The notes beneath the pieces are model-generated. The model was given only the letters and a program-made list of their open reading frames with translations, was not told where the DNA came from and made no database searches. This document shows positions 1 to 64,000 of a stretch of DNA of 64,000 nucleotides, piece by piece. Position 1 is the stretch's first letter; every line of letters begins with the position of its first letter. The position numbers and the translations under genes were made by a program. The stretch is from Limosilactobacillus reuteri (GTDB lineage Bacteria; Bacillota; Bacilli; Lactobacillales; Lactobacillaceae): assembly GCF_003072625.1 (NCBI RefSeq), contig NZ_CP027805.1, positions 185,001 to 249,000 on the forward strand, read 5' to 3'.

Positions 1-182
1 GTAGCTATGTATGGACGAGATAAACGCTGAAAGCATCTAAGTGTGAAACTCGCCTCGAGATGAGATTTCCCATTTCCTTCGGGAAAGTAAGACCCCTCAG
101 AGATGATGAGGTAGATAGGATGGAAGTGGAAGTGCCGTGAGGCATGGAGCGGACCATTACTAATCGGTCGAGGACTTAACCA
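1..182 (+). rRNA. 23S ribosomal RNA, 3' end (partial)
   Basis: The window opens inside a 23S rRNA gene. The bases up to about 182 carry the strongly conserved tail, including cggtcgaggacttaacca, which is how Bacillales and Lactobacillales 23S genes end. The 5' part lies outside the window. A 5S gene and a tRNA follow on the same strand, the usual rRNA operon order. The 3' end is placed by the conserved sequence and may be off by a few bases. Confidence 0.95.
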
Positions 183-262
183 AGGAGCGGTCAGGTTTAT
201 TGGAAGAGAATAGATAGGATTTAGTTTTGAGAGCACAAGCTCTCGTCCGAAGGGACAAAGAG

Positions 263-379
263 TGTGGTGATGATGGCTTGAAGGATACACCTGTTCCCAT
301 GCCGAACACAGAAGTTAAGCTTCAACACGCCGAAAGTAGTTGGGGGATCGCTCCCTGCGAGGATAGGACGTTGCCATGC
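263..379 (+). rRNA. 5S ribosomal RNA
   Basis: A 117-base 5S rRNA follows the 23S tail by about 80 bases. It has the typical start tgtggtgatgatggcttgaa, the internal box ccatgccgaacacagaagtt, and a 3' end (ttgccatgc) that pairs with the 5' end. An open frame overlapping it is not a gene. Confidence 0.95.
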
Positions 380-461
380 GATCAAAACGTGAACCGATTA
401 AACGATTCGCGTCTTTTCTTTAATAACAGTTTCTGGTCTAATTAATTAGAATTGTTATTAT

Positions 462-534
462 GCTGACTTAGCTCAGTTGGCAGAGCACGTCACTAGTAAT
501 GATGAGGTCGGAGGTTCGAATCCTCTAGTCAGCA
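462..534 (+). tRNA. tRNA-Thr (anticodon AGT)
   Basis: The 73-base cloverleaf folds fully: acceptor gctgact/agtcagc, D-stem gctc/gagc, anticodon stem cgtca/tgatg, T-stem ggagg/cctct with loop ttcgaat, discriminator A. The seven-base anticodon loop ctagtaa gives anticodon AGT, which reads ACU and, if A34 is deaminated to inosine, ACC and ACA. CCA is not encoded. It lies 80 bases behind the 5S gene and is probably co-transcribed with the rRNA operon. A second threonine tRNA with a different anticodon lies at 48965. Confidence 0.93.
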
Positions 535-542
535 TAAAAATT

Positions 543-586
543 AAAAACCACAGATTAAGTACTAAAACTTAATCTGTGGTTTTTTG
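543..586 (+). terminator. rho-independent terminator of rRNA/tRNA operon
   Basis: A perfect 15-bp stem (aaccacagattaagt / acttaatctgtggtt) with a 6-base loop is followed by a T run. It ends the 23S-5S-tRNA-Thr transcript. Confidence 0.93.
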
Positions 587-839
587 TATAGTATTAGGTT
601 AAGAGTTAGTTAAGCAGTAAGTAGTCAATAACAGTACGGATTGAAAAAACAGAGCCATGAGCTACCCAAAATGGTAATCCATGTCCTCCCACTTTTTATT
701 TATGGCATTTTGTTTGAACTTCTTTTACTCATGGAAAAACAGTACTTTTCGCAAATAGGCTAAGTGTCAAAAAGTGGAAAGAGGAAAATCATTCACGACC
801 TCGGTATAACAATTACTATTATGATGAAAAAAGCCGCCC
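587..839. other. gene-poor stretch before a truncated gene
   Basis: No supported gene, RNA or clear repeat is visible in these 253 bases. The following coding remnant lacks its N-terminal half, so this stretch probably replaced or eroded its 5' part. No homology to the IS elements of the window is obvious by eye. Confidence 0.4.
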
Positions 840-1516
840 ATGTTTATAGATACTCTTTCTCCCAAAGGCATGAAACGTGCATATCGATTATTAAATGAAA
901 TTATCACAATTTTTAAGCAAATTGGTGAACAAGTTAATGACGATTTAACTATTATGATTGGTAAAGATCAAGTTGAGTACGAGATTAAGGAAGACCAGAA
1001 TAAAGTTCCTCACGAGTTGACAGCTCATGAGAGAAAAGCATTGGCTAACTACGAAAAAGAAAAAGAGAAATATGATTTTGTGTCTCGTCCACAAATAAGA
1101 AAGTATGACCATCCATATAATGGTCATTTACGAATCCGCTTTATTGTTTGCGGCAGCCATAAACGTTATATTAAAGATAGTAAGCAAGGAATTTTAGAAG
1201 AACAATTACCTGCTATCCTAGTTGCATTCTATAAAACTTATCTAGAAACAAAGCAAAAACGTGAGGAACGAGAGGCTTGGGAAAGAGAGAGAAAAGAAAA
1301 GGAAGAACGAGAAAAACAGCGTCAGCAAAAAATTGAAATGGAGAAAAAGCAGTCGCAACTTTAATTAACGAAGCAAAGGATTATCAGCTTGCTAATGTTG
1401 TACGAACTTATATTAAAGCTATTGAAGGAAACAATATTGGTCGAGATAAAATTGAATGGATGCAAAGTATTGCTAATTGGATTGATCCATTGATTTCTGA
1501 AGATCGTCGTTTGTAA
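840..1516 (+). pseudogene. N-terminally truncated, frameshifted conserved hypothetical protein
   Basis: The first segment (840-1364) encodes 174 aa with a globular part and a charged helix rich in E, K and R near its end. A second frame continues with AVATLINEAKDYQLANVV and ends at 1516. Adding one A to the A5 run at 1344-1348 fuses the frames smoothly into EKKAVATLINEAKDY. From memory this resembles the C-terminal half of a widespread bacterial hypothetical family (long charged coiled coil, then a W-containing helical tail ending near DPL). The usual N-terminal helix-turn-helix-like half is missing. The last codons (Leu, stop) may come from the left end of the adjacent IS30. It is probably a remnant; no function is proposed. 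Confidence 0.6.
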
Positions 1517-2563
1517 AATTAAGTTAGAAAAAATAAAAAGCCATTTGTGATAGACTTTTGAATATCCCTAATCAAAAGAAAAGCAATCACAAATGACCTA
1601 TAAACATCTTACCACACGTGAATTAACTCTCATAGCTGATTTTTGGTATCAAGGTCCTAAAGCTTATTGGGTTGCTAAATTACTTCAGCGTAGTCAAGAA
1701 ACCATCTATCGTGTTTATCGTTTCCTCAACGACGGTAAAACCATCGACCAATATCTTCAGACTTATCAGCGACATAAGCGTCGTTGTGGTCGGAAAACTA
1801 TCGAAGTTAACTATATCCATGCGCAAATCAAGGCAGGTTGGACTCCTGATACTATTAGTGGTCGTCATGAACACCCAATTAGCTGCAGTATGCGCACCCT
1901 TTATCGCATGTTTGCCCGCAATCAGTATGGCTTTTCCGTTAAACAGCTACCGATGAAAGGAAAACGCCATCCCAATGGCTATGTGGAACGTCGTGGTAAA
2001 GCTGGCCAATCAGGACGCAGTATCTATCAACGATATCGTGATTTTCCGCATTACCAACATGAATTTGGGCACTTTGAAGCTGATACAGTTCAAGGTAAAG
2101 CTCACCGCGGAGCGGTAATGACGCTAGTAGAGCGACAATCCAAAGTAATGATTGTCCTTAATATTCATCATAAAACAGACGAAGCAGTGAATTGCCAGCT
2201 TGATCAATGGCTCGCTAAACTGCCACGTCACTTTGTTAAATCAATTACTTTTGATAACGGGAAAGAATTTGCTGGATGGCGAGAAATAGCCAATAAGTAT
2301 GATCTTCACCTATTTTGCGGAAGTCGGTGCTCCCAATCAACGAGGGCTAAACGAAAATAATAACGGCCTCTTGCGTCGTGATGGTCTTAGTAAAAAGCTA
2401 GATTTTCGCGATTTACCAGACGAACTAGTCACTCAGCTAATGCATCGTCGCAACAATATCCCACGAAAATCTCTTAATTATCGTACACCATTAGAAGTAT
2501 TCTTGAGTCATGTCACAGAAGAACAACTTTCACCTTTTTTCTAATTTAAATTGACATTTCAGG
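1504..2563 (+). mobile_element. IS30-family element, copy 1 (decayed)
   Basis: The left end carries tgtaaaattaagttagaaa (from 1512) and the right end (to about 2556) carries its imperfect inverse tttctaatttaaattgaca. The element at 13715-14800 has the same ends. Similarity between the copies extends several bases outside these cores (tcgycgttt on the left, tttcrggatt on the right), so the borders are good to about 10 bases. No clear target duplication is seen. The transposase inside is frameshifted, so this copy cannot move by itself, although the related intact copy could supply enzyme. Confidence 0.8.
1593..2544 (+). pseudogene. IS30-family transposase, frameshifted
   Basis: The two frames (1593-2360 and about 2299-2544) align end to end with the intact 321-aa transposase at 13816-14781. 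At about 2305-2311 the sequence reads cttcaccta where the intact copy has cttcacactta, consistent with loss of one AC dinucleotide; this destroys the frame just before the catalytic Glu region (NENNNGLLRR). The DDE aspartates are still visible in the first frame (FEADTVQG, TFDNGKEF). Without ribosomal slippage the product lacks the third catalytic residue and is dead. Confidence 0.88.
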
Positions 2564-2636
2564 ATTATAAAACACCTTAAATCTGTGGAACTTGAGAATT
2601 CACCTATTATAGAATACTTATCCTTTATAGATGTTT

Positions 2637-2741
2637 CCCAAAGTTGTTCAGCTAAATTTTTTATTAATGTCTTTAGACCTAGTTGAGTGCGTGAGCAGAG
2701 CGAATGTCTCCGTTAAAAAAAGATGATGCAAAAACTTTGGG
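2637..2741. repeat. 105-bp element bounded by 9-bp inverted repeat
   Basis: cccaaagtt (2637-2645) and aactttggg (2733-2741) form a perfect inverted repeat around an AT-rich interior with no ORF. It lies between IS30 copy 1 and the terminator of the next gene. It may be a small non-autonomous element or an old IS remnant; no second copy was found by eye. Confidence 0.3.
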
Positions 2742-2753
2742 CAAGTCATAAAT

Positions 2754-2800
2754 AATAAAGCCACTGGTAACACACATCAAGTGCTACTAGTGGCTTTATT
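2754..2800 (-). terminator. terminator of SDR gene
   Basis: The stem aataaagccact / agtggctttatt lies directly behind the stop codon of the minus-strand oxidoreductase. On that strand the 3' arm is T-rich. It suits a rho-independent terminator. Confidence 0.75.
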
Positions 2801-2802
2801 AA

Positions 2803-3543
2803 TTACATTGGTTGTCCGGTTGAGATTTCAAAGCCGGCTGTTACAGGAATTACTTCTCCCGTGATTGCGCTAGCAGCTGGGCTAGCGACGAAATAAATTG
2901 CAGCGGCGACTTCTTCGGGTTCAACAATTCGATTTAACGGACTGTTCTTTGCGAATTTTTGCTTATCTTGGTGAAAGAGCGGGGTATTAGTTGGACCAGG
3001 TGCAACAACGTTTACGCGAATATTATTGTTACCGTAATCAATTGCCATTGCCCGAGTCATGTTAATAACTGCTCCCTTGGCGGCATTATAAGCAACCATT
3101 GCTCGATCGCCAGCCATTCCTGAGACAGAAGAAATGTTAACGATACTACCATGATTTTGTTCAATCATTGTTGGCAAGAAAGCTTTGCTAATGAGAAAAG
3201 TCCCCTTAACATCAACATCAAAGATTTTATCCCAATCTTCCTCACTTGTTTCATGAACTTCGCCGTGAATAACGATTCCTGCATTATTGACAATCGCATC
3301 AACGGTTTTAAATTTATTGAGGGTTATTTGCTTAATATGGTCAACCTCACTTGATTTACTAATATCGGCTTGAATAAAAGCAACCTGTGCTGGGGAATAT
3401 GTTTCGCCTAAATGTCGTTCAACTTGCATTCCTTTTTCTGCATCACGACCGATAAGCACCGTATTCCACCCGTTTTTGAGAAAAACATCAGCAGTGGCAA
3501 GGCCAATTCCAGAGGTTCCACCAGTAATAACAACTGTTTGCAT
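2803..3543 (-). CDS. short-chain dehydrogenase/reductase (SDR family)
   Basis: The 246-aa protein is a classical SDR, an NAD(P)(H)-dependent cytoplasmic oxidoreductase. Visible motifs are the Rossmann glycine motif TGGTSGIG (residues about 7-14), NNAG (about 88), the catalytic Ser in NISSVSG (about 137) and the YxxxK pair in YNAAKG. Length fits the family (about 250). The C-terminal segment ITGEVIPVTAGFE is the usual SDR signature before the last strand. A GAGAGGAG-like Shine-Dalgarno site precedes the ATG. It is divergent from the small gene at 3651 and has its own terminator. The substrate cannot be read from the sequence; 3-oxoacyl reductase or sugar/diacetyl-type reductases are equally possible. 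Confidence 0.9.
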   Translation of the reverse strand: MQTVVITGGTSGIGLATADVFLKNGWNTVLIGRDAEKGMQVERHLGETYSPAQVAFIQADISKSSEVDHIKQITLNKFKTVDAIVNNAGIVIHGEVHETSEEDWDKIFDVDVKGTFLISKAFLPTMIEQNHGSIVNISSVSGMAGDRAMVAYNAAKGAVINMTRAMAIDYGNNNIRVNVVAPGPTNTPLFHQDKQKFAKNSPLNRIVEPEEVAAAIYFVASPAASAITGEVIPVTAGFEISTGQPM

Positions 3544-3650
3544 ATATAAAACTCCTCTCTAGTCTTTTTTCTAATTATGGCATTTTTAGCCGGATTTAGC
3601 TATTTGTTAGGAAAGTCCTTATAATAAAATAAAGATAAGGAGGAAATGTA

Positions 3651-3878
3651 ATGAATACAGCAACCTTAAAAGCGCTCCAGAATTGGCTTCATGGACGTGG
3701 TTATACATTAGAACAAGTAGATTCACAACTAATTCTTAAATATCATGGACAAGAGCGAGCAGTCATTACGCCACCTGATCGCTATCAAGTGAAGAATCTT
3801 GATCTGAATTTTAATGACTGGGTTGAGTTCAATAAGTGCATTCGCAATATTCGGCATTATTTAGCCAGTGATGACTAG
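3651..3878 (+). CDS. small conserved hypothetical protein (75 aa)
   Basis: A 75-aa soluble protein with no recognised domain. It starts at an ATG behind a strong aaggagg site, with tataat about 30 bases upstream, so it looks genuinely expressed. It has aromatic and charged residues throughout (one Cys, several Trp and Tyr) and no membrane segment or signal peptide. Divergent from the SDR gene and 77 bases ahead of a NAD(P)-binding protein on the same strand, with which it may share a transcript. Function unknown. Confidence 0.7.
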   Translation: MNTATLKALQNWLHGRGYTLEQVDSQLILKYHGQERAVITPPDRYQVKNLDLNFNDWVEFNKCIRNIRHYLASDD

Positions 3879-3955
3879 AAGCCTTTTCTTTGGCAAGAAT
3901 ACTTCCTCGTGATAGAGTTATTCATGAAAGGAATATAGTCCAAGGAGGGATAGTT

Positions 3956-4606
3956 ATGATAAGAGTTGGAATAATTGGTGCTTCTGGAATGGCTGGTAGT
4001 GCAATCTATAAATTAGCATCGACAAAAAAAGATTTGAATGTAACTGGAATTGTTCGAAACGAGAGTAAGGCAAGAAAGATCCTTGGTGACGATGCCAATT
4101 TGATTAGTGGTGATATTTTCGCTTTAAATGATAGTTTGTTGTCGCGGTTTGATGTGATTGTTGATGCATATGGTACTAGCCCAGAGAATGCTGATCGGCA
4201 AGTAAGACTGGCTGAGAAATTAGTAGTTTTAGCTCGGAAACATAAAATCCGGTTAATTTTCATCCTCGGTGCCGGAAGCCTTAAAACTGGTAAGGATAAG
4301 CATCTGTTTGTTGATGATATTGAAAAGATGCCTGGTGCTGAGACGTGGATTAATATACCCCGCCAGCAGTTAAAAGAATTACAGTATCTTGAAACTATTT
4401 CTGATATTGACTGGCTAGGAATTTCACCATCAGCAGTATTTGAAGCTGGGGTTGCGACTAATTATATTCTTGGTCAGGATGAATTATTATTTAATGAACA
4501 AAATGAATCAAAGGTAACTGCAGGGACAATGGCGAAGTTAGTGGTCAATGAAATTTTAGCGCCACGCCACCATCGTGAACGAATTACTGTTATTGATGCA
4601 GAATAG
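3956..4606 (+). CDS. NAD(P)-binding Rossmann protein (NADH-flavin reductase-like)
   Basis: The chosen start is the ATG at 3956, behind a perfect aaggagg; an upstream in-frame start at 3890 has no ribosome site. The 216-aa product begins VGIIGASGMAGSAI, an atypical-SDR GxxGxxG nucleotide motif, and has the length and plan of the COG2910 group (putative NADH-flavin reductases, BVR-B/YwnB-like). There is no YxxxK catalytic pair, as in that group. The mid-region IFILGAGSL and the WLGISPSAVFEAG segment match its usual strand order. Its natural terminator hairpin (left arm 4630-4643) was split by an IS3 element, so read-through into the IS is possible. Confidence 0.8.
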   Translation: MIRVGIIGASGMAGSAIYKLASTKKDLNVTGIVRNESKARKILGDDANLISGDIFALNDSLLSRFDVIVDAYGTSPENADRQVRLAEKLVVLARKHKIRLIFILGAGSLKTGKDKHLFVDDIEKMPGAETWINIPRQQLKELQYLETISDIDWLGISPSAVFEAGVATNYILGQDELLFNEQNESKVTAGTMAKLVVNEILAPRHHRERITVIDAE

Positions 4607-4712
4607 TTATTGGAACTAAAGCAAATACGAAAAGGCATGAGAACGGGCTATAATGCCCTCTGAGTATACAGATGAAATAGAAAATTCATCTTATACTCGG
4701 AGGGCTTTTTCT

Positions 4713-5426
4713 ATGGGAAGAAAATCTAAATACTCAGCAGAGGAAAAACTCTTAATCCTCAATGAAGTTTTACGAAATGGAATCCATAAGGTAATAACTA
4801 AGTACAAGATTAGCCAAAAAACTATCAGGCGGTGGAGTCTTCTATACAAGTATCAGGGAATGCCAGGACTTCAAACAAGTCATCATAATCAAAGCTACTC
4901 TAAAGAATTTAAAAACTCATTGGTTGAACAATATCAACAAACAGATGAGGCATTAGATTTATTTGCGATAAAACACGGTTTACGATCTCAAAGGCAACTA
5001 GAACAATGGATTATCCGGTATAATGAATCTAACTTAAAGGCCTATACGCCAAGAAAGCGAGATTCAAAAATGAGTGGACGAAAGACTGACTTTGAAGAAC
5101 GACTTACTATCATTGAAGAGTTGATTAAGCATGATGTGAACTACAATTGGGCAGTTGAAAAGTACCATATTAGTTACCAACAAGTTTATGGCTGGTATCA
5201 AAAGTATCGCAAAAGCGGTAATGACCCAGAATCACTTCGTGATCGCCGAGGCAAAGCTAAGCCAGAAGAGAAGTGGACGGAAGTTGACCGACTCAAGGCA
5301 GAAAATCGCTTATTAAGGGCTCAGCTAGAAAAGCAAGAGATGGAGATTGCGTTCGCAAAAAAATTAACAGAAATACGCAATCGGGAGGTGGAAAAGGACT
5401 CCGGTACCAAGCCATCAAAGAACTAA
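4713..5426 (+). CDS. IS3-family transposase OrfA
   Basis: 237 aa from the ATG at 4713 (MGRKSKYS), preceded by cggaggg. The frame is open further upstream, but that part runs through the terminal repeat. It has two or three helix-turn-helix units (about residues 10-50 and 120-165) that bind the IS ends, and a leucine-zipper-like helix near residue 195 (LKAENRLLRAQLEKQEME). Near the end a slippery A AAA AAA run (5357-5363) lies in the right phase for -1 frameshifting into OrfB. After the run the OrfA frame continues 21 codons to its own stop. Confidence 0.88.
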   Translation: MGRKSKYSAEEKLLILNEVLRNGIHKVITKYKISQKTIRRWSLLYKYQGMPGLQTSHHNQSYSKEFKNSLVEQYQQTDEALDLFAIKHGLRSQRQLEQWIIRYNESNLKAYTPRKRDSKMSGRKTDFEERLTIIEELIKHDVNYNWAVEKYHISYQQVYGWYQKYRKSGNDPESLRDRRGKAKPEEKWTEVDRLKAENRLLRAQLEKQEMEIAFAKKLTEIRNREVEKDSGTKPSKN

Positions 5427-5455
5427 ATCAAGAAAATGGATGGTCAATTAGCCAG

Positions 5456-6274
5456 TTGTGTAAAATAGCTGATTCTTCGCGAGATGGTTATTACAAATGG
5501 CTCAATCGAAAGCCAAGTCGATATCATAATGAGCAAGCAGAGTTACTTGAAGCGATTGTAGAGTTAGAAGAAGAACATAATTGGACGCTGGGATATTTAG
5601 CGATGACTACACAGTTAAGCTTTGAAAACCGTTTAAGCTTTACCGCTGGATTAAAACGAATAACTAATTGCATGCGTAAGCATGGAATTAGAGCAAATAT
5701 TAGGAAGAAGAAGCGCAATCGAATTCAACGCCATGAAGAATACATCAATGACAACTTATTGCAGGGACAATTCGACCGTGAAACTAAAAATGAAGTGTGG
5801 GTTACCGACACAACGGAAGTTGCCTACGGCGAACACACACTTCATAAAGTACGAGTACACGTTATTTTAGATTTATATGGTCGTTACGCTTTAAGCTACA
5901 ATATTTCAGACACAGAAACTTCATCAGCAGTAATTGAAACCTTTAATCGTGCTTTTACGGTTGAACCTGATGCGCAACCAATGGTCCATACTGACCGCGG
6001 ATCAGCTTACTGCTCAAGTATGTTCAACGACTACTTAGCCTCTAAAAATTGTATTCATAGTATGTCACACCCCGGTCATCCTTGGGAAAACTCCCCCATA
6101 GAGCGTTGGTGGAATGACTTCAAGCTAATCTGGATTAACAAACATAATCGTCCTAAGACGCTAGCAGAGCTAGAACAGCTCGTCAAAGGAGCCATTGAAT
6201 ACTTTAATACCAAACGCGCTTACACAAGCAAAAACGGCTTGACCGCGGAACAATTCCGCAATCAAGCCTCCTAA
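5456..6274 (+). CDS. IS3-family transposase OrfB (DDE catalytic domain)
   Basis: The catalytic part. The OrfB frame is already open at the A7 run near 5357, so the natural product is an OrfAB fusion made by -1 slippage that joins FAKK to INRNTQSGGG; the ORF start at 5456 is only the first in-frame start codon. Catalytic residues are visible: D in WVTDTTEV, D in MVHTDRGS, E in NSPIERWWND. The conserved IS3 C-terminus (AIEYFNTKRAY) is present. It is full length with no breaks. Confidence 0.9.
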   Translation: MCKIADSSRDGYYKWLNRKPSRYHNEQAELLEAIVELEEEHNWTLGYLAMTTQLSFENRLSFTAGLKRITNCMRKHGIRANIRKKKRNRIQRHEEYINDNLLQGQFDRETKNEVWVTDTTEVAYGEHTLHKVRVHVILDLYGRYALSYNISDTETSSAVIETFNRAFTVEPDAQPMVHTDRGSAYCSSMFNDYLASKNCIHSMSHPGHPWENSPIERWWNDFKLIWINKHNRPKTLAELEQLVKGAIEYFNTKRAYTSKNGLTAEQFRNQAS

Positions 6275-6347
6275 AATTTTTATCTATTTGATCTGTATAC
6301 TTGACGGGACATAGTGCCACGCAAATCAATTCTCATGCCTTTTAATA

Positions 6348-8256
6348 GTGCGCCCGGCATGGGATTAGCTAGGTGGTGAAAGTCCGCTATGGGCCGTAGT
6401 AGTCGGAACCATGAGCTGAGGACAAGGGTGTCCACCGTGAGGTGGAATCTGAAGGAAGTCTAAGCCAAAGTACTGCATCGATGAACAAGAAGTAGCTATA
6501 AGGCTGAAATTAACTGGATAAGGCTGCTAGACAAGTTGAAGTCCAATACTACTCGAAATTGGTTTCAGTAAAGCTAACGATGACATGGTACGAAAGCTAA
6601 TATTCTTACCCGGGGAGATCTGGCCTACACGTTTCCGACAAGAGGAATAAGTTTAATTTCCACAGAAACAAGCGATGCAGTGATGCAGTGTTGAGTAAGC
6701 CAGAAGTCAGCCGAGGTCATAGTAGTTTGAATAATCGGATGAAGGACTGAACGACAATAACTTGTAACTTATATCGGAGGTGTAATCAGGTGCGACAATC
6801 GCAGAAAACAGAACAACAAGCTGACCGCTTGTCGAGGATAGGTTTGGAAAACCGAAAGTACACAAGGGCGCGTAGTACCGGTTATGGTGAAGGTAAAGGT
6901 ATGAGTGTCACTATCCAAGACCTGGTCTTGGATCGCAATAACCTTAATCAGGCTTATTTGCGAGTTAAGAGAAATAAAGGAGCAGCAGGCGTTGATGATA
7001 TGACAGTCAATGACCTTCTACCATATCTCAGAGAAAATAAGACGGAACTGATCGCTAGTTTGCGTGAGGGCAAGTATAAACCAGCTCCAGTCAAACGGGT
7101 AGAAATTCCGAAGCCTAATGGTGGAGTAAGAAGACTTGGAATACCAACGGTGGTGGACCGAATGGTTCAACAAGCTGTAGCCCAAATTCTTACGCCTATC
7201 TTTGAGCGTGTTTTCTCTGATAATAGCTTTGGCTTCCGTCCCCACCGTGGGGCCCATGACGCTATTGAAAAAGGAGTAGATCTTTATAATCAAGGTTATC
7301 GAAGAGTTGTCGACTTAGACCTAAAAGCCTATTTTGATAACGTTAATCATGACTTGATGATTAAGTATCTCCAACAATATATTGATGACCCATGGACACT
7401 AAGACTCATTCGTAAGTTTCTAACTAGCGGAGTCTTAGACCATGGGCTTTTCGCTAAGAGTGAAAAAGGAACCCCACAAGGAGGGCCATTGTCACCACTA
7501 CTGGCGAACATCTATCTAAATGAGTTGGACAAAGAGTTGACTAGACGTGGTCACCACTTTGTGCGCTATGCGGATGATTGTAACATCTATGTTAAAAGTC
7601 AACGAGCCGGAGAACGAGTAATGCGAAGCATTACCCAGTTTCTAGAAAAGCGCTTGAAAGTTAAAGTGAACCCAGATAAAACCAAAGTCGGTAGCCCGCT
7701 ACGGTTGAAGTTTCTTGGCTTTTCGTTGGGTATAGACCACATTGGGGCCTACGCCCGTCCAGCTAAACAATCGCAACAACGAGTAAAGAAAGCACTGAAG
7801 TTATTAACTAAACGTAATCGTGGAATATCTCTGACAAGAATGTTTGAAGAAATTCATCGAAAAATGCGTGGGTGGCTTCAGTACTACTCAATTGGGAAAC
7901 TAACTAACTTTATTCAACGCCTTGACAAGTGGTTGAGGGTCCGAATAAGGCAGTATATTTGGAAGCAATGGAAAAAGTTTAAAACTAAGGTAACTAACTT
8001 ACAGAAGTTGGGGCTGTCCCATCATGATGCATATGTCTTCGCTAGTACCCGAAAGGGCTACTGGCGAACTGCACATAGTAAGACCTTGAGCTATTCTCTA
8101 ACTAATAGAAAACTGGAACAACTCGGACTTATGAATATGTCCAAGACGCTCCAGTCAATTCAATGTGATTAAGTTGTCGAACCGCCGTATACGGAACCGT
8201 ACGTACGGTGGTGTGAGAGGTCGATAATTGAACTAATCAATTATCTCCTACTCGAT
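6348..8256 (+). mobile_element. group II intron, bacterial class C (IIC), copy 1
   Basis: The 1909-bp intron begins gtgcgcccggcatggg and ends with a domain V hairpin (accgccgtatac, ggaa loop, gtacgtacggtggt; about 8181-8214), a domain VI hairpin (cgataattgaactaatcaattatc) and the 3' end ctactcgat. An RT/maturase lacking an endonuclease domain lies in domain IV. The 5' exon is a terminator hairpin (right arm 6330-6343), the known target type of class C introns. The 3' exon starts at 8257, which is exactly the stop codon of the converging gene. The second copy at 29333-31236 is nearly identical. Confidence 0.9.
6790..8172 (+). CDS. group IIC intron reverse transcriptase/maturase
   Basis: 460 aa from a GTG behind cggaggtg. 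RT blocks are all present: PVKRVEIPKPNGG, GIPTVVDRMVQQ (RT1-2), SFGFRPHRGAHDAI (RT2a), LKAYFDNVNHDLM (first Asp), GTPQGGPLSPLLANIYL (RT4), RYADDCNIYV (catalytic YADD), LKFLGFSLG (RT7). A maturase X domain follows (about residues 330-400), and there is no HNH endonuclease, as expected for class C. It closely resembles the Geobacillus GsI-IIC enzyme as recalled. The protein splices the intron and copies it into new terminator sites. A second start (MSVTIQD, 6901) would give the core enzyme alone. Confidence 0.95.
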   Translation: MRQSQKTEQQADRLSRIGLENRKYTRARSTGYGEGKGMSVTIQDLVLDRNNLNQAYLRVKRNKGAAGVDDMTVNDLLPYLRENKTELIASLREGKYKPAPVKRVEIPKPNGGVRRLGIPTVVDRMVQQAVAQILTPIFERVFSDNSFGFRPHRGAHDAIEKGVDLYNQGYRRVVDLDLKAYFDNVNHDLMIKYLQQYIDDPWTLRLIRKFLTSGVLDHGLFAKSEKGTPQGGPLSPLLANIYLNELDKELTRRGHHFVRYADDCNIYVKSQRAGERVMRSITQFLEKRLKVKVNPDKTKVGSPLRLKFLGFSLGIDHIGAYARPAKQSQQRVKKALKLLTKRNRGISLTRMFEEIHRKMRGWLQYYSIGKLTNFIQRLDKWLRVRIRQYIWKQWKKFKTKVTNLQKLGLSHHDAYVFASTRKGYWRTAHSKTLSYSLTNRKLEQLGLMNMSKTLQSIQCD

Positions 8257-8490
8257 TTAGTCAACTAATTTTCCGATAATTGGAAGTTTTGAAACCGGTG
8301 AATACTTTTTAGCCGCTTGTTGATAGGTGACATCTGATAAATCATGGCCGAAAACATTACCGTGGATTTCTGCGCCTTTCCATTCAGGAACTTCAGAAAC
8401 ATCATAAACATTTCCACGCACTCCAATATATGCCGGACGACCTTCTTGACCATTATATTGCGCTAATTCATTGTGAGTAAATGACCGCAT
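8257..8490 (-). CDS. cytochrome b5-like heme/steroid-binding domain protein
   Basis: 77 aa, a single small cytochrome b5-like domain: FTHNELAQYNG, RPAYIGVRGNVYDVS, EWKGAEIHG, FGHDLSDV, then KLPIIGKLV. This is the layout of small bacterial cyt-b5-like proteins; the canonical HPGG heme motif is not present, but histidines in IHG and GHD could serve. It is cytosolic, with no membrane segment. A ggaggg site precedes the ATG. Its stop codon abuts the end of the group II intron, so its original terminator (6330-6343 arm) is now 1.9 kb away. Ligand unknown. Confidence 0.8.
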   Translation of the reverse strand: MRSFTHNELAQYNGQEGRPAYIGVRGNVYDVSEVPEWKGAEIHGNVFGHDLSDVTYQQAAKKYSPVSKLPIIGKLVD

Positions 8491-8636
8491 AATAATTAAT
8501 CCCTCCTATAAGAAGCTGGGAATTGACTCGGCCCCTTCCTGTATAGATGTAACAACATATGAAAATAGATGACGAGTTTATTCGTTATCCTATCATCACT
8601 ATAATACGAAAATAGTAATGACATCTGAAATTCAAT

Positions 8637-10046
8637 TTATTCAGTTGCTAAGTTTGCAGCAGGGATTTGGGCTGGGACTTTTACAAGCATTCCAGCAATA
8701 ACCGTTAGGATGGTAACGAGGAATGGGAAAAATGCCCACGGAATAAAACTTAATGGATTAATTTGTAAGGTACTAGCGATGAATACCCCAGAAACACTCC
8801 ATGGGACAATTGCGTTGACTGCGGCCCCTGCATCATTGAGAATCCGAGTTAAATCAACCCGTTTTAAGCCTAATTTATCAAATGACGGGAGAAATGATTG
8901 CCCAGGAAGAATAATTGCGAGGTAGTGTTCCCCAACAAGGAGGTTAATCCCAATACAGGTAAGAGCTGTGGAGAATGCTAATCGACCAGGCGTCTTTACA
9001 ATCCCAGTTAAGTGATTAATGATGGCGCTAATAATATTGAACTTGATCAATAAGCCACCTAAAGCAAGGGCAAAGATAATTAGGGCTAGAGAAGTAAGCA
9101 TACTAGAGATACCACCTTTAGAAAGCAATGTATCGATTGTTTTATCACCGGTATGGGAAACGTAACCAGTCATAATAGTATTGGTAATCGTAGTAAGGCT
9201 GGTTTTAGGTGCGTGAATCCAGCCAAGTACGACCGCAAAGAGTGAGCCAAGGCCAAGGGAAGGGATAGCTGGAACTTGGAAAATGGCTAACACGATTAGG
9301 AGAAGAACAGGGAGAAGAGCCCATCCTGAGATCCAGAAACCATTTTGTAAACCGGCCATCATGGCGCCTAAGCTAACATTTTTGGAGTTCAATCCTAGGA
9401 AGGTGTAAAGAATAAGACAGATTGCCCAGGCAGGAATATTGGTGGTGAGTAGGGATTTAATGTGCTTGTAAATACTGATTTCACCAACACTGGCAGCTAG
9501 ATTCGTTGTTCCTGAAAGTGGGGAAATATTCGAACCACAAAAGGCCCCTGAAACAATTACTCCCGCAGTTAAACCGGGGTTAATTTTAAGGGTTGCACCA
9601 ATGCCAATAAAGGCGATCCCTATTGTCGATACAGTTGTAAATGAGCTTCCACAAGCGATCCCGACAAGGGTACAAACGATAAAAACTGTTGGTAAGAAGA
9701 ACTTTACAGAAATAATTTCAAAACCAAAGTACATAATTGTTGGAATTGTTCCCGAAAAAATCCAGGTAGCGATTAAGACGCCGATGGAAAGAAAGATAAC
9801 GAGGGGGTCAACACCGGCTCGCAAACCATGACGCATTCCATTCATTATTGTATCCCATTTAAATCCACGAATTCGCCCGTAAACGGCGAGCAAAACAAAG
9901 GAAATAAATAATGGGGCTTGCGGTTCTTGGTGCTTAAAAATAATAGGGTAGCCTAAAATGCATAAAATAACGCCAAGAATAAGTAAACTTTCGCTAAAGC
10001 CAATCAATGGCTCAGGACTATTTTTTGATTTATTAATAGTTTTCAT
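8637..10046 (-). CDS. nhaC: NhaC-family Na+/H+ antiporter
   Basis: A 469-aa integral membrane protein with about 11-12 hydrophobic segments. It matches the NhaC family by length and by motifs: GTIPTIMYFGFE, GSSFTTVSTIGIA, GAFCGSNISPLSGTTNLAA, ILNDAGAAVNAIVPWSVSG. These antiporters exchange cytosolic Na+ for H+; some relatives are thought to carry lysine or tyrosine, so an amino-acid exchange role is not excluded. It is a single-gene unit with an aaggag site and a 240-base structured leader (10047-10290) that ends in a terminator just before the ATG, implying control by transcription attenuation. Confidence 0.88.
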   Translation of the reverse strand: MKTINKSKNSPEPLIGFSESLLILGVILCILGYPIIFKHQEPQAPLFISFVLLAVYGRIRGFKWDTIMNGMRHGLRAGVDPLVIFLSIGVLIATWIFSGTIPTIMYFGFEIISVKFFLPTVFIVCTLVGIACGSSFTTVSTIGIAFIGIGATLKINPGLTAGVIVSGAFCGSNISPLSGTTNLAASVGEISIYKHIKSLLTTNIPAWAICLILYTFLGLNSKNVSLGAMMAGLQNGFWISGWALLPVLLLIVLAIFQVPAIPSLGLGSLFAVVLGWIHAPKTSLTTITNTIMTGYVSHTGDKTIDTLLSKGGISSMLTSLALIIFALALGGLLIKFNIISAIINHLTGIVKTPGRLAFSTALTCIGINLLVGEHYLAIILPGQSFLPSFDKLGLKRVDLTRILNDAGAAVNAIVPWSVSGVFIASTLQINPLSFIPWAFFPFLVTILTVIAGMLVKVPAQIPAANLATE

Positions 10047-10290
10047 TGTGTAATTCTCCTTGTTTTTTAATAAAAAATACCAACTGGATCAGCGGCATTT
10101 GCTTAATCTAGTTGGTATTACGGTAGTATAAAAAATCGCGGAAAACTACACGCCCTTACTAGATCAATGTACCTAGCAAAGGACTCATTAAAACAACCCT
10201 GCTTAGGTACGAACACCGCTGTCCGTACCTAAATGAGTACAGACACTTATGCACGGTAAGCATAGTTGTTATAATACTTGGTTGAAGTTA
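10047..10290 (-). promoter_or_regulatory. structured 5' leader of nhaC, candidate riboswitch/attenuator
   Basis: A -10-like tattat (10271-10276 on the minus strand) is followed by about 220 bases of RNA with strong folds. These include a 13-bp hairpin made of ttaggtacg and cgtacctaa arms around 10203-10232, and a small atgc/gcat hairpin before it. It ends in a terminator (10072-10121). The segment tgatctagt (10158-10166) is complementary to actagatta, the 5' arm of the terminator stem, with one G-U pair, giving a mutually exclusive antiterminator. It does not match the T-box, lysine, SAM or purine consensus sequences that I know. Confidence 0.6.
10072..10121 (-). terminator. attenuator terminator in nhaC leader
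   Basis: On the minus strand the arms aataccaactagatta and gatccagttggtatt form a stem ending in a T6 run, 26 bases before the nhaC ATG. This placement means it must be read through for nhaC expression. Confidence 0.85.
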
Positions 10291-10376
10291 ATGAGTGTTG
10301 AATCATGTTAGTCGTTCCTTTCAAGTTAAATTGTAATTATTAAAACATCCTAATCCAAACTTGTCAAAATCTAATT

Positions 10377-11401
10377 TTAAAATTCACCAGAAATATCCTT
10401 ATCAGAAAATGAATGAGGATCAGGGACAAAAGAAATATCAGTATCAATTATTCCAAATTTTTCTCGCATTACATTTTCGATGTGTTCTGATAATTGGAAA
10501 CTCTTGAGAATCGTCATTTTAGCGTTAACCATCACGGAAGCATCAAGCGTGACCACGTTTCCGTTATAGTGAGCTTTTAGTTCGACAACTTTTACAACGT
10601 GCGGAATATTGGTGATTGTTTGACGGTATTCCTGTTCAGCGCGGGGATCAAAGTAGTCGGTTAAGTTAAGACTACTTTCAAAGAAAATTTTTAGTCCAGA
10701 ATATAGAATAAAGAAACCGACGACAATACTGGTAGCACCATCAAGCCAACGAAGGTTAAAGAGGATGGCACCACCAATTGAAATCAAGGTTCCAATACTT
10801 GTGAAGGCATCGCTCAGACTATCTTGGGCAGAAGCAAGCAACGCGGCGTTTTTTAACTTAAGTCCTGCTTGTCGATTCATATACCAAACGACTAACATAA
10901 TAACTGACGCGATCCCCGCCCCGATCAATGCGACTGGTTGTGGAACTACTCGACTTGCAGGATTGAGGAGACTTTTAATGCCATCGATGATAACACTTAA
11001 AGCAATCGCAACCATAACGACCGCTGTGACAAGGGAAAAATTGTCTCATAACGCCAACGAACAAATTGTACTCGTTGGTCAGACCCCATATGTGCTTGAT
11101 AATTTCCAGAAGGCAGCCGTGCGCCAATGATATCATCATCATCGACATCCTGGGCGATGTGTAAGCCCATCATCAGTAAAAAGGTCGAGATAATTCCCGA
11201 AAGGTTGTTGAAAGCATCGGCACGTAATGTCTACGATTTACTTATTTCAGCCAACCAGTACTCAATTATTGAAATAACAACATAAGCAACCAAGTTATAG
11301 ATTAAATGGTGTTGGGAAGCTCGAATCTTTGCTAGTTCGGTTGCTTGCGTTTTTTCCCAGTTATTCATTTCTTCGGTTGTATGTCTTTTAAATTTAGTCA
11401 T
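10377..11401 (-). pseudogene. cation diffusion facilitator (CDF), broken by stop and frameshift
   Basis: Three pieces on the minus strand add up to one CDF metal/H+ antiporter. Piece 1 (ATG 11401, MTKFKRHTTEE, site aaggaag) ends WLAEISKS at a TAG at 11231-11233. Piece 2 continues in the same frame (TLRADAFNNLSGIIS, the TM2 signature) to a T5 run (plus-strand A run 11036-11040). Restoring one T joins RYETIF to SLVTAVVMVAIALSV, the start of piece 3 (10377-11035), which carries TM4-6 and the cytosolic C-terminal domain. It has two independent lesions, so it is very probably inactive. The metal (Zn, Fe, Mn or Co) cannot be told. Confidence 0.85.
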
Positions 11402-11448
11402 TAATTTAAGAACTTCCTTGATTAATAAAATCAGTTTAATTGTAACGC

Positions 11449-11487
11449 AAAAAATAAAAGCCGAGAAAACGATTTTCTCAGCTTTTA
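11449..11487 (-). terminator. terminator behind micropeptide A
   Basis: On the minus strand aaaagctgagaaaa and ttttctcggctttt form a 14-bp stem with a 3-base loop and a following T run. It lies 26 bases after the stop of the 30-aa ORF and 48 bases before the CDF start, making the micropeptide a separate transcription unit. Confidence 0.85.
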
Positions 11488-11512
11488 CCAAAAATAATAA
11501 TGAAAATAATTG

Positions 11513-11605
11513 CTAGGCCCGGTTATTAATTACGTGGGCGCATGTTGCAATAATCAGTCCCATAAAACTTACTACAGCGATCATATTACTCATAATTGAC
11601 ATCAT
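11513..11605 (-). CDS. hydrophobic micropeptide A (30 aa)
   Basis: A 30-codon ORF with a good aaggag site 8 bases before the ATG and its own terminator. The peptide begins MMSIMSNMIAVVSF and is one membrane-spanning helix with a short polar end (NNRA). A paralogue of 36 aa (MMSLLSNVIAVVSF) lies at 37900-38010, and the matching N-terminus, the gene signals and the separate terminators argue that both are real. It resembles in size the single-helix membrane peptides of type I toxins and stress proteins, but no family is recognised. Below the size most gene finders report. Confidence 0.65.
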   Translation of the reverse strand: MMSIMSNMIAVVSFMGLIIATCAHVINNRA

Positions 11606-11880
11606 ATTGAACAACTCCTTTACATAATTAAAATATTTTTTACAGCACAACTAATTACAGTTGCCTTTTTGGAAAACAAATTATAATGATTGTTTTCCCC
11701 TCTCCACCAAGTATTGTAACAGGTCTTAGCAGTAGTGACGATAATAATTAGCTAAGCTTTTAATGAGCTTTTTTACGAAAGGAGGGAATGATTATAAGCA
11801 AAATATTATAAGTAGCTATCATATGAATTAATGAATTTTAATTGTTAAGTAAAATCGAATTATTTCTTTATAAAATTAAA
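11606..11880. other. AT-rich intergenic stretch
   Basis: No gene is supported here. A very good aaggagg at about 11780 precedes only a 7-codon frame. It probably holds the promoter of micropeptide A (minus strand) and a divergent remnant. Confidence 0.4.
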
Positions 11881-12423
11881 CTACTCAGCTAATCTGTTTA
11901 ATTCTTTTAAGGCTAGAGAAAATTTTGTGAAGCCGTCACTAGTCAAAAAGTGGCCGCCTTTTTCTTTAACTATGAGTTTTGCTCTAATTTTATTAGCGAC
12001 CGCAATGCTATTTTGATAAGGAGCGATTGGATCATCTTTAGCTGTTATAACGGTAGCTTTAGCGAGTTTAGGAAAAATTTGCTCATAATGAGGACGATCT
12101 TTCATAAACTCATCTAATTCGGGATAAGCTGGTAATCCCTTATCAAATGCTCCCACAAGTAAAAGCCGTGCATCTTTAACCTGATGACGTTCAATATAAC
12201 GAAGGGCCGTAATGCAGCCGAGACTATGAGCGACGAGGATGAGGTTATCTTGGGGATGAATTTGGTTGTCAACCTCTTGATCCCATTCAGCTTGTTGGGG
12301 ATTAAAGGGATTTGGTAGCCATATCCGATCAAGGGCGATTGTTGGTTTCGCTTCTTCTTCGAGCCAGGGGAACCAGTCGTCATCCCTGGTAGAAGTGCCA
12401 TGAATTAAGTATGCGTTCTTCAT
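11881..12423 (-). CDS. RBBP9/YdeN-family serine alpha/beta hydrolase
   Basis: A 180-aa cytosolic hydrolase of the RBBP9/YdeN group (family length about 180-190). The N-terminus AYLIHGTSTRDDDWFPWL has the oxyanion HG motif; the nucleophile elbow is VAHSLGC (residue about 68); the acid is in ITAKDDPIAP (about 128) and the His in KEKGGHF (about 156), completing the Ser-Asp-His triad. Substrate unknown; esterase or amidase activity is likely. Its start is 11 bases after the stop of the PsiE-like gene, so the two form an operon on the minus strand. Confidence 0.88.
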   Translation of the reverse strand: MKNAYLIHGTSTRDDDWFPWLEEEAKPTIALDRIWLPNPFNPQQAEWDQEVDNQIHPQDNLILVAHSLGCITALRYIERHQVKDARLLLVGAFDKGLPAYPELDEFMKDRPHYEQIFPKLAKATVITAKDDPIAPYQNSIAVANKIRAKLIVKEKGGHFLTSDGFTKFSLALKELNRLAE

Positions 12424-12434
12424 TATTACGACTC

Positions 12435-12836
12435 CTATTTCATAAAGTGTTTCAATACTACCATGCCGATGATTAATAATAAAATGGCAATCGAATTAGT
12501 AAGAATTTCATAAGGCTGACCGTGGGCGGCAATTAGTCCCCGGATTAAAGCCATAATTCCTAAGCTTAATAGAAAATCGACCGCAATCCGGCCATGATGT
12601 TTTAGCGCGGCAATTATCATTGTCATAAATGAAAAGAAAAGAAAGAAGACGATAACGCGATTCAAAATCTTAAAAATGACATGGTCCGTATTTCTCGCTT
12701 GCATAAGAGGAATCAGCGAAAAAGTTTCCGTAAATAAAATAATAGTTAATAAAATTCCTAGAATTGCTAGTGCACCGATTGTACATAGACGCAAAATATG
12801 ACTAAAATTAGCTGCTAATTTATATATTTTTTCCAT
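12435..12836 (-). CDS. putative PsiE-like small membrane protein
   Basis: 133 aa with four hydrophobic segments (about residues 17-37, 55-78, 86-104 and 110-130). The arrangement, with a conserved-looking polar loop and an R in the third helix, resembles phosphate-starvation-inducible PsiE proteins, but no diagnostic motif is certain. It starts the operon with the RBBP9-like hydrolase; gagtattag-type upstream signals are weak. Divergent from tpiA. Function unknown; the family assignment is tentative. Confidence 0.55.
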   Translation of the reverse strand: MEKIYKLAANFSHILRLCTIGALAILGILLTIILFTETFSLIPLMQARNTDHVIFKILNRVIVFFLFFSFMTMIIAALKHHGRIAVDFLLSLGIMALIRGLIAAHGQPYEILTNSIAILLLIIGMVVLKHFMK

Positions 12837-12967
12837 TCTCTAATACTCCTCAAGAAAACGCTTTATCTCTAGGATAGCAATGATCAAGAAATTTAGCTAA
12901 TATTTAACAAAATAGCTATTAAAAATATGCGATACTTAAAGATAGAGGATAAAAGGAGGAGTGAGAA

Positions 12968-13738
12968 ATGCGAAAACCCTTTATTACAGCTAATTGGAAG
13001 ATGCATAAAAATGTCCAAGAATCGGTTGAATTTGTGGACGCAATTAAAGGAAAACTACCGGATCCGCAAGAAATTGAAGTCGGAATTGCGGCCCAAGCTT
13101 TTGCATTACCCAGTATGGTTCACGCTGCTGATGATTCAGGATTAAAGATAATCGCGCAAAACGCGGCGGCTGAATATTCGGGAGCTTTCACTGGTGAAAT
13201 TAGCTTACGAGGTTTAGCTGACGCTGGTGTTTCATATGTAATGTTAGGACATATTGAACGTCGCCATTTATTCCACGAGGATAATGAGTTGGTTAATCGG
13301 AAAGTATTGGCAGCCCTCCAAATGGGTGTTACCCCGATAATTTGTACGGATGAAACGATGGTACAGAAAGAAGTTAATGGTGAAATCCACTACGTTTTCC
13401 AACAATTGATGAGCGTATTGAGGGGCGTTTCTCTTGATCAAATTAAAAATGTAGTCGTTTCCTATGAACCAAGTTGGGCAGTTGGATACGGTCAGCACGC
13501 CAATCCAGTTCTTGCTGAAGAAGGATGCCGTCAAATTCGGCGAACGATTGCTGATAACTACACTTATGAGATTGCTGATAAGATCAGGATCCTCTATGGT
13601 GGAAGCGTCAATCCGGATAATATCGGAATGATTATGAATAAGCCAGATGTAGATGGGGTATTAATCGGTCGGGCAAGTTTAGATGTTGATAATTTCTTGC
13701 GAATGGTTAATTATTCGCCGTTTGTAAAATTAAGTTAG
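12968..13738 (+). CDS. tpiA: triosephosphate isomerase, second type, 3' end altered by an IS
   Basis: 256 aa with all main TIM residues: ANWKMHKN (Asn and catalytic Lys), GHIERR (His95 and Glu97; the usual Ser96 is Ile), SYEPSWAVG (Glu165 and the flexible loop 6) and LYGGSV (phosphate loop). It interconverts dihydroxyacetone phosphate and glyceraldehyde 3-phosphate. The S96I change and the divergent loop suggest a paralogue rather than the glycolytic main enzyme, which normally sits in a gap-pgk-tpi cluster. It starts behind aaggaggag. The natural end is lost: the last codons (FVKLS, stop) are read from the left end of IS30 copy 2. The change affects only the tail after the barrel, so the enzyme may still work. 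Confidence 0.9.
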   Translation: MRKPFITANWKMHKNVQESVEFVDAIKGKLPDPQEIEVGIAAQAFALPSMVHAADDSGLKIIAQNAAAEYSGAFTGEISLRGLADAGVSYVMLGHIERRHLFHEDNELVNRKVLAALQMGVTPIICTDETMVQKEVNGEIHYVFQQLMSVLRGVSLDQIKNVVVSYEPSWAVGYGQHANPVLAEEGCRQIRRTIADNYTYEIADKIRILYGGSVNPDNIGMIMNKPDVDGVLIGRASLDVDNFLRMVNYSPFVKLS

Positions 13739-14800
13739 AAAATAAGTTAGAAAAATAGAAAAGCCATTTGTGGTAGACTTTTGAATACCCCTAAACAAAA
13801 GAAAGGAAACCACAAATGACTTACACCCATCTTACCACAAACGAGCTGACAATCATCGCCCATTCTTTCGTGCAAAAGCTTAAAGCGTACCGAGTGGCCC
13901 GAATGATCAACCGTTGCGCCGAAACCGTTTATCGCGTTTATCGTTACCTGGAAACCGGTGCCTCAATTGCTGATTATCAAGATCACTATATGCGCAATAA
14001 GCAACGTTGTGGCCGAAAACGTACTCAGTTGTCACTGGCTGAACTCACTTATATCAACGACAAAATTGCCCAGGGGTGGACGCCTGATACCATTATTGGG
14101 CGCGCTGAGCGCCCAATTAGTTGTAACCGGCGAACTCTTTACCGGATGTTTGAACGTGGCCAGTTCGGCTTCGATGTCCGTTCCTTGCCGATGCGAGGTA
14201 AGCGGCACCCGAATGGCTATGTCGAGCGCCGCGGGAAGGCTGGCCAATTGGGGCGAAGTATTCACGAGCGTGCCAAGGACTTTCCGCACTATGCCACTGA
14301 ATTTGGGCACCTTGAAGCTGATACCGTCCAAGGCAAAAAGCACCAAGGGGCGGTAATGACCCTGACCGAACGCCAATCGAAGGTCGAAATTGTACTCAAT
14401 GTGCACGAAAAGACGGCTGATGCGATTAACCAACACTTAAGTCAGTGGCTTCGGAAATTCCCGCGGTACTTCTTCAAATCGATTACCTTTGACAACGGAA
14501 AAGAATTCGCCGGCTGGCGCGAGATTGCCAATCAATTTGACCTTCACACTTACTTTGCCGAGGTTGGTGCTCCCAATCAACGAGGGCTGAACGAAAACAA
14601 CAACGGTCTTTTACGCCGGGATGGCTTAACGAAACAGCTAGATTTCCGCAATCTTCCTGATGAATTGGTAACCCAACTGATGAGTAAGCGAAATAACCTG
14701 CCCCGTAAATCACTAGGCTATCGAACTCCATATGAAGTATTCATGTCTTACGTCACTGATGAGCAACTATTTTCTTTCTAACTTAAATTGACATTTCGGG
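13715..14800 (+). mobile_element. IS30-family element, copy 2 (intact)
   Basis: About 1.08 kb with ends tgtaaaattaagttagaaa (13723 on) and tttctaacttaaattgaca (to 14793) in inverse orientation, plus a few shared bases outside. The transposase is intact. It is inserted between the tpiA body and tRNA-His and supplies the tpiA stop codon. Its GC content is visibly higher than that of copy 1, so the copies are related but not recent duplicates. Borders are good to about 8 bases. Confidence 0.85.
13816..14781 (+). CDS. IS30-family transposase
   Basis: 321 aa, complete. An N-terminal helix-turn-helix region (about residues 10-45) and a second one (about 85-125) bind the IS ends. The DDE core follows: FGHLEADTVQG (first Asp), TFDNGKEFAGW (second Asp) and GLNENNNGLLRR (Glu), then the conserved NLPRKSLGYRTPYEVF near the C-terminus. 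It starts behind agaaaggaa. It can probably mobilise copy 1 (1504-2563) in trans because the end sequences match. Confidence 0.94.
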   Translation: MTYTHLTTNELTIIAHSFVQKLKAYRVARMINRCAETVYRVYRYLETGASIADYQDHYMRNKQRCGRKRTQLSLAELTYINDKIAQGWTPDTIIGRAERPISCNRRTLYRMFERGQFGFDVRSLPMRGKRHPNGYVERRGKAGQLGRSIHERAKDFPHYATEFGHLEADTVQGKKHQGAVMTLTERQSKVEIVLNVHEKTADAINQHLSQWLRKFPRYFFKSITFDNGKEFAGWREIANQFDLHTYFAEVGAPNQRGLNENNNGLLRRDGLTKQLDFRNLPDELVTQLMSKRNNLPRKSLGYRTPYEVFMSYVTDEQLFSF

Positions 14801-14880
14801 ATTTAAAAAAGGACCAAGAAAAATAAAAAAAGTCTTTCTCTTTACCGTCATTTTGTGTTATAGTTATTAACAGTTGTTAT

Positions 14881-14956
14881 GGCGGTATTGGTGAAGTTTG
14901 GTTAACACACCGGTTTGTGGGTCCGGCACGCGTGGGTTCGAATCCCACATACCGCC
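14881..14956 (+). tRNA. tRNA-His (anticodon GTG)
   Basis: The acceptor ggcggta/taccgcc, anticodon arm ccggt-ttgtggg-tccgg (anticodon GTG, with a weak first pair) and T arm gtggg-ttcgaat-cccac fold as a histidine tRNA. The leading G supplies the extra G-1 used by histidyl-tRNA synthetase. CCA is not encoded. A stand-alone tRNA gene between IS30 copy 2 and its terminator. Confidence 0.92.
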
Positions 14957-14963
14957 CTGACCT

Positions 14964-15005
14964 AGCGCGATGGCAAAGGAAAAATCCTTTGTCATCGCGC
15001 TTTTT
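14964..15005 (+). terminator. terminator of tRNA-His
   Basis: agcgcgatggcaaagga and tcctttgtcatcgcgct form a long stem, nearly perfect, followed by T6. It ends the tRNA-His transcript. Confidence 0.93.
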
Positions 15006-15101
15006 GCATTCTCTGTTTTATGAATTTTAATTGATAACATCAAAGAAAGTAACTTAAAATAGAAACGGTATAAGGTGGAGAAAGAAAAAGGGGCGTTAAT
15101 T

Positions 15102-16055
15102 ATGAAAAACGTACAAATTGGTGGAACAAATTGGGAAGTATCGAACGTTGCATTAGGTATTATGCGGATGGGGACATTAGCAGTGCCCAAAGCGATCGAT
15201 GCCTTAGAAGCCGCCCACGATGCTGGAATAAATTTTATTGATTCAGCTGATATTTATGGCAATGATCCAAAGTTAGGGCGCGGATCGTCAGAAATCCATT
15301 TTGGTGAAGCGTTAAAGAAAAGCAGTCTTACCCGTGATGACTTTTACATTCAATCAAAAGGAGGCCTTTTTGCGAACGCAGATAACAAAATAACGCGGTA
15401 TGATTCATCAAAGAAGCATTTAATCGCTGCTGTTGATGGAATTTTGCAACGAATGGGGATTGATTATCTTGATTCATTTTTGATTCATCGTCCAGACCCC
15501 TTAATGGAGCCCGCAGAAATAGCAGAAGCCTTTGACCAACTTCAAGCATCTGGGAAAGTCCGCCATTTTGGAGTATCAAATTTTAATCCGCAACAAATCG
15601 TGCTCCTTCAAGCGGCGACAAATCAACGGCTTTTGATTGACCAGGTACAGTTTGGTTTAAAGCATACGGGGATGATTGATTTTGGCCTGCATACAAACAT
15701 GACTGATGATGCTGCAATTAATCATGATGGGGGATTATTAGAGTACACGCGTCGAAAACGGATGACGATTCAAACATGGTCACCTTTCCAGTACGGTACA
15801 TTTGCTGGAACGTTTATTAATAATGATCAATTCCCTGAACTAAACGCAATGTTAGAAACTCTTGCGCAAAAATATAAGGTAAGCAAAAATGCAATTGCCG
15901 TTGCATGGATTTTACGGCACCCCGCGCATATGCAAGTGTTGCTTGGTACTATGACACCAGCTCATATTATTGGCAGTGCTAAGGGGAGCGATATTACATT
16001 GACGAGTCAAGAATGGTATGACCTATATCTTACGGCCGGGAATGATTTGCCATAA
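15102..16055 (+). CDS. aldo/keto reductase family oxidoreductase
   Basis: 317 aa from the ATG at 15102 (site aaagggg); an in-frame GTG at 15075 is less likely. It is a NADPH-dependent aldo/keto reductase barrel: INFIDSADIYG (catalytic Asp and Tyr), IQSKGGL (Lys), SFLIHRPD (His), KVRHFGVSNFNPQQI and, near the end, AVAWILRHPAHMQVLLGTM, which matches the YdhF/YcsN-type subgroup with NADPH-binding C-terminus. Cytosolic. Its stop overlaps the next ATG by one base, so it is translationally coupled to the PAP2 protein. Substrate unknown. Confidence 0.92.
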   Translation: MKNVQIGGTNWEVSNVALGIMRMGTLAVPKAIDALEAAHDAGINFIDSADIYGNDPKLGRGSSEIHFGEALKKSSLTRDDFYIQSKGGLFANADNKITRYDSSKKHLIAAVDGILQRMGIDYLDSFLIHRPDPLMEPAEIAEAFDQLQASGKVRHFGVSNFNPQQIVLLQAATNQRLLIDQVQFGLKHTGMIDFGLHTNMTDDAAINHDGGLLEYTRRKRMTIQTWSPFQYGTFAGTFINNDQFPELNAMLETLAQKYKVSKNAIAVAWILRHPAHMQVLLGTMTPAHIIGSAKGSDITLTSQEWYDLYLTAGNDLP

Positions 16056-16555
16056 TGAAAAAAGATTATCTACAGTTTTATCAGCATATTACAGCTCCTT
16101 TTTATCGACACCCGTGGACAATTCCATTATTACGGGCGGTTAATAAATTTGTTGTGTGGGTTATGTACGTTGCCTATATCGTTATATTAGTATGGGTGGG
16201 GAAAAATGATGTCTTGAAAGCAGGGCCTTTTCTGCTTATTCCTGGTATTGGCTTTATTCTGCTTTCTTTTATTCGCCAACGGATTGACGCGCCACGACCA
16301 TACGAAAAATTTCCGATTAATCCCTTAATTCGACGGCAAAAAACTGGTGATTCATTGCCTAGTCGTCATGTTTTTTCTGCGACTGTTATTGCGATGTGTG
16401 GGTTAAGGCTAAACTTGATTTTAGGAATAATCTTACTCGCTTTAGCTGTTGTTTCTGCTATTACGAGAGTGATTGGCGGGGTTCATTTTCCCCGTGATGT
16501 GATTATCGGTTTTATTTGTGGCGTTATTTGTGGTTCGCTTTTATTTCTTAGCTAA
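16055..16555 (+). CDS. PAP2-family membrane phosphatase
   Basis: 166 aa with four to five membrane segments and the three PAP2 signatures in order: RQRIDAPRP (KxxxxxxRP type), SLPSRH (PSGH type with Arg for Gly) and SAITRVIGGVHFPRDV (SRxxxxxHxxxD). The catalytic His of motif 3 and the general acid His of motif 2 are present. Such proteins dephosphorylate lipid phosphates such as undecaprenyl diphosphate or phosphatidate at the membrane. Coupled to the preceding reductase (ataatg overlap). Confidence 0.9.
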   Translation: MKKDYLQFYQHITAPFYRHPWTIPLLRAVNKFVVWVMYVAYIVILVWVGKNDVLKAGPFLLIPGIGFILLSFIRQRIDAPRPYEKFPINPLIRRQKTGDSLPSRHVFSATVIAMCGLRLNLILGIILLALAVVSAITRVIGGVHFPRDVIIGFICGVICGSLLFLS

Positions 16556-16575
16556 CTTTTAGAAAGGTGTATTTC

Positions 16576-19425
16576 ATGGACAATTCAGTGCTGCAAGACG
16601 CAATTTTGAATGGACTTATTAGTACTCAATATCAAGGTAATGCGTTGATAGGTCCGCAATTATTAACCAATAACCAATCATCGACAATTTGGCAAACGTT
16701 ACGGCACGAATTGCTGTTATGTAAAAACTTTACGTGGTCAGTCGCCTTTATTACGTTAGACATGTTGGTTCCGTTTAAGGCAGTGATGGCTGACTTAGCA
16801 CAGCAGGGAGTACGTGGGACCATCATTACCAGTGATTACTTGAATTTTAATCACCCCGCAATGTTTGAAGAATTGCAAAAAATTCCTAATTTAACGGTCA
16901 GGATTGCTGATATTAATGGATTTCACACTAAGGGGTATTTATTTGATCATGGGGAATATCAGACCGTAATTATTGGGAGTGCTAATTTTACACGGTCTGC
17001 TTTATTAGTTAATAAGGAGTGGAATTTGAAATTAAGTTCCCGCCAAGAAGGAAGCCTTTTTCAACAACTAACGGCGGAATTAAATGCTGTTAAACATGAG
17101 AGTACTGTTCTAACATCAGAGTGGATTGCAGCGTATCGCAAGAATTGGCAACCACCAAAGACTAGGGTGACGCAACCGAAAAAATTAAAACCAATTGAGC
17201 CTAATCAAATGCAACAGGCCGCTTTAGGACAATTAAGTACTCTGATAAAAACTGGTGCTAAGAAAGGACTGGTCGTTTCAGCAACAGGAACTGGAAAAAC
17301 ATATCTGGGAGCGTTTGCGGTCAAGAAATATCAGCCGCGTCGTTTCTTATATATCGTTCATCGAGAACAAATTGCCAAAAAATCGTTAGCTAGTTTTCGA
17401 CGAGTTATTGGCGGCAAGAAAACTGATTACGGGTTATTGACAGGTAATCGCCATGATTGGAATGCTAAATATTTATTTGCAACTGTCCAAACACTAAGCC
17501 AACAAGCAGTACTTGATAAGCTCAAAGCTACCGAATTTGACTACATTTTGATCGACGAGGCCCATCGTGCAGCAGCACCTAGTTATCAACGAATTTTAAA
17601 CCACTTTATGCCGCAATTTTGGTTGGGGATGACTGCAACCCCTGAACGAATGGACAATCAAGACGTCTTTAAACTGTTTGATTATCATTTGGCCTATGAA
17701 ATTCGGCTGAAAGATGCATTAGCTACTAAAATGTTAGCACCATTCCATTACGTGGGGGTTACCGATTATGAAGTTGATGGTGAAGTTATTACTGAGACTT
17801 CTAAGTTAAACCAATTGATTGCTTCGAAACGGGTTAATTATGTTCTTAACCAATTAGACTATTATGGATATTGTGGCGATCAGCCTCGTGGATTAGTATT
17901 TTGTAGTCGGCAGGCAGAGGCAAAAGAATTGGCAGTCCAGTTTAATGCAGCTAACCATCCTGCAATTGCATTGACAAATCAAAGTAGTAGTCAAGAGCGA
18001 GCAAAGGCAGTTGAGCAATTAGAAGTAGGAAAGATTGAGTATATCATTACCGTCGATCTTTTTAATGAAGGGGTCGACATTCCATCAGTAAATCAGATTG
18101 TAATGATGCGTAATACCCAATCATCAATTGTTTTTACCCAACAACTCGGGCGCGGATTGCGTCAATATCCTGGTAAAGATTTTGTGACAGTAATTGATTT
18201 TATTGGAAATTATCAGCATAACTATATGATTCCTCTTGCGCTTAATCAGGATAATAGTCGAAGTAAGGATCAAGCGCGTCGTGAAGTTAAGGTACCAACG
18301 AATTTTGATGTTTCAACTATTAACTTTACGAAGGTTGCCGAAGAACAAATTTTAGCTTCTCTTGATAAGGTTAAATTGGACTCGATGCGTGAATTACGGC
18401 AGGCATACCATGATTTAACTGACCAACTAGGGAAAACACCGTTGCTGAATGACTTTTATCGTTATGGTTCTGTTGATCCCCGAGTATTTGCGCAAAATAC
18501 CCAACTCAACCATTATGGTGACTTTTTAGAGAAGATGGGGATCGAACTTAAATTAACTAATTATGAGCGTCAAGTACTAGCCTTTTTAACTAAAGAGCTT
18601 CTTAATGGTAAACGGCCACATGAATTGATCTTCCTTCAATGTTTACTCCGCGGGACGTGTTCAATTGATGTTTTTAAAGCAGAACTAAAACAACAAAATA
18701 TTCGTGTTTCACCAGCTGTTTTACAATCAGTTGACGATATTTTAAGTTTACGCTTCTTTAATGTAAAAGCTGGTAAACAGTTAAAAAAGGATCAGTATGG
18801 TGGCCAATCGATTGTTGATCATCCAGATTTATTAACATATCAGTTAAATTCAAAAATTCGAGAAGGACTAGAAAGTAACAATGATTTCAAGCGCTTGTTT
18901 ACAGATGTATTAACAACGGGACTTGAAATCGCCAAGCAATATGACCTCAAGCAAGCATTTACTCTTTATCAGCAATATGATCGAAAAGATGTTTGCCGCT
19001 TATTAAATTGGCCCCTCGACGTAAGTGCCCCGTTATATGGATATCGGGTGGCAGAAGATGTTTGTCCGATTTTCATTACCTATCATAAGGATGCGGAAGA
19101 AAAAAGAAATGCCATCTATAATAATCAACTACAAGATGGGCGTTCATTGCGCTGGTACACACGGACACCTCGTCATCTGTCATCTGATGAGGTGCAGCGG
19201 TTGCTTGCAGGGGTAAAAGAGGGTAAGCCACAAGTAAAGTTACACTTATTTGTCAAACAGAGCGATGCGGTTGGCAAGGAATTTTATTATTTAGGTCCCG
19301 CTTATATTCAACCGGACTCAGTAAAAGAAGAATTGGTTGGTCCAAAGAAAAAAGCAGCAGTGGGGATGGATTTAGTCTTAGAACAGCCGTTAACCCCGGC
19401 GATGATGAACCTATTAGCAATATAA
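16576..19425 (+). CDS. PLD-nuclease / SF2 helicase / DUF3427 protein
   Basis: 949 aa from the ATG at 16576 (agaaaggtg site). Domain order: an N-terminal phospholipase-D-like nuclease (about residues 30-180) with HTKGYLFD and GSANFTRSAL, a single HxK-D-GSxN motif; a superfamily 2 helicase core with Walker A SATGTGKTYLG (about 240), DEAH box ILIDEAHR (about 330), MTATPERMD (motif III) and TQQLGRGLRQ (motif VI); and a DUF3427-type C-terminus with the late EFYYLGP motif. This is the usual plan of the large stand-alone helicase-nuclease found in many Firmicutes. DNA repair or anti-invader roles are suggested for relatives; none is proven here. It stands alone, followed by an IS. Confidence 0.92.
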   Translation: MDNSVLQDAILNGLISTQYQGNALIGPQLLTNNQSSTIWQTLRHELLLCKNFTWSVAFITLDMLVPFKAVMADLAQQGVRGTIITSDYLNFNHPAMFEELQKIPNLTVRIADINGFHTKGYLFDHGEYQTVIIGSANFTRSALLVNKEWNLKLSSRQEGSLFQQLTAELNAVKHESTVLTSEWIAAYRKNWQPPKTRVTQPKKLKPIEPNQMQQAALGQLSTLIKTGAKKGLVVSATGTGKTYLGAFAVKKYQPRRFLYIVHREQIAKKSLASFRRVIGGKKTDYGLLTGNRHDWNAKYLFATVQTLSQQAVLDKLKATEFDYILIDEAHRAAAPSYQRILNHFMPQFWLGMTATPERMDNQDVFKLFDYHLAYEIRLKDALATKMLAPFHYVGVTDYEVDGEVITETSKLNQLIASKRVNYVLNQLDYYGYCGDQPRGLVFCSRQAEAKELAVQFNAANHPAIALTNQSSSQERAKAVEQLEVGKIEYIITVDLFNEGVDIPSVNQIVMMRNTQSSIVFTQQLGRGLRQYPGKDFVTVIDFIGNYQHNYMIPLALNQDNSRSKDQARREVKVPTNFDVSTINFTKVAEEQILASLDKVKLDSMRELRQAYHDLTDQLGKTPLLNDFYRYGSVDPRVFAQNTQLNHYGDFLEKMGIELKLTNYERQVLAFLTKELLNGKRPHELIFLQCLLRGTCSIDVFKAELKQQNIRVSPAVLQSVDDILSLRFFNVKAGKQLKKDQYGGQSIVDHPDLLTYQLNSKIREGLESNNDFKRLFTDVLTTGLEIAKQYDLKQAFTLYQQYDRKDVCRLLNWPLDVSAPLYGYRVAEDVCPIFITYHKDAEEKRNAIYNNQLQDGRSLRWYTRTPRHLSSDEVQRLLAGVKEGKPQVKLHLFVKQSDAVGKEFYYLGPAYIQPDSVKEELVGPKKKAAVGMDLVLEQPLTPAMMNLLAI

Positions 19426-19450
19426 ACGTAACCATATTGCTTTTGTTTTT

Positions 19451-20505
19451 GGCAGATTGCAAGAAATAACTTGAACGAATTTAGTGACGTAGATTAAGCA
19501 AGAAGATCTCGATTGGTGTGTGCCAGTTAAGACATTTAAGTGGTCGGGAATTCAGATACCAATTGATTTGAACCAGCTGGCGATCGCTCAGCTCTTCAAT
19601 GGTTTGTCCCTTGGGAATAAACCGTCGCAAAACTCGGTTACGGTTCTCATTACTACCGCGTTCATGTGGTGAATAAGCATGGGCAAAATAAACCTGAGTA
19701 CCTGTTAGCTGTTCAATTGCCTGATAGTTAGCGAACTCTTTCCCATGATCCACGGTAAGCGTCTTGAGCTTGTCTTGAAGTTGACTAGCTAGTTCAAGTA
19801 CGGCTTGAGTCATGGACTGACTGTCGCGACCATGGAGCCGTTTAACAATTGTCAGGCGACTCTTACGCTCCACAAAAGTCGCCACAGCTTGACCTTTACG
19901 TTTGCCAGAAAGTACGGTATCAGCTTCAAAGTGGCCGAATTCTTGGCGAGTTTCGACTTTATGAGGACGCTCCTCAATGGAGCGGCCGTGACTGAACGTA
20001 CCACGCTTTTCTTTAGCACGATGACGACGAATTCCATGATCAGGCAAATCGGGTAACTGTACATCAAGCCATCCTTGATCAATCCAGTTATAGACCGTCT
20101 TGTAGGCAATCCCAACTACATGGGCAACTTGTTCAGGGGACCACTTCTGGACTTGAATTTTTTCCTCAATCAAGTGCTTAAGGCTTTTAGTGAGTGAAGA
20201 CTTCCGCCCCCGTTGACTAACCTTGCGTTCAAAGTCAGTTTGCGCTAGTTCAGCTTGATACTCACCGTTGAGCCGGTGAAGTTCGTTAAAGACTGTGGTT
20301 TTACTAAAGCCTAAGTAATTAGCGATGTATCGTAAGGAACGTCCTTCATTATGAAGCGTTTCAATGACAATGCGGTTCTGGAATGATAAAATAGTGGTGC
20401 CCATTAAGGTCCTTCTTTCTAATGGAATGTTGTGGTAACACCATTAAAGACCTTGATGGGTTTTTCTGTCCACTTAAATGTTCAACTCAAATTTTACAAT
20501 CTGCC
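19451..20505 (-). mobile_element. IS30-family element, second type
   Basis: 1055 bp between imperfect inverted repeats: ggcagattgcaagaaataac at the left (19451) and caatctgcc at the right end (20505), whose inverse reads ggcagattgtaaaatttgag. The flanks (gttttt left, tttttac right) suggest insertion in a T run with up to 5 bp duplicated. The ends and transposase differ from the IS30 copies at 1504 and 13715, so this is a separate lineage. Confidence 0.9.
19481..20404 (-). CDS. IS30-family transposase (second type)
   Basis: 307 aa, complete: N-terminal helix-turn-helix SLRYIANYLGFSKTTVFNEL (residues about 22-41), a second HTH around WSPEQVAHVVGIAYKTVYNW, and DDE residues in FGHFEADTVLSG, LTVDHGKEFANY and RGSNENRNRVLRRF. 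The C-terminal RPLKCLNWHTPIEIF is the IS30 tail. The product should be active. Confidence 0.93.
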   Translation of the reverse strand: MGTTILSFQNRIVIETLHNEGRSLRYIANYLGFSKTTVFNELHRLNGEYQAELAQTDFERKVSQRGRKSSLTKSLKHLIEEKIQVQKWSPEQVAHVVGIAYKTVYNWIDQGWLDVQLPDLPDHGIRRHRAKEKRGTFSHGRSIEERPHKVETRQEFGHFEADTVLSGKRKGQAVATFVERKSRLTIVKRLHGRDSQSMTQAVLELASQLQDKLKTLTVDHGKEFANYQAIEQLTGTQVYFAHAYSPHERGSNENRNRVLRRFIPKGQTIEELSDRQLVQINWYLNSRPLKCLNWHTPIEIFLLNLRH

Positions 20506-20554
20506 TTTTTACTAAATCTTCTATAATTAAAGACGAAGAAAGAAGATGAATATT

Positions 20555-20833
20555 ATGGCAAAAGGAAAGGTAAAAACTAGCGATAAGCGTTCAGTTCGGG
20601 ATGTTAAATTAGATGAATTAGCTGGCTTATTAAATGAATATGATGTCAACACAATGGGGGCCCTAGTAAAGTCCTTAAAGAAGAGTCAAAAGAAAAATAA
20701 GCAAAGCAAGAAAGATGAATTACGCGACACCATTGAACGGCAACAAGAACATATTGATGAACAAAAAGGCACGATTGATCAACTTAACAATCACATTTCT
20801 AAACTAATTGATCGTCTTGATAATAAGCTATAG
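20555..20833 (+). CDS. small basic coiled-coil protein, unknown
   Basis: 92 aa from the ATG at 20555 (gaaagaag site 9 bases upstream); an ATG three codons earlier overlaps that site. It is very rich in Lys (a stretch KSLKKSQKKNKQSKK near residues 44-58) and ends in a predicted coiled coil (RQQEHIDEQKGTIDQLNNHI). No membrane segment. A tataat (20521 region) lies just inside the gene side of the IS junction, so the IS insertion has replaced everything upstream of about -16, and the gene may now rely on IS sequence for a -35. Function unknown. Confidence 0.7.
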   Translation: MAKGKVKTSDKRSVRDVKLDELAGLLNEYDVNTMGALVKSLKKSQKKNKQSKKDELRDTIERQQEHIDEQKGTIDQLNNHISKLIDRLDNKL

Positions 20834-20995
20834 AAAAATGTGAGTAGAAATTAACTTCCTAGACAAGGCGATGGGCTAAGGATAGAATGGTGATTGGCAC
20901 AGCACGGGCTGATTATTGTTCGGACTTAGCTTTGAGCCTTGTGGCGACGCGAAGCTAGCCTACGAGGTTTTCCACGATATCGTAACAGTATTCGT
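20834..20995. other. unassigned intergenic segment
   Basis: GC-richer than its surroundings, with short inverse arms (ttagctt / aagcta, about 20926-20960). No ORF with a ribosome site, tRNA or IS end is recognised. It could be a small RNA or an element remnant. Confidence 0.3.
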
Positions 20996-21049
20996 AAAAA
21001 AAACGAGGCTATTGAAAAAACAAAAGTTTTTTCTCAGCCTCGTTTTTTA
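20996..21049. terminator. bidirectional terminator
   Basis: aaaaaacgaggct and agcctcgtttttt arms enclose an inner aaaaaac/gtttttt stem, with A and T runs on both sides. It serves the converging genes at 20555 and 21047. Confidence 0.88.
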
Positions 21050-22406
21050 TTGTTCGCTTTTATCTACTGGTTGTTTAAATAAATCATTGAACGCTTCGCT
21101 GATTGTTGGGTGGGTATAGATTTGGTCACGAAGCATTTGATAGGGAAGTTTTTCCCGCATTGCCAGAACAATCATGTTGATAATTTCTTGTGCTTCTTGG
21201 ACATAAAGGGTAGCCCCAATAATTAAGTTCGTTTGTGGATCGACCAATACCTTAAGCAGTCCACGGGTATCCTTCAATACTTTTGCTTTTGGAATTGCAG
21301 CAGCTGGCATCTTAAAGAGCAAGTACTTTTTCCCCTGTTTTTGTGCTTCTTTTTCTGTTAAACCAACTTGTGCAAGGGAAGGTTCAATAAAGACATTGGT
21401 TGGGACAACTAAACGATCACTAACTCGCCGTTCCTTGTTACCGAATAATTTCTCTTTAATAATCCGGAAATCATCAAGTGAAATGTAAGTAAATTGGGGA
21501 CCACCTTTAACATCCCCGATTGCCCACACATTAGGAACACTAGTGTGGAGGAGGTCATCGACAACAATCGCCCCGTTTTTAGCGACCTTAATATCTGTAT
21601 TTTGCAAATCAAGGGCCGCTGTTGCAGGTTTTCGGCCTGTTGCCACTAAAATCTTATCAGCAAAAATGGTTGTTTCACGATTATCAGTTCTGGCAAAAGT
21701 AATCGCAGCTTGATTATCTTGTTCGCCAATCGCTTTAATATCAACCCCAACTTCAAAGCGAACCCCGTTATCCTTAAAGTTTTGGATTACCATTTCAGCC
21801 ACATCATCATCTTCACGTGGTAGTAAAGTCTGATGGTGATCAAGAACCGTGACGTGTGAACCAAAGGAAGTGAACATATTTGCGAATTCAAGACCAATAT
21901 AACCGCCACCGATAATCACGAGTTCACGTGATAACTTAGGCTGATCCATCGCTTGAGTAGAATTCATAAGAAAACGACTATTCTTTAATCCAGGAATATC
22001 AGTGATGGTTGGTGTTGCACCAGTATTGATAAAAATACGGTCACCCTTGTAAGAAAGAGTTTGCCCATCTGGCGTTTGTACATCAATCGTATGGTTACCA
22101 GTAAAATGAGCAGTTCCATCTAAGACAGTGATGTTTTCTTCGCTTACTAACATTTGATAATTCTTTTGGCGGAGTTGGGACGTCATCACATTTTTCCCAT
22201 CGACTGCGTCTTCAAATGAGGTTCCATGAGTAGCTTCAATAATTAGCCGTTTGGAGGGAAGGCAAGCAATATTAATGCAGGTTCCCCCATACATTTGCTT
22301 CGATTTTTCAATAACAAGCACTTGTTCCCCATGCTGAGCGAGAAACTTCGCAAGCGTTTTTTCCGCCCTTGCCAAACCCGATAATAATATTCTTGACTGT
22401 TTCCAT
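21047..22406 (-). pseudogene. FAD-dependent disulfide reductase (glutathione/mercuric reductase type), frameshifted
   Basis: The real start is the ATG at 22406 (METVKNIIIGFGKGGK) behind ggagg. It supplies the FAD-binding GxGxxG, but an A6 run (plus-strand T6, 22357-22362) shifts the frame. With five A's it joins to TLAKFLAQHGEQ and continues 440 aa to 21047. The rest is complete: the redox site GGTCINIACLPSK (CxxxxC), the NAD motif VIIGGGYIGLEF, ATGRKP, AIGDVKGGPQFTYIS and the C-terminal HPTISEAFNDLF with the His-Glu pair. A class I pyridine nucleotide-disulfide oxidoreductase. With the shift, translation from an internal start would lack the FAD loop and be inactive. One error in a homopolymer is enough to explain it, so the lesion should be verified. 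Confidence 0.8.
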
Positions 22407-22475
22407 TAAAAAGCCTCCAAAGTTGAAATTATTTTACATACTTTGAAATTACACTAAGAATAAACGCTTTGTCAC

Positions 22476-22489
22476 TTAAAACGCTTAAA
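22476..22489. promoter_or_regulatory. cre-like site (CcpA), weak
   Basis: ttaaaacgcttaaa matches the tgwaancgntnwca catabolite-repression consensus at 12 of 14 positions, lying about 70 bases upstream of the disulfide reductase start. It may control that gene or the SemiSWEET gene that was its divergent neighbour before the ISL3 insertion. Confidence 0.3.
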
Positions 22490-22550
22490 TGAGCCAAATG
22501 TACAGTTTGCATTTTACTGAACAAAGTGTTGGGATGATATCGTAAATATA

Positions 22551-24043
22551 GGCTCTACAATTTTAAGTACTGATGGATTTAACATCAGTGCTTTATTTGT
22601 TTAAAATTTAAAATAAAAAAGTGAAAGATGGTTGGACCCCGTCTTCGTTAAGAAAGGACCATCTTTCATGAACAATTCTATCAGAACTATCTTAGGAGTT
22701 AAAGATCCCTATCTCAAACTAGATGAAAAGAACTTTGATAATCCAATTGAAGATCAACCTAATCAAATCATTGTCCATCTCATCCAAACTTATCCTATGC
22801 ATTGCCCACGATGTGGACAGCTAATGTGTAAGAATGGCTATAAAACAGTTAATTGCTTGGGACCAGAGCTTCACTTTAAACCAACAATCTGGTCGATTAA
22901 AAAGCAAAAATATATCTGTAAAGTTTCCTCTTCTTGTCCTGAAGTAATTACTAAATTAGCGGCTGTTAGAGATATTAATTATCATGATCATATTTCTTTA
23001 GCGATAAAACAACGAGCCATGATGCTTCTGACGAAAAATGAATCACAAAGTGATTTAGCCAAAGAACTAAATGTCTCTGACTGGACAATTAGACGAGTCA
23101 TTACAAACCTTGATCAATTTTTCAAGCCTAACTATCATTGGTTGCCTCGCCATATTGCTTTTGATGATTTTAAATCTGGTCGCTTTGCGCCCAGTGGAAT
23201 GAGTATGATTCTAATGAACATTGAAAATAAACGGACACTTGACATTATCCTGTCACGAAAAAATAGTTATTTGCGGAACTACTTTCTTCGATATGACCGT
23301 TCAGCACGCCTAGCAGTTCAAACAGTAACAGTTGACTTATACACTCCATATCGTCACTTAATTCATGAACTCTTCCCTCACGCTATAATTATCGCTGATC
23401 ATTTTCACATCGTTGCTCAAGCGTATCGTGCATTAAATAAAATCAGGATTCAAGTAATGAATCGCGCTGGTGCTGCCACTCATGAGTGGCGTGCACTTAA
23501 GCATTTTTGGAAATTACTCTTAACACCTGCTAATGAGCTTAAATATAATAATTATTGGCCAAGACGTAACTTTAGTTACGCTCAATTAACCGATGTTGAA
23601 GTTATTCACCGTCTCCTAAGTTTTGATAATGAATTAAAAAAAGCTTATGAATACTATCAAGACTTAATTATGGCGATTGCTCATCGTAGTAAGAAAGAAT
23701 TAAAAAACTTACTCGTAATTAAATGGACACAGCTTCCACAAGCACTACAGAAAGTTCAGCGTACCCTTCGTAGTCATAAACAAGAAATCTATAATAGTTT
23801 CAAATATGACACCTATACAAACAGTCCTGTTGAAGGAACTAATAATAAAATTAAAGTTATTAAACGAACTGCTTATGGCTTTCGTAATTTCTTTAATTTC
23901 CGGATTAGAATTCTTCTTGCATTACCAAATACCTATATCGCAATAACTTGGCGAAATAAACAAACAGCTCATGCCAAAGTCCAGGCACAAGCTGCTTAGT
24001 AAAATTATTTTATTTTCTCATCAGTACTTCTTGACGAAGAGCC
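22551..24043 (+). mobile_element. ISL3-family insertion sequence with 8-bp target duplication
   Basis: 1493 bp bounded by ggctctac...aagtactgatg on the left and its inverse on the right (catcagtactt...agagcc). It is flanked by the perfect 8-bp direct repeat taaatata (22543-22550 and 24044-24051), the duplication length typical of ISL3. The intact transposase and perfect duplication suggest a recent insertion, between the disulfide reductase and the SemiSWEET gene. Confidence 0.96.
22668..23999 (+). CDS. ISL3-family transposase
   Basis: 443 aa from the ATG at 22668 (agaaagga site); the frame is open upstream but that part is IS end. N-terminal zinc-finger-like cysteines (MHCPRCGQLMC, then a Cys pair near CKVSSSC), a helix-turn-helix (SQSDLAKELNVSDWTIRRVI) and an ISL3 catalytic core with AFDDFKSG, IIADHFHIVAQAYRALNKIR and the late NSPVEGTNNKIKVIKRTAYG are all visible. 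Complete. Confidence 0.95.
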   Translation: MNNSIRTILGVKDPYLKLDEKNFDNPIEDQPNQIIVHLIQTYPMHCPRCGQLMCKNGYKTVNCLGPELHFKPTIWSIKKQKYICKVSSSCPEVITKLAAVRDINYHDHISLAIKQRAMMLLTKNESQSDLAKELNVSDWTIRRVITNLDQFFKPNYHWLPRHIAFDDFKSGRFAPSGMSMILMNIENKRTLDIILSRKNSYLRNYFLRYDRSARLAVQTVTVDLYTPYRHLIHELFPHAIIIADHFHIVAQAYRALNKIRIQVMNRAGAATHEWRALKHFWKLLLTPANELKYNNYWPRRNFSYAQLTDVEVIHRLLSFDNELKKAYEYYQDLIMAIAHRSKKELKNLLVIKWTQLPQALQKVQRTLRSHKQEIYNSFKYDTYTNSPVEGTNNKIKVIKRTAYGFRNFFNFRIRILLALPNTYIAITWRNKQTAHAKVQAQAA

Positions 24044-24193
24044 TAAATATATTAGTCACAACTGCAGTCAGAACTTGTATATTAAAGAAAAGCGTATTAG
24101 ATAAATATTGTACATTATTGATCATAAAGAGTGTGCTATCGAAATAAAACGTTTTACTGATTTACAAAAAGTTTTGATTGAGGAGAGATTATA

Positions 24194-24514
24194 ATGAAAG
24201 CTGCACATTTAGTAGAACACCCCAAAAAAATAAATGAAAAGAAACCAGTTATTCAAGAGACCAAGTTTATCGACATCTTGAGTAAAGTTGCAACAGTTGT
24301 AGCTATTTTGATGTATGTATCTTACATTTCACAGATTAAGAATAATTTGGCAGGAAATTATGGTGCTCCTTTACAACCATTAGTGGCAGCGCTTAACTGT
24401 ACGTTATGGTGCATCTATGCTTACTTCAAACAACAACGTGATTGGCCAGTCTTCTGGGCAAATTTCCCTGGCATTATTTTTGGCTTAATCACCTTTATCA
24501 CATGTTTACATTAG
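24194..24514 (+). CDS. SemiSWEET-type sugar transporter (PQ-loop)
   Basis: 106 aa: a 30-residue hydrophilic N-terminus and then three membrane helices of a single PQ-loop/MtN3 repeat. Signatures are YVSYISQIKNNLAG (here SQ replaces the PQ), PLQPLVAALNCTLWCIYAYF and WANFPGIIFGL. SemiSWEETs work as dimers and let sugars cross the membrane passively. Site gaggagag upstream; a terminator directly follows. The upstream region has been cut off from its old neighbour by the ISL3 element, 143 bases before the ATG. Confidence 0.9.
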   Translation: MKAAHLVEHPKKINEKKPVIQETKFIDILSKVATVVAILMYVSYISQIKNNLAGNYGAPLQPLVAALNCTLWCIYAYFKQQRDWPVFWANFPGIIFGLITFITCLH

Positions 24515-24515
24515 G

Positions 24516-24563
24516 AAAAATAGGATTGAGAGAAAATGAGATTTTCTCCAATCCTATTTTTTA
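24516..24563 (+). terminator. terminator of SemiSWEET gene
   Basis: aaaaataggattgagagaaaa and ttttctccaatccta arms, then T6. Confidence 0.92.
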
Positions 24564-24623
24564 TACGCTAATTCTCAACTCTATGATATAATTAATCGAA
24601 CATATGTTTAGGGGTGAGTAGAG

Positions 24624-25328
24624 ATGCTAAAAGATGGGATGCCAGTAGTTCACTTTAGTTCTTTTGCGCCGGTGACAGAGATGATTTTACAGTCGTTGCC
24701 GGTTGAGAAGGACAAAGAGGCTCAGAAAGCGCCAGCCATTAAAAACTTTGATCAATTGCGTCAACGATTAAATAGTCAAGCACGATTTCTTATTTTGGAC
24801 CTTGAGTTTTTTCAAGATCAGCAGAAGCATCGAAATGGAGTTGCCCAGATTGCAGGGAGAATGTTTGAAACACAAAGCAACTTTAATTACTACCTCTATG
24901 CTCAGAATATGTCTGCTGAGCGGCAATTGGCTTTTTTACGACAATATGACCTTCGTCTTTCGGAAGTAAATGAATATGAGGTTAGACAGATTTTTAACCG
25001 GATTTTTCATTTCATTGCGGTAGAACGCCCCGACTATATTGTGAGTTGGGATAATGGAACTGACTTTGAATCGTTGAATTATGAAGCAAATCGATTAAAG
25101 ATTAGGAAAGAGGATCGTCCCTGGCGCACAATTCAGTCGTTAGATCTGGAAAAATTAGTTGCTAAAGAAGTCTGGAAAAGTAAAAGTGGGATCAGTCTGG
25201 AAAAGATGTGTCGGTTGTTGTATCTTCCACGGGTTAAATACCATCAAACCCAAAATGATGTGATAGCGATTGAACAAATCTTGAAATTTTATGCTCGCGA
25301 TTTAGAGCGTGAATTAAATTATCGCTGA
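24624..25328 (+). CDS. DnaQ-like DEDDh 3'-5' exonuclease domain protein
   Basis: 234 aa. The DEDD fold motifs are ARFLILDLEFF (ExoI: Asp and Glu), SWDNGTDFESL (ExoII: Asp) and KYHQTQNDVIAIEQIL (ExoIII: His and Asp), spaced as in RNase T/DnaQ relatives. It needs two metal ions. The N-terminal 50 residues (with the VVHFSSFAPVTE segment) have no recognised fold. It starts at an ATG behind aggggtgag and stands alone. Substrate (DNA or RNA) unknown; the C-terminal helix may confer binding. Confidence 0.85.
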   Translation: MLKDGMPVVHFSSFAPVTEMILQSLPVEKDKEAQKAPAIKNFDQLRQRLNSQARFLILDLEFFQDQQKHRNGVAQIAGRMFETQSNFNYYLYAQNMSAERQLAFLRQYDLRLSEVNEYEVRQIFNRIFHFIAVERPDYIVSWDNGTDFESLNYEANRLKIRKEDRPWRTIQSLDLEKLVAKEVWKSKSGISLEKMCRLLYLPRVKYHQTQNDVIAIEQILKFYARDLERELNYR

Positions 25329-25403
25329 TCGTTACCAAAATTTAAAATTTAGTTCATGATTTATCCCGATTGACTTTTTATAATTAGTAACAATTGAAAG
25401 AAG

Positions 25404-26138
25404 GTGAACGAGATAAATTTCATTTTTCGACTGCTTAAGCGGATATTTATAATAGGACTTTTAGTAGGTGGAGGATGGCTTTATTTCAATGATGCACGGG
25501 TTCAAGCAACTGCAAACCAAACTGCATGGAACGTTCGTGATCGTATTGCTAAGTTAATTGGCAAAGACGATACAAATTCAAACGATAATTCTAATCTGCA
25601 CTTAAACGATGCAAATAACAGTTCTTCTAAAAATGAACAAGAACCAACGACAGAACAACAAACGAGTACACAAACTTCGATTCCGTCTACTGGAAGATGG
25701 GCGACTAATCAAGCAACGGTTTATGTAAATACAAATAATGCTCAACTTGATGCAGCTACTAATACTGCAATTCAAAACTGGAATCAAACTGGGGCATTTA
25801 CATTCAAACCAGTAAACAATCAAAGCAAAGCGGATATTGTTGTTACGACGATGAACCGCTCTGATTCAAATGCTGCTGGGTTAACGAAGACGTCCTCGAA
25901 TTCGTTGACAAGAAGATTTATGCATGCAACGGTGTATTTAAATACATATTATTTAACTGACCCAAGTTATGGCTATAGTCAGGAACGAATTGTTAATACA
26001 GCCGAACACGAACTGGGACATGCGATTGGGCTTGATCATACCAATGCTGTTTCGGTAATGCAGCCTGCTGGATCATTCTATACGATTCAACCAGATGATG
26101 TGCAAGCGGTACAAAAACTATATGCTAATAATAAATAA
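25404..26138 (+). CDS. membrane-anchored matrixin-like zinc metalloprotease
   Basis: 244 aa: an N-terminal transmembrane anchor (about residues 10-26, FIIGLLVGGGWLYF), a Ser/Asn/Gln/Thr-rich linker (about 50-95) and an extracellular metzincin domain with HELGHAIGLDH (three zinc His and the catalytic Glu) followed by the Met-turn VMQPAG. This is the small bacterial matrixin type. The start is unclear: the GTG at 25404 overlaps the gaaagaagg ribosome site; an unusual ATA at about 25416 is better spaced but rare. Substrates are probably cell-wall or secreted proteins. Confidence 0.88.
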   Translation: MNEINFIFRLLKRIFIIGLLVGGGWLYFNDARVQATANQTAWNVRDRIAKLIGKDDTNSNDNSNLHLNDANNSSSKNEQEPTTEQQTSTQTSIPSTGRWATNQATVYVNTNNAQLDAATNTAIQNWNQTGAFTFKPVNNQSKADIVVTTMNRSDSNAAGLTKTSSNSLTRRFMHATVYLNTYYLTDPSYGYSQERIVNTAEHELGHAIGLDHTNAVSVMQPAGSFYTIQPDDVQAVQKLYANNK

Positions 26139-26183
26139 AAATAGCGAGACTGAAAGGATGAATTTCTCTCAGCCTTGTTATTC
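26139..26183. terminator. bidirectional terminator
   Basis: aatagcgagactga and ctcagccttgttatt form an imperfect hairpin between the converging protease and ATPase genes, with A and T flanks. Confidence 0.7.
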
Positions 26184-26186
26184 TAT

Positions 26187-27995
26187 TTAGTCTGTCATTT
26201 TCCGCGCTTTTAGTGCCCACAGGATAGAAACAGTATCAATTATTTCCTGTAACATGGCGCCAAAAAAGGCTGGAATAATTCCGGTACTAGCAATAAGCAT
26301 TAGGATAGTACAGATTGCAATTCCGATTAGGACCGCTTGTTTTGCAATTCGCAGAGTTTCCTGAGAAATGCTAACGGCTTTTGCGACTCGCGAAAGGTCG
26401 TCTTTTAGGATGACAACTGCAGCGGATTCACTAGCAGCAGTTGATCCGTGAGCCCCCATTGCAATTCCAACATCAGCTGTCACAAGAGAAGGTGCGTCAT
26501 TTACGCCATCGCCAACCATGAAAACAGGATGTTCATCTGTTGGAATGGCTTTAAGTGCATTGATTTTATCTTGTGGAAGAAGGTCGGCTTTAACTTGTGT
26601 GATCCCTACTTGTTGAGCAACTTTATCTGCAATAACAGCTTGGTCGCCAGTTAACATTAATAGATTGGTAATACCAAGCTGTTTTAACTGGTCCATTGTT
26701 TGCTTTGCTTCAGGACGAATATGGTCGGTAAAAGTGATTGCGCCATAGTATTGCCCATCAACGCTCACATAGATAGCTGTTGCTGCTAACATCTGGTCAA
26801 GATTTTCAGGTGATACGAATTTTAATTTTCCTACTTTAACTTCCTGTCCATCAACAGTTGCTAAAATTCCTTTACCGGTTATTTCTTTAAGTTGATCAAC
26901 GGTCGATAAGGGAATGTTATACGCAGTGGCGTAAGAAAACAGTGAGCGTGCTAGGATATGTGATGATTGTTGTTCGGCGCTTGCTGCGTAATAGAGGAGC
27001 TGGGCTGAATCGATTTTTCCTGTTGGTAAGATTTTATCAACGGTCAATTGACCACTTGTAATAGTTCCTGTTTTATCAAATGCACCAGTTTTAGCAACCG
27101 CTAGTTTCTCCAATACGCTCCCTGTTTTGACAACAATTCCGTTTCGTGAAGCTCGGCTCATTCCAGAAACCATTGCCACAGGAGCTGCGAGGATTAACGG
27201 ACATGGTGAAGCGACAACGAGAACTTCCGCAAATCGTTCGGGATGCCCGGAAAGTGCCCATGCAAGTGAAGAGATAATAATAGCAATAATTGTAAATGGT
27301 ACAGCATATCGGTCAGCTAATCGAACAAAGTGGGCAGGAGTTGATTCAGCTTCCTTAACCAATTTAACGAGTTGCTGATATTGACTATCTTTTGCTAGCT
27401 TGGTGACTTGTAAAGTAGTGGCATTATCACCATTAACTGATCCGGACATCACTTCGTCACCAGCTGTTTTTGAAACTGGCCGTGATTCACCAGTTAATGA
27501 CGATTCGTCGAACAATCCCTCACCATTTTTAATAATTCCATCGACTGGTACTAATTCTCCAGGCTTAACGATAAGCTGGTCGCCAACTTTGACATCGTTA
27601 ACTGGGATATCGCTGGTTTTGCCATTGGTGATTAAATGCGCCGTTTGTGGTGAATTATTAAGTAATGCTTTTAATTCGGTGCTTGCTTTTTTGGCAGCAT
27701 AATCTTCTAAGGCATCTCCTCCGGTTAACATTACAAGAATAACCATCGCTGCCCAATATTCGCTAACGGCTAGCGTTGCGACGACAGCCATAATAGCAAG
27801 CAGATCAACGCCATATTTACCACTACGGATAGTTTTTATCATGCCAATAAACATTGAAAAAGCAACAATTACTCCAACGATAGTAACCAAGATTTGTGCG
27901 AAAAGGTGTAAATGGAATCCAAATTGGAGTACAACTGCGATTGCTGCGATTACTAAGATGATAATTAATTTTTGCTTATTAGATAGTTTTTTCAT
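26187..27995 (-). CDS. heavy-metal P1B-type ATPase, SPC class
   Basis: 602 aa. P-type ATPase signatures: TGES (SLTGESRPV), the ion-binding VASPCPLILAAP in the transmembrane region, the phosphorylation site DKTGTIT, MLTGD, and the hinge MVGDGVNDAPSL. The SPC motif in place of CPC is typical of P1B-4-like exporters of Co2+, Zn2+, Cd2+ or Fe2+. There is no N-terminal HMA metal-binding domain, and the N-terminus goes straight into membrane helices. No ArsR or MerR regulator is nearby. Divergent from the DeoB-like gene. Exact metal unknown. Confidence 0.9.
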   Translation of the reverse strand: MKKLSNKQKLIIILVIAAIAVVLQFGFHLHLFAQILVTIVGVIVAFSMFIGMIKTIRSGKYGVDLLAIMAVVATLAVSEYWAAMVILVMLTGGDALEDYAAKKASTELKALLNNSPQTAHLITNGKTSDIPVNDVKVGDQLIVKPGELVPVDGIIKNGEGLFDESSLTGESRPVSKTAGDEVMSGSVNGDNATTLQVTKLAKDSQYQQLVKLVKEAESTPAHFVRLADRYAVPFTIIAIIISSLAWALSGHPERFAEVLVVASPCPLILAAPVAMVSGMSRASRNGIVVKTGSVLEKLAVAKTGAFDKTGTITSGQLTVDKILPTGKIDSAQLLYYAASAEQQSSHILARSLFSYATAYNIPLSTVDQLKEITGKGILATVDGQEVKVGKLKFVSPENLDQMLAATAIYVSVDGQYYGAITFTDHIRPEAKQTMDQLKQLGITNLLMLTGDQAVIADKVAQQVGITQVKADLLPQDKINALKAIPTDEHPVFMVGDGVNDAPSLVTADVGIAMGAHGSTAASESAAVVILKDDLSRVAKAVSISQETLRIAKQAVLIGIAICTILMLIASTGIIPAFFGAMLQEIIDTVSILWALKARKMTD

Positions 27996-28052
27996 AATAC
28001 CCCCGCTTAGGTCTAATACTTTCTACACTTTAATTATAGAGTTTTTGTGCAG

Positions 28053-28061
28053 TGATATAAT
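28053..28061 (+). promoter_or_regulatory. extended -10 promoter element
   Basis: tgatataat (TG, one base, TATAAT) lies 39 bases before the DeoB-like ATG. The -35 region is weak, as often with extended -10 promoters. Confidence 0.6.
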
Positions 28062-28099
28062 AAAAAGTTAGAAATATTAAGGAGAACTGGTGAAAAATA

Positions 28100-29290
28100 A
28101 TGCAAAATGGACAATCTTATCAACGAATTTTTGTATTGATAATTGATTCATTAGGAATTGGAGCAACGGCTGACGCAAATCGTTTTGAGAGTCTAGGGGC
28201 TGATACGCTAGGGCATCTTGGGGAACACTTTCGGATGCGGTTGCAATTGCCGACTTTTCAGAAACTAGGTCTAGGAAACCTTCACCCAATTATGGGGATG
28301 CCTTCGCTTGCAAATCCTCACGCCGCTTATGGGCAAATAAGTTCAATCTCAACGGGCCTGAGTGATCGCGAGAGCCAGTGGGAGATGATGGGCTTAGCAA
28401 CGTCCACTGAACCTGACATTTTTATTGATGGTGTGCCGTTGGAAATAGCGACTAATTTTGCGAACAAAGCCATGCGCCCAGTTTTAAGTAATTCGTTACT
28501 GAATATCCAGACGGCATTGAAGGATTACGGACTTGAACAATTGGCAACAGGTGATCTGCTATTGGCGACGGCTAGTTCTTCGAGTGTTTGGTTAATTGCG
28601 CATGAACATACTATTTCGGTTGCCGAATTAAAAGAAGATTGTCAGATTTTGCGAACAATGCTTGATAACTCTCCGTATACTATTGAAAATGTAAATGGCC
28701 TTCTTTTTAGTGGCAACCGGCCGACTAATTTTTATCCCCAAGAACTTTATAAGTTTCCTTTAGCTCCACCAAGTCCAACAGTTATTGATTGTCTCCTGAA
28801 AGAAGGCTATGCGGTAAAATTAATCGGAAAAAGTACCCAGTTCTTTGATTTAGCTCGTAAAGAAATAATTGGGAATAATAAAGAGAGTTTTGTTCAGCTA
28901 CAAGAGCTAATAGACAAAAAATTTACAGGTGTTTGTATAGCAGAAGTAGGAGAGATGGAGCAATTTGGTAAAGCGCGTAATCCTGAAGGCTTTGGAACGG
29001 AACTAATGCGGATTGATCACGAACTTACAAAAGTCATCGATAAACTACAAGATGATGATTTACTGATTGTGACGGGGAACCTTGGGAATGATCCTACTTA
29101 TCCTGGTGAAAAACATACGCGTGAATACGTACCGTTACTTGTAACATCTCCGCATCTTAAGCAAAATATTTCTCTTGGTGGCAAAAGTTTTAGCGATATT
29201 GGGGCAACAATTCTTGATAATTATGATTTAGGAGATAAGTTGCCAGTTGGTAATAGTTTTTTAAGAGAATTATTTTCTGCATATCAATAA
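28100..29290 (+). CDS. deoB: phosphopentomutase-like protein, probable pseudoenzyme
   Basis: 396 aa, the exact length of DeoB, and alignable from end to end with phosphopentomutases (from memory of the Bacillus enzyme). Kept: IDSLGIG (first metal Asp), GADTLGHL, WEMMGL, HTREYVPLL (last metal His), FSDIGATILDN. Lost: the phosphorylated Thr (KDTMTGHWE is here LSDRESQWE, Thr to Asp), the ribose-binding Asp (SADS to SSSS), two metal ligands in VDFDALFGHRRD (here VGEMEQFGKARN) and both in TADHGND (here TGNLGND). The fold is conserved while almost all chemistry is gone, so it probably binds a ligand or protein instead. It has an extended -10 promoter and its own terminator and is not decayed. Confidence 0.85.
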   Translation: MQNGQSYQRIFVLIIDSLGIGATADANRFESLGADTLGHLGEHFRMRLQLPTFQKLGLGNLHPIMGMPSLANPHAAYGQISSISTGLSDRESQWEMMGLATSTEPDIFIDGVPLEIATNFANKAMRPVLSNSLLNIQTALKDYGLEQLATGDLLLATASSSSVWLIAHEHTISVAELKEDCQILRTMLDNSPYTIENVNGLLFSGNRPTNFYPQELYKFPLAPPSPTVIDCLLKEGYAVKLIGKSTQFFDLARKEIIGNNKESFVQLQELIDKKFTGVCIAEVGEMEQFGKARNPEGFGTELMRIDHELTKVIDKLQDDDLLIVTGNLGNDPTYPGEKHTREYVPLLVTSPHLKQNISLGGKSFSDIGATILDNYDLGDKLPVGNSFLRELFSAYQ

Positions 29291-29329
29291 AAGAGGATGG
29301 AAAAATTCTGATTTTCCATCCTCTTTTAT
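29288..29329. terminator. terminator targeted by group IIC intron copy 2
   Basis: aaaagaggatgg(aaaa) and (tttt)ccatcctctttt form a 16-bp stem with T and A tails on the two strands, serving the DeoB-like gene and the converging 43-aa gene at 31239. The intron begins three bases after it. Confidence 0.92.
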
Positions 29330-29332
29330 CTA

Positions 29333-31236
29333 GTGCGCCCGGCATGGGTATTAGCTAGGTGGTGAAAGTCCGCTATGGGCCGTAGTAGTCGGAACCATGA
29401 GCTGAGGACAAGGGTGTCCACCGTGAGGTGGAATCTGAAGGAAGTCTAAGGCAAAGTACAGCATCGATGAACAAGAAGTAGCTATAAGGCTGAAATTAAC
29501 TGGATAAGGCTGCTAGACAAGTTGAAGTCCAATACTACTCGAAATTGGTCTCAGTAAAGCTAACGATGACATGGTACGAAAGCTAATATTCTTACCCGGG
29601 GAGATCTGGCCTACACGTTTCCGACAAGAGGAATAAGTTTAATTTCCACAGAAACGAGCGGTGCAGTGATGCAGTGTTGAGTAAGCCAGAAGTCAGCCGA
29701 GGTCATAGTAGTTTGAATAATCGGATGAAGGACTGAACGACAATAACTTGTAACTTATATCGGAGGTGTAATCAGGTGCGACAATCGCAGAAAACAGAAC
29801 AACAAGCTGACCGCTTGTCGAGGATAGGTTTGGAAAACCGAAAGTACACAAGGGCGCGTAGTACCGGTTATGGTAAAGGTATGAGTGTCACTATCCAAGA
29901 CCTGGTCTTGGATCGCAATAACCTTAATCAGGCTTATTTGCGAGTTAAGAGAAATAAAGGAGCAGCAGGCGTTGACGATATGACAGTCAATAACTTTCTG
30001 CCATATCTCAGAGAAAATAAGACGGAACTGATCGCTAGTTTGCGTGAGGGCAAGTATAAACCAGCTCCAGTCAAACGGGTAGAAATTCCGAAGCCTAATG
30101 GTGGAGTAAGAAGACTTGGAATACCAACGGTGGTGGACCGAATGGTTCAACAAGTTGTAGCCCAAATTCTTATGCCTATCTTTGAGCGTGTTTTCTCTGA
30201 TAATAGCTTTGGCTTCCGTCCCCACCGTGGGGCCCATGACGCTATTTCAAAAGTAGTAGATCTTTATAATCAAGGTTATCGAAGAGTTGTCGACTTAGAC
30301 CTAAAAGCCTATTTTGATAACGTTAATCATGACTTGATGATTAAGTATCTCCAACAATATATTGATGACCCATGGACACTAAGACTCATTCGTAAGTTTC
30401 TAACTAGCGGAGTCTTAGACCATGGGCTTTTCGCTAAGAGTGAAAAAGGAACCCCACAAGGAGGGCCATTGTCACCACTACTGGCGAACATCTATCTAAA
30501 TGAGTTGGACAAAGAGTTGACTAGACGTGGTCATCACTTTGTGCGCTATGCGGATGATTGTAACATCTATGTTAAAAGTCAACGAGCCGGAGAACGAGTA
30601 ATGCGAAGCATTACCCAGTTTCTAGAAAAGCGCTTGAAAGTTAAAGTGAACCCAGATAAAACCAAAGTCGGTAGCCCGCTACGGTTGAAGTTTCTTGGCT
30701 TTTCGTTGGGTGTAGACCACAATGGGGCCTACGCCCGTCCAGCTAAACAATCGCAACAACGAGTAAAGAAAGCACTGAAGTTATTAACTAAACGTAATCG
30801 TGGAATATCTCTGACAAGAATGTTTGAAGAAATTCATCGAAAAATGCGTGGGTGGCTTCAGTACTACTCAATTGAGAAACTAACTAACTTTATTCAACGC
30901 CTTGACAAGTGGTTGAGGGTCCGAATAAGGCAGTATATTTGGAAGCAATGGAAAAAGTTTAAAACTAAGGTAACTAACTTACAGAAGTTGGGGCTGTCCC
31001 AGCATGATGCATATGTCTTCGCTAGTACCCGAAAGGGCTACTGGCGAACTGCACATAGTAAGACCTTGAGCTATTCTCTAACTAATAGAAAACTGGAACA
31101 ACTCGGACTTATGAATATGTCCAAGACGCTCCAGTCAATTCAATGTGATTAAGTTGTCGAACCGCCGTATACGGAACCGTACGTACGGTGGTGTGAGAGG
31201 TCGATAATTGAACTAATCAATTATCTCCTACTCGAT
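29333..31236 (+). mobile_element. group II intron, bacterial class C (IIC), copy 2
   Basis: 1904 bp, from gtgcgcccggcatggg to ctactcgat, nearly identical to copy 1. The visible differences are an extra T after gcatggg, a 6-base deletion at 29873 and scattered substitutions. It is directly downstream of a terminator hairpin and three bases from the stop codon of a converging minus-strand gene, the same architecture as copy 1. Domain V lies at about 31161-31194. The RT frame is intact. Confidence 0.92.
29776..31152 (+). CDS. group IIC intron reverse transcriptase/maturase (copy 2)
   Basis: 458 aa from a GTG behind cggaggtg. It differs from copy 1 by a 2-residue deletion (GEGKGM to GKGM) and about a dozen substitutions, mostly outside the RT motifs (NFL for DLL, MPI for TPI, ISKVVD for IEKGVD, and others). 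RYADDC, GTPQGGPLSP and the maturase region are intact, and there is no endonuclease domain. Either copy could support mobility of both. Confidence 0.95.
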   Translation: MRQSQKTEQQADRLSRIGLENRKYTRARSTGYGKGMSVTIQDLVLDRNNLNQAYLRVKRNKGAAGVDDMTVNNFLPYLRENKTELIASLREGKYKPAPVKRVEIPKPNGGVRRLGIPTVVDRMVQQVVAQILMPIFERVFSDNSFGFRPHRGAHDAISKVVDLYNQGYRRVVDLDLKAYFDNVNHDLMIKYLQQYIDDPWTLRLIRKFLTSGVLDHGLFAKSEKGTPQGGPLSPLLANIYLNELDKELTRRGHHFVRYADDCNIYVKSQRAGERVMRSITQFLEKRLKVKVNPDKTKVGSPLRLKFLGFSLGVDHNGAYARPAKQSQQRVKKALKLLTKRNRGISLTRMFEEIHRKMRGWLQYYSIEKLTNFIQRLDKWLRVRIRQYIWKQWKKFKTKVTNLQKLGLSQHDAYVFASTRKGYWRTAHSKTLSYSLTNRKLEQLGLMNMSKTLQSIQCD

Positions 31237-31238
31237 TT

Positions 31239-31370
31239 TTAACGATGAAATTTATAGTAAATCGCAATTCCCATAATCAAAAGAAGGACAAGGGCAACAA
31301 GACGTGGGTTTGTTTTAAATAATTCGTGCATTGCATGAATTTGTCCAATACCAAGGGGAAGAGTAAACAT
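31239..31370 (-). CDS. small membrane protein (43 aa)
   Basis: A 43-codon ORF with a gaaaggg site 9 bases before the ATG. The peptide has an N-terminal amphipathic part (MFTLPLGIGQIHAMHELFK) and one transmembrane helix (LVALVLLLIMGIAIYY), ending KFHR. Its stop lies three bases from the end of intron copy 2, so its terminator (29288-29329) is now 1.9 kb downstream. No family recognised. Confidence 0.65.
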   Translation of the reverse strand: MFTLPLGIGQIHAMHELFKTNPRLVALVLLLIMGIAIYYKFHR

Positions 31371-31404
31371 AGAAAAGACACCCTTTCAAAATTTACTTAA
31401 GCGC

Positions 31405-32259
31405 TTAGTAGTTTTTTATAAGGAATTCTTTCATATCTGTTGGTTGATGTCCAGTGATATGCGCAAAATCGTCAGTAACGCGGTTCATCAAGCCCATTGC
31501 AGCTGCTTGGTACATAGAAGCAAGTTCGTTTCCGTCACCCTCAGCAGCGTAAATTTCAGCAAATTTTTTAACAGTAACAGGGTCATAGCCGATTCTTTCA
31601 CCCGTAACATTAGTCATGATATAACTAAGTTCTGGCATTGTATAATTCTTACTCATGGTAAGGAGATAATTTTGACCCTTATCTCGCAAGTATGGCTTGA
31701 CTGCTACCTTGGCGATAGCTTCAGCACTATCTTGACGGGAAATAAAACTCATTGCCTGGTCACCGACTGGGTAAATGATGTTATGTCGTTCGATTAATTC
31801 TGGAAGGTAAGGAACGAGTGGGTCAGCATATAGCGAATTTTTAACAACAGCATATTTAAGGCCAGAACTGGCAAGCCGGGCAGGTAAGTATGCGTAGTAA
31901 CCAGCCATTTGGAATGGGTTATTATATTGATCTGCAATAAAACTAACATCAACCAAATTATGAACATCGGCCTTAAACATTGCGGTTAATGAGTTTTCAA
32001 ATTCATCAATTCGATCCTTAACTAAGTAGGTGATGCTTGGAATGTAGATAACAACATTGATTCCGCTAAAAGCTGCCGTCATCTTAGCGACGTCATGATA
32101 GTCAATTGCGGCAATTTCATATCCGGCATCTTTGAATTGGGAAACTTTGGCAGGATTGTGAACGCCGACGCGGATGTCATCTGGAGATGTAAGTTTGCTT
32201 AATTGCTTAACAACTTGTTGACCAAGGTGCCCGGTTGCACCAGTAACCATATACTTCAT
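31405..32259 (-). CDS. NmrA-like NAD(P)-binding oxidoreductase
   Basis: 284 aa from the ATG at 32259 (MKYMVTGATGHLG; aaggaa site). GxxGxxG is in TGATGHLGQQ; the protein has no classical YxxxK active site. Length and plan fit NmrA/quinone-oxidoreductase-2-like (QorB-type) proteins, which bind NAD(P) and often use quinones or act as redox sensors. Its start overlaps the end of the Rrf2 regulator gene by 53 bases, so the two are translationally linked and the regulator probably controls this gene. Substrate unknown. Confidence 0.85.
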   Translation of the reverse strand: MKYMVTGATGHLGQQVVKQLSKLTSPDDIRVGVHNPAKVSQFKDAGYEIAAIDYHDVAKMTAAFSGINVVIYIPSITYLVKDRIDEFENSLTAMFKADVHNLVDVSFIADQYNNPFQMAGYYAYLPARLASSGLKYAVVKNSLYADPLVPYLPELIERHNIIYPVGDQAMSFISRQDSAEAIAKVAVKPYLRDKGQNYLLTMSKNYTMPELSYIMTNVTGERIGYDPVTVKKFAEIYAAEGDGNELASMYQAAAMGLMNRVTDDFAHITGHQPTDMKEFLIKNY

Positions 32260-32716
32260 TATTAGTTCCTTCTTTTTTTTCAGCATCTTTTATTGCCTGT
32301 TTAACGCGAATAGTGTCGATTACATCTTGTAAACTGGTTCTTGCGAGTTTAGCTTTTGCCGCTGTTTCTGCTTGCTGGTAAAATCCGTTAAGTGTCTCTT
32401 GAATATTTCCGCCAACGATGCATTGTGGATTTGTTCGTTCATCAATCGTAAATAGATGAGCATCCCCTTCGATCGCAAGAAAAATATCATAGAGTGAGAT
32501 GTTTTCGGGTGATTTTGCAAGCGCGGGATCTGCTACCCCGTGGACAGTATTGATTAATCCAGCTTTATTGAGCGCACTCATCAAACGTCGGACGACAACT
32601 GGTGAAGTTTCAATGCTGCTAGCGATATTACTACTTGTTAACGGAATAATTCCTTGATAAATATTAACGAAAGCAAGAATATGGATGCTATCACTAAAAC
32701 GGGTTGGAATTTTCAT
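32207..32716 (-). CDS. Rrf2-family transcriptional regulator
   Basis: 169 aa with an N-terminal winged helix (PTRFSDSIHILAFVNIYQGI, ... TSSNIASSIETSPVVVRRLM) and the Rrf2 dimerisation helix. There is one Cys (NPQCIVGG) and no three-Cys FeS cluster, so it belongs with the YwnA-like, possibly thiol-switch, members. The C-terminus is about 25 residues longer than usual and overlaps the next gene. It is at the head of the operon with the NmrA-like protein, divergent from the osmoprotectant transporter operon. Confidence 0.88.
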   Translation of the reverse strand: MKIPTRFSDSIHILAFVNIYQGIIPLTSSNIASSIETSPVVVRRLMSALNKAGLINTVHGVADPALAKSPENISLYDIFLAIEGDAHLFTIDERTNPQCIVGGNIQETLNGFYQQAETAAKAKLARTSLQDVIDTIRVKQAIKDAEKKEGTNNEVYGYWCNRAPWSTSC

Positions 32717-32788
32717 ATTATCATTCCTTTAATCACGATTGTAATTTATACAGTTACATGATGTCAAGGGATTAAATTTGATATTACC

Positions 32789-32817
32789 TTGACAATTATT
32801 TTTCTGGGATATAGTAT
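32789..32817 (+). promoter_or_regulatory. sigma-A promoter of osmoprotectant transporter operon
   Basis: ttgaca (32789-32794), 17-base spacer, tagtat (32812-32817), 48 bases before the ATG of the substrate-binding protein. The divergent Rrf2 gene starts about 70 bases away. Confidence 0.75.
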
Positions 32818-32864
32818 TAGCTTATTGATTGAAACTTTTTGAGTTACAAGTGAGGAGAAAATAA

Positions 32865-33764
32865 ATGAGATTTAAGAAAATCGTTGCTCTTTCATTATTA
32901 AGCATTGCTGGTTTACTAGCAGGTACTATTATGCCAGCGGTAGCAAGTGCGGCCAGCAATAAACCAATTATTGTGGGGTCAAAAAACGTCTCAGAAAGTA
33001 AGACTGTCAGTGAAATTTACGCGCTTGCGCTGGAACATGAAGGATATAAGGTTACTCGGAAACCCAATATTTCAAATAATGTAATTTTTAGTGCAACGCA
33101 AAAAGGCGAAGTTGACGTTTATCCTGATTATACGGGAACAATCGTGGAAGCATATCTCAAAAAGAAGGGGACTGGCAAGAGTGCTAGTCAAATGGCTAAA
33201 CTAGCACATGATGGTATTCAAAAAGACGGCTTAACGACATTTAAATACGCACCAGGTGATAATCGCCAAGGTGTCGCAATGCCAACTAAGGATGCGAAGA
33301 AGTACCACATTACTAATTTAAGTGAACTACAAAAGAATGCAAAGAAGATTAACTTTGCTTCACAGGGTGAGTTCGAAAAACGTGCTGATGCCCTTCCAGA
33401 AATGAATAAAGTTTATGGTAAGTTTGATTTTAAGTCGATTAAGGACTATGACGTAAACTTACTCTATAAGATTATGGAACAAGGAAAAGCACAAGCGGCG
33501 CCGGTTTCAACAACTGATGGTCAATTAGCAACTAGTAAGTTTACTTTACTAAAGGATAATAAGAATATTTGGCCACCATACAATTTAGTACCAGTAGTAA
33601 ATAAAAAAGCTGCCAAAAGTCATCCCAAAATGGAGCAAGCCTTAAATAAGGTTGATGCGAAGTTAACAACTAAGCAATTAACAGATTTAAATAAAAAAGT
33701 TAATGTCGACGGGCAGAATTATAAGACTGTTGCTAAAAATTGGTATAATCAAAATATAAAATAA
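32865..33764 (+). CDS. osmoprotectant ABC transporter, substrate-binding protein
   Basis: 299 aa. A signal peptide (MRFKKIVALSLLSIAGLLAG..., probable cleavage after ASA) leads into an OpuC/OpuAC-type domain: IIVGSKNVSESKTVSEIYAL, DVYPDYTGTIVEAYL and the late WPPYNLVPVV. The choline/glycine-betaine family has this fold. No lipobox Cys is visible, so unlike most Gram-positive binding proteins it would be released or held by another means. It is first in a four-gene operon, with an RNA hairpin after its stop. Substrate (betaine, carnitine or choline) is inferred. Confidence 0.88.
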   Translation: MRFKKIVALSLLSIAGLLAGTIMPAVASAASNKPIIVGSKNVSESKTVSEIYALALEHEGYKVTRKPNISNNVIFSATQKGEVDVYPDYTGTIVEAYLKKKGTGKSASQMAKLAHDGIQKDGLTTFKYAPGDNRQGVAMPTKDAKKYHITNLSELQKNAKKINFASQGEFEKRADALPEMNKVYGKFDFKSIKDYDVNLLYKIMEQGKAQAAPVSTTDGQLATSKFTLLKDNKNIWPPYNLVPVVNKKAAKSHPKMEQALNKVDAKLTTKQLTDLNKKVNVDGQNYKTVAKNWYNQNIK

Positions 33765-33771
33765 GTGCCAG

Positions 33772-33812
33772 AGGGGCAGATAACTAGTTTTTATTGCTAG
33801 GTATTTGCTCCT
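33772..33812 (+). promoter_or_regulatory. intercistronic hairpin
   Basis: aggggcagataactag pairs with ctaggtatttgctcct (several G-U pairs) between the binding-protein and permease genes, with no T run behind it. Such hairpins often stabilise the upstream mRNA so that the binding protein is made in excess. Confidence 0.5.
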
Positions 33813-33828
33813 TCGTTATAGGTAATAA

Positions 33829-34494
33829 ATGGGGAGTGGTAGCTTGCTAGGGCAAATAATTCAATATTTTCAAATAAATGGCGGACAATATTGGCAATAT
33901 GTTGGTCAGCATATTGTTCTGACTGTTGTAACGCTTGTAATTTCAATGATCATTGCACTGCCATTAGGATATATCGGTTCGCGAATTAAACCGGTTGCTC
34001 AATTTTGTGTGATGTTTGCGCAACTGTTACGGATCATTCCTAGTTTGGCATTACTGTTCTTATTAATTCCATTTATTGGAACAGGGTTTGTCCCTGCCTT
34101 AATTGCTTTAATTGTTTTAGCGCTTCCGCCGTTGCTAATCAATACAATTCTTGGCTTTAATGAAGTGAGCCCACTGTATAAGGAAGTTGGGATAGCTCTG
34201 GGGATGGATCAGCGACAGTTACGCCGACAAATAGAAATTCCCCTGGCGTTGCCCTACATTTTAAACGGAATAAAACTAGCATTGGTTGAAATCATTGCCA
34301 GTGCAACTTTAGCGACTTATATTGGTGCTGGTGGATTGGGAACTCTAATATTTACTGGCTTAGGCTTATACGATATGAGTTATGTGGTGATTGGCGCAGT
34401 AAGCGTTGCTATTTTATCCTTGCTGGCAATGATTAGCTTTGATTTTTTAATTAGAAAGGTACAAAAGCATGACAGAACCAATTATTCAATTTAA
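33829..34494 (+). CDS. osmoprotectant ABC transporter, permease 1
   Basis: 221 aa with six hydrophobic helices and the inner-membrane permease EAA loop (EVGIALGMDQRQLRRQIEIPLALPYILNG region). It resembles OpuCB/OpuCD-type permeases. A homologous permease lies downstream, so the channel is probably a heterodimer. Overlaps the ATPase gene by 26 bases; no strong ribosome site before the ATG. Confidence 0.9.
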   Translation: MGSGSLLGQIIQYFQINGGQYWQYVGQHIVLTVVTLVISMIIALPLGYIGSRIKPVAQFCVMFAQLLRIIPSLALLFLLIPFIGTGFVPALIALIVLALPPLLINTILGFNEVSPLYKEVGIALGMDQRQLRRQIEIPLALPYILNGIKLALVEIIASATLATYIGAGGLGTLIFTGLGLYDMSYVVIGAVSVAILSLLAMISFDFLIRKVQKHDRTNYSI

Positions 34495-35239
34495 ACATGT
34501 TGAGAAGCGTTTTAACGATCAAACGGTGATTCCTGATCTCAATTTTACAGTCAACAAGGGCGAATTTATAACGATTCTTGGCTCATCTGGTTCAGGGAAA
34601 ACTACTACCTTGAAAATGATTAATGGGTTGATAGCGCCAAGTGCTGGTGAAATCTTAATTGATGGACAAAAGCTTCGGGAACTCGATCTAGTAAAATTGC
34701 GCCGGCACATGGGATATGTTGTCCAACAGATCGGATTATTTCCTCATATGACGATTGGACAAAATATTGTAGTTGTGCCCAAAATGCTGCATTGGGACAA
34801 GGAAAAGATTAATAACCGTGTTAATGAATTGCTAAGTCTTGTTCAACTAAACCCCACTGAATATATAAATCGGTATCCCCAACAATTATCTGGTGGTCAG
34901 CAACAGCGAGTGGGAGTGGCAAGGGCCTTAGCGACTAATCCGCCGTATGTGTTGTTTGATGAACCCTTTGGCGCGCTGGATGCCTTAACGAGAATAGAAT
35001 TGCAACGAGAAGTAAAAAAGATTCATGAATCGTTGGCAGAAAAAACTTTTATGTTTGTAACCCATGATATTAACGAAGCTTTATTTTTAGGCCAGCGAGT
35101 GATGATCATGCATGAAGGACGCATCGTTCAATTTGCTACGCCAGAAGAAATTGTGCGCCATCCAGCAACGGAATTTGTTGAGCAGCTTTTAGGAACGATT
35201 CGCCAAAATCAAGATTTGTGGAGGCAACAATATGATTGA
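34469..35239 (+). CDS. osmoprotectant ABC transporter, ATP-binding protein
   Basis: 256 aa: Walker A LGSSGSGKTTTLKM, Q-loop VVQQIGLFPHMTIG, signature LSGGQQQRVGVARALA, Walker B VLFDEPFGALD and H-loop FVTHDINEALFLG. It couples ATP hydrolysis to import. It is much shorter than classical OpuCA/OpuAA (about 380-400 aa) because it ends before the two CBS domains that sense ionic strength, so osmotic gating must act elsewhere. Gene overlaps tie it to both permeases. Confidence 0.92.
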   Translation: MTEPIIQFKHVEKRFNDQTVIPDLNFTVNKGEFITILGSSGSGKTTTLKMINGLIAPSAGEILIDGQKLRELDLVKLRRHMGYVVQQIGLFPHMTIGQNIVVVPKMLHWDKEKINNRVNELLSLVQLNPTEYINRYPQQLSGGQQQRVGVARALATNPPYVLFDEPFGALDALTRIELQREVKKIHESLAEKTFMFVTHDINEALFLGQRVMIMHEGRIVQFATPEEIVRHPATEFVEQLLGTIRQNQDLWRQQYD

Positions 35240-35870
35240 GTATTGGAATGAGAATTGGCCGATAATGCTTGATGATATGCAGCAACATGCAACGATGGTT
35301 CTTTCTTCATTAGCAATTGCCTTAGTGATTGCAGTTGTAATAATCTTATTGTTCTTACGGCGTGAAAAATGGCTTAACAGTTTGATCTATTTCTTTTCGC
35401 TCTTATATTCAATTCCAAGTTTTGCATTTTTTGCCTTACTCTTACCGATTTCTGGATTAGGAATGAAGACCGCGATTATTGTTTTAACGATCTACTCTGA
35501 ATATGTCCTATTGCGTTCCTTCATTACGGGAATCCGTGGAGTTGATCCACAATTAATCGAAGTTGGTGTGGGGATGGGGATGACATCTCGACAGGTTTTT
35601 CGCCAAATTCAATTGCCGCTAGCATTACCGGCAATTTTTAGTGGAATCCAAGTGGCGCTAGCTTCGACAATGGCAATGGCAACTATTGCGGTAACGATCA
35701 ATGCTGGTGGGCTTGGTCAATTATTATTTGAAGGACTGCAGGGGCAACAGGTCGTGCCGATTTTGTGGGGAACAATTTTAACAATGGCTTTGACATTAGT
35801 TTGTGCCGGAATTGTTCAATTGATTTCGTGGATGTTGTTGCATCGGTGGAAAGGGGTATTAAATAACTGA
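35232..35870 (+). CDS. osmoprotectant ABC transporter, permease 2
   Basis: 212 aa with five to six membrane helices and an EAA loop (IEVGVGMGMTSRQVFRQIQLP). It pairs with the permease at 33829. Overlaps the ATPase stop by 8 bases (gaggcaacaatatg). Last gene of the operon; msrB follows with its own upstream signals. Confidence 0.9.
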   Translation: MIEYWNENWPIMLDDMQQHATMVLSSLAIALVIAVVIILLFLRREKWLNSLIYFFSLLYSIPSFAFFALLLPISGLGMKTAIIVLTIYSEYVLLRSFITGIRGVDPQLIEVGVGMGMTSRQVFRQIQLPLALPAIFSGIQVALASTMAMATIAVTINAGGLGQLLFEGLQGQQVVPILWGTILTMALTLVCAGIVQLISWMLLHRWKGVLNN

Positions 35871-35941
35871 GCAGGACATTAGTAGTATTCTCTGAGAATT
35901 CGTATAATCGAATTAGGTAACGAAAACGAGGAGGATGCTAA

Positions 35942-36370
35942 ATGGATAAAAATGAATTAAAGAAATTAACGCCAATGCAATATGCCGTGACTCAAATGGG
36001 AGTTACGGAAAAACCATATAGTGGTAAATATGATCGATTTGATGAATCGGGTATTTATGTTGACGTTGTTAGTGGGGAACCATTATTCTCATCACTAGAT
36101 AAATACGATGCAGGATGTGGTTGGCCAGCATTTACTAAACCGATTAAGAAGCGTGTTCTTACAGAAAAACGCGATCAATCATTTGGAATGGAACGGACCG
36201 AGGTAAGAAGTAAGAAAGCTGATTCGCATCTCGGGCATGTCTTTACTGACGGTCCAACTGATTGCGGAGGATTGCGCTACTGCATTAATTCAGCCGCTTT
36301 GCAGTTTATCCCAGTTGATAAATTGCAAGAAAAAGGCTACGGAGAATATCTAAGTTTGTTTGATAAATAG
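35942..36370 (+). CDS. msrB: peptide-methionine (R)-S-oxide reductase MsrB
   Basis: 142 aa, the single-domain Msr[18 protein letters not shown] and RYCINSAAL (catalytic Cys) are all present. It lacks the structural CxxC pairs that bind zinc in some members. It repairs methionine-R-sulfoxide in proteins using thioredoxin. It starts behind gaggagg. It may be expressed alone from tataat near 35903. A strong terminator follows. Confidence 0.96.
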
Positions 36371-36372
36371 CT

Positions 36373-36433
36373 AAAAATCGAGAATGAGGCTGAGAGAAAA
36401 CAAAAGTTTTCTCCCAGCCTCATTCTCGATTTT
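36373..36433. terminator. bidirectional terminator
   Basis: aaaatcgagaatgaggctg and cagcctcattctcgatttt are perfect arms with an inner gagaaaa/ttttctc stem; T runs occur on both strands. It serves msrB and the converging ClC gene. Confidence 0.93.
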
Positions 36434-36446
36434 GGTTTTAAATTAT

Positions 36447-37805
36447 TTATTTTTCTTCTAACATGGCATCATAAAGTGAAGGACGACCACCTAACAAACG
36501 ATTAACATAATAGGCGACTAAAGTAATTAATGTCATTGGCAAAATTTGTTCAACTGAGCCAACCATTTCAGTTACTAATAAAATTGCTGTGAATGGTAAT
36601 CCTAATCCTTCTGCTCCGCCAAAATATGCAGCCATTGAAATTATAATGACGTTGACATAACAACTGGCTGGGATTATTCCCATATGGATAAGGATGGTTC
36701 CAGTCAATGCCCCGATAACTGTTCCTAAAACGAATAATGGCATGAAAATACCACCTGGGACAGTAGCACCATATGCGATCATTGTGCCACCGAAACGAAG
36801 GATGAAATAAACTAATAAAATTGCGACCATTGCTTGCCAATTCGTTGTAAGAGACATATTGGTGACGTATTTAATAAAATCATGACTACCACCAAGAATA
36901 TAAGGATTCCATAATCCAACTGGAATAACTAATAATAACGGAATAATGCTATGAAATTCTTTGGGAATAAAGGTAACTTTGCTGTACCACCAAGTTAGGT
37001 TTAGTGCAGCAAATTGAAAACAGTATGCCAAGAAACCAATGACAACGCCAGCAACGATTAGCCATGGATAGGATGCGACTGGTAATTTAGTTGTGATCGG
37101 AATATATAGGCAAGGTTTAGTACCAAAGAATAAAAAAGTGATAAATGCAGAAACAATTGAAGAAGTTAAAGCAGGAATCCAAATTCGAGAATTAAAATTA
37201 TGAGTCATTTCTTCTAATAAAAACATTGTTCCTGCTAAAGGAGCACTAAAAGCCGCAGATAACCCGGCCGCAACGCCACACTCCATCAATAAATATTTAT
37301 CTTTGTCCGTAAGGTGAAAGAATTTTTCGTTAAAGCAGGCTCCGATACAGGCACCAATTTGGATACTTGGTCCTTCGCGCCCTAAGAAAAGTCCTGGACA
37401 GATAGTAAGCAAACTAGCAACGAATTTTCGCCATAATACTGGCCACCAATGAATACGATGCTTTCCTAACAAAACAGCTTTTAATTGGGTAACGCCAGAA
37501 CGAACAACATCTGTTTCATAGGGCTTAACGATTTTTCCGATTAACCATGCAACGATAAATGTTCCTAATATATATGGAATTAATAGCCAAGGATGCTTAC
37601 CCATAAAAGGATAAATAATTGTCAGTAATGTAAGGGTCCGGTCGATAATCCAGCGAAAGACCCCGATCACCAGACCAGTTACTATCCCAATAGCAATACT
37701 AACGCCAAGGTAACGAGAAACAATGGAGGTGAATGGTTTTCCTAAAATGTCCCGTGCCCGTTTGTGATATAAAGTATTTTCGTTTTTCACAAATACTGCC
37801 TCCAA
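36447..37805 (-). CDS. ClC-family chloride channel/antiporter
   Basis: 452 aa with about 12-14 hydrophobic helices. The filter motifs are LGREGPSIQIG (GxEGP with the gating Glu), GGIFMPLFVLG (GxFxP) and, in place of GSGIP, RSGVTQLK. EEMTHNFNSR after LLE is the usual helix after the selectivity region. ClC proteins move Cl- (or exchange 2 Cl- for H+) across the membrane and can help in acid resistance. Whether it is a channel or an exchanger needs the residue corresponding to Glu203. It begins MEAVFVKNEN; a ggaggca site precedes it. Confidence 0.93.
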   Translation of the reverse strand: MEAVFVKNENTLYHKRARDILGKPFTSIVSRYLGVSIAIGIVTGLVIGVFRWIIDRTLTLLTIIYPFMGKHPWLLIPYILGTFIVAWLIGKIVKPYETDVVRSGVTQLKAVLLGKHRIHWWPVLWRKFVASLLTICPGLFLGREGPSIQIGACIGACFNEKFFHLTDKDKYLLMECGVAAGLSAAFSAPLAGTMFLLEEMTHNFNSRIWIPALTSSIVSAFITFLFFGTKPCLYIPITTKLPVASYPWLIVAGVVIGFLAYCFQFAALNLTWWYSKVTFIPKEFHSIIPLLLVIPVGLWNPYILGGSHDFIKYVTNMSLTTNWQAMVAILLVYFILRFGGTMIAYGATVPGGIFMPLFVLGTVIGALTGTILIHMGIIPASCYVNVIIISMAAYFGGAEGLGLPFTAILLVTEMVGSVEQILPMTLITLVAYYVNRLLGGRPSLYDAMLEEK

Positions 37806-37830
37806 TAAGGTGTTTTCCCTATATTAGCAT

Positions 37831-37887
37831 AAAAAGAGAGTGAACAATAACAGTCTACAAGAGATAAGTATTGTTCACTCTGCTTTT
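37831..37887 (-). terminator. terminator behind micropeptide B
   Basis: On the minus strand agagtgaacaata and tattgttcactct arms, then T5. It lies 13 bases after the stop of the 36-aa ORF. Confidence 0.85.
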
Positions 37888-37899
37888 ACTATGAACTTT

Positions 37900-38010
37900 T
37901 TAATTTAATCTGTGTTGGTGTTTACCACCCACAAATAAACTTATAATTGAAGCTACTAAAATTGCGGAAAAACTTACAACAGCGATTACGTTACTTAATA
38001 ATGACATCAT
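37900..38010 (-). CDS. hydrophobic micropeptide B (36 aa)
   Basis: A 36-codon ORF with agaaaggg 8 bases before the ATG and its own terminator. MMSLLSNVIAVVSF then a hydrophobic helix to about residue 27 and a basic tail (GGKHQHRLN). The first 14 residues match micropeptide A (11513-11605) at 10 positions. Probably membrane-inserted. No family recognised. Confidence 0.65.
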   Translation of the reverse strand: MMSLLSNVIAVVSFSAILVASIISLFVGGKHQHRLN

Positions 38011-38136
38011 GGTAAACACCCTTTCTTAATAAATCTTGTTATCGCTTTCATCAACTATATTATAGCATTAGTTGACCAAAATTGATCAAAAAAGACCTTT
38101 TATTTTACTAATTAGGGTTGTTATTTCAGCAACTGC

Positions 38137-39282
38137 CTACTCTTTAAAAAAGTCACGAATAATTTGTTTATAAGCTTTAATTGTAGCAACGTAACTCGAA
38201 ATAGTTGTATATTCATCAGTTTGATGAGCAACGTTCCAATCTTCACATCCTAAAATTACAACTGGAAGGTCGGGACGATTTAATGTAAATACACTTGCGT
38301 CAGTTGCACCATTGATAATATCAAGCTTGGTGTCATTTGGATAGTTTCGCTGGGCAGCATTGAGGGCAATTTGGACAAAATCGTTATTAGGTTCTGTCGC
38401 AATTGGATAAAAATCTTGAATAGTTTTTAGCTCTAGTTGGAAAGGAGTTGTGTGGTTAATATATTCAAGCGCATCATTTAATCGATCTGCGACTTTAACA
38501 TTATTAAATGCTGCCGTAGGGCGGATATTTCCTTGTAAACTAGCACTGTCGGGGATGGTATTAACTTGAGATCCACCATCGATAACTGTAATACTATGTT
38601 GGACTTTTCCGAGGTATTGATCATCTTTGGTGTTATCAAAAAGGTGTTTTTCTTCTTCGGTAAACTTTAACAGCCCTTCAATTGCATTAATACCATTTTG
38701 CGGATGAGAACTATGGCAAGATTTTCCATAACTGGTAACGAGGTAATTCATACTCCCCGAGTGAGCAAAAATAACATTACCACCAGTTGGTTCGCCGACT
38801 ACTAATGCGTCAAGGTCATCGGCAACTCCTTGTTTTTGTAATCGATAGGCACCAGGAGTACCAAGTTCTTCTCCGGCGGTAGCAATAAATCTAACCGTTC
38901 CTGATGGCAGTTGACCAGCTTCTTTTAATTCGATTAAGACGATGGCTTGAGCAGCCAGACCGCTTTTCATGTCAGCTGCTCCCCGACCGAAAACATAATC
39001 ACCGTTAATCTCACCGCCAAAGGGATCATGTTGCCAGCGATCTGGATTAGGTACTGCCACAGTGTCTTGGTGCCCAGTGAGTCCAAGAATTTTTTTGTTT
39101 TCACCAGTTCCGATTTCTGCAATCAAATTTGCACGACGGTCACCAAATTCATCAACTTTTGAATCGATTCCGTGACTTGCTAAAAGTTTTTGTAAGTAAT
39201 GGGCTACCTCAACTTCATTTCCATTAACAGAATGGATTTTTATTAAATCTTGCAGTACTTTGACTTTTTCACTGACTTCCAT
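38137..39282 (-). CDS. M20-family metallohydrolase (ArgE/DapE type)
   Basis: 381 aa. M20 ligands are visible: LTGHQDTV (His and the catalytic Asp), FGRGAADMKSG (bridging Asp), TAGEELG (Glu general base and ligand), VVGEPTG and DWNVAHQTDEY (last His). Length and order match DapE/ArgE deacylases. These enzymes remove acyl groups from N-acyl amino acids. It lies downstream of metQ-metN-metI in one operon controlled by the Met T-box, so an N-acyl-methionine or Met-dipeptide substrate is more likely than diaminopimelate; this is inference. Starts behind ggaggg. Confidence 0.88.
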   Translation of the reverse strand: MEVSEKVKVLQDLIKIHSVNGNEVEVAHYLQKLLASHGIDSKVDEFGDRRANLIAEIGTGENKKILGLTGHQDTVAVPNPDRWQHDPFGGEINGDYVFGRGAADMKSGLAAQAIVLIELKEAGQLPSGTVRFIATAGEELGTPGAYRLQKQGVADDLDALVVGEPTGGNVIFAHSGSMNYLVTSYGKSCHSSHPQNGINAIEGLLKFTEEEKHLFDNTKDDQYLGKVQHSITVIDGGSQVNTIPDSASLQGNIRPTAAFNNVKVADRLNDALEYINHTTPFQLELKTIQDFYPIATEPNNDFVQIALNAAQRNYPNDTKLDIINGATDASVFTLNRPDLPVVILGCEDWNVAHQTDEYTTISSYVATIKAYKQIIRDFFKE

Positions 39283-39300
39283 AATAATCCCTCCTATATG

Positions 39301-39990
39301 TTAACGGTCTTGGTGGTTAAGTTTCTTGGCTAAAATATCGCCAACTACTTGAATGATTAAAACAAATAAAAGAACAAGAATCGTAGCGACGAGGGTTACG
39401 TCGTTGTTAAAGCGGTCGTAACCGTATGAAATAGCAGTATTACCTAAACCACCAGCACCAATTGCACCAGCCATTGCAGTAAGGCTAACTAAACTAATTA
39501 ATGTAACGGTGGAGACACGGACAAGTTCAGAACGAGCTTCGCGGAGGTAAACGTCAATAATGATATCCCAGTTAGTAGCCCCAATAGCTTGGGCAGCTTC
39601 AATTTTACCGTGGTCAACACTTTCAAGCGCAACTTGAACTTGACGAGCATAGAAAGCAAATACACCTAATGAAAGTGGCACTAATGCGGCGGTTGTTCCA
39701 ATCTGTGTTCCAACAATCAATTGGGTGAAGGGGGCAATGAAGGCCAACAAAATGATAAATGGAATTGCCCGGAAAACAGATACGACTTTATCAACGATAC
39801 TAAAAACAATTCGATTTTCTAAAATTCCACCGGGCTCAGTAACCACAAGCGCAACTCCGAAGATTAATCCTAAAATTCCGCCGAAGATAGCAGGCCAGAA
39901 AGTCATGTAGATAGTTTGAATGATTGAAGTGCCCCAACCGTTGTCACCACCCCAACCAAGTTGAATTACATTTGGTATAAGATTATTCAT
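39301..39990 (-). CDS. metI: methionine ABC transporter permease MetI
   Basis: 229 aa from the ATG at 39990 (MNNLIPN, perfect ggagg site); the longer frame starts inside metN. Five to six membrane helices with an EAA loop ([21 protein letters not shown]). It forms the channel of the D/L-methionine importer. The start overlaps the metN stop by 8 bases. Confidence 0.93.
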
Positions 39991-41047
39991 TCCAAATCCT
40001 CCGATCATCAATCTTTGTGACAGTAACATCGTTTTCTTTTAAGAAGTCAATAGCTTGTTGACGCTTCTCAGCATCGCTCTTGATAACCACAAACAGGGTA
40101 CCGACTGGTGAACCGGCCAAGACTTCAATGTTTCCATAAAGCATACTTGCTTCAACTTGCAGCTTCTTATATAACTCGATAATGATTGATTTAGTCACAT
40201 TATTTGCATCGTAGACCAATTGCAGCAACTCTTCATCATCGTCAAGGTGGCCAAGGTCAAATGCTTTAAGGGTATCGACTGCGGCTAAGGAACCTCCCAC
40301 AAATTGACGAGTTAAGTCCTGTTGTGGTTGGAGGAACACCTTCTGCAAGGTGCCGCGCTCAATGATTTGTCCATATTCCATGACAGCAATCTTATTAGCT
40401 ACCCGTTTAACAGCGTCCATTTCATGGGTAATGAGGACAATCGTTAAATCCAATTTATCATTGAGCCGTTTAAGAAGGTCCAAAATCTGATTAGTGTTTT
40501 GGGGGTCAAGAGCCGAAGTAGCCTCATCAGAAATTAGAATTTCAGGATCATTAGCTAATGCCCGGGCAATGGAAACGCGTTGTTGTTCACCACCAGATAA
40601 TTGAACAGGGTAGAATTCAGCCTTATCCTTTAAGCCAACTAAGTCTAAAAGTTCAAGCGCCTTCTTCTCTTTTGCGTCATCATCCAGGTCAGTATGTTTA
40701 AGGGCGAAAAGGACATTTTCAATTACTGAAGTTTCATTTAATAAATTGAAGTGTTGAAAAATCATTCCAATTTTTCGGCGCTTTTCTTGTAACTCTTTAT
40801 TACTAATTTGCTGTTGATGGTCTTTGAAAAAAACAGTGCCATTAACTGTTACTGATCCAGCAGTAGGAAGTTGTAGGAGGTTGATGGTTCGAACTAATGT
40901 TGATTTACCAGCTCCAGAATAACCAACAATCCCATAAATATCGCCCTTTTCTACTTTTAAGGTAACATCCTTGACGGCATGAACAACCTGTTTTCGCTGC
41001 TTAAAAGTTACGCTAATGTTGTCTAAGTCAATGATCGGGTTCGCCAT
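39983..41047 (-). CDS. metN: methionine ABC transporter ATP-binding protein MetN
   Basis: 354 aa: Walker [13 protein letters not shown], signature [15 protein letters not shown], Walker [13 protein letters not shown]-loop [12 protein letters not shown], then a C-terminal NIL (ACT-like) domain (about residues 270-354) that binds methionine and inhibits transport when the cytosol is rich in it. Overlaps metI. An aggagg site precedes its start. Confidence 0.95.
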
Positions 41048-41059
41048 ATTAATCCTCCT

Positions 41060-41911
41060 TTATTTATTGAAGTTGAGGTCCCAAGCAGGAATTTCTGCAG
41101 TTCCGTATAGTTTCTTAATTTCTCGTTTAGTTTTTTCAGTTTGGTAAGCACGTACAACATCTTTGTAAATCTTGTTGTTCTTTTCACTGTCTTTAACAGC
41201 AATGATATTGACCCATTGCTTTGAATCCTTGTTAACTGGTTCAACGAAAATAGCACTCTTGTAATTAAAACCAGCATCTTGCGCATAGTTAGTGTTAACT
41301 ACTGCGGCATCAACGTTATCTAGCGACCGGGCTGTTTGATCAGCGGCTAATTCTTTAATCTTAAGATCGCGTGGGTTCTTAGAAATTGAACTTACGGTTG
41401 CGAGCTTTGTACCCTTCTTTAGGTCAATCAAACCAGCATTCTTTAATGCGAATAATGCCCGTGATTCGTTTGAAGCATCATTTGGCACTGCGATCGTTCC
41501 ACCATTAGGAATTTCCTTTACACTCTTGTATTGCTTGGAGTATAACCGGATTGGAGTAATAAATGTATCACCTAAAGAAACAAGATCAGTTTTATGGGCT
41601 TTATTCCAAGTTTGTAAGAATAACTTGTGTTGGAAGGCGTTTAAGTCAACATCGCCATTTTCCAAAGCCTTGTTTGGTTGGTTGTAATCAGTGAATCGTT
41701 TGAATTTTAAGGTAACGTTGTACTTATCTTTAGCGGTTTTGCTTACTGAATTCCAAATTTCATCGTCTTGTTTTGAACCAGCCATAATCCCGACAGTAAC
41801 AGTCCGTTTTGCTTGTTGTTGCGGACGGATAAAACTAAAGTATCCGGCAATAACAACGATAAGTGCAACTACTGACCAAATAATGATATTTCTTCTTTTC
41901 TTTCTCTTCAT
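41060..41911 (-). CDS. metQ: methionine ABC transporter substrate-binding protein MetQ
   Basis: 283 aa of the NlpA/MetQ family: VTVGIMAGSKQDDEIW, DLNAFQHKLFLQTW, IAVPNDASNESRALFAL, VDAAVVNTNYAQDAG. The N-terminus is a basic stretch (MKRKKRRN) and a single hydrophobic helix without a lipobox Cys, so it is probably membrane-anchored instead of a lipoprotein. It is the first gene after the Met T-box and starts behind aaaggg. High-affinity methionine binding is inferred from the operon. Confidence 0.93.
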   Translation of the reverse strand: MKRKKRRNIIIWSVVALIVVIAGYFSFIRPQQQAKRTVTVGIMAGSKQDDEIWNSVSKTAKDKYNVTLKFKRFTDYNQPNKALENGDVDLNAFQHKLFLQTWNKAHKTDLVSLGDTFITPIRLYSKQYKSVKEIPNGGTIAVPNDASNESRALFALKNAGLIDLKKGTKLATVSSISKNPRDLKIKELAADQTARSLDNVDAAVVNTNYAQDAGFNYKSAIFVEPVNKDSKQWVNIIAVKDSEKNNKIYKDVVRAYQTEKTKREIKKLYGTAEIPAWDLNFNK

Positions 41912-41979
41912 AGTAAAAACTCCCTTTCAATCAATTAAATATTTTCGTTGGTTAATTAAAACGTTAACTTGCTAGTAAA

Positions 41980-42245
41980 TAAAAAAAGCACTCGTCCCTT
42001 TATTCAAAGGACGAGTGCTTCGCGTTACCACCTTTATTTACTGAATCTTCACAGACCCAGCCTCAGTAGGTTACTCTAATAAAATAATTAGAATTACCTA
42101 GCACTAATAACGTGTGCTAACCCGTTATCGACTAACAATCATCGATACCATTCCAAGCCCATCTTCAGTAGTTACGCTTGCTTCTTCACACCACCCAGAA
42201 ACTCTCTTGTAAGTCTCGCTACTTACTCTGCTTTTCGATATGTTT
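41980..42245 (-). promoter_or_regulatory. T-box riboswitch, Met-specific (specifier ATG)
   Basis: On the minus strand the leader of metQNI has stem I features (agtaagtagcgagac, gagag, gggtggtgtgaa), the specifier ATG at 42149-42151 in ggaatggtatcg, the T-box aaaggtggtaacgcgaagc and a terminator (agcactcgtcctttg / caaagggacgagtgct with T7; 41984-42022). Uncharged tRNA-Met pairs with ATG and with the T-box bulge and lets transcription proceed. Confidence 0.92.
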
Positions 42246-42433
42246 TAACGTTCAATTAATTATTATGTGTTCTATTATAATGATTCTCTAATTTTTGTCA
42301 ACGCATTTTTTAATTTAAATTTTGTTTTATTTGAGTCATCAATCGTTTTTTATTTTGCTTATCTATAGTAATTAAAAAATAATTATGTTAAGATTAAAAA
42401 ATTATTAAAAAGAAATTGAAAGGGGTCTTAGTA

Positions 42434-43366
42434 ATGACACGAAAAGTTGGAGTTATCGGAATGGGTAATGTGGGGTCAACAGTTGCCCACTATATTGTGG
42501 CAATGGGTTTTGCAGATGACCTAGTTCTGATCGACAAAAACGAAGCAAAGGTTAAGGCAGATGCACTTGATTTTGAAGATGCGATGGCTAATTTGCCTTT
42601 CCATACCAATATTACTGTTAATGATTACAGTGCGTTGAAGGATGCGGATGTAATTGTATCCGCGTTAGGAAATATCAAACTTCAAGATAATCCTAATGCT
42701 GATCGTTTTGCGGAACTTCCATTTACCCGCCAAGCAGTAAAAGAGGTTGCACAAAAGATTAAGGAAAGTGGCTTTAACGGTAAGATTGTGGCTATTACTA
42801 ATCCGGTTGATGTTATTACCTCGCTCTACCAAAAAATAACTGGCCTTCCGAAGAACCGTGTATTAGGAACAGGGACCCTGCTTGACTCCGCACGAATGAA
42901 GCGAGCAGTAGCTGAACGGCTTAATTTAGATCCGCGTTCTGTAGATGGTTATAATCTTGGAGAGCATGGTAATTCGCAATTTACAGCATGGTCTACTGTT
43001 CGCGTTCTTGGCCGTCCTTTAACTGAATTAGCAGATAAGCGCGGATTAGACTTAGAAGAGCTTGATAAGGAAGCTAAGATGGGTGGCTGGACTGTCTTTC
43101 AAGGGAAAAAGTATACTAATTATGGGGTTGCAACGGTCGCTGTTAAGCTTGTCAATGCAATTTTATCCGATTCATTGACTGAATTACCGGTATCAAACTT
43201 CCGTGAAGAATACGGAGTCTACTTGTCTTACCCAGCAGTCGTTGGTCGTGATGGAGTTGTAGAGCAAGCACAACTTGACTTGACAGAAGAAGAACTGCAA
43301 AAGCTGCAAACATCAGCCGATTTCATTAAGAAAAAATATCAAGAAAGTTTGCAAGCAAAAGATTAA
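42434..43366 (+). CDS. L-2-hydroxyisocaproate dehydrogenase (L-LDH/MDH superfamily)
   Basis: 310 aa from the ATG at 42434 (site aaagggg); the frame opens at 42416 without a better start. GxGxxG is in [47 protein letters not shown] (catalytic His in GEHGNS) and [10 protein letters not shown] follow. The wording of these motifs and the [16 protein letters not shown] segment match the well-known L-HicDH of lactobacilli closely. It reduces branched 2-oxoacids with NADH, recycling NAD in amino-acid catabolism. Single gene, with its own terminator. Confidence 0.92.
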
Positions 43367-43439
43367 GGAAAACTTAAATAAAGAAAATAGACTAGCATGA
43401 AAAAATTATGCATGGTAGAGTTGCTTCTATACTTAACAA

Positions 43440-43484
43440 ATAAAAGTGGCGTCATCAGATAAATTTGGTGGCACCACTTTTATT
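43440..43484 (+). terminator. terminator of HicDH gene
   Basis: aataaaagtggcg and caccacttttatt arms followed by T-rich sequence, 73 bases after the stop and 30 bases before the MFS gene. Confidence 0.75.
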
Positions 43485-43512
43485 CTGTAAAAATATAGAA
43501 AGGAAATATATC

Positions 43513-44709
43513 ATGACAAAAGAAGTAAAGCGTATAATCTTTGTAGTTCTTTTTTGTGAGTTTTTGATTTGTCTCGGAATGAGTCTTATCTTCCCAGTTG
43601 AACCGTTCATTAAAAATGAATACCACTTTACTGTCTTTGACATGGGAGTGATGTCTTCCCTATTTGCGTTTGTGCAATTTATTGCTTCACCCATTGTTGG
43701 TCGGATTTCAGACAAAGTTGGACGAAAACCAATGTTAGTATGGGGATTGCTGATATTTGCGATTGCTGAATTTGTTTTTGCCTTAGCACAGCATTTATGG
43801 TTATTTGACTTATCGCGGGCGGTAGATGGATTATCAGCAGCTATGTTTGTGCCAACATCAATGGCATTAGCGGCAGACATTACTAGTGAAAAAGACCGCG
43901 CCAAAGTTATTGGGTGGTTGTCAGCAGCTTTTAGTGGGGGATTAATTTTAGGACCGGGTCTTGGTGGGATGTTAGCGCATGTAAACTATAAATTCCCATT
44001 TTGGGTTGCTGGTATTCTGGGATTGATTAGCACGGTTGTTGCTTGGCGCTTTTTACCTCACGATGAGGATGAATTATTTAAGAGTGAAACTAAAAATCCA
44101 GAAAATGAATTATTGACTGGTGGTTGGAGTCAGTTGAAACAAATTATGACTCCAATACTAATTACGCTCTTTGGAATGATCTTTGTAGCTTCATTTGGAT
44201 TAGCTGGCTTTGAAAGTATCTATAGTTTATATGTCAATGAAGTCCATAATTTTGACTTAAACGCAATTGCGCTTGTTTTAACGCTCAATGGGATTATTTC
44301 GCTTATCTTGCAAGTCTTTTTCTTTGATCGGCTAGTTCGCTGGCTAGGAGAAGTTCGACTAATGCGATACAGCTTTTTCCTTAGTTTAGTTGGAACGATC
44401 ATGGTGATTTATGATCACAATCATTGGCATATCATTATTGCAACCTTGTTTGTTTTTGAAGCGTTCGATATGTTGCGCCCAACAATTACTACATTGTTAA
44501 CTAAGATGAGCAAGACAAACCAAGGATTATTGAACGGGCTAAATATGTCATTAACAAGTGTGGGGAATATTATTGGACCACTTATTAGTGGCTATTTATT
44601 AGATGTTAATTATCAATATCCATATTGGTTTGTATCGATATTCCTAATTATTTCCTGGGTAATAACGCTTGTTTTAGGACGGGAAAGAAAAGCAGCTGCT
44701 AACGATTAA
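43513..44709 (+). CDS. MFS transporter (drug-efflux type)
   Basis: 398 aa from the ATG at 43513 (agaaagga site). About 12 membrane helices; the MFS signature between TM2 and TM3 is GRISDKVGRKPM, and the drug/H+ antiporter motif C LILGPGLGGMLA lies in TM5. The plan fits TetA/NorA-like efflux pumps. No regulator is next to it. Substrate unknown. Confidence 0.88.
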   Translation: MTKEVKRIIFVVLFCEFLICLGMSLIFPVEPFIKNEYHFTVFDMGVMSSLFAFVQFIASPIVGRISDKVGRKPMLVWGLLIFAIAEFVFALAQHLWLFDLSRAVDGLSAAMFVPTSMALAADITSEKDRAKVIGWLSAAFSGGLILGPGLGGMLAHVNYKFPFWVAGILGLISTVVAWRFLPHDEDELFKSETKNPENELLTGGWSQLKQIMTPILITLFGMIFVASFGLAGFESIYSLYVNEVHNFDLNAIALVLTLNGIISLILQVFFFDRLVRWLGEVRLMRYSFFLSLVGTIMVIYDHNHWHIIIATLFVFEAFDMLRPTITTLLTKMSKTNQGLLNGLNMSLTSVGNIIGPLISGYLLDVNYQYPYWFVSIFLIISWVITLVLGRERKAAAND

Positions 44710-44738
44710 ATGTTTAATTTTATGTAAGAAAAGAAAAT

Positions 44739-44891
44739 AGGGAGCGAGACAGAAGTCACTTGTGACTTAGTTTTCGAGCCCCCGCAAGCAACAATAGGCC
44801 TCTAACGTTCGGCTTTACCGGATATTAGAGGCCATTGTTGTACTGCGTATTTGCTTTTTATGAAAGTAACTTAACTTATGTCACAGTCCCT
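44739..44891. repeat. palindromic structured element (about 153 bp)
   Basis: Outer arms agggagcgagacagaagt and acttatgtcacagtccct are imperfect inverses. Inside are a small perfect palindrome agtcacttgtgact and a strong hairpin caacaataggcctctaa / ttagaggccattgttg around 44788-44845. It sits between the converging MFS and FMN-binding genes. It could act as a bidirectional terminator, but the size and nested palindromes look more like a mobile palindromic repeat. Confidence 0.55.
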
Positions 44892-44907
44892 ATTGTTGTA
44901 TTTATAC

Positions 44908-45198
44908 TTAATTTTGTCGTGCCTGTTGCAGTGCATCCCTAGTTGTTTCTTTAATTGCACGGCTTGTTGCACTGGCCCCAGTAATGCCATCCACATCTGC
45001 ACTATTAGCCGCAATAATTTTACCGGGAAGTTCATCTAAAACCCATTGACCCATTTCAGATTCATGATGTTTGATTACTTGTAAATCTTGAATCTTATCA
45101 TCTTGGTAGGTTAATAATGCTTCTAATTCACCGCCATAAGCACTAAAGCCACTTCCAATATATTGATTTTTGTCTATTTCTCTCATTTTATTATCCAT
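44908..45198 (-). CDS. FMN-binding domain protein
   Basis: 96 aa. The signature DGITGASATSRAI (S/T-G-A-S/T, where FMN is esterified to a Thr in Na+-NQR/RnfG-type proteins) is complete. No signal peptide or helix is seen, so it would be cytosolic, unlike many FMN_bind proteins that are extracellular. The start lies 12 bases after the nth stop, so nth and this gene form an operon. Function unknown, perhaps redox. Confidence 0.85.
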   Translation of the reverse strand: MDNKMREIDKNQYIGSGFSAYGGELEALLTYQDDKIQDLQVIKHHESEMGQWVLDELPGKIIAANSADVDGITGASATSRAIKETTRDALQQARQN

Positions 45199-45209
45199 AA
45201 TCTTCTAAG

Positions 45210-45851
45210 TTAAATCACATTATTTTGTCCTGTTACGCAGAGTGATAATAGTGGACAAGTTTGACATTTAGGATTTCTTGCCGTGCAGACATATCTACCC
45301 CAAAAAATCATACTATGATGAGCATCTAACCAATGTTCAGGAGGAATAGTTTTCATTAACTTCTTTTCAATTGCAAGAACGGATGCTTTGGGTTCAACCA
45401 TTCTAAGGCGGCGGGCAACACGACTAACGTGGGTATCAACTGGGAAAGCTGGAATGTTAAAGCATTCTGCAAGGACAACATCAGCAACTTTCCTCCCAAC
45501 TCCAGATAAGGTCATTAGCTCTTTGAGGGTGTGGGGAACCTCACCGTTAAAGTCAGTAACAATTTGTTGAGAAGTTTTGACTAGGAACTTAGCTTTATTT
45601 CGATAAAGCCCCAATCTTTTGATATAAGGCTCAACTTCCGCGGGCTCAACCCCTGCTAAATCTGCTGGCAACGGAAAACGAGCGAATAGTGGTGGCGTTA
45701 CTTCATTGACTGATTGATCTGTTGACTGTGCACTCAAAATTGTAGCCAAGAGAAAGTGGTAGTTTGTGTCAGCAATCAAAGTTGTTCCTGCTTCGGGAAA
45801 TGTTTGCCGCATGACCTTGATTGAGTAACGAATTTCATCTGGTGATAACAT
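45210..45851 (-). CDS. nth: endonuclease III (DNA glycosylase/AP lyase)
   Basis: 213 aa. Helix-hairpin-helix LMTLSGVGRKVADVVLAE with the catalytic Lys (GRK), the catalytic Asp in FPVDTHVSRV, and a [4Fe-4S] cluster motif C-x6-C-x2-C-x5-C (CTARNPKCQTCPLLSLC) at the end. It removes oxidised pyrimidines. Complete and typical in length. No strong ribosome site is visible before its ATG. Confidence 0.96.
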   Translation of the reverse strand: MLSPDEIRYSIKVMRQTFPEAGTTLIADTNYHFLLATILSAQSTDQSVNEVTPPLFARFPLPADLAGVEPAEVEPYIKRLGLYRNKAKFLVKTSQQIVTDFNGEVPHTLKELMTLSGVGRKVADVVLAECFNIPAFPVDTHVSRVARRLRMVEPKASVLAIEKKLMKTIPPEHWLDAHHSMIFWGRYVCTARNPKCQTCPLLSLCVTGQNNVI

Positions 45852-46143
45852 ATAAAATCACTCTTTTCGAATATGATTATAACCATTTTAACCCGAATGA
45901 TTAAAATAGCGAAGGGTAATAACCTCATTTTATACTCATTAAATTATTATTTGTAAAATTTGAGGTTAGTAATATGACATCAATTTATGTTAAGGAAAAA
46001 ATGTTTAATATGGATGTAATTGTAGAAATCGCTTTCTTTAATTAATTTAAATAAACGATTGACCAGATAAGACCACCTTGGTAAAATGTATTAAAGATTT
46101 TCTTATAATCCTAACCAAATTTTAATTATTCAAAAAGAGGAGG
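45852..46143. other. intergenic region between divergent nth and permease genes
   Basis: It holds the permease promoter (46059-46087). A 23-codon frame (MTSIYVKEKMFNMD..., about 45974-46045) lies in it behind a weak gaggttag site; it is not supported strongly enough to be called a gene. Confidence 0.45.
46059..46087 (+). promoter_or_regulatory. sigma-A promoter of permease-racemase operon
   Basis: ttgacc (46059-46064), 17-base spacer, taaaat (46082-46087), about 60 bases before the ATG. Confidence 0.7.
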
Positions 46144-46149
46144 ATGATT

Positions 46150-47601
46150 ATGAGTTTTTGGAAAACAATTGCACGTAAAGAAGACCCGCGTGTTTATGAT
46201 AATAAAGACGGTCATTTGGTTCGATCTTTGAAGGTGCGGGACTTTTTAGCTTTAGGTGTTGGAACGATTGTGTCCACTTCCATTTTCACTCTTCCTGGTG
46301 AAGTGGCCGCAATGCATACTGGACCTTCAGTAGTTATCTCTTTTTTAATTGCTGCGATCGTGGCCGGGCTAGTTGCCTTCGCCTATGCAGAAATGGCTGC
46401 TGCAATGCCGTTTGCTGGTTCAGCCTATTCATGGATTAACGTCGTGTTTGGAGAGTTTTTTGGTTGGATCGCTGGTTGGGCACTATTAGCTGAATACTTT
46501 ATTGCTTTGGCCTTTGTTGGGTCTGGTCTCTCTGCTAACTTCCGGGCATTATTTGTTTCGCTTGGCTGGAAGCTGCCTGCTTCATTATCAAATGCTTTTG
46601 GTACAGAAGGCGGAGTTGTTGATATTGTTTCAGTTGTTGTAATTATTTTAGTAGCCCTCTTAATTTCACGTGGGGTATCACAAGCTGCTCGTGTTGAAAA
46701 TCTTCTTGTTATTCTTAAAGTTTTTGCAATTTTACTTTTTATTGTTGTTGGTTTAACCGCTATAAAAGCAAGCAACTTTATGCCATTTATACCACAATAC
46801 CATGAAACAGCTAATGGTGCATTTGGTGGTTGGCAAGGTATATATGCCGGGGTATCGATGATTTTCCTTTCCTATATCGGATTTGACTCAATTGCTGCTA
46901 ATTCAGCGGAAGCAATCAATCCACAAAAAACGATGCCACGTGGAATCCTTGGTTCCTTAGTAATCGCGGTCGTTCTTTTTATAGCAGTTAGTCTTGTATT
47001 GATTGGGGTATTACCATATCAACAATACGCTAACAGTGCTGAACCAGTTGGGCTTGCATTACGTGCAGCTCATCATAGTGGTGTAGCAACTGTTGTTCAA
47101 ACAATTGCTGTTCTAGGAATGTTTACCGCCTTGATTGGGATGAGTATGGCTGGTTCGCGGTTGATTTACTCATTTGGTCGTGATGGAATGTTGCCAAAAT
47201 GGCTTGGAAAACTTGATGAACATAATCGACCAAACCGTGCACTTTGGACACTTACAATTGGTGCTGTTTTGATCGGTGCTTTCTTCCCATTCGCCTTTCT
47301 TTCCCAATTGATCTCAGCCGGTACGTTGATTGCCTTTATGTTTGTTTCACTTGGTATTTATGCATTACGTCGTCGTGAAGGAAAAGATATTCCAAATCCT
47401 TCATTTAAGATGCCATTCTATCCAGTATTACCAGCTCTAGGTTTTCTAGCTTCATTACTTGTGTTTATGGGATTAGATTACCAGGCAAAACTTTACGCTG
47501 GTATCTGGTTTGTCTTTGGCTTAATTATTTACTTTGCTTATGGAATGCGTCACTCGTCAATGGCAAAGAAAGAAGATGGACAAAATGTTAAAAACGAATA
47601 G
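46150..47601 (+). CDS. APC-superfamily amino acid permease
   Basis: 483 aa from the ATG at 46150 (gaggagg site; an ATG two codons upstream is too close to it). About 12-14 membrane helices, beginning RSLKVRDFLALGVGTIVSTSIFTLPG, the substrate-binding G-x-G segment of APC proteins with an unusual VST in place of the common GTG run. YSFGRDGMLPKWLG is typical of the CAT/YfnA branch (cationic or branched-chain amino acids). It overlaps the racemase gene that follows, so a branched-chain or D-amino acid substrate is suggested. Confidence 0.9.
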   Translation: MSFWKTIARKEDPRVYDNKDGHLVRSLKVRDFLALGVGTIVSTSIFTLPGEVAAMHTGPSVVISFLIAAIVAGLVAFAYAEMAAAMPFAGSAYSWINVVFGEFFGWIAGWALLAEYFIALAFVGSGLSANFRALFVSLGWKLPASLSNAFGTEGGVVDIVSVVVIILVALLISRGVSQAARVENLLVILKVFAILLFIVVGLTAIKASNFMPFIPQYHETANGAFGGWQGIYAGVSMIFLSYIGFDSIAANSAEAINPQKTMPRGILGSLVIAVVLFIAVSLVLIGVLPYQQYANSAEPVGLALRAAHHSGVATVVQTIAVLGMFTALIGMSMAGSRLIYSFGRDGMLPKWLGKLDEHNRPNRALWTLTIGAVLIGAFFPFAFLSQLISAGTLIAFMFVSLGIYALRRREGKDIPNPSFKMPFYPVLPALGFLASLLVFMGLDYQAKLYAGIWFVFGLIIYFAYGMRHSSMAKKEDGQNVKNE

Positions 47602-48925
47602 AGATGTTTTACTAGAAGAAAAAAATGCATTTGCAACTGCTGCCCGGATTAAGTACTACGATATTGTATTAGATCATGGACGGGGTGCAATGGTTACTGA
47701 CATTGAAGGCAATGATTATATCGATTTGCTTGCCAGTGCTAGTTCGACTAATACTGGTCATGCGCATCCGCGAGTAGTGCAAGCTATTCAAGAACAAGCA
47801 GCTAAAATGATTCAATATACGCCAGCGTACTTTGCTAATTCACAAGCAGCGCGGTTGGCACCTCGATTAGCAGAATTAGCGCCGATAAGTGGGCCAGTTG
47901 AAATGGTATGGGGTAATTCTGGTTCGGATGCTAATGATGCAATTATTAAATTTGCGCGAGCATATACTGGTCGCCAATATATTATTTCCTTTACGGGGGC
48001 TTATCATGGTTCAACTTATGGTTCAATGAGCTTGTCAGGTGTTTCATTAAATATGACAAGAAAAATGGGCCCAATGCTACCAGGCGTAGTAAAAGTACCA
48101 TTCCCTAGTCCCTGGGAACGATTAACTAATGAAAGTGACGAGGCGTTTGTTGAGCGGATGTTCCATCAATTTATGCTGCCTTTTGAAACTTATTTGCCAG
48201 TTGATGAAGTTGCTGCAATTCTTATTGAACCAATTCAAGGTGATGGGGGAATTGTTAAGACTCCTCCTGCTTATATGCAAAAGGTATACGAGTTTGCTAA
48301 AGCTAATGGAATTCTCTTTGCCGTTGATGAAGTTAATCAAGGGATGGGGCGGACTGGTAAATGGTGGTCGATCCAGCATTTTGGGATTGAGCCAGATTTA
48401 ATGTCTGTTGGTAAGTCGTTAGCTTCGGGAATGCCGCTTAGTGCAATGATTGGTCGTAAGGAGATTCTGGAATCATTAGGTGCGCCAGCCAATGTTTACA
48501 CTACAGCTGGTAACCCGGTTACGACTGCAGCAGCGAATGCGACCCTAGATGTTATTCAAAATGAGCATCTTTTAGAGCGTTCACAACGACTTGGCAAAAA
48601 AGCAGCTGAATTCTTTAAGCTTGAACAGCAAAAATATCCTTTTGTGGGTGATGTTCGAATGTATGGACTGGATGGTGGTATTGATATCATTGATCCAGTT
48701 ACGGGAAAAGGTGATACAGAAGCAACAACCAAACTAATGTACCGCATCTTTGAACTAGGAGCAATTATCATTAGTTTGCGGGGGAGTATTCTTCGTTTCC
48801 AACCACCATTAGTTATTACAGAAAAAGAATTAGATCAAGCTTTTGCGATGATTGATCAAGCATTCGCGGAATTAGCCGCTGGTAAATTAGCTGCTCCCGC
48901 AAATGCAGAAGAGTTAGGTTGGTAA
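47576..48925 (+). CDS. class III PLP enzyme, isoleucine 2-epimerase-like amino-acid racemase
   Basis: 449 aa starting at 47576 (MDKMLKTN) or three codons later; either way it overlaps the permease. Class III aminotransferase fold: GNSGSDANDAIIKFARAYTG, AYHGSTYGS, LIEPIQGDGG, FAVDEVNQGMGRTG, and the PLP Lys in MSVGKSLASGMPLSA. Long stretches agree with the Lactobacillus buchneri isoleucine 2-epimerase as recalled, e.g. SLSGVSLNMTRKMGPMLP and YTTAGNPVTTAAANATLD. That enzyme interconverts L-Ile with D-allo-Ile and racemises Leu and Val. With the permease it would make and move D-branched-chain amino acids. Annotation as a 4-aminobutyrate aminotransferase is the common alternative but fits less well. 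Confidence 0.85.
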   Translation: MDKMLKTNRDVLLEEKNAFATAARIKYYDIVLDHGRGAMVTDIEGNDYIDLLASASSTNTGHAHPRVVQAIQEQAAKMIQYTPAYFANSQAARLAPRLAELAPISGPVEMVWGNSGSDANDAIIKFARAYTGRQYIISFTGAYHGSTYGSMSLSGVSLNMTRKMGPMLPGVVKVPFPSPWERLTNESDEAFVERMFHQFMLPFETYLPVDEVAAILIEPIQGDGGIVKTPPAYMQKVYEFAKANGILFAVDEVNQGMGRTGKWWSIQHFGIEPDLMSVGKSLASGMPLSAMIGRKEILESLGAPANVYTTAGNPVTTAAANATLDVIQNEHLLERSQRLGKKAAEFFKLEQQKYPFVGDVRMYGLDGGIDIIDPVTGKGDTEATTKLMYRIFELGAIIISLRGSILRFQPPLVITEKELDQAFAMIDQAFAELAAGKLAAPANAEELGW

Positions 48926-48964
48926 CTCTTGCAATTTAAGACCATCTTCGGGTATACTTTAAGC

Positions 48965-49038
48965 GCCATCTTAGCTCAGCTAGGTAGAGTACATCCATGG
49001 TAAGGATGAGGTCGGCGGTTCGAACCCGCTAGATGGCT
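48965..49038 (+). tRNA. tRNA-Thr (anticodon GGT)
   Basis: 74 bases. Acceptor gccatct/agatggc, D arm gctc/gagt, anticodon stem catcc/ggatg with loop atggtaa (anticodon GGT, reads ACC and ACU), T arm ggcgg/ccgct with loop ttcgaac, discriminator T. CCA is not encoded. It follows the racemase gene by 39 bases. Confidence 0.93.
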
Positions 49039-49048
49039 TAAAATGAAC

Positions 49049-49099
49049 TAAGAAAAGAGATTTAGAAAAACAAATCGTTTTTCTAAATCTCTTTTCTTC
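49049..49099 (+). terminator. terminator of tRNA-Thr
   Basis: aagaaaagagatttagaaaaa and tttttctaaatctcttttctt arms, 20 bp, with T-rich end. Confidence 0.93.
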
Positions 49100-49206
49100 T
49101 TTATAAGAATATGGACTTGCTAGTAATATAATTAGGATTGAAATTACAGCTATGTTAAAATCAAAATTATGTAGCATTAGCTTAATTGATAAATTGGAGG
49201 AAAAAA

Positions 49207-50376
49207 ATGGAATTTATTGCAGTGTTGGCGGGGTTGTTGCTTGCAACCCAGATCGTAGCACACTTATGTCGTCGTGTTGAGATTCCAGAAGTGATTGGAC
49301 AAATCCTGGTTGGAATCATTGCAGGACCCGCTGTTTTAGATTGGGTTCATTTAAATTCAATGATGAATGAATTTCAGGAAATTGGGGTTATTATCTTGAT
49401 GTTCATCGCAGGATTGGAAAGCGACCTATCCTTGCTAAGAAAATACTTGAAGCCCGCTGTTGTTGTGGCGCTTTTGGGGGTAATTGTTCCCATTGTAATT
49501 ATGGGACCGGTAAGTTATATGTTTGGCTTTACTAAGCTTGAATCACTGTTTATCGGGGTTATTTTTGCGACAACATCTGTTAGTATTTCAGTTGCAGTTT
49601 TACGTGAATTTAATCGCCTGGATAGCCGAGAAGGGGCAACGGTGCTTGGCGCAGCAGTTGCCGATGATATTATTGGTGTTATCTTGCTAAGTGTGATGAT
49701 TAGTGTAATTAATGGGAGCAACAATAGTGGTCACGGTAATGGTCAGCCTTTAGGAATTGTCCTCTTGATGCAGTTAGTATTCTTTGGTGGTACTTACCTA
49801 TTGATTCGTTGGTTAGCACCTTACTTGATTCATATGAGTGATCGCTTATTAACAGTTGCTTCAACATCAGTAACGGCGATGATTATCTGTTTAGGGATGG
49901 CCGCAATTGCTGATTATGTTGGGTTAAGTGGGGCGGTAGGCTCATTCTTTGCCGGAATTGCAGTGGCTAATACAAAGCATAAAGAAGTTGTTGACCGGAG
50001 TTTTATTCCGATTGGGTACGCAATGTTTATTCCGCTATTCTTTGTCAGCGTAGGGTTGAACATGCGCTTTGACAATATTGGTGAATCGTTTGTCTTTGTT
50101 ATTGTGATGACAATTCTTGCATGCTTAACAAAACTACTTGGATGTGGAGCCGGTGCTAAGCTATCTGGCTTTAGTATGCCAAGTTCTTATGTTGTCGGTA
50201 GTGGGATGATTGCCCGTGGTGAAATGGGATTGATTACAGCCCAGATTGGTTATGAAGCCCATCTTCTTTCACCAATGTATTATTCAGATGTAATTACCGT
50301 GATTATTATTGCAACTGTATTAGCACCATTTATTTTAAAGAATGCATTGAAACAATCAGCCAACGAACTTGAGTAA
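49207..50376 (+). CDS. Kef/NapA-type cation:proton antiporter (CPA2)
   Basis: 389 aa from the ATG at 49207 (perfect ggagg site). About 12-13 helices; CPA2 motifs are IPEVIGQILVGIIAGP at the start, FIAGLESDL (after TM3), and AAVADDIIGVI (two Asp of the ion-binding site). No C-terminal NAD-binding RCK domain, so it is not a gated KefB/KefC. Na+ or K+ for H+ exchange is likely. Followed 12 bases later by helD, possibly one transcript. Confidence 0.92.
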   Translation: MEFIAVLAGLLLATQIVAHLCRRVEIPEVIGQILVGIIAGPAVLDWVHLNSMMNEFQEIGVIILMFIAGLESDLSLLRKYLKPAVVVALLGVIVPIVIMGPVSYMFGFTKLESLFIGVIFATTSVSISVAVLREFNRLDSREGATVLGAAVADDIIGVILLSVMISVINGSNNSGHGNGQPLGIVLLMQLVFFGGTYLLIRWLAPYLIHMSDRLLTVASTSVTAMIICLGMAAIADYVGLSGAVGSFFAGIAVANTKHKEVVDRSFIPIGYAMFIPLFFVSVGLNMRFDNIGESFVFVIVMTILACLTKLLGCGAGAKLSGFSMPSSYVVGSGMIARGEMGLITAQIGYEAHLLSPMYYSDVITVIIIATVLAPFILKNALKQSANELE

Positions 50377-50388
50377 AGGGGACTTTTG

Positions 50389-52707
50389 ATGGAAAATCAT
50401 GAACGAGAAACGGAGCAAGCACGGGTCAATAATGTTGAGAAACAAATTGACCAACAAGTAGCTGCAACCACTAAAGCTGTTGAAGATGCCCATCGTGAAA
50501 CACGAGCAGTTGAACGTAATTATAGTGAAAATGCGTCTATTAACCGTTATGAAGTTGATGATATTGCCGAATCTCGGTCAATGATTGAACAGCAGCGCCA
50601 ATTGGTTTCACGAGCAGCGGAAAGTGAATCAATTCTCAAGCACCAGTTAAGAACTTTGAAAAACTTAAAAGGGGCACCGTATTTTGGCCGGATTGATATT
50701 CAAGATCCTGATGAAGATAAGAGCGAAACGCTATACATCGGTACTTCATCTTTAATGAATGAAGATAAAACAGACTTTTTGATTTACGACTGGCGGGCAC
50801 CAATTTCGGGAGTTTACTATAATGGAACCCTTGGGAAAGTCAATTATGAAACCCCGGCTGGGATGCAAACCACGGAATTAAAAAAGAAACGGCAATTTAC
50901 TATTAAGGACGGTAAAATCACTAATATGTTTGATACCAATGAAACGGTTGGTGATGAAGTTCTACAAGCGGCTCTTGGAAAGCAAAATGACCAGTATATG
51001 CATAATATTGTGGCGACAATTCAAAAAGAGCAAAATGATATTATCCGTGATACGCGTAGTGATCTTTTACTAGTACAAGGGGTGGCTGGTTCGGGAAAGA
51101 CCTCAGCGATCCTTCAACGAATTGCGTATTTGCTTTATCACAGTCGAAAGGAATTGAACGCTGACCAGATTGTCCTTTTTAGTCCCAATAATTTATTCAG
51201 CCACTATATTTCTGAAGTTTTGCCAAGTCTTGGTGAAAGAAATATGCGACAAGTAACATTAGAGGGATTTATTCGTCGACGTTTTGAAGGTTTGCAAGTA
51301 GAAACATTATTCGATCGCTATGAAGAACGACAACAACCTGAAAATGCTTCTCATGTTGTTGCCGACTTTATTGAAAGTGAGTCTTTTATGACGTCGATTG
51401 CACATTACGTCGAAAAAATGACAATTGATGATTTGCAATTTGCTGATATTCGTTTTAATGGTCAAGTTTTCTTTTCGGCTGATCATGTCAAGGATCTTTA
51501 TAAAGAATTACCTTTGACGATGGCTCCTGCTGATAAGTTAGTCCACTTAAAAAATAAGTTAATTCGTGAATTGCAGCGACATGTTAAAGATGAAGCTAAC
51601 AAGGACTGGGTAGCTAAAGAGTTAGATTCACTTGATTTACAACAATTGCACAGCCTTTATGGTAAGAAAACAATCGATGATTTTAAGGATGAAGATGAAC
51701 AATATGCTTACCTTTCACGGCGCTTAGCTAAACGACGCTTACGTGTTATTGCAGACGCAATCTACAATAATTATTTTCTTGATTTTTATAATCAATATAA
51801 TAAGCTTTTGCATCAGGTTGAAGTGCCTAAGACAATTAGTCAACGGGAATGGGCGACAATGATTCTTGCCTTTCAAGATGAGATTGAATATCATCGGCTC
51901 GAATTAATGCATGCGGCACCGTTGATGTATCTGCGTGATTTGATTTCCGGTACAGGGCAAAATCGTTCTTTTCAATATGTATTTATTGATGAGATGCAAG
52001 ATTATTCAACAGCGATGTTAATATACTTAAAACACGCCTTTCCGCAAGCTAAGTTTACTGTCCTTGGTGATAGTGAACAGGCTCTTTTTAAGCCATTGGA
52101 GTTACCAGAAGAGTTATTAAATAAACTTAGTGGGGGATTAAAGGCTAAGCGCCCTAATTTGATTGCTTTACGGCGGAGTTATCGTTCCACGACAGAGATT
52201 ACTAATTTTGCAAAGGCCTTGTTGCCGGATGGTGATAAGATAGTTTCCTTCACTCGTCATGGGAAGAAACCGCGCTTATTAGTCCGTTATTCTGATAAAG
52301 AGAGTCAGCAAAGTTTGCTAGATGAGACGCTTAAACTAGCTGACGAACATGAAACTGTAGCGATCTTAACCAAGAATCAAGAGCAAGCAACTGCTATTTA
52401 TCAATTACTTCATCGGCAAAAAGTTGAAAATATTCATCTGCTAGATAAGGATGCGAGTGAATTGCCAAAGGGGATCTTAATTCTCCCAATTTACTTAGCA
52501 AAGGGACTCGAATTCGATGCGGTTCTCGCTGCTGATGTCTCTGCTAAAAATCTAGCGAATACTGATGAAGTTGGCATGATCTATACGATGGCATCACGAG
52601 CAATGCACGAACTGGTCCTTTTAAGCAATGGTTCCGTTAGTGAGGCAATTAATGAGAAAGCTGGTCGCCTTTTGACAATTGAGTATCAATTACCAAATAA
52701 AAATTAA
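50389..52707 (+). CDS. helD: HelD-type superfamily 1 helicase (RNA polymerase recycling)
   Basis: 772 aa from the ATG at 50389 (ggggac site). An N-terminal coiled coil (about residues 1-90, RNAP-secondary-channel arm), then SF1 motifs: VQGVAGSGKTSAILQRIAYL (Walker A), FIDEMQDYS (motif II), LGDSEQALF (III), ALRRSYRSTTEI (IV) and LAKGLEFDAVL (V). HelD binds stalled RNA polymerase and releases it from DNA and RNA. Gram-positive length fits. It lacks the UvrD motif VI of repair helicases. Confidence 0.92.
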   Translation: MENHERETEQARVNNVEKQIDQQVAATTKAVEDAHRETRAVERNYSENASINRYEVDDIAESRSMIEQQRQLVSRAAESESILKHQLRTLKNLKGAPYFGRIDIQDPDEDKSETLYIGTSSLMNEDKTDFLIYDWRAPISGVYYNGTLGKVNYETPAGMQTTELKKKRQFTIKDGKITNMFDTNETVGDEVLQAALGKQNDQYMHNIVATIQKEQNDIIRDTRSDLLLVQGVAGSGKTSAILQRIAYLLYHSRKELNADQIVLFSPNNLFSHYISEVLPSLGERNMRQVTLEGFIRRRFEGLQVETLFDRYEERQQPENASHVVADFIESESFMTSIAHYVEKMTIDDLQFADIRFNGQVFFSADHVKDLYKELPLTMAPADKLVHLKNKLIRELQRHVKDEANKDWVAKELDSLDLQQLHSLYGKKTIDDFKDEDEQYAYLSRRLAKRRLRVIADAIYNNYFLDFYNQYNKLLHQVEVPKTISQREWATMILAFQDEIEYHRLELMHAAPLMYLRDLISGTGQNRSFQYVFIDEMQDYSTAMLIYLKHAFPQAKFTVLGDSEQALFKPLELPEELLNKLSGGLKAKRPNLIALRRSYRSTTEITNFAKALLPDGDKIVSFTRHGKKPRLLVRYSDKESQQSLLDETLKLADEHETVAILTKNQEQATAIYQLLHRQKVENIHLLDKDASELPKGILILPIYLAKGLEFDAVLAADVSAKNLANTDEVGMIYTMASRAMHELVLLSNGSVSEAINEKAGRLLTIEYQLPNKN

Positions 52708-52721
52708 ATTCTTTGATTGAT

Positions 52722-52735
52722 TAAAAACGCTTTCA
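52722..52735. promoter_or_regulatory. cre-like site before ndk
   Basis: The minus strand reads tgaaagcgttttta, matching tgwaancgntnwca at 13 of 14 positions. It lies about 60 bases before the ndk ATG and 15 bases after the helD stop, where CcpA could repress or activate transcription. Confidence 0.5.
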
Positions 52736-52794
52736 AGAAATGGTGACTTATGATAATCTAATGGAGTAGATATAGAAAAAGGAGATGCTTCGCC

Positions 52795-53238
52795 ATGGTT
52801 AAAGACGAATACACACTTGTACTAGTAAAACCTGATGGGGTAAAGACACGCCATATTGGAGATATTATTACCCGTATTGAACGAAAGGGTTATAATATTG
52901 AAGCTCTTAAGATGATTGACCCATCAGAAGAAAAGCTTCGTCAGCATTATTTTGATAAAGTTGACAAACCATTCTTCCCTGAATTGTTAGAATACATGAC
53001 AGAAGGACCAATTGTAGGAATTGTCGTCTCTGGTACTAATGTAATTCAAGCAATTCATAATATGGCAGGAGCTACTAACCCTGGTGAAGCTGAATGGGGA
53101 ACAATTCGTGGTGACTACGGTCGTGAATGGCCTGATGGTAACTTGCGAAATATCATTCATACATCTGATAATGTTGATAGTGCTACTCGCGAGATTGGTA
53201 TTTGGTTCCCAGAATTTGATATTAAAGATAAACAGTAG
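52795..53238 (+). CDS. ndk: nucleoside diphosphate kinase
   Basis: 147 aa. TLVLVKPDGVKTRHIGDII, the catalytic His in NLRNIIHTSDN (GSD in most relatives; here TSD), and EIGIWFPEFD at the end. It transfers the gamma phosphate among NTPs through a phosphohistidine. It starts behind aaggag. A bidirectional terminator follows. Confidence 0.95.
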   Translation: MVKDEYTLVLVKPDGVKTRHIGDIITRIERKGYNIEALKMIDPSEEKLRQHYFDKVDKPFFPELLEYMTEGPIVGIVVSGTNVIQAIHNMAGATNPGEAEWGTIRGDYGREWPDGNLRNIIHTSDNVDSATREIGIWFPEFDIKDKQ

Positions 53239-53240
53239 AG

Positions 53241-53288
53241 TTAAAGAAGCTGAAAGAAAAAACAAAAATTTTCTTTCAGCTTCTTTAA
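53241..53288. terminator. bidirectional terminator
   Basis: ttaaagaagctgaaagaaaa and ttttctttcagcttctttaa are perfect arms between the converging ndk and methyltransferase genes. Confidence 0.92.
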
Positions 53289-53289
53289 T

Positions 53290-54249
53290 TTATTCATCAC
53301 TTGCCCTTTGTTGGCGTTTAATTTTTCGTTGTACTGCCAAGGTATTGCGTTCCCAAAAGACCCCGTCAGTGTAGCCTTGGATGCTAGGATCATCTTTTAT
53401 TTGATTAAGTCGGTACTGTCCCCATGCACAATATAGAAGACTTTGCTCGATTCCAAGATAGTGGCGATTGAGCTTAGCAGCAGTCACTAAACTAGAACCG
53501 GAACCGGCAAAAGGATCGAAAATAAAGTCATTGGGATTAGAACTAGCAAGAATAATTTTTGCCAGTAATTTTTCTGGCTTTTGCGTAGGGTGACCAGTAT
53601 TTTCTGGCATTGACCAATAGGGAATTGAAATATCGTCCCAAAAATTAGAGGGCATTGTATCACGAAAATTACCGTTTTTAGTAGCTTGCCAGTCTTTAGC
53701 AATCCCATCTTGACGATAAGGGGCTACCACCTGCCGTCGTTGTTTAACTTGGTCGACGTTAAAGGTATAGTCACTCGGGTTAGCAGTCAAGAACCAAATA
53801 TCTTCCATCCCGTTTTTCCAATTTTTCTGTGAGCCGCGTCCTTTTTCCCGTTGCCAAGTAATCCGATTTTGAATTGTAAAATTTTTTTCGAGGATCGGCG
53901 CAAGTGCCATGCTAGTTGCCCAATCAGAAAAGACATAGATACTAGCATTTTCTTTTAGTAATGGCTTTAAGAGATCAATCCACTTTTGCGTGTAAGTCTG
54001 ATATTGGCTCGTAGACATCTTTTTGAAGTTTAAACCATCATATTGTTTGTTAAGATTATAGGGAGGATCAATAAGGGCAAGATCAACCTGGTGTGGTGCT
54101 AGTTGAGTCATTACTTTGAAGGAATCCCCGTTGATAATTTTGTTGGATATTGTCTGGAGATTATCAGTTGGGTGAATAATCTGGCTGAGGAGCTCAGGTG
54201 AAGCCTCCTCAAGCGTGAAATCAATTGTTTTATTTCTTTTTGAGCGCAT
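53290..54249 (-). CDS. orphan DNA adenine/cytosine-N4 methyltransferase (beta class)
   Basis: 319 aa from the ATG at 54249 (aggagtgg site). The catalytic motif IV is LIDPPYNL (residues about 59-66) and comes before motif I FDPFAGSGSSL, so the order is that of beta-class amino methyltransferases (N6A or N4C). HPTQKPEKLLAKIILASS is the standard motif X/I lead. It methylates a short DNA site using S-adenosylmethionine. No restriction gene is within several kb, so it may be solitary. The target site cannot be told. Confidence 0.9.
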   Translation of the reverse strand: MRSKRNKTIDFTLEEASPELLSQIIHPTDNLQTISNKIINGDSFKVMTQLAPHQVDLALIDPPYNLNKQYDGLNFKKMSTSQYQTYTQKWIDLLKPLLKENASIYVFSDWATSMALAPILEKNFTIQNRITWQREKGRGSQKNWKNGMEDIWFLTANPSDYTFNVDQVKQRRQVVAPYRQDGIAKDWQATKNGNFRDTMPSNFWDDISIPYWSMPENTGHPTQKPEKLLAKIILASSNPNDFIFDPFAGSGSSLVTAAKLNRHYLGIEQSLLYCAWGQYRLNQIKDDPSIQGYTDGVFWERNTLAVQRKIKRQQRASDE

Positions 54250-54337
54250 ATTGACCACTCCTGTTCGACGTTTAGTATTATTATACTTGTCATATTCAGG
54301 ATTGTCTTGCCTTTTTAGTAGGAGTTGGATTAAAATT

Positions 54338-54510
54338 AACTATATTAAGTAGCGCGAGTCTTAGCGAGGGACAGTTGGTGAAAAGGTCCCCAAAGTGCGA
54401 AGTGGTCACAACAAAATACATAATGAGCGGCAATGATGATTGCAATTTAGGTGGTACCGCGCGAAAAGCGTCCTATTTAGTTTATATGGCTAAGTAGGGC
54501 GTTTTATAGT
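54338..54510 (+). promoter_or_regulatory. T-box riboswitch, Trp-specific (specifier TGG)
   Basis: agtagcgcgag and gcgagggacagttggtgaa form stem I; the specifier TGG lies at 54403-54405 (gcgaagtggtcac), the T-box aggtggtaccgcg at about 54449-54461, and the terminator aaaagcgtcctatttag / ctaagtagggcgtttt at 54464-54508. trpS follows 17 bases later. Uncharged tRNA-Trp allows transcription. Confidence 0.93.
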
Positions 54511-54514
54511 TTAG

Positions 54515-55549
<1,035 letters not shown>

Positions 55550-55562
55550 AAATATGAGCTGA

Positions 55563-55613
55563 AAAAGCGAGGCTGTTAGGAAAATAAGTTTTTCCTTGAG
55601 CCCCGTTTTTTTT
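55563..55613 (+). terminator. terminator of trpS
   Basis: aaaaagcgaggctg and ttgagccccgttttt form an imperfect stem with inner ggaaaa/ttttcc pairs and a T8 run. Confidence 0.8.
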
Positions 55614-55692
55614 CGTGTCTCCAATAGCAGAACATGGTAACATAAAAGAGATGTATTTATACGAAAAATAATTAATTAAAGCGGAGGTGAAA

Positions 55693-56634
55693 ATGGTGGA
55701 AAACCTCGCGATTGTAGACCTCGGCTCAAACTCGGCCCGAATGGCAATAACGGAAATTGCTCCAGATGGACGATTTCGTGAAATTCGACGTGTAAAAGAA
55801 AATACACGTTTATCTGAGGGAATGGGACGAGAAAAAATGTTACAAGAGAGTGCAATTGAACGAACGATTGCGGCTCTAAAACGATTTAAAAAAATCTACC
55901 AAGAGATTCCTAATATTAAGGTTCGTGCGATCACAACTGCTGCAGTTCGGCAGGCCCGAAATCGCCAAGAGTTTTTGAATCGTGTCCAACAGGAAGTCGG
56001 TATTCATCTACAAGTTTTATCTGGTAAAAAAGAAGCCTATTATGATTACCTAGGCGTTGTTCGGACATTGCGACTTAACCACTGTTTAATTCTAGATGTT
56101 GGTGGAGCAAGTTGTGAATTGATATTAGTGCAGCAGCGAAAAGCGCGTAACTTGATTTCTATTCCGGTAGGAGCTGTTAATTTATCAGAGCAATACCACT
56201 TAAATGGTTATGTTCGTTCAGCTGACCTTTTTCGTGCGCAGGTAGCGATGAACGAACGATTGACCAAAATTCCGTGGCTACGTTATGCGACACGTGTTCC
56301 GATTGTTTTATTAGGTGGTGCTAACCGGACTTTGGCGCGTATGACCCAGTCTTACCATCACCATCACCGTCGAAATGGTTCAATTCATGGGTATCAGCTT
56401 TCCTCGCGAGTAGTATTTGCTACTTATCGTGAATTGCTAAATCGTAACTTGGCCCAGCGTAAACGAATGACTGGTCTAGAACCAGAACGAGCAGACATTA
56501 TCATCGGCGGAATGCTGCCTCTTGTAACCCTTTTGCAACGCAACAGTGATGGCCGGGTTATTTTTTCAGAGAGTGGTGTCCGCGAAGGAATCATCACTGA
56601 ATATGTAAATCAAAGGAAGCGACACCATGAATGA
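55693..56634 (+). CDS. ppx: Ppx/GppA-family exopolyphosphatase-like phosphatase
   Basis: 313 aa from the ATG at 55693 (perfect ggaggtga site). AIVDLGSNSARM (first phosphate loop), LDVGGASCELI (second, actin-type ATPase fold) and LLGGANRTLARM are all visible; the usual C-terminal helical domain of longer Ppx is absent, so it resembles the short form. It hydrolyses inorganic polyphosphate or (p)ppGpp. It is the first gene of a tight operon; the stop overlaps the mvaA ATG by 8 bases. Confidence 0.88.
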   Translation: MVENLAIVDLGSNSARMAITEIAPDGRFREIRRVKENTRLSEGMGREKMLQESAIERTIAALKRFKKIYQEIPNIKVRAITTAAVRQARNRQEFLNRVQQEVGIHLQVLSGKKEAYYDYLGVVRTLRLNHCLILDVGGASCELILVQQRKARNLISIPVGAVNLSEQYHLNGYVRSADLFRAQVAMNERLTKIPWLRYATRVPIVLLGGANRTLARMTQSYHHHHRRNGSIHGYQLSSRVVFATYRELLNRNLAQRKRMTGLEPERADIIIGGMLPLVTLLQRNSDGRVIFSESGVREGIITEYVNQRKRHHE

Positions 56635-57889
56635 TTGGCAACACGGTTTTTATAAGTTATCTGCCGATGATCGACGTCAAAAATTAGCAATAGCTCGTCA
56701 ACTGTCCCCCATTGAAGAGCAAGTATTAGCAAATACAAGTTCAGATTTAGGGGATGAGTTAGTCGAAAATTATATTACTGATTATTCTTTACCTGAAGGA
56801 GTAGCCTTAAATATAACCTTAAATAATCGTCCGTATGTTGTGCCAATGGTGATTGAAGAACCATCAGTCATAGCCGCTGCTAGCAATGGTGCACACCGGG
56901 TAAGTAGGTCGGGAGGATTTACTGCTCCTCGGCAAGACCGACAATTAGTGGGTCAAGTTGTGTTAGATGACGTGACTGATAAAGCAGCAGTTAAAGCATG
57001 GTTATTAGAACACCAAGATGAGATTTTAACAATTGCTAACCAGGCTCATCCCTCAATGCAGGCACGAGGCGGGGGTGCGAAGTCGATGAAAGTTCGCACC
57101 CCTGAGGACTTTATTAGCATTGACTTGGGGATTGATGTTTGTCAGGCAATGGGCGCTAATAGTGTCAATACGATGGCAGAAGCGGTTGGGAAATGGTTAA
57201 CAGACCAGGGCTTCCATGTTATTACCGCAATTTTAAGCAATCTTGCAACGCAGAGTCTGCAAACCGCTACTTGTAAAGTTGATTTTCGATACTTAGCAAC
57301 TCCGGAGATGGATGGTAAAGAGGTTGCTCAACGAATTGCTCGTCTTAGTGATCTTGCACAAGTTGATCCTTATCGAGCAGCTACCCATAATAAAGGAATA
57401 ATGAACGGGATCGATGCGATCATGATTGCAAGTGGAAACGATTGGCGGGCGATTGAAAGCGGAGCCCATGCCTATGCTGCTCGTGACGGACAATATCGAG
57501 GGTTAAGTACTTGGGAAATTCAGGATGACTATTTGGTAGGAAAAATTGTTCTTCCTTTACCGGTTGGTGTAATTGGTGGTTCAATTGGTTTAAATAAGAT
57601 GACAAAGATAAACTATCATATTAGTCAAATTAAAAGTGCCGAAGAATTAGCAGCAGTGACAGCAAGTATCGGATTAGCGCAAAATCTGGCTGCTTTACGA
57701 GCATTGACAACTACCGGGATTCAAGCTGGCCATATGAAACTCCAATACCGTTCGTTAGCGGCAAGCGTCGGCGCGACCCCAGCAGAAGTGCCATTAGTAG
57801 TAGCACGGTTAAAGCAACGCTCACATGTTGATCAAGCGCTTGCTAAAGAAATATTATCAACGATCAGAAAGGACCAAGTTAATGACTGA
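56627..57889 (+). CDS. mvaA: hydroxymethylglutaryl-CoA reductase, class II
   Basis: 420 aa. VIEEPSVIAAASNGA (catalytic Glu), HNKGIMNGIDAI (catalytic Lys), ASGNDWRAIE (Asp) and IQAGHMKLQYRSLA (His) give the four active-site residues. The degradative-type sequence plan is that of lactic-acid bacteria, where it runs in the mevalonate direction to make isopentenyl diphosphate for cell-wall lipid carriers. It overlaps ppx by 8 bases and the next gene by 8. Confidence 0.95.
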   Translation: MNDWQHGFYKLSADDRRQKLAIARQLSPIEEQVLANTSSDLGDELVENYITDYSLPEGVALNITLNNRPYVVPMVIEEPSVIAAASNGAHRVSRSGGFTAPRQDRQLVGQVVLDDVTDKAAVKAWLLEHQDEILTIANQAHPSMQARGGGAKSMKVRTPEDFISIDLGIDVCQAMGANSVNTMAEAVGKWLTDQGFHVITAILSNLATQSLQTATCKVDFRYLATPEMDGKEVAQRIARLSDLAQVDPYRAATHNKGIMNGIDAIMIASGNDWRAIESGAHAYAARDGQYRGLSTWEIQDDYLVGKIVLPLPVGVIGGSIGLNKMTKINYHISQIKSAEELAAVTASIGLAQNLAALRALTTTGIQAGHMKLQYRSLAASVGATPAEVPLVVARLKQRSHVDQALAKEILSTIRKDQVND

Positions 57890-58841
57890 AGAGAGAATTA
57901 CACTAAATAAAGAAAATCAGGCACTCCTTGATCAGGTTAATAGCCTATATCCTGAAGGTAGTGTCTTCGTTCAGTTTCATGGTGACAAGTCTGGATACGT
58001 TCGCCATGACCAAGCAACGCAGCAAACTATTCCTGGTGCCTTGGTTATAATTGTGACTGACTTGACTGCCCCCAATTACACTGCTTCACACGAATTATTG
58101 CACCTTTTGATGTTGTTAAAAGGTTTTCCGCAAATCTTTTTCCAGCTATCTCTTGGTGATAAGGAACTTGATGAACAGATGATGATTATGTCAACTGACT
58201 TGTATAATATCGCTATGCATCGAGTAGTTGTGGCAGAACAACGTAAGCATGGTTTTATTACTGATGAGATTGAAGAGCAGTATTTAAAGGGGATTGAACA
58301 CACATTAACTCCGGAAAAAGAGGAGGATGATGAACGGACGTTACGGTTATTAACCCTTTTGGATGCTTTGGTCTTTTACGGTGACCACATTTCAAAGTAT
58401 GAAAAAACTTTAGCAGAAAAGTACCCGCTTGCACTGGCTGCGGCAAAAAAGATGCATGCCGAGATCACAAAGAAGCCAATTAAGTCACCATTCGATATGC
58501 GCCGGTCAATTGTTAAGATTTATTCTTTATTTGATCAACAGATGCAGGAATGGGACTTACCAGCCTTACATAATAACGAATACACAACCCTCTCACCGGT
58601 GCTAAGTGCTCGTCAATTGCGCTTAGAAATGCGCCAAGTGTTTGAAATCTATCACTCTGATATGAAAGAACGAGGGACATATGAGCGCGCCTACGTTGGT
58701 CTTCGGCGGAGTGATGGACAAAATTCATTTACTCTTCCGGCACCAACTCAAAATGCGCCAGAAGCATTCAAGAAGATATATGATCAATCAGTGAAGGAAT
58801 TTCTTGAACAGAATAGCATTCCATACATCGTAAGGAAGTGA
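57882..58841 (+). CDS. IpaB/EvcA-type protein with HELLH zincin-like motif
   Basis: 319 aa from the ATG at 57882 (agaaagga site); it overlaps mvaA by 8 bases. The central segment NYTASHELLHLLMLLKGF contains HExxH, the zinc-binding and catalytic motif of metallopeptidases, followed by a helix with further acidic residues (DKELDEQMMIMS). No signal peptide or membrane helix, so a cytosolic enzyme. Lactobacillus annotations call such proteins IpaB/EvcA, a name with no functional meaning here. A third ligand (Glu or His 20-40 residues on, for instance HRVVVAE) can be suggested, not shown. Confidence 0.75.
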   Translation: MTEERITLNKENQALLDQVNSLYPEGSVFVQFHGDKSGYVRHDQATQQTIPGALVIIVTDLTAPNYTASHELLHLLMLLKGFPQIFFQLSLGDKELDEQMMIMSTDLYNIAMHRVVVAEQRKHGFITDEIEEQYLKGIEHTLTPEKEEDDERTLRLLTLLDALVFYGDHISKYEKTLAEKYPLALAAAKKMHAEITKKPIKSPFDMRRSIVKIYSLFDQQMQEWDLPALHNNEYTTLSPVLSARQLRLEMRQVFEIYHSDMKERGTYERAYVGLRRSDGQNSFTLPAPTQNAPEAFKKIYDQSVKEFLEQNSIPYIVRK

Positions 58842-58846
58842 GCTAG

Positions 58847-59545
58847 ATGGATGCGACGATTCAAAAAACATTTGACGACGCAAAAAATATTGTCTTTCTA
58901 ACGGGAGCTGGTGTTTCAACCGCTTCTGGTATTCCCGATTTTAGGTCAGCAAACGGTTTATATACGCAGAATCGGAATGCTGAATATTACTTAAGTCATC
59001 GTTATTTTGTTAGCGATCCAGAAGGCTTTTATGAATTTTGCAAGAAAAATTTGTATTTTCCAGATGCAAAGCCCAATGTAATTCATCAAAAACAGGCAGC
59101 TTTGACACAACAGGACCGGGCGACTGTGATAACGCAAAATATTGATAACTTATATGAAGAAGCTGGCACGAAACACTTGATTGACTTTCATGGGAACCTC
59201 TTCCACGTTTATTGTGAAAAGTGTCATGAAACTGTTCCGGTGAGCGAATATTTGAAGAGTCGCCTGCATCAAAAGGATAATGGCCCCTTGCGTCCGGACA
59301 TTGTTTTATATGATGAAGGAATTAAGCAAGAGGATATTGTCAATTCTGTCAAGGCAATGCAACAAGCTGATTTAGTTGTGATTGTGGGTACTTCGATGAA
59401 AGTATATCCATTTGCGGGCTTGCTAGATTACCGCAATCCAAATGCAAAGGTGATTGCGGTTAATCAGCAGTTATTGCAATTTCCTTTTGACTTTCAAATG
59501 GTTCAAGACGATGCAACAAAATTCTTTGACGAATTAAAAGTATAA
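58847..59545 (+). CDS. Sir2-family NAD-dependent protein deacylase
   Basis: 232 aa. GAGVSTASGIPDFRS (NAD loop), TQNIDNLYEEAG and FHGNLFHVYC with the catalytic His (DFHGN), VGTSMKVYPFAGLL, and AVNQQ at the ribose site. Only one CxxC (CEKC) is seen in the zinc module; the second pair has been lost (NGPLRPDIVLYDE has no Cys). So zinc binding is uncertain and substrate preference may differ. Last gene of the ppx-mvaA operon, 5 bases after the stop of the preceding gene. Confidence 0.9.
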   Translation: MDATIQKTFDDAKNIVFLTGAGVSTASGIPDFRSANGLYTQNRNAEYYLSHRYFVSDPEGFYEFCKKNLYFPDAKPNVIHQKQAALTQQDRATVITQNIDNLYEEAGTKHLIDFHGNLFHVYCEKCHETVPVSEYLKSRLHQKDNGPLRPDIVLYDEGIKQEDIVNSVKAMQQADLVVIVGTSMKVYPFAGLLDYRNPNAKVIAVNQQLLQFPFDFQMVQDDATKFFDELKV

Positions 59546-59590
59546 AAAAGAAGCTGCAGTTGTCTAAGGACAATTTCCAGCTTCTTTTTG
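59545..59590. terminator. terminator of ppx-mvaA-sir2 operon
   Basis: aaaaaagaagctg and ccagcttctttttg arms with a 20-base loop containing a partial inner stem; T run after it on the plus strand and A run on the minus side. Confidence 0.8.
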
Positions 59591-59599
59591 CTCCAGTGG

Positions 59600-59725
59600 T
59601 TATTCAAAGAAAACGACCTTCCCATCAACTTTGAAAGGGAGTGCTACTAAATGAGAGCCCTTCTTTTTAGTAGCATCCTTTTCTTGATAAAAAATGTGAC
59701 AAATACCTTTGTTCTTTAGTAGCAT
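59600..59725 (-). CDS. small hypothetical protein (41 aa)
   Basis: A 41-codon ORF with aaaggag 9 bases before the ATG. The peptide is basic in the middle (QEKDATKKKGSH) and ends VALPFKVDGKVVFFE, with aromatic residues and no membrane helix. It ends near the operon terminator at 59545-59590, which would also stop its transcript. No family recognised. Confidence 0.55.
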   Translation of the reverse strand: MLLKNKGICHIFYQEKDATKKKGSHLVALPFKVDGKVVFFE

Positions 59726-59992
59726 TTCTGATCGCTCCTTTCATATTGTTCACTTGTAAAATAACATGTTTTGAACGCTTTTCCTAGAGAAATAATGAAG
59801 TATGAGAAACGCTTTCATTTTAAAATGTGAGAATAATGCATAATCCGTTCGTCTTTTACTATCAAAATGAATAAAAGTTATAAAAACGGGGATTGAGGTC
59901 CTCAGAAAATGAATATAGATTTATTTTGCAGTGTATAAGAATTTGCTAAGTAATTTGAGGCGGATTTTTAGGCATGAAAGGGAGGATTAAAG
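59726..59992. other. intergenic region with CcpA-like sites
   Basis: No gene. It contains a cre-like site (59804-59817) and upstream signals of the small ORF and of the DUF72 gene. Confidence 0.4.
59804..59817. promoter_or_regulatory. cre-like site (CcpA)
   Basis: The minus strand reads tgaaagcgtttctc, matching the first eleven positions of tgwaancgntnwca. A second weaker gaacgctttt lies about 30 bases away. Possible control of the small ORF or DUF72 gene. Confidence 0.35.
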
Positions 59993-60841
59993 ATGAAAAT
60001 AACAATGGGGATGACAACGTGGACAGAGCATCCAGTACTCATTCATGATGAACAACGCCCTGTAAGGCTTGATGAGTATGCTCAACATTTTCCGGTGGTT
60101 GAGGTTGATACTTTTTTCTACGCTTTACCTCAGATATCAACAATTCAAAACTGGCTTGCTACTGTTCCACCAACTTTTCAGTTTATCGTTAAGGCTAACC
60201 AGAAAATGACATTGCATCAGCGAAATCAAGAACGTGGCGAACTAGAACAGGTCTTTCAACAATACCGTCGGACAATCTCCCCCTTGGTAGCTGCTAGTCA
60301 ATTAAAGACGATATTGTTTCAATTTCCTCCATATTTTGATGCAACTGTGCGTGACTTTTCCTACTTACGATTAATTCGAGAATGGTTAGGAAATCTGCCA
60401 ATTGCAGTCGAATTTCGTAATCAAACTTGGTATAAGAAAGAAATTTTACCGTCAGTCTTAGATTTTTGTCGTGAGCTCAACTTTACATTAGTAGCTGCTG
60501 ATGAACCCCATAACACGCCAACATCCGTACCATTTGTGCTTGCAACAACTAATCCTGACTTAGCGATGTTGCGCCTGCATGGCCGTAATCGAAAAGGATG
60601 GGAAAATCAAGGAAAAGAATGGCGAAAAACACGAACGCTGTATCGATATTCGACGGAAGAACTTCAATTCTTTAAAAAACAAATTGAGTCCTTGCAGCCG
60701 CAACCTAAAGAACTCAGTGTTATCTTCAACAATAACTCAGCCAAGGATGCGGCACCAAACGCATTAAGTCTTCAAAAAATGATGAACATTGAATTTGAGG
60801 GTCTGGCACCTAAATCACCAGAACAGCTTGATCTGTTTTAG
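59993..60841 (+). CDS. DUF72 (YecE-like) family protein
   Basis: 282 aa. A TIM-barrel-like DUF72 protein: ITMGMTTWTEHP, EYAQHFPVVEVDTFFYALP, FQFIVKANQKMT, ILFQFPPYF, VEFRNQTWY and LRLHGRN in order. Members are conserved, cytosolic and without a proven reaction, though an FeS- or nucleotide-related role has been suggested. It has a ggaggat site. Ahead of metG, separate transcription likely. Confidence 0.92.
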   Translation: MKITMGMTTWTEHPVLIHDEQRPVRLDEYAQHFPVVEVDTFFYALPQISTIQNWLATVPPTFQFIVKANQKMTLHQRNQERGELEQVFQQYRRTISPLVAASQLKTILFQFPPYFDATVRDFSYLRLIREWLGNLPIAVEFRNQTWYKKEILPSVLDFCRELNFTLVAADEPHNTPTSVPFVLATTNPDLAMLRLHGRNRKGWENQGKEWRKTRTLYRYSTEELQFFKKQIESLQPQPKELSVIFNNNSAKDAAPNALSLQKMMNIEFEGLAPKSPEQLDLF

Positions 60842-60903
60842 GATGGAGCAAGCCCTAATAAAATGCTATACTAAATGTTAAATCTTAATTAGTAATATCT
60901 TAG

Positions 60904-62946
<2,043 letters not shown>

Positions 62947-62947
62947 A

Positions 62948-63757
62948 GTGCGTAATCATCAACACCAGCAATTGGTTTATGATTCTCATACCCACCTAAA
63001 TGACGATGCGTTTTATGATGATGTGCCTGCCTTTATTAACCGTGCTGCTCATTATGGCGTGACGGAGATGAATATTGTTGGCTCAAACCAACTATTGAAT
63101 ACCCGTGCTTTAAAGTTGGGACACCAGTTTGATAACCTTCATCCAATTATTGGTTGGCATCCAGAAGATATTGCTAATTGGAATAGTGAAACCAAGAAAG
63201 AATTACGCCAACAATTAGCAGATCGCTTAGTTGTAGGAATTGGAGAGATTGGCTTAGATTATTATAATGACGAGCATTCTCCTCACAAGCAACAACAAGA
63301 AATTTTTGCTGAACAACTTGAGTGGGCGCGAGAACTTAAATTACCGGTCTCAATTCACTGCCGAGATGCACTAGCTGACACGTATGAAATTTTGCGGAAT
63401 GCCCACGTCGATGAATTTGGCGGGGTTATGCATAGTTTTAACGGGACGCCAGAATGGGCAGAGAAATTTATGGATCTCGGAATGATGATTTCATTTAGTG
63501 GTGTCGTAAGCTTCAAAAATGCGACAGAAGTTCATGAAGCCGCATTAGTTGTACCCTTGGAAAAGATGATGGTTGAAACAGACGCTCCTTACCTAACGCC
63601 ACTCCCATATCGAGGAAAGCAAAATGAACCCGGTTTTACTAAATTTACGGTGGATGCAATTGCAGATTTAAAGCAAGTTGATGCTGGTAAAGTGGCATAT
63701 AAAACATTTACGAACGCCCACCGCTTATTTTTGGAAAATGAAGAAAGAGGCCTATGA
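62948..63757 (+). CDS. tatD: TatD-family metal-dependent hydrolase/DNase
   Basis: 269 aa from a GTG at 62948 or 272 aa from a TTG at 62939 that overlaps the metG stop. YDSHTHLNDDAF (HxH metal site), IGEIGLDYY (Glu), LPVSIHCRDA (His) and METDAPYLTPLPYRGKQNEP (Asp) give the TatD metal ligands. It has metal-dependent 3'-5' exonuclease activity, with roles in DNA repair. The metG-tatD-rnmV order is the common Firmicute one. It overlaps rnmV by 4 bases (atga). Confidence 0.95.
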   Translation: MRNHQHQQLVYDSHTHLNDDAFYDDVPAFINRAAHYGVTEMNIVGSNQLLNTRALKLGHQFDNLHPIIGWHPEDIANWNSETKKELRQQLADRLVVGIGEIGLDYYNDEHSPHKQQQEIFAEQLEWARELKLPVSIHCRDALADTYEILRNAHVDEFGGVMHSFNGTPEWAEKFMDLGMMISFSGVVSFKNATEVHEAALVVPLEKMMVETDAPYLTPLPYRGKQNEPGFTKFTVDAIADLKQVDAGKVAYKTFTNAHRLFLENEERGL

Positions 63758-64000
63758 TTAGAATAAAAGAAGTTATAGTTGTTGAAGGTAAAGATGATAC
63801 TAAGCAAATTTTAAAAGCAGTTGATGCAGATACATACGAAACAAATGGATCCGCAATTTCAACAGCTGACTTGGCAAAGTTGAAAAAGTTACAAGCAAGC
63901 CGGGGCCTAATTGTTTTTACTGATCCGGACTTTAACGGCGAGCGGATTAGAAAAATAATCAGTGAAGCCATCCCTGGAGTTAAGCATGCTTTTATTAAAC
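63754..64000 (+). CDS. rnmV: ribonuclease M5 (5S rRNA maturation), 5' part
   Basis: The first 82 codons are inside the window. TOPRIM domain: VIVVEGKDDTKQIL (Glu) and VFTDPDFNGERIRK (DxD). It processes 5S rRNA precursors. It overlaps tatD by 4 bases; ksgA usually follows. The C-terminal part lies outside the window. Confidence 0.93.
   Translation, partial: MIRIKEVIVVEGKDDTKQILKAVDADTYETNGSAISTADLAKLKKLQASRGLIVFTDPDFNGERIRKIISEAIPGVKHAFIK

Follow-up and report, generated by a model that had tools for sequence, protein, structure and literature searches.

How does a gene for a phosphopentomutase-like protein persist in Limosilactobacillus reuteri when its product appears to lack the residues needed for catalysis? 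The window analysed here, a stretch of 64,000 nucleotides, contains an open reading frame with an ATG start at 28100-29290 on the forward strand. The original prediction described its product as a full-length homologue of phosphopentomutase (DeoB) that has lost its catalytic residues, provided with its own promoter and terminator and apparently selected rather than decaying, and it proposed that the protein might sense nucleosides or pentose phosphates, or regulate the real DeoB.

Identity, fold and active site of the gene product

A sequence search matched residues 5-391 to the phosphopentomutase of Bacillus cereus (E 2e-69), and the protein scores 85.6 bits against the Metalloenzyme superfamily (PF01676). 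An AlphaFold2 model built from eight aligned sequences (pLDDT 72.7, pTM 0.73) is least confident at residues 18-39, 82-91, 286-293 and 329-342, which are mostly former active-site loops. In a Foldseek search with this model, ranks 1 to 16 were all phosphopentomutases (TM 0.70-0.75); the B. cereus chains aligned over the full length (TM 0.72-0.75, 34% identity in the fold match), consistent with a predicted core plus cap fold. The protein is thus like DeoB in length and fold, but its phospho-acceptor, its ribose and phosphate contacts and most of its metal ligands are replaced, and it falls below the cut-offs of both DeoB families, by only 0.1 bit for NF003766/PRK05362 (255.9 against 256 bits) and by more for TIGR01696 (250 against 341.2 bits). 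Membership of the DeoB-related phosphopentomutase-like family NF009049/PRK12383, which belongs to the same superfamily and presumably includes Escherichia coli YhfW, was rejected: the protein reaches 126.2 bits against a cut-off of 254, whereas a protein from another Lactobacillaceae genome (L072, genus g4) scores 585. The features of the coding region are as follows.

28100-29290, forward strand: predicted pseudo-phosphopentomutase gene encoding 396 aa, the product having a full-length DeoB fold that includes the cap domain
28226-28252, forward strand: HFRxRLQLP segment, residues 43-51, common to the 13 unbroken dead copies of Limosilactobacillus
28349-28390, forward strand: former phospho-acceptor loop, residues 84-97, STGLSDRESQWEMM, compared with SAGKDSMDGHWEMM in the intact DeoB of the same genome
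28577-28579, forward strand: residue S160, aligned as the replacement of D156
28946-28984, forward strand: former metal-ligand segment, residues 283-295 (VDFD...GHRRD in DeoB), with D286 replaced by E and H291 by K
29072-29125, forward strand: former TADHGND...HTRE segment, residues 325-342, with D327 replaced by N, H328 by L, and H339 kept

Residues were mapped in B. cereus numbering, with the roles of the active-site residues (phospho-acceptor, metal ligands, ribose and phosphate contacts) taken as generally assumed for this enzyme: D13, D286, H291, D327, H328 and H339 as the six metal ligands, and D156, R193, R208 and K240 as substrate contacts, with D156 touching the ribose. Around the phospho-acceptor, the protein carries K83L, D84S, T85D, G88S and H89Q; elsewhere it carries D156S, R193N, H291K, D327N and H328L, and R208 is lost (a gap or P, depending on the alignment), while D13, K240, H339 and R341 are kept. 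Asp at the phospho-threonine position and Ser at that of the ribose-binding Asp are therefore as originally proposed, and so are three of the four proposed metal-ligand replacements, namely K, N and L at positions 291, 327 and 328. The fourth, Met at position 286, is not: that residue aligns with Glu, which leaves three of the six metal ligands lost and one more altered from D to E. Since this position is E in six and D in two of the eight unbroken proteins of the clade formed with the closest orthologues (the window clade), D286 is better regarded as conservatively replaced than as lost. As a control, 24 canonical DeoBs were compared (20 from other genera, chosen as strong PF01676 matches, two from genus g13 and two from other Bacillota); 23 keep all 18 positions printed, with T or S at position 85, and the exception carries a single W90F change. 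The B. cereus alignment covers almost the whole protein and is interrupted by small gaps only, and neither sequence nor fold alignment places the catalytic residues elsewhere in the protein, which rejects their relocation.

The losses are shared across the clade. In all eight proteins the phospho-acceptor of the K-D-T/S-x-x-GHWE motif is gone (D in seven, N in one), H291 is replaced by K or Q and D327 by N, and the contacts D156, R193 and R208 are lost; position 328 is F in five and L, H or Y in one each, with L peculiar to the window protein. As judged from its sequence, then, the gene encodes a phosphopentomutase homologue without catalytic residues, that is, a pseudo-phosphopentomutase, in line with the original prediction on both sequence and fold comparison. 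Could it instead be a new enzyme, with the Asp at the old Thr position as nucleophile or with a new metal site? D13 and H339 are retained in all eight proteins and K240 and the Asp in seven each, and a new site is conceivable because the model is least confident in the former active-site loops. The replacement of H291 and D327, the loss of D156, R193 and R208 throughout, and the orthologue with N at the Thr position all speak against such neofunctionalization, which we consider very unlikely. The same losses weaken the proposal of a pentose-phosphate sensor that uses the old pocket: with metal and substrate contacts gone, binding of another protein is likelier than ligand sensing through that pocket.

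Dead and intact copies in Limosilactobacillus

A degenerate, dead deoB was found in 14 of the 50 Limosilactobacillus genomes searched and in none of the other 36, some of which are incomplete. Nine genomes, each from a different species, carry orthologues of at least 57% identity (the window genome, G002, G004, G034, G035, G036, G037, G038 and G049). The copy is intact in eight of these nine species, down to 56-57% identity, and in G037 a tandem duplication disrupts it. Another five genomes (G021, G028, G029, G030 and G031) have degenerate copies that are more diverged and encode about 350-380 aa. Orthologues with intact catalytic residues, which would have spoken against the original reading, were not found: all 14 copies are degenerate, one of them also broken, and the other matches in the 50-genome search keep the catalytic set where their sequence is complete. 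Seven residues (H43, R45, R47, Q49, H62, E91 and D189) are fixed in all 13 unbroken copies, and each occurs in fewer than 20% of 34 canonical DeoBs; we count the 13 copies as about five separate lines because near-identical species are included.

The window genome holds two PF01676 proteins, the dead copy and, about 74 kb away, an intact DeoB encoded between deoC and pdp, so that the dead copy is a paralogue alongside the real deoB; the labels deoC, pdp, rsmG, parA and parB used here are presumptive, as recognized from the sequences rather than by family search. That second, canonical deoB had been named as a point to check, and each of the 14 genomes with a dead copy proved to contain an intact deoB as well. 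This co-occurrence, together with the retained fold and length, is what one would expect if the dead protein regulated the cell's intact DeoB or co-oligomerized with it, and inside Limosilactobacillus such a role is possible; the distance of about 74 kb between the genes argues against it, as does the distribution of the wider lineage described below.

Several observations on the canonical genes were made along the way. L058 and L059, recovered with the window alignment, turned out to be canonical DeoBs. A separate DeoB branch with intact residues comprises L033, L034, L039, L047 and L019 (from G036, G004, G007, G049 and G045, respectively), and the start of L047 is odd. The canonical DeoB of G009 is in two pieces (L051, G009:C3), and a second canonical deoB copy of G029 carries an in-frame TAG (L257, G029:C1:292600-294900). 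In L061 (G035:C1:650000-669900) the genes run head to tail on nearly one strand with scarcely any intergenic sequence, so that the record resembles joined coding sequences more than a natural chromosome.

Among 15 pairs from six species, the window gene has a dN/dS of 0.147 (mean dN 0.052, mean dS 0.352), and on this codon-level comparison it is under purifying selection among close relatives of L. reuteri. Of the nine real genes compared at the locus it nevertheless evolves fastest: eight flanking gene families gave 0.025-0.089 in a comparison that left out families with more than one member per locus, the P-type ATPase among them. Canonical deoB gave 0.028 (six genomes, five shared with the window-gene set), about one fifth of the window-gene value, and two short reading frames overlying other genes gave 0.149 and 1.49. 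The faster evolution, the patchy presence in the genus and the tandem-duplication break in G037 are compatible with a decaying duplicate caught before its loss. A decayed pseudogene is opposed by the dN/dS value, the wide conservation with unbroken copies in eight of nine window-clade species, and the newly fixed, invariant residues such as those of the HFRxRLQLP segment, and we regard such decay as highly improbable. The proposal that the gene is selected rather than decaying is thus upheld, and it is very probable that the product is catalytically dead while its gene is under selection.

The flanks of the gene contain the following features.

26187-27995, reverse strand: P-type ATPase gene (PF00122), divergent and syntenic neighbour, from Pfam and neighbourhood comparison
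27996-28099, no strand assigned: 104-bp intergenic region between this gene and the divergent P-type ATPase gene, with a TATAAT on the forward strand
29289-29327, forward strand: 16-bp inverted repeat with A and T ends, overlapping the stop codon and terminator-like in sequence

For the proposed own promoter the evidence is mixed: a consensus promoter scan of the upstream region found no site above chance, but the intergenic TATAAT is retained in five of the seven species aligned (of nine). It is similarly divided for a terminator, in that the inverted repeat is present with small changes in the same five species but a strict terminator scan reported none at this gene; in our view the scan misses it because the T run presumably lies inside the stem. 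No cre site with two or fewer mismatches precedes the gene.

The divergent ATPase gene raises the further possibility that the two proteins work together, for example in metal homeostasis. It adjoins the dead deoB in the nine window-clade loci read, where in the window the two share the 104-bp intergenic region, and in G030 and G031; it lies about 5 kb off in G028 and G029. The G021 copy (L065) adjoins the gene pair that separates copy and ATPase in G028 and G029, but the ATPase is absent from the stretch read around it. Other genes around the window locus are as syntenic as the ATPase, in L055 the ATPase gene (8338-9694) is split over two frames next to an unbroken dead DeoB, and the nupC-linked relatives described below have different neighbours, all of which makes an ATPase partner hardly probable.

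Also syntenic in relatives is a gene for a Matrixin-like metallopeptidase (PF00413) at 25404-26138 of the window. Two near-identical reading frames at 29776-31152 and 6790-8172 resemble, from their sequence, reverse transcriptases of group II introns; the first lies just after the window gene, and a related frame follows the broken G037 copy (L062, 11247-12629).

A cap-less relative encoded upstream of nupC

A PF01676 search of 349 Lactobacillaceae genomes, with weak matches inspected in 16, revealed proteins of about 275 aa without the cap domain. A profile built from ten of them and run on the 349 genomes gave one contiguous match of 159-422 bits in each of at least 73 genomes, from 8 of 40 genera (g13, g15, g20, g23, g26, g32, g34 and g36); the other matches listed, canonical DeoBs included, reach at most 115 bits and are mostly in two pieces. 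Among 395 genomes sampled from the order, in which the share outside this family was not given, strong matches occurred in 16, all of them Lactobacillaceae. Residues 96-211 of the B. cereus enzyme are missing in all 72 cap-less proteins read. D13 is replaced by A in 61 of the 72, D327 by S or T in 68, and D286 and H339 in most; H291 is variable, H328 is still H in 19, and E91 is retained in all 72. Four genera (49 pairs) gave a dN/dS of 0.054-0.105, and a fifth, represented by one pair, gave 0.289; individual pairs reach 0.43.

The neighbours of the cap-less gene were read at 72 loci, with G332 left out. The nearest recognized gene downstream on the same strand encodes a nupC-type transporter in 70 of them, at distances from a 25 bp overlap to about 300 bp; the two exceptions have a nucleoside hydrolase gene (G140) or rsmG (G082) next, and nupC is in two pieces in G330. 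A purine-permease homologue (PF00860) then follows in 48 of the 72 loci and a nucleoside-hydrolase homologue (PF01156) in 16, with many stretches too short to reveal more. Pfam confirmed the two NupC transporters tested (PF07662/PF01773), one purine permease and one nucleoside hydrolase. NupC occurs in 272 of the 349 genomes. All but one of the cap-less carriers have it (72 of 73, the exception being G082), but it stands without a cap-less partner in 200 of the 272. At 26 of the 72 loci a cre-like site is present in the 200 bp upstream, compared with 7.0 expected from mononucleotide shuffles. None of these counts are independent, because the genomes are related. In genus g13, a cre-like site near ATGAAAGCGCAATCAT recurs before the cap-less gene and nupC (for example in L093, L143 and L159), which suggests catabolite control.

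The window copy itself stands alone, adjoins the P-type ATPase gene and is not located directly upstream of nupC. Its genome keeps a region with nupC, nucleoside hydrolase, rsmG and par genes, in which no DeoB relative precedes nupC. A tblastn match there (E 0.037) that might have been a relic of the cap-less gene was not upheld by a profile search, and the profile search found no relic before 30 of the 42 Limosilactobacillus nupC loci (best E 0.34), four of which have less than 1.1 kb upstream. The originally proposed link to nucleosides is hence found in the lineage, through its nupC operons, but not at the window locus.

Are the full-length and cap-less dead proteins related? A tree was computed from the core domain, with the catalytic columns and the cap removed, from 24 of the 72 cap-less proteins (at most four per genus) and 9 of the 35 canonical proteins of Limosilactobacillus; both pieces of the G037 copy were left out (the shorter one also from a first tree), and both G009 pieces were left out of all trees. 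One branch with support of 100/96 separates 37 dead rows (24 cap-less, eight of the window clade and five other Limosilactobacillus copies) from the 36 others, although the branches are long. The window clade joins the five other Limosilactobacillus copies with support of 92/72. The outgroup (B. cereus and two other Bacillota) does not fall on one side of a single branch, as one row is misplaced, though each of its three members is placed with the canonical proteins. In AU tests, grouping the window clade with the canonical DeoB of its own genus was rejected (p-AU 0.0035), and with it a recent duplication from the deoB of that genus; a tree placing the dead Limosilactobacillus copies with canonical Lactobacillaceae DeoB and not with the cap-less form was weakly rejected (p-AU 0.040). 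The window protein and the cap-less form are therefore probably one lineage; their common ancestry is likely rather than proven, because long branches may attract dead lineages to each other.

Two degenerate full-length DeoBs of g13, L074 and L086 (in L103 and L104, loci that share some neighbours), nest within canonical DeoB in the tree and apparently represent a separate, independent loss of active-site residues. Plasmid spread was also considered and set aside: the best of 69 plasmid matches to the window protein has 37.1% identity and is annotated as phosphopentomutase, and no plasmid record covered 80% of the one cap-less query protein used.

By our count, 39 of the 73 cap-less carriers have among their matches none that might represent an intact deoB. 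They comprise every carrier in g23 (16) and in g26 (10), six of g15, three of g13, two of g32 and one each of g34 and g36. The listed completeness of these genomes is 93% or higher in every case but one (86%), and one of those from g13 (G368) holds a degenerate full-length protein instead. Across the lineage the dead protein therefore cannot depend on DeoB, and regulating DeoB cannot be its general role; as an account of the dead protein we rate it unlikely.

A possible role in nucleoside uptake

Because its relatives sit upstream of nupC, nucleoside uptake or salvage is the best guess for the function of the lineage. Such a role is reasonably likely for the nupC-linked branch. For the window protein it is a tentative assignment, carried over by ancestry only, since the gene is unlinked to nupC and no relic of the cap-less gene was recognized before the 30 Limosilactobacillus nupC loci searched.

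Among the matches listed, deoB and nupC lie within about 4 kb of each other on one strand in several genera (for example in G164, G197, G091, G116 and G226). The published description of the Lactobacillus sakei deo operon gives the order deoC-deoB-deoD-lsa0798-lsa0799-deoR-pdp, with a pyrimidine nucleoside symporter, a putative purine transporter and a putative cre site in front (PMC3146418). On that description, deoB is found with nucleoside transporters there as in the cap-less operons, but the L. sakei DeoB is annotated as an enzyme whereas the DeoB relative of the cap-less operons is dead and without a cap. This operon and the neighbouring deoB and nupC coordinates make a deo-type operon a plausible origin of the lineage.

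We propose that a duplicated deoB of such an operon gave rise to the lineage, which would then have lost catalysis. One branch, as the tree suggests, probably lost the cap as well as the catalytic residues and became the gene immediately preceding nupC in an operon for nucleoside uptake. The dead protein may have been retained as a partner without catalytic activity, one that adjusts nucleoside uptake or salvage by binding another protein; in the nupC-linked branch its partner would most simply be the NupC transporter or a salvage enzyme, and the Limosilactobacillus protein could act in trans through its conserved HFRxRLQLP segment and through the loop of the former active site, now remodelled. 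That a non-catalytic phosphopentomutase lineage serves nucleoside uptake or salvage through protein binding is the explanation we favour, at somewhat less than an even chance. Its leading mechanism, direct control of NupC or a salvage enzyme through binding, is itself rather doubtful, and operon linkage by itself is no proof of binding. The most specific form of the proposal, in which regulatory pseudoenzymes control nucleoside uptake in Lactobacillaceae, the cap-less form gating NupC or its salvage partners by binding and the full-length form of the L. reuteri group acting in trans, is more doubtful still.

A regulatory role for a domain of this kind has a distant parallel. YejM/PbgA, a membrane protein of the alkaline phosphatase superfamily, regulates LPS synthesis, and has reportedly been described in one paper as a metalloenzyme (PMC7576196). 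Its periplasmic domain gave a weak, partial fold match to the window model in Foldseek (TM 0.28-0.29); it belongs to a different family, and the likeness is one of a possible working mode, not of kinship. Among the papers listed from the open-licence PMC literature, no title or abstract opening describes dead phosphopentomutases of this kind.

As the window protein lies only 0.1 bit below one DeoB cut-off, automatic annotation is likely to label it phosphopentomutase, and metabolic models may therefore credit it with the wrong activity. Apparent stages of the loss are still present among living species: a full-length protein with a partly lost site in the window clade, full-length or shortened proteins with other losses (L042-L046), and the cap-less form with its sites lost. 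If the nupC linkage reflects function, the lineage offers a testable case of an enzyme turned transporter partner. A metabolic enzyme would then have become the dedicated partner of a transporter that feeds its own old pathway, and in some genera the dead partner would persist where the active enzyme is missing.
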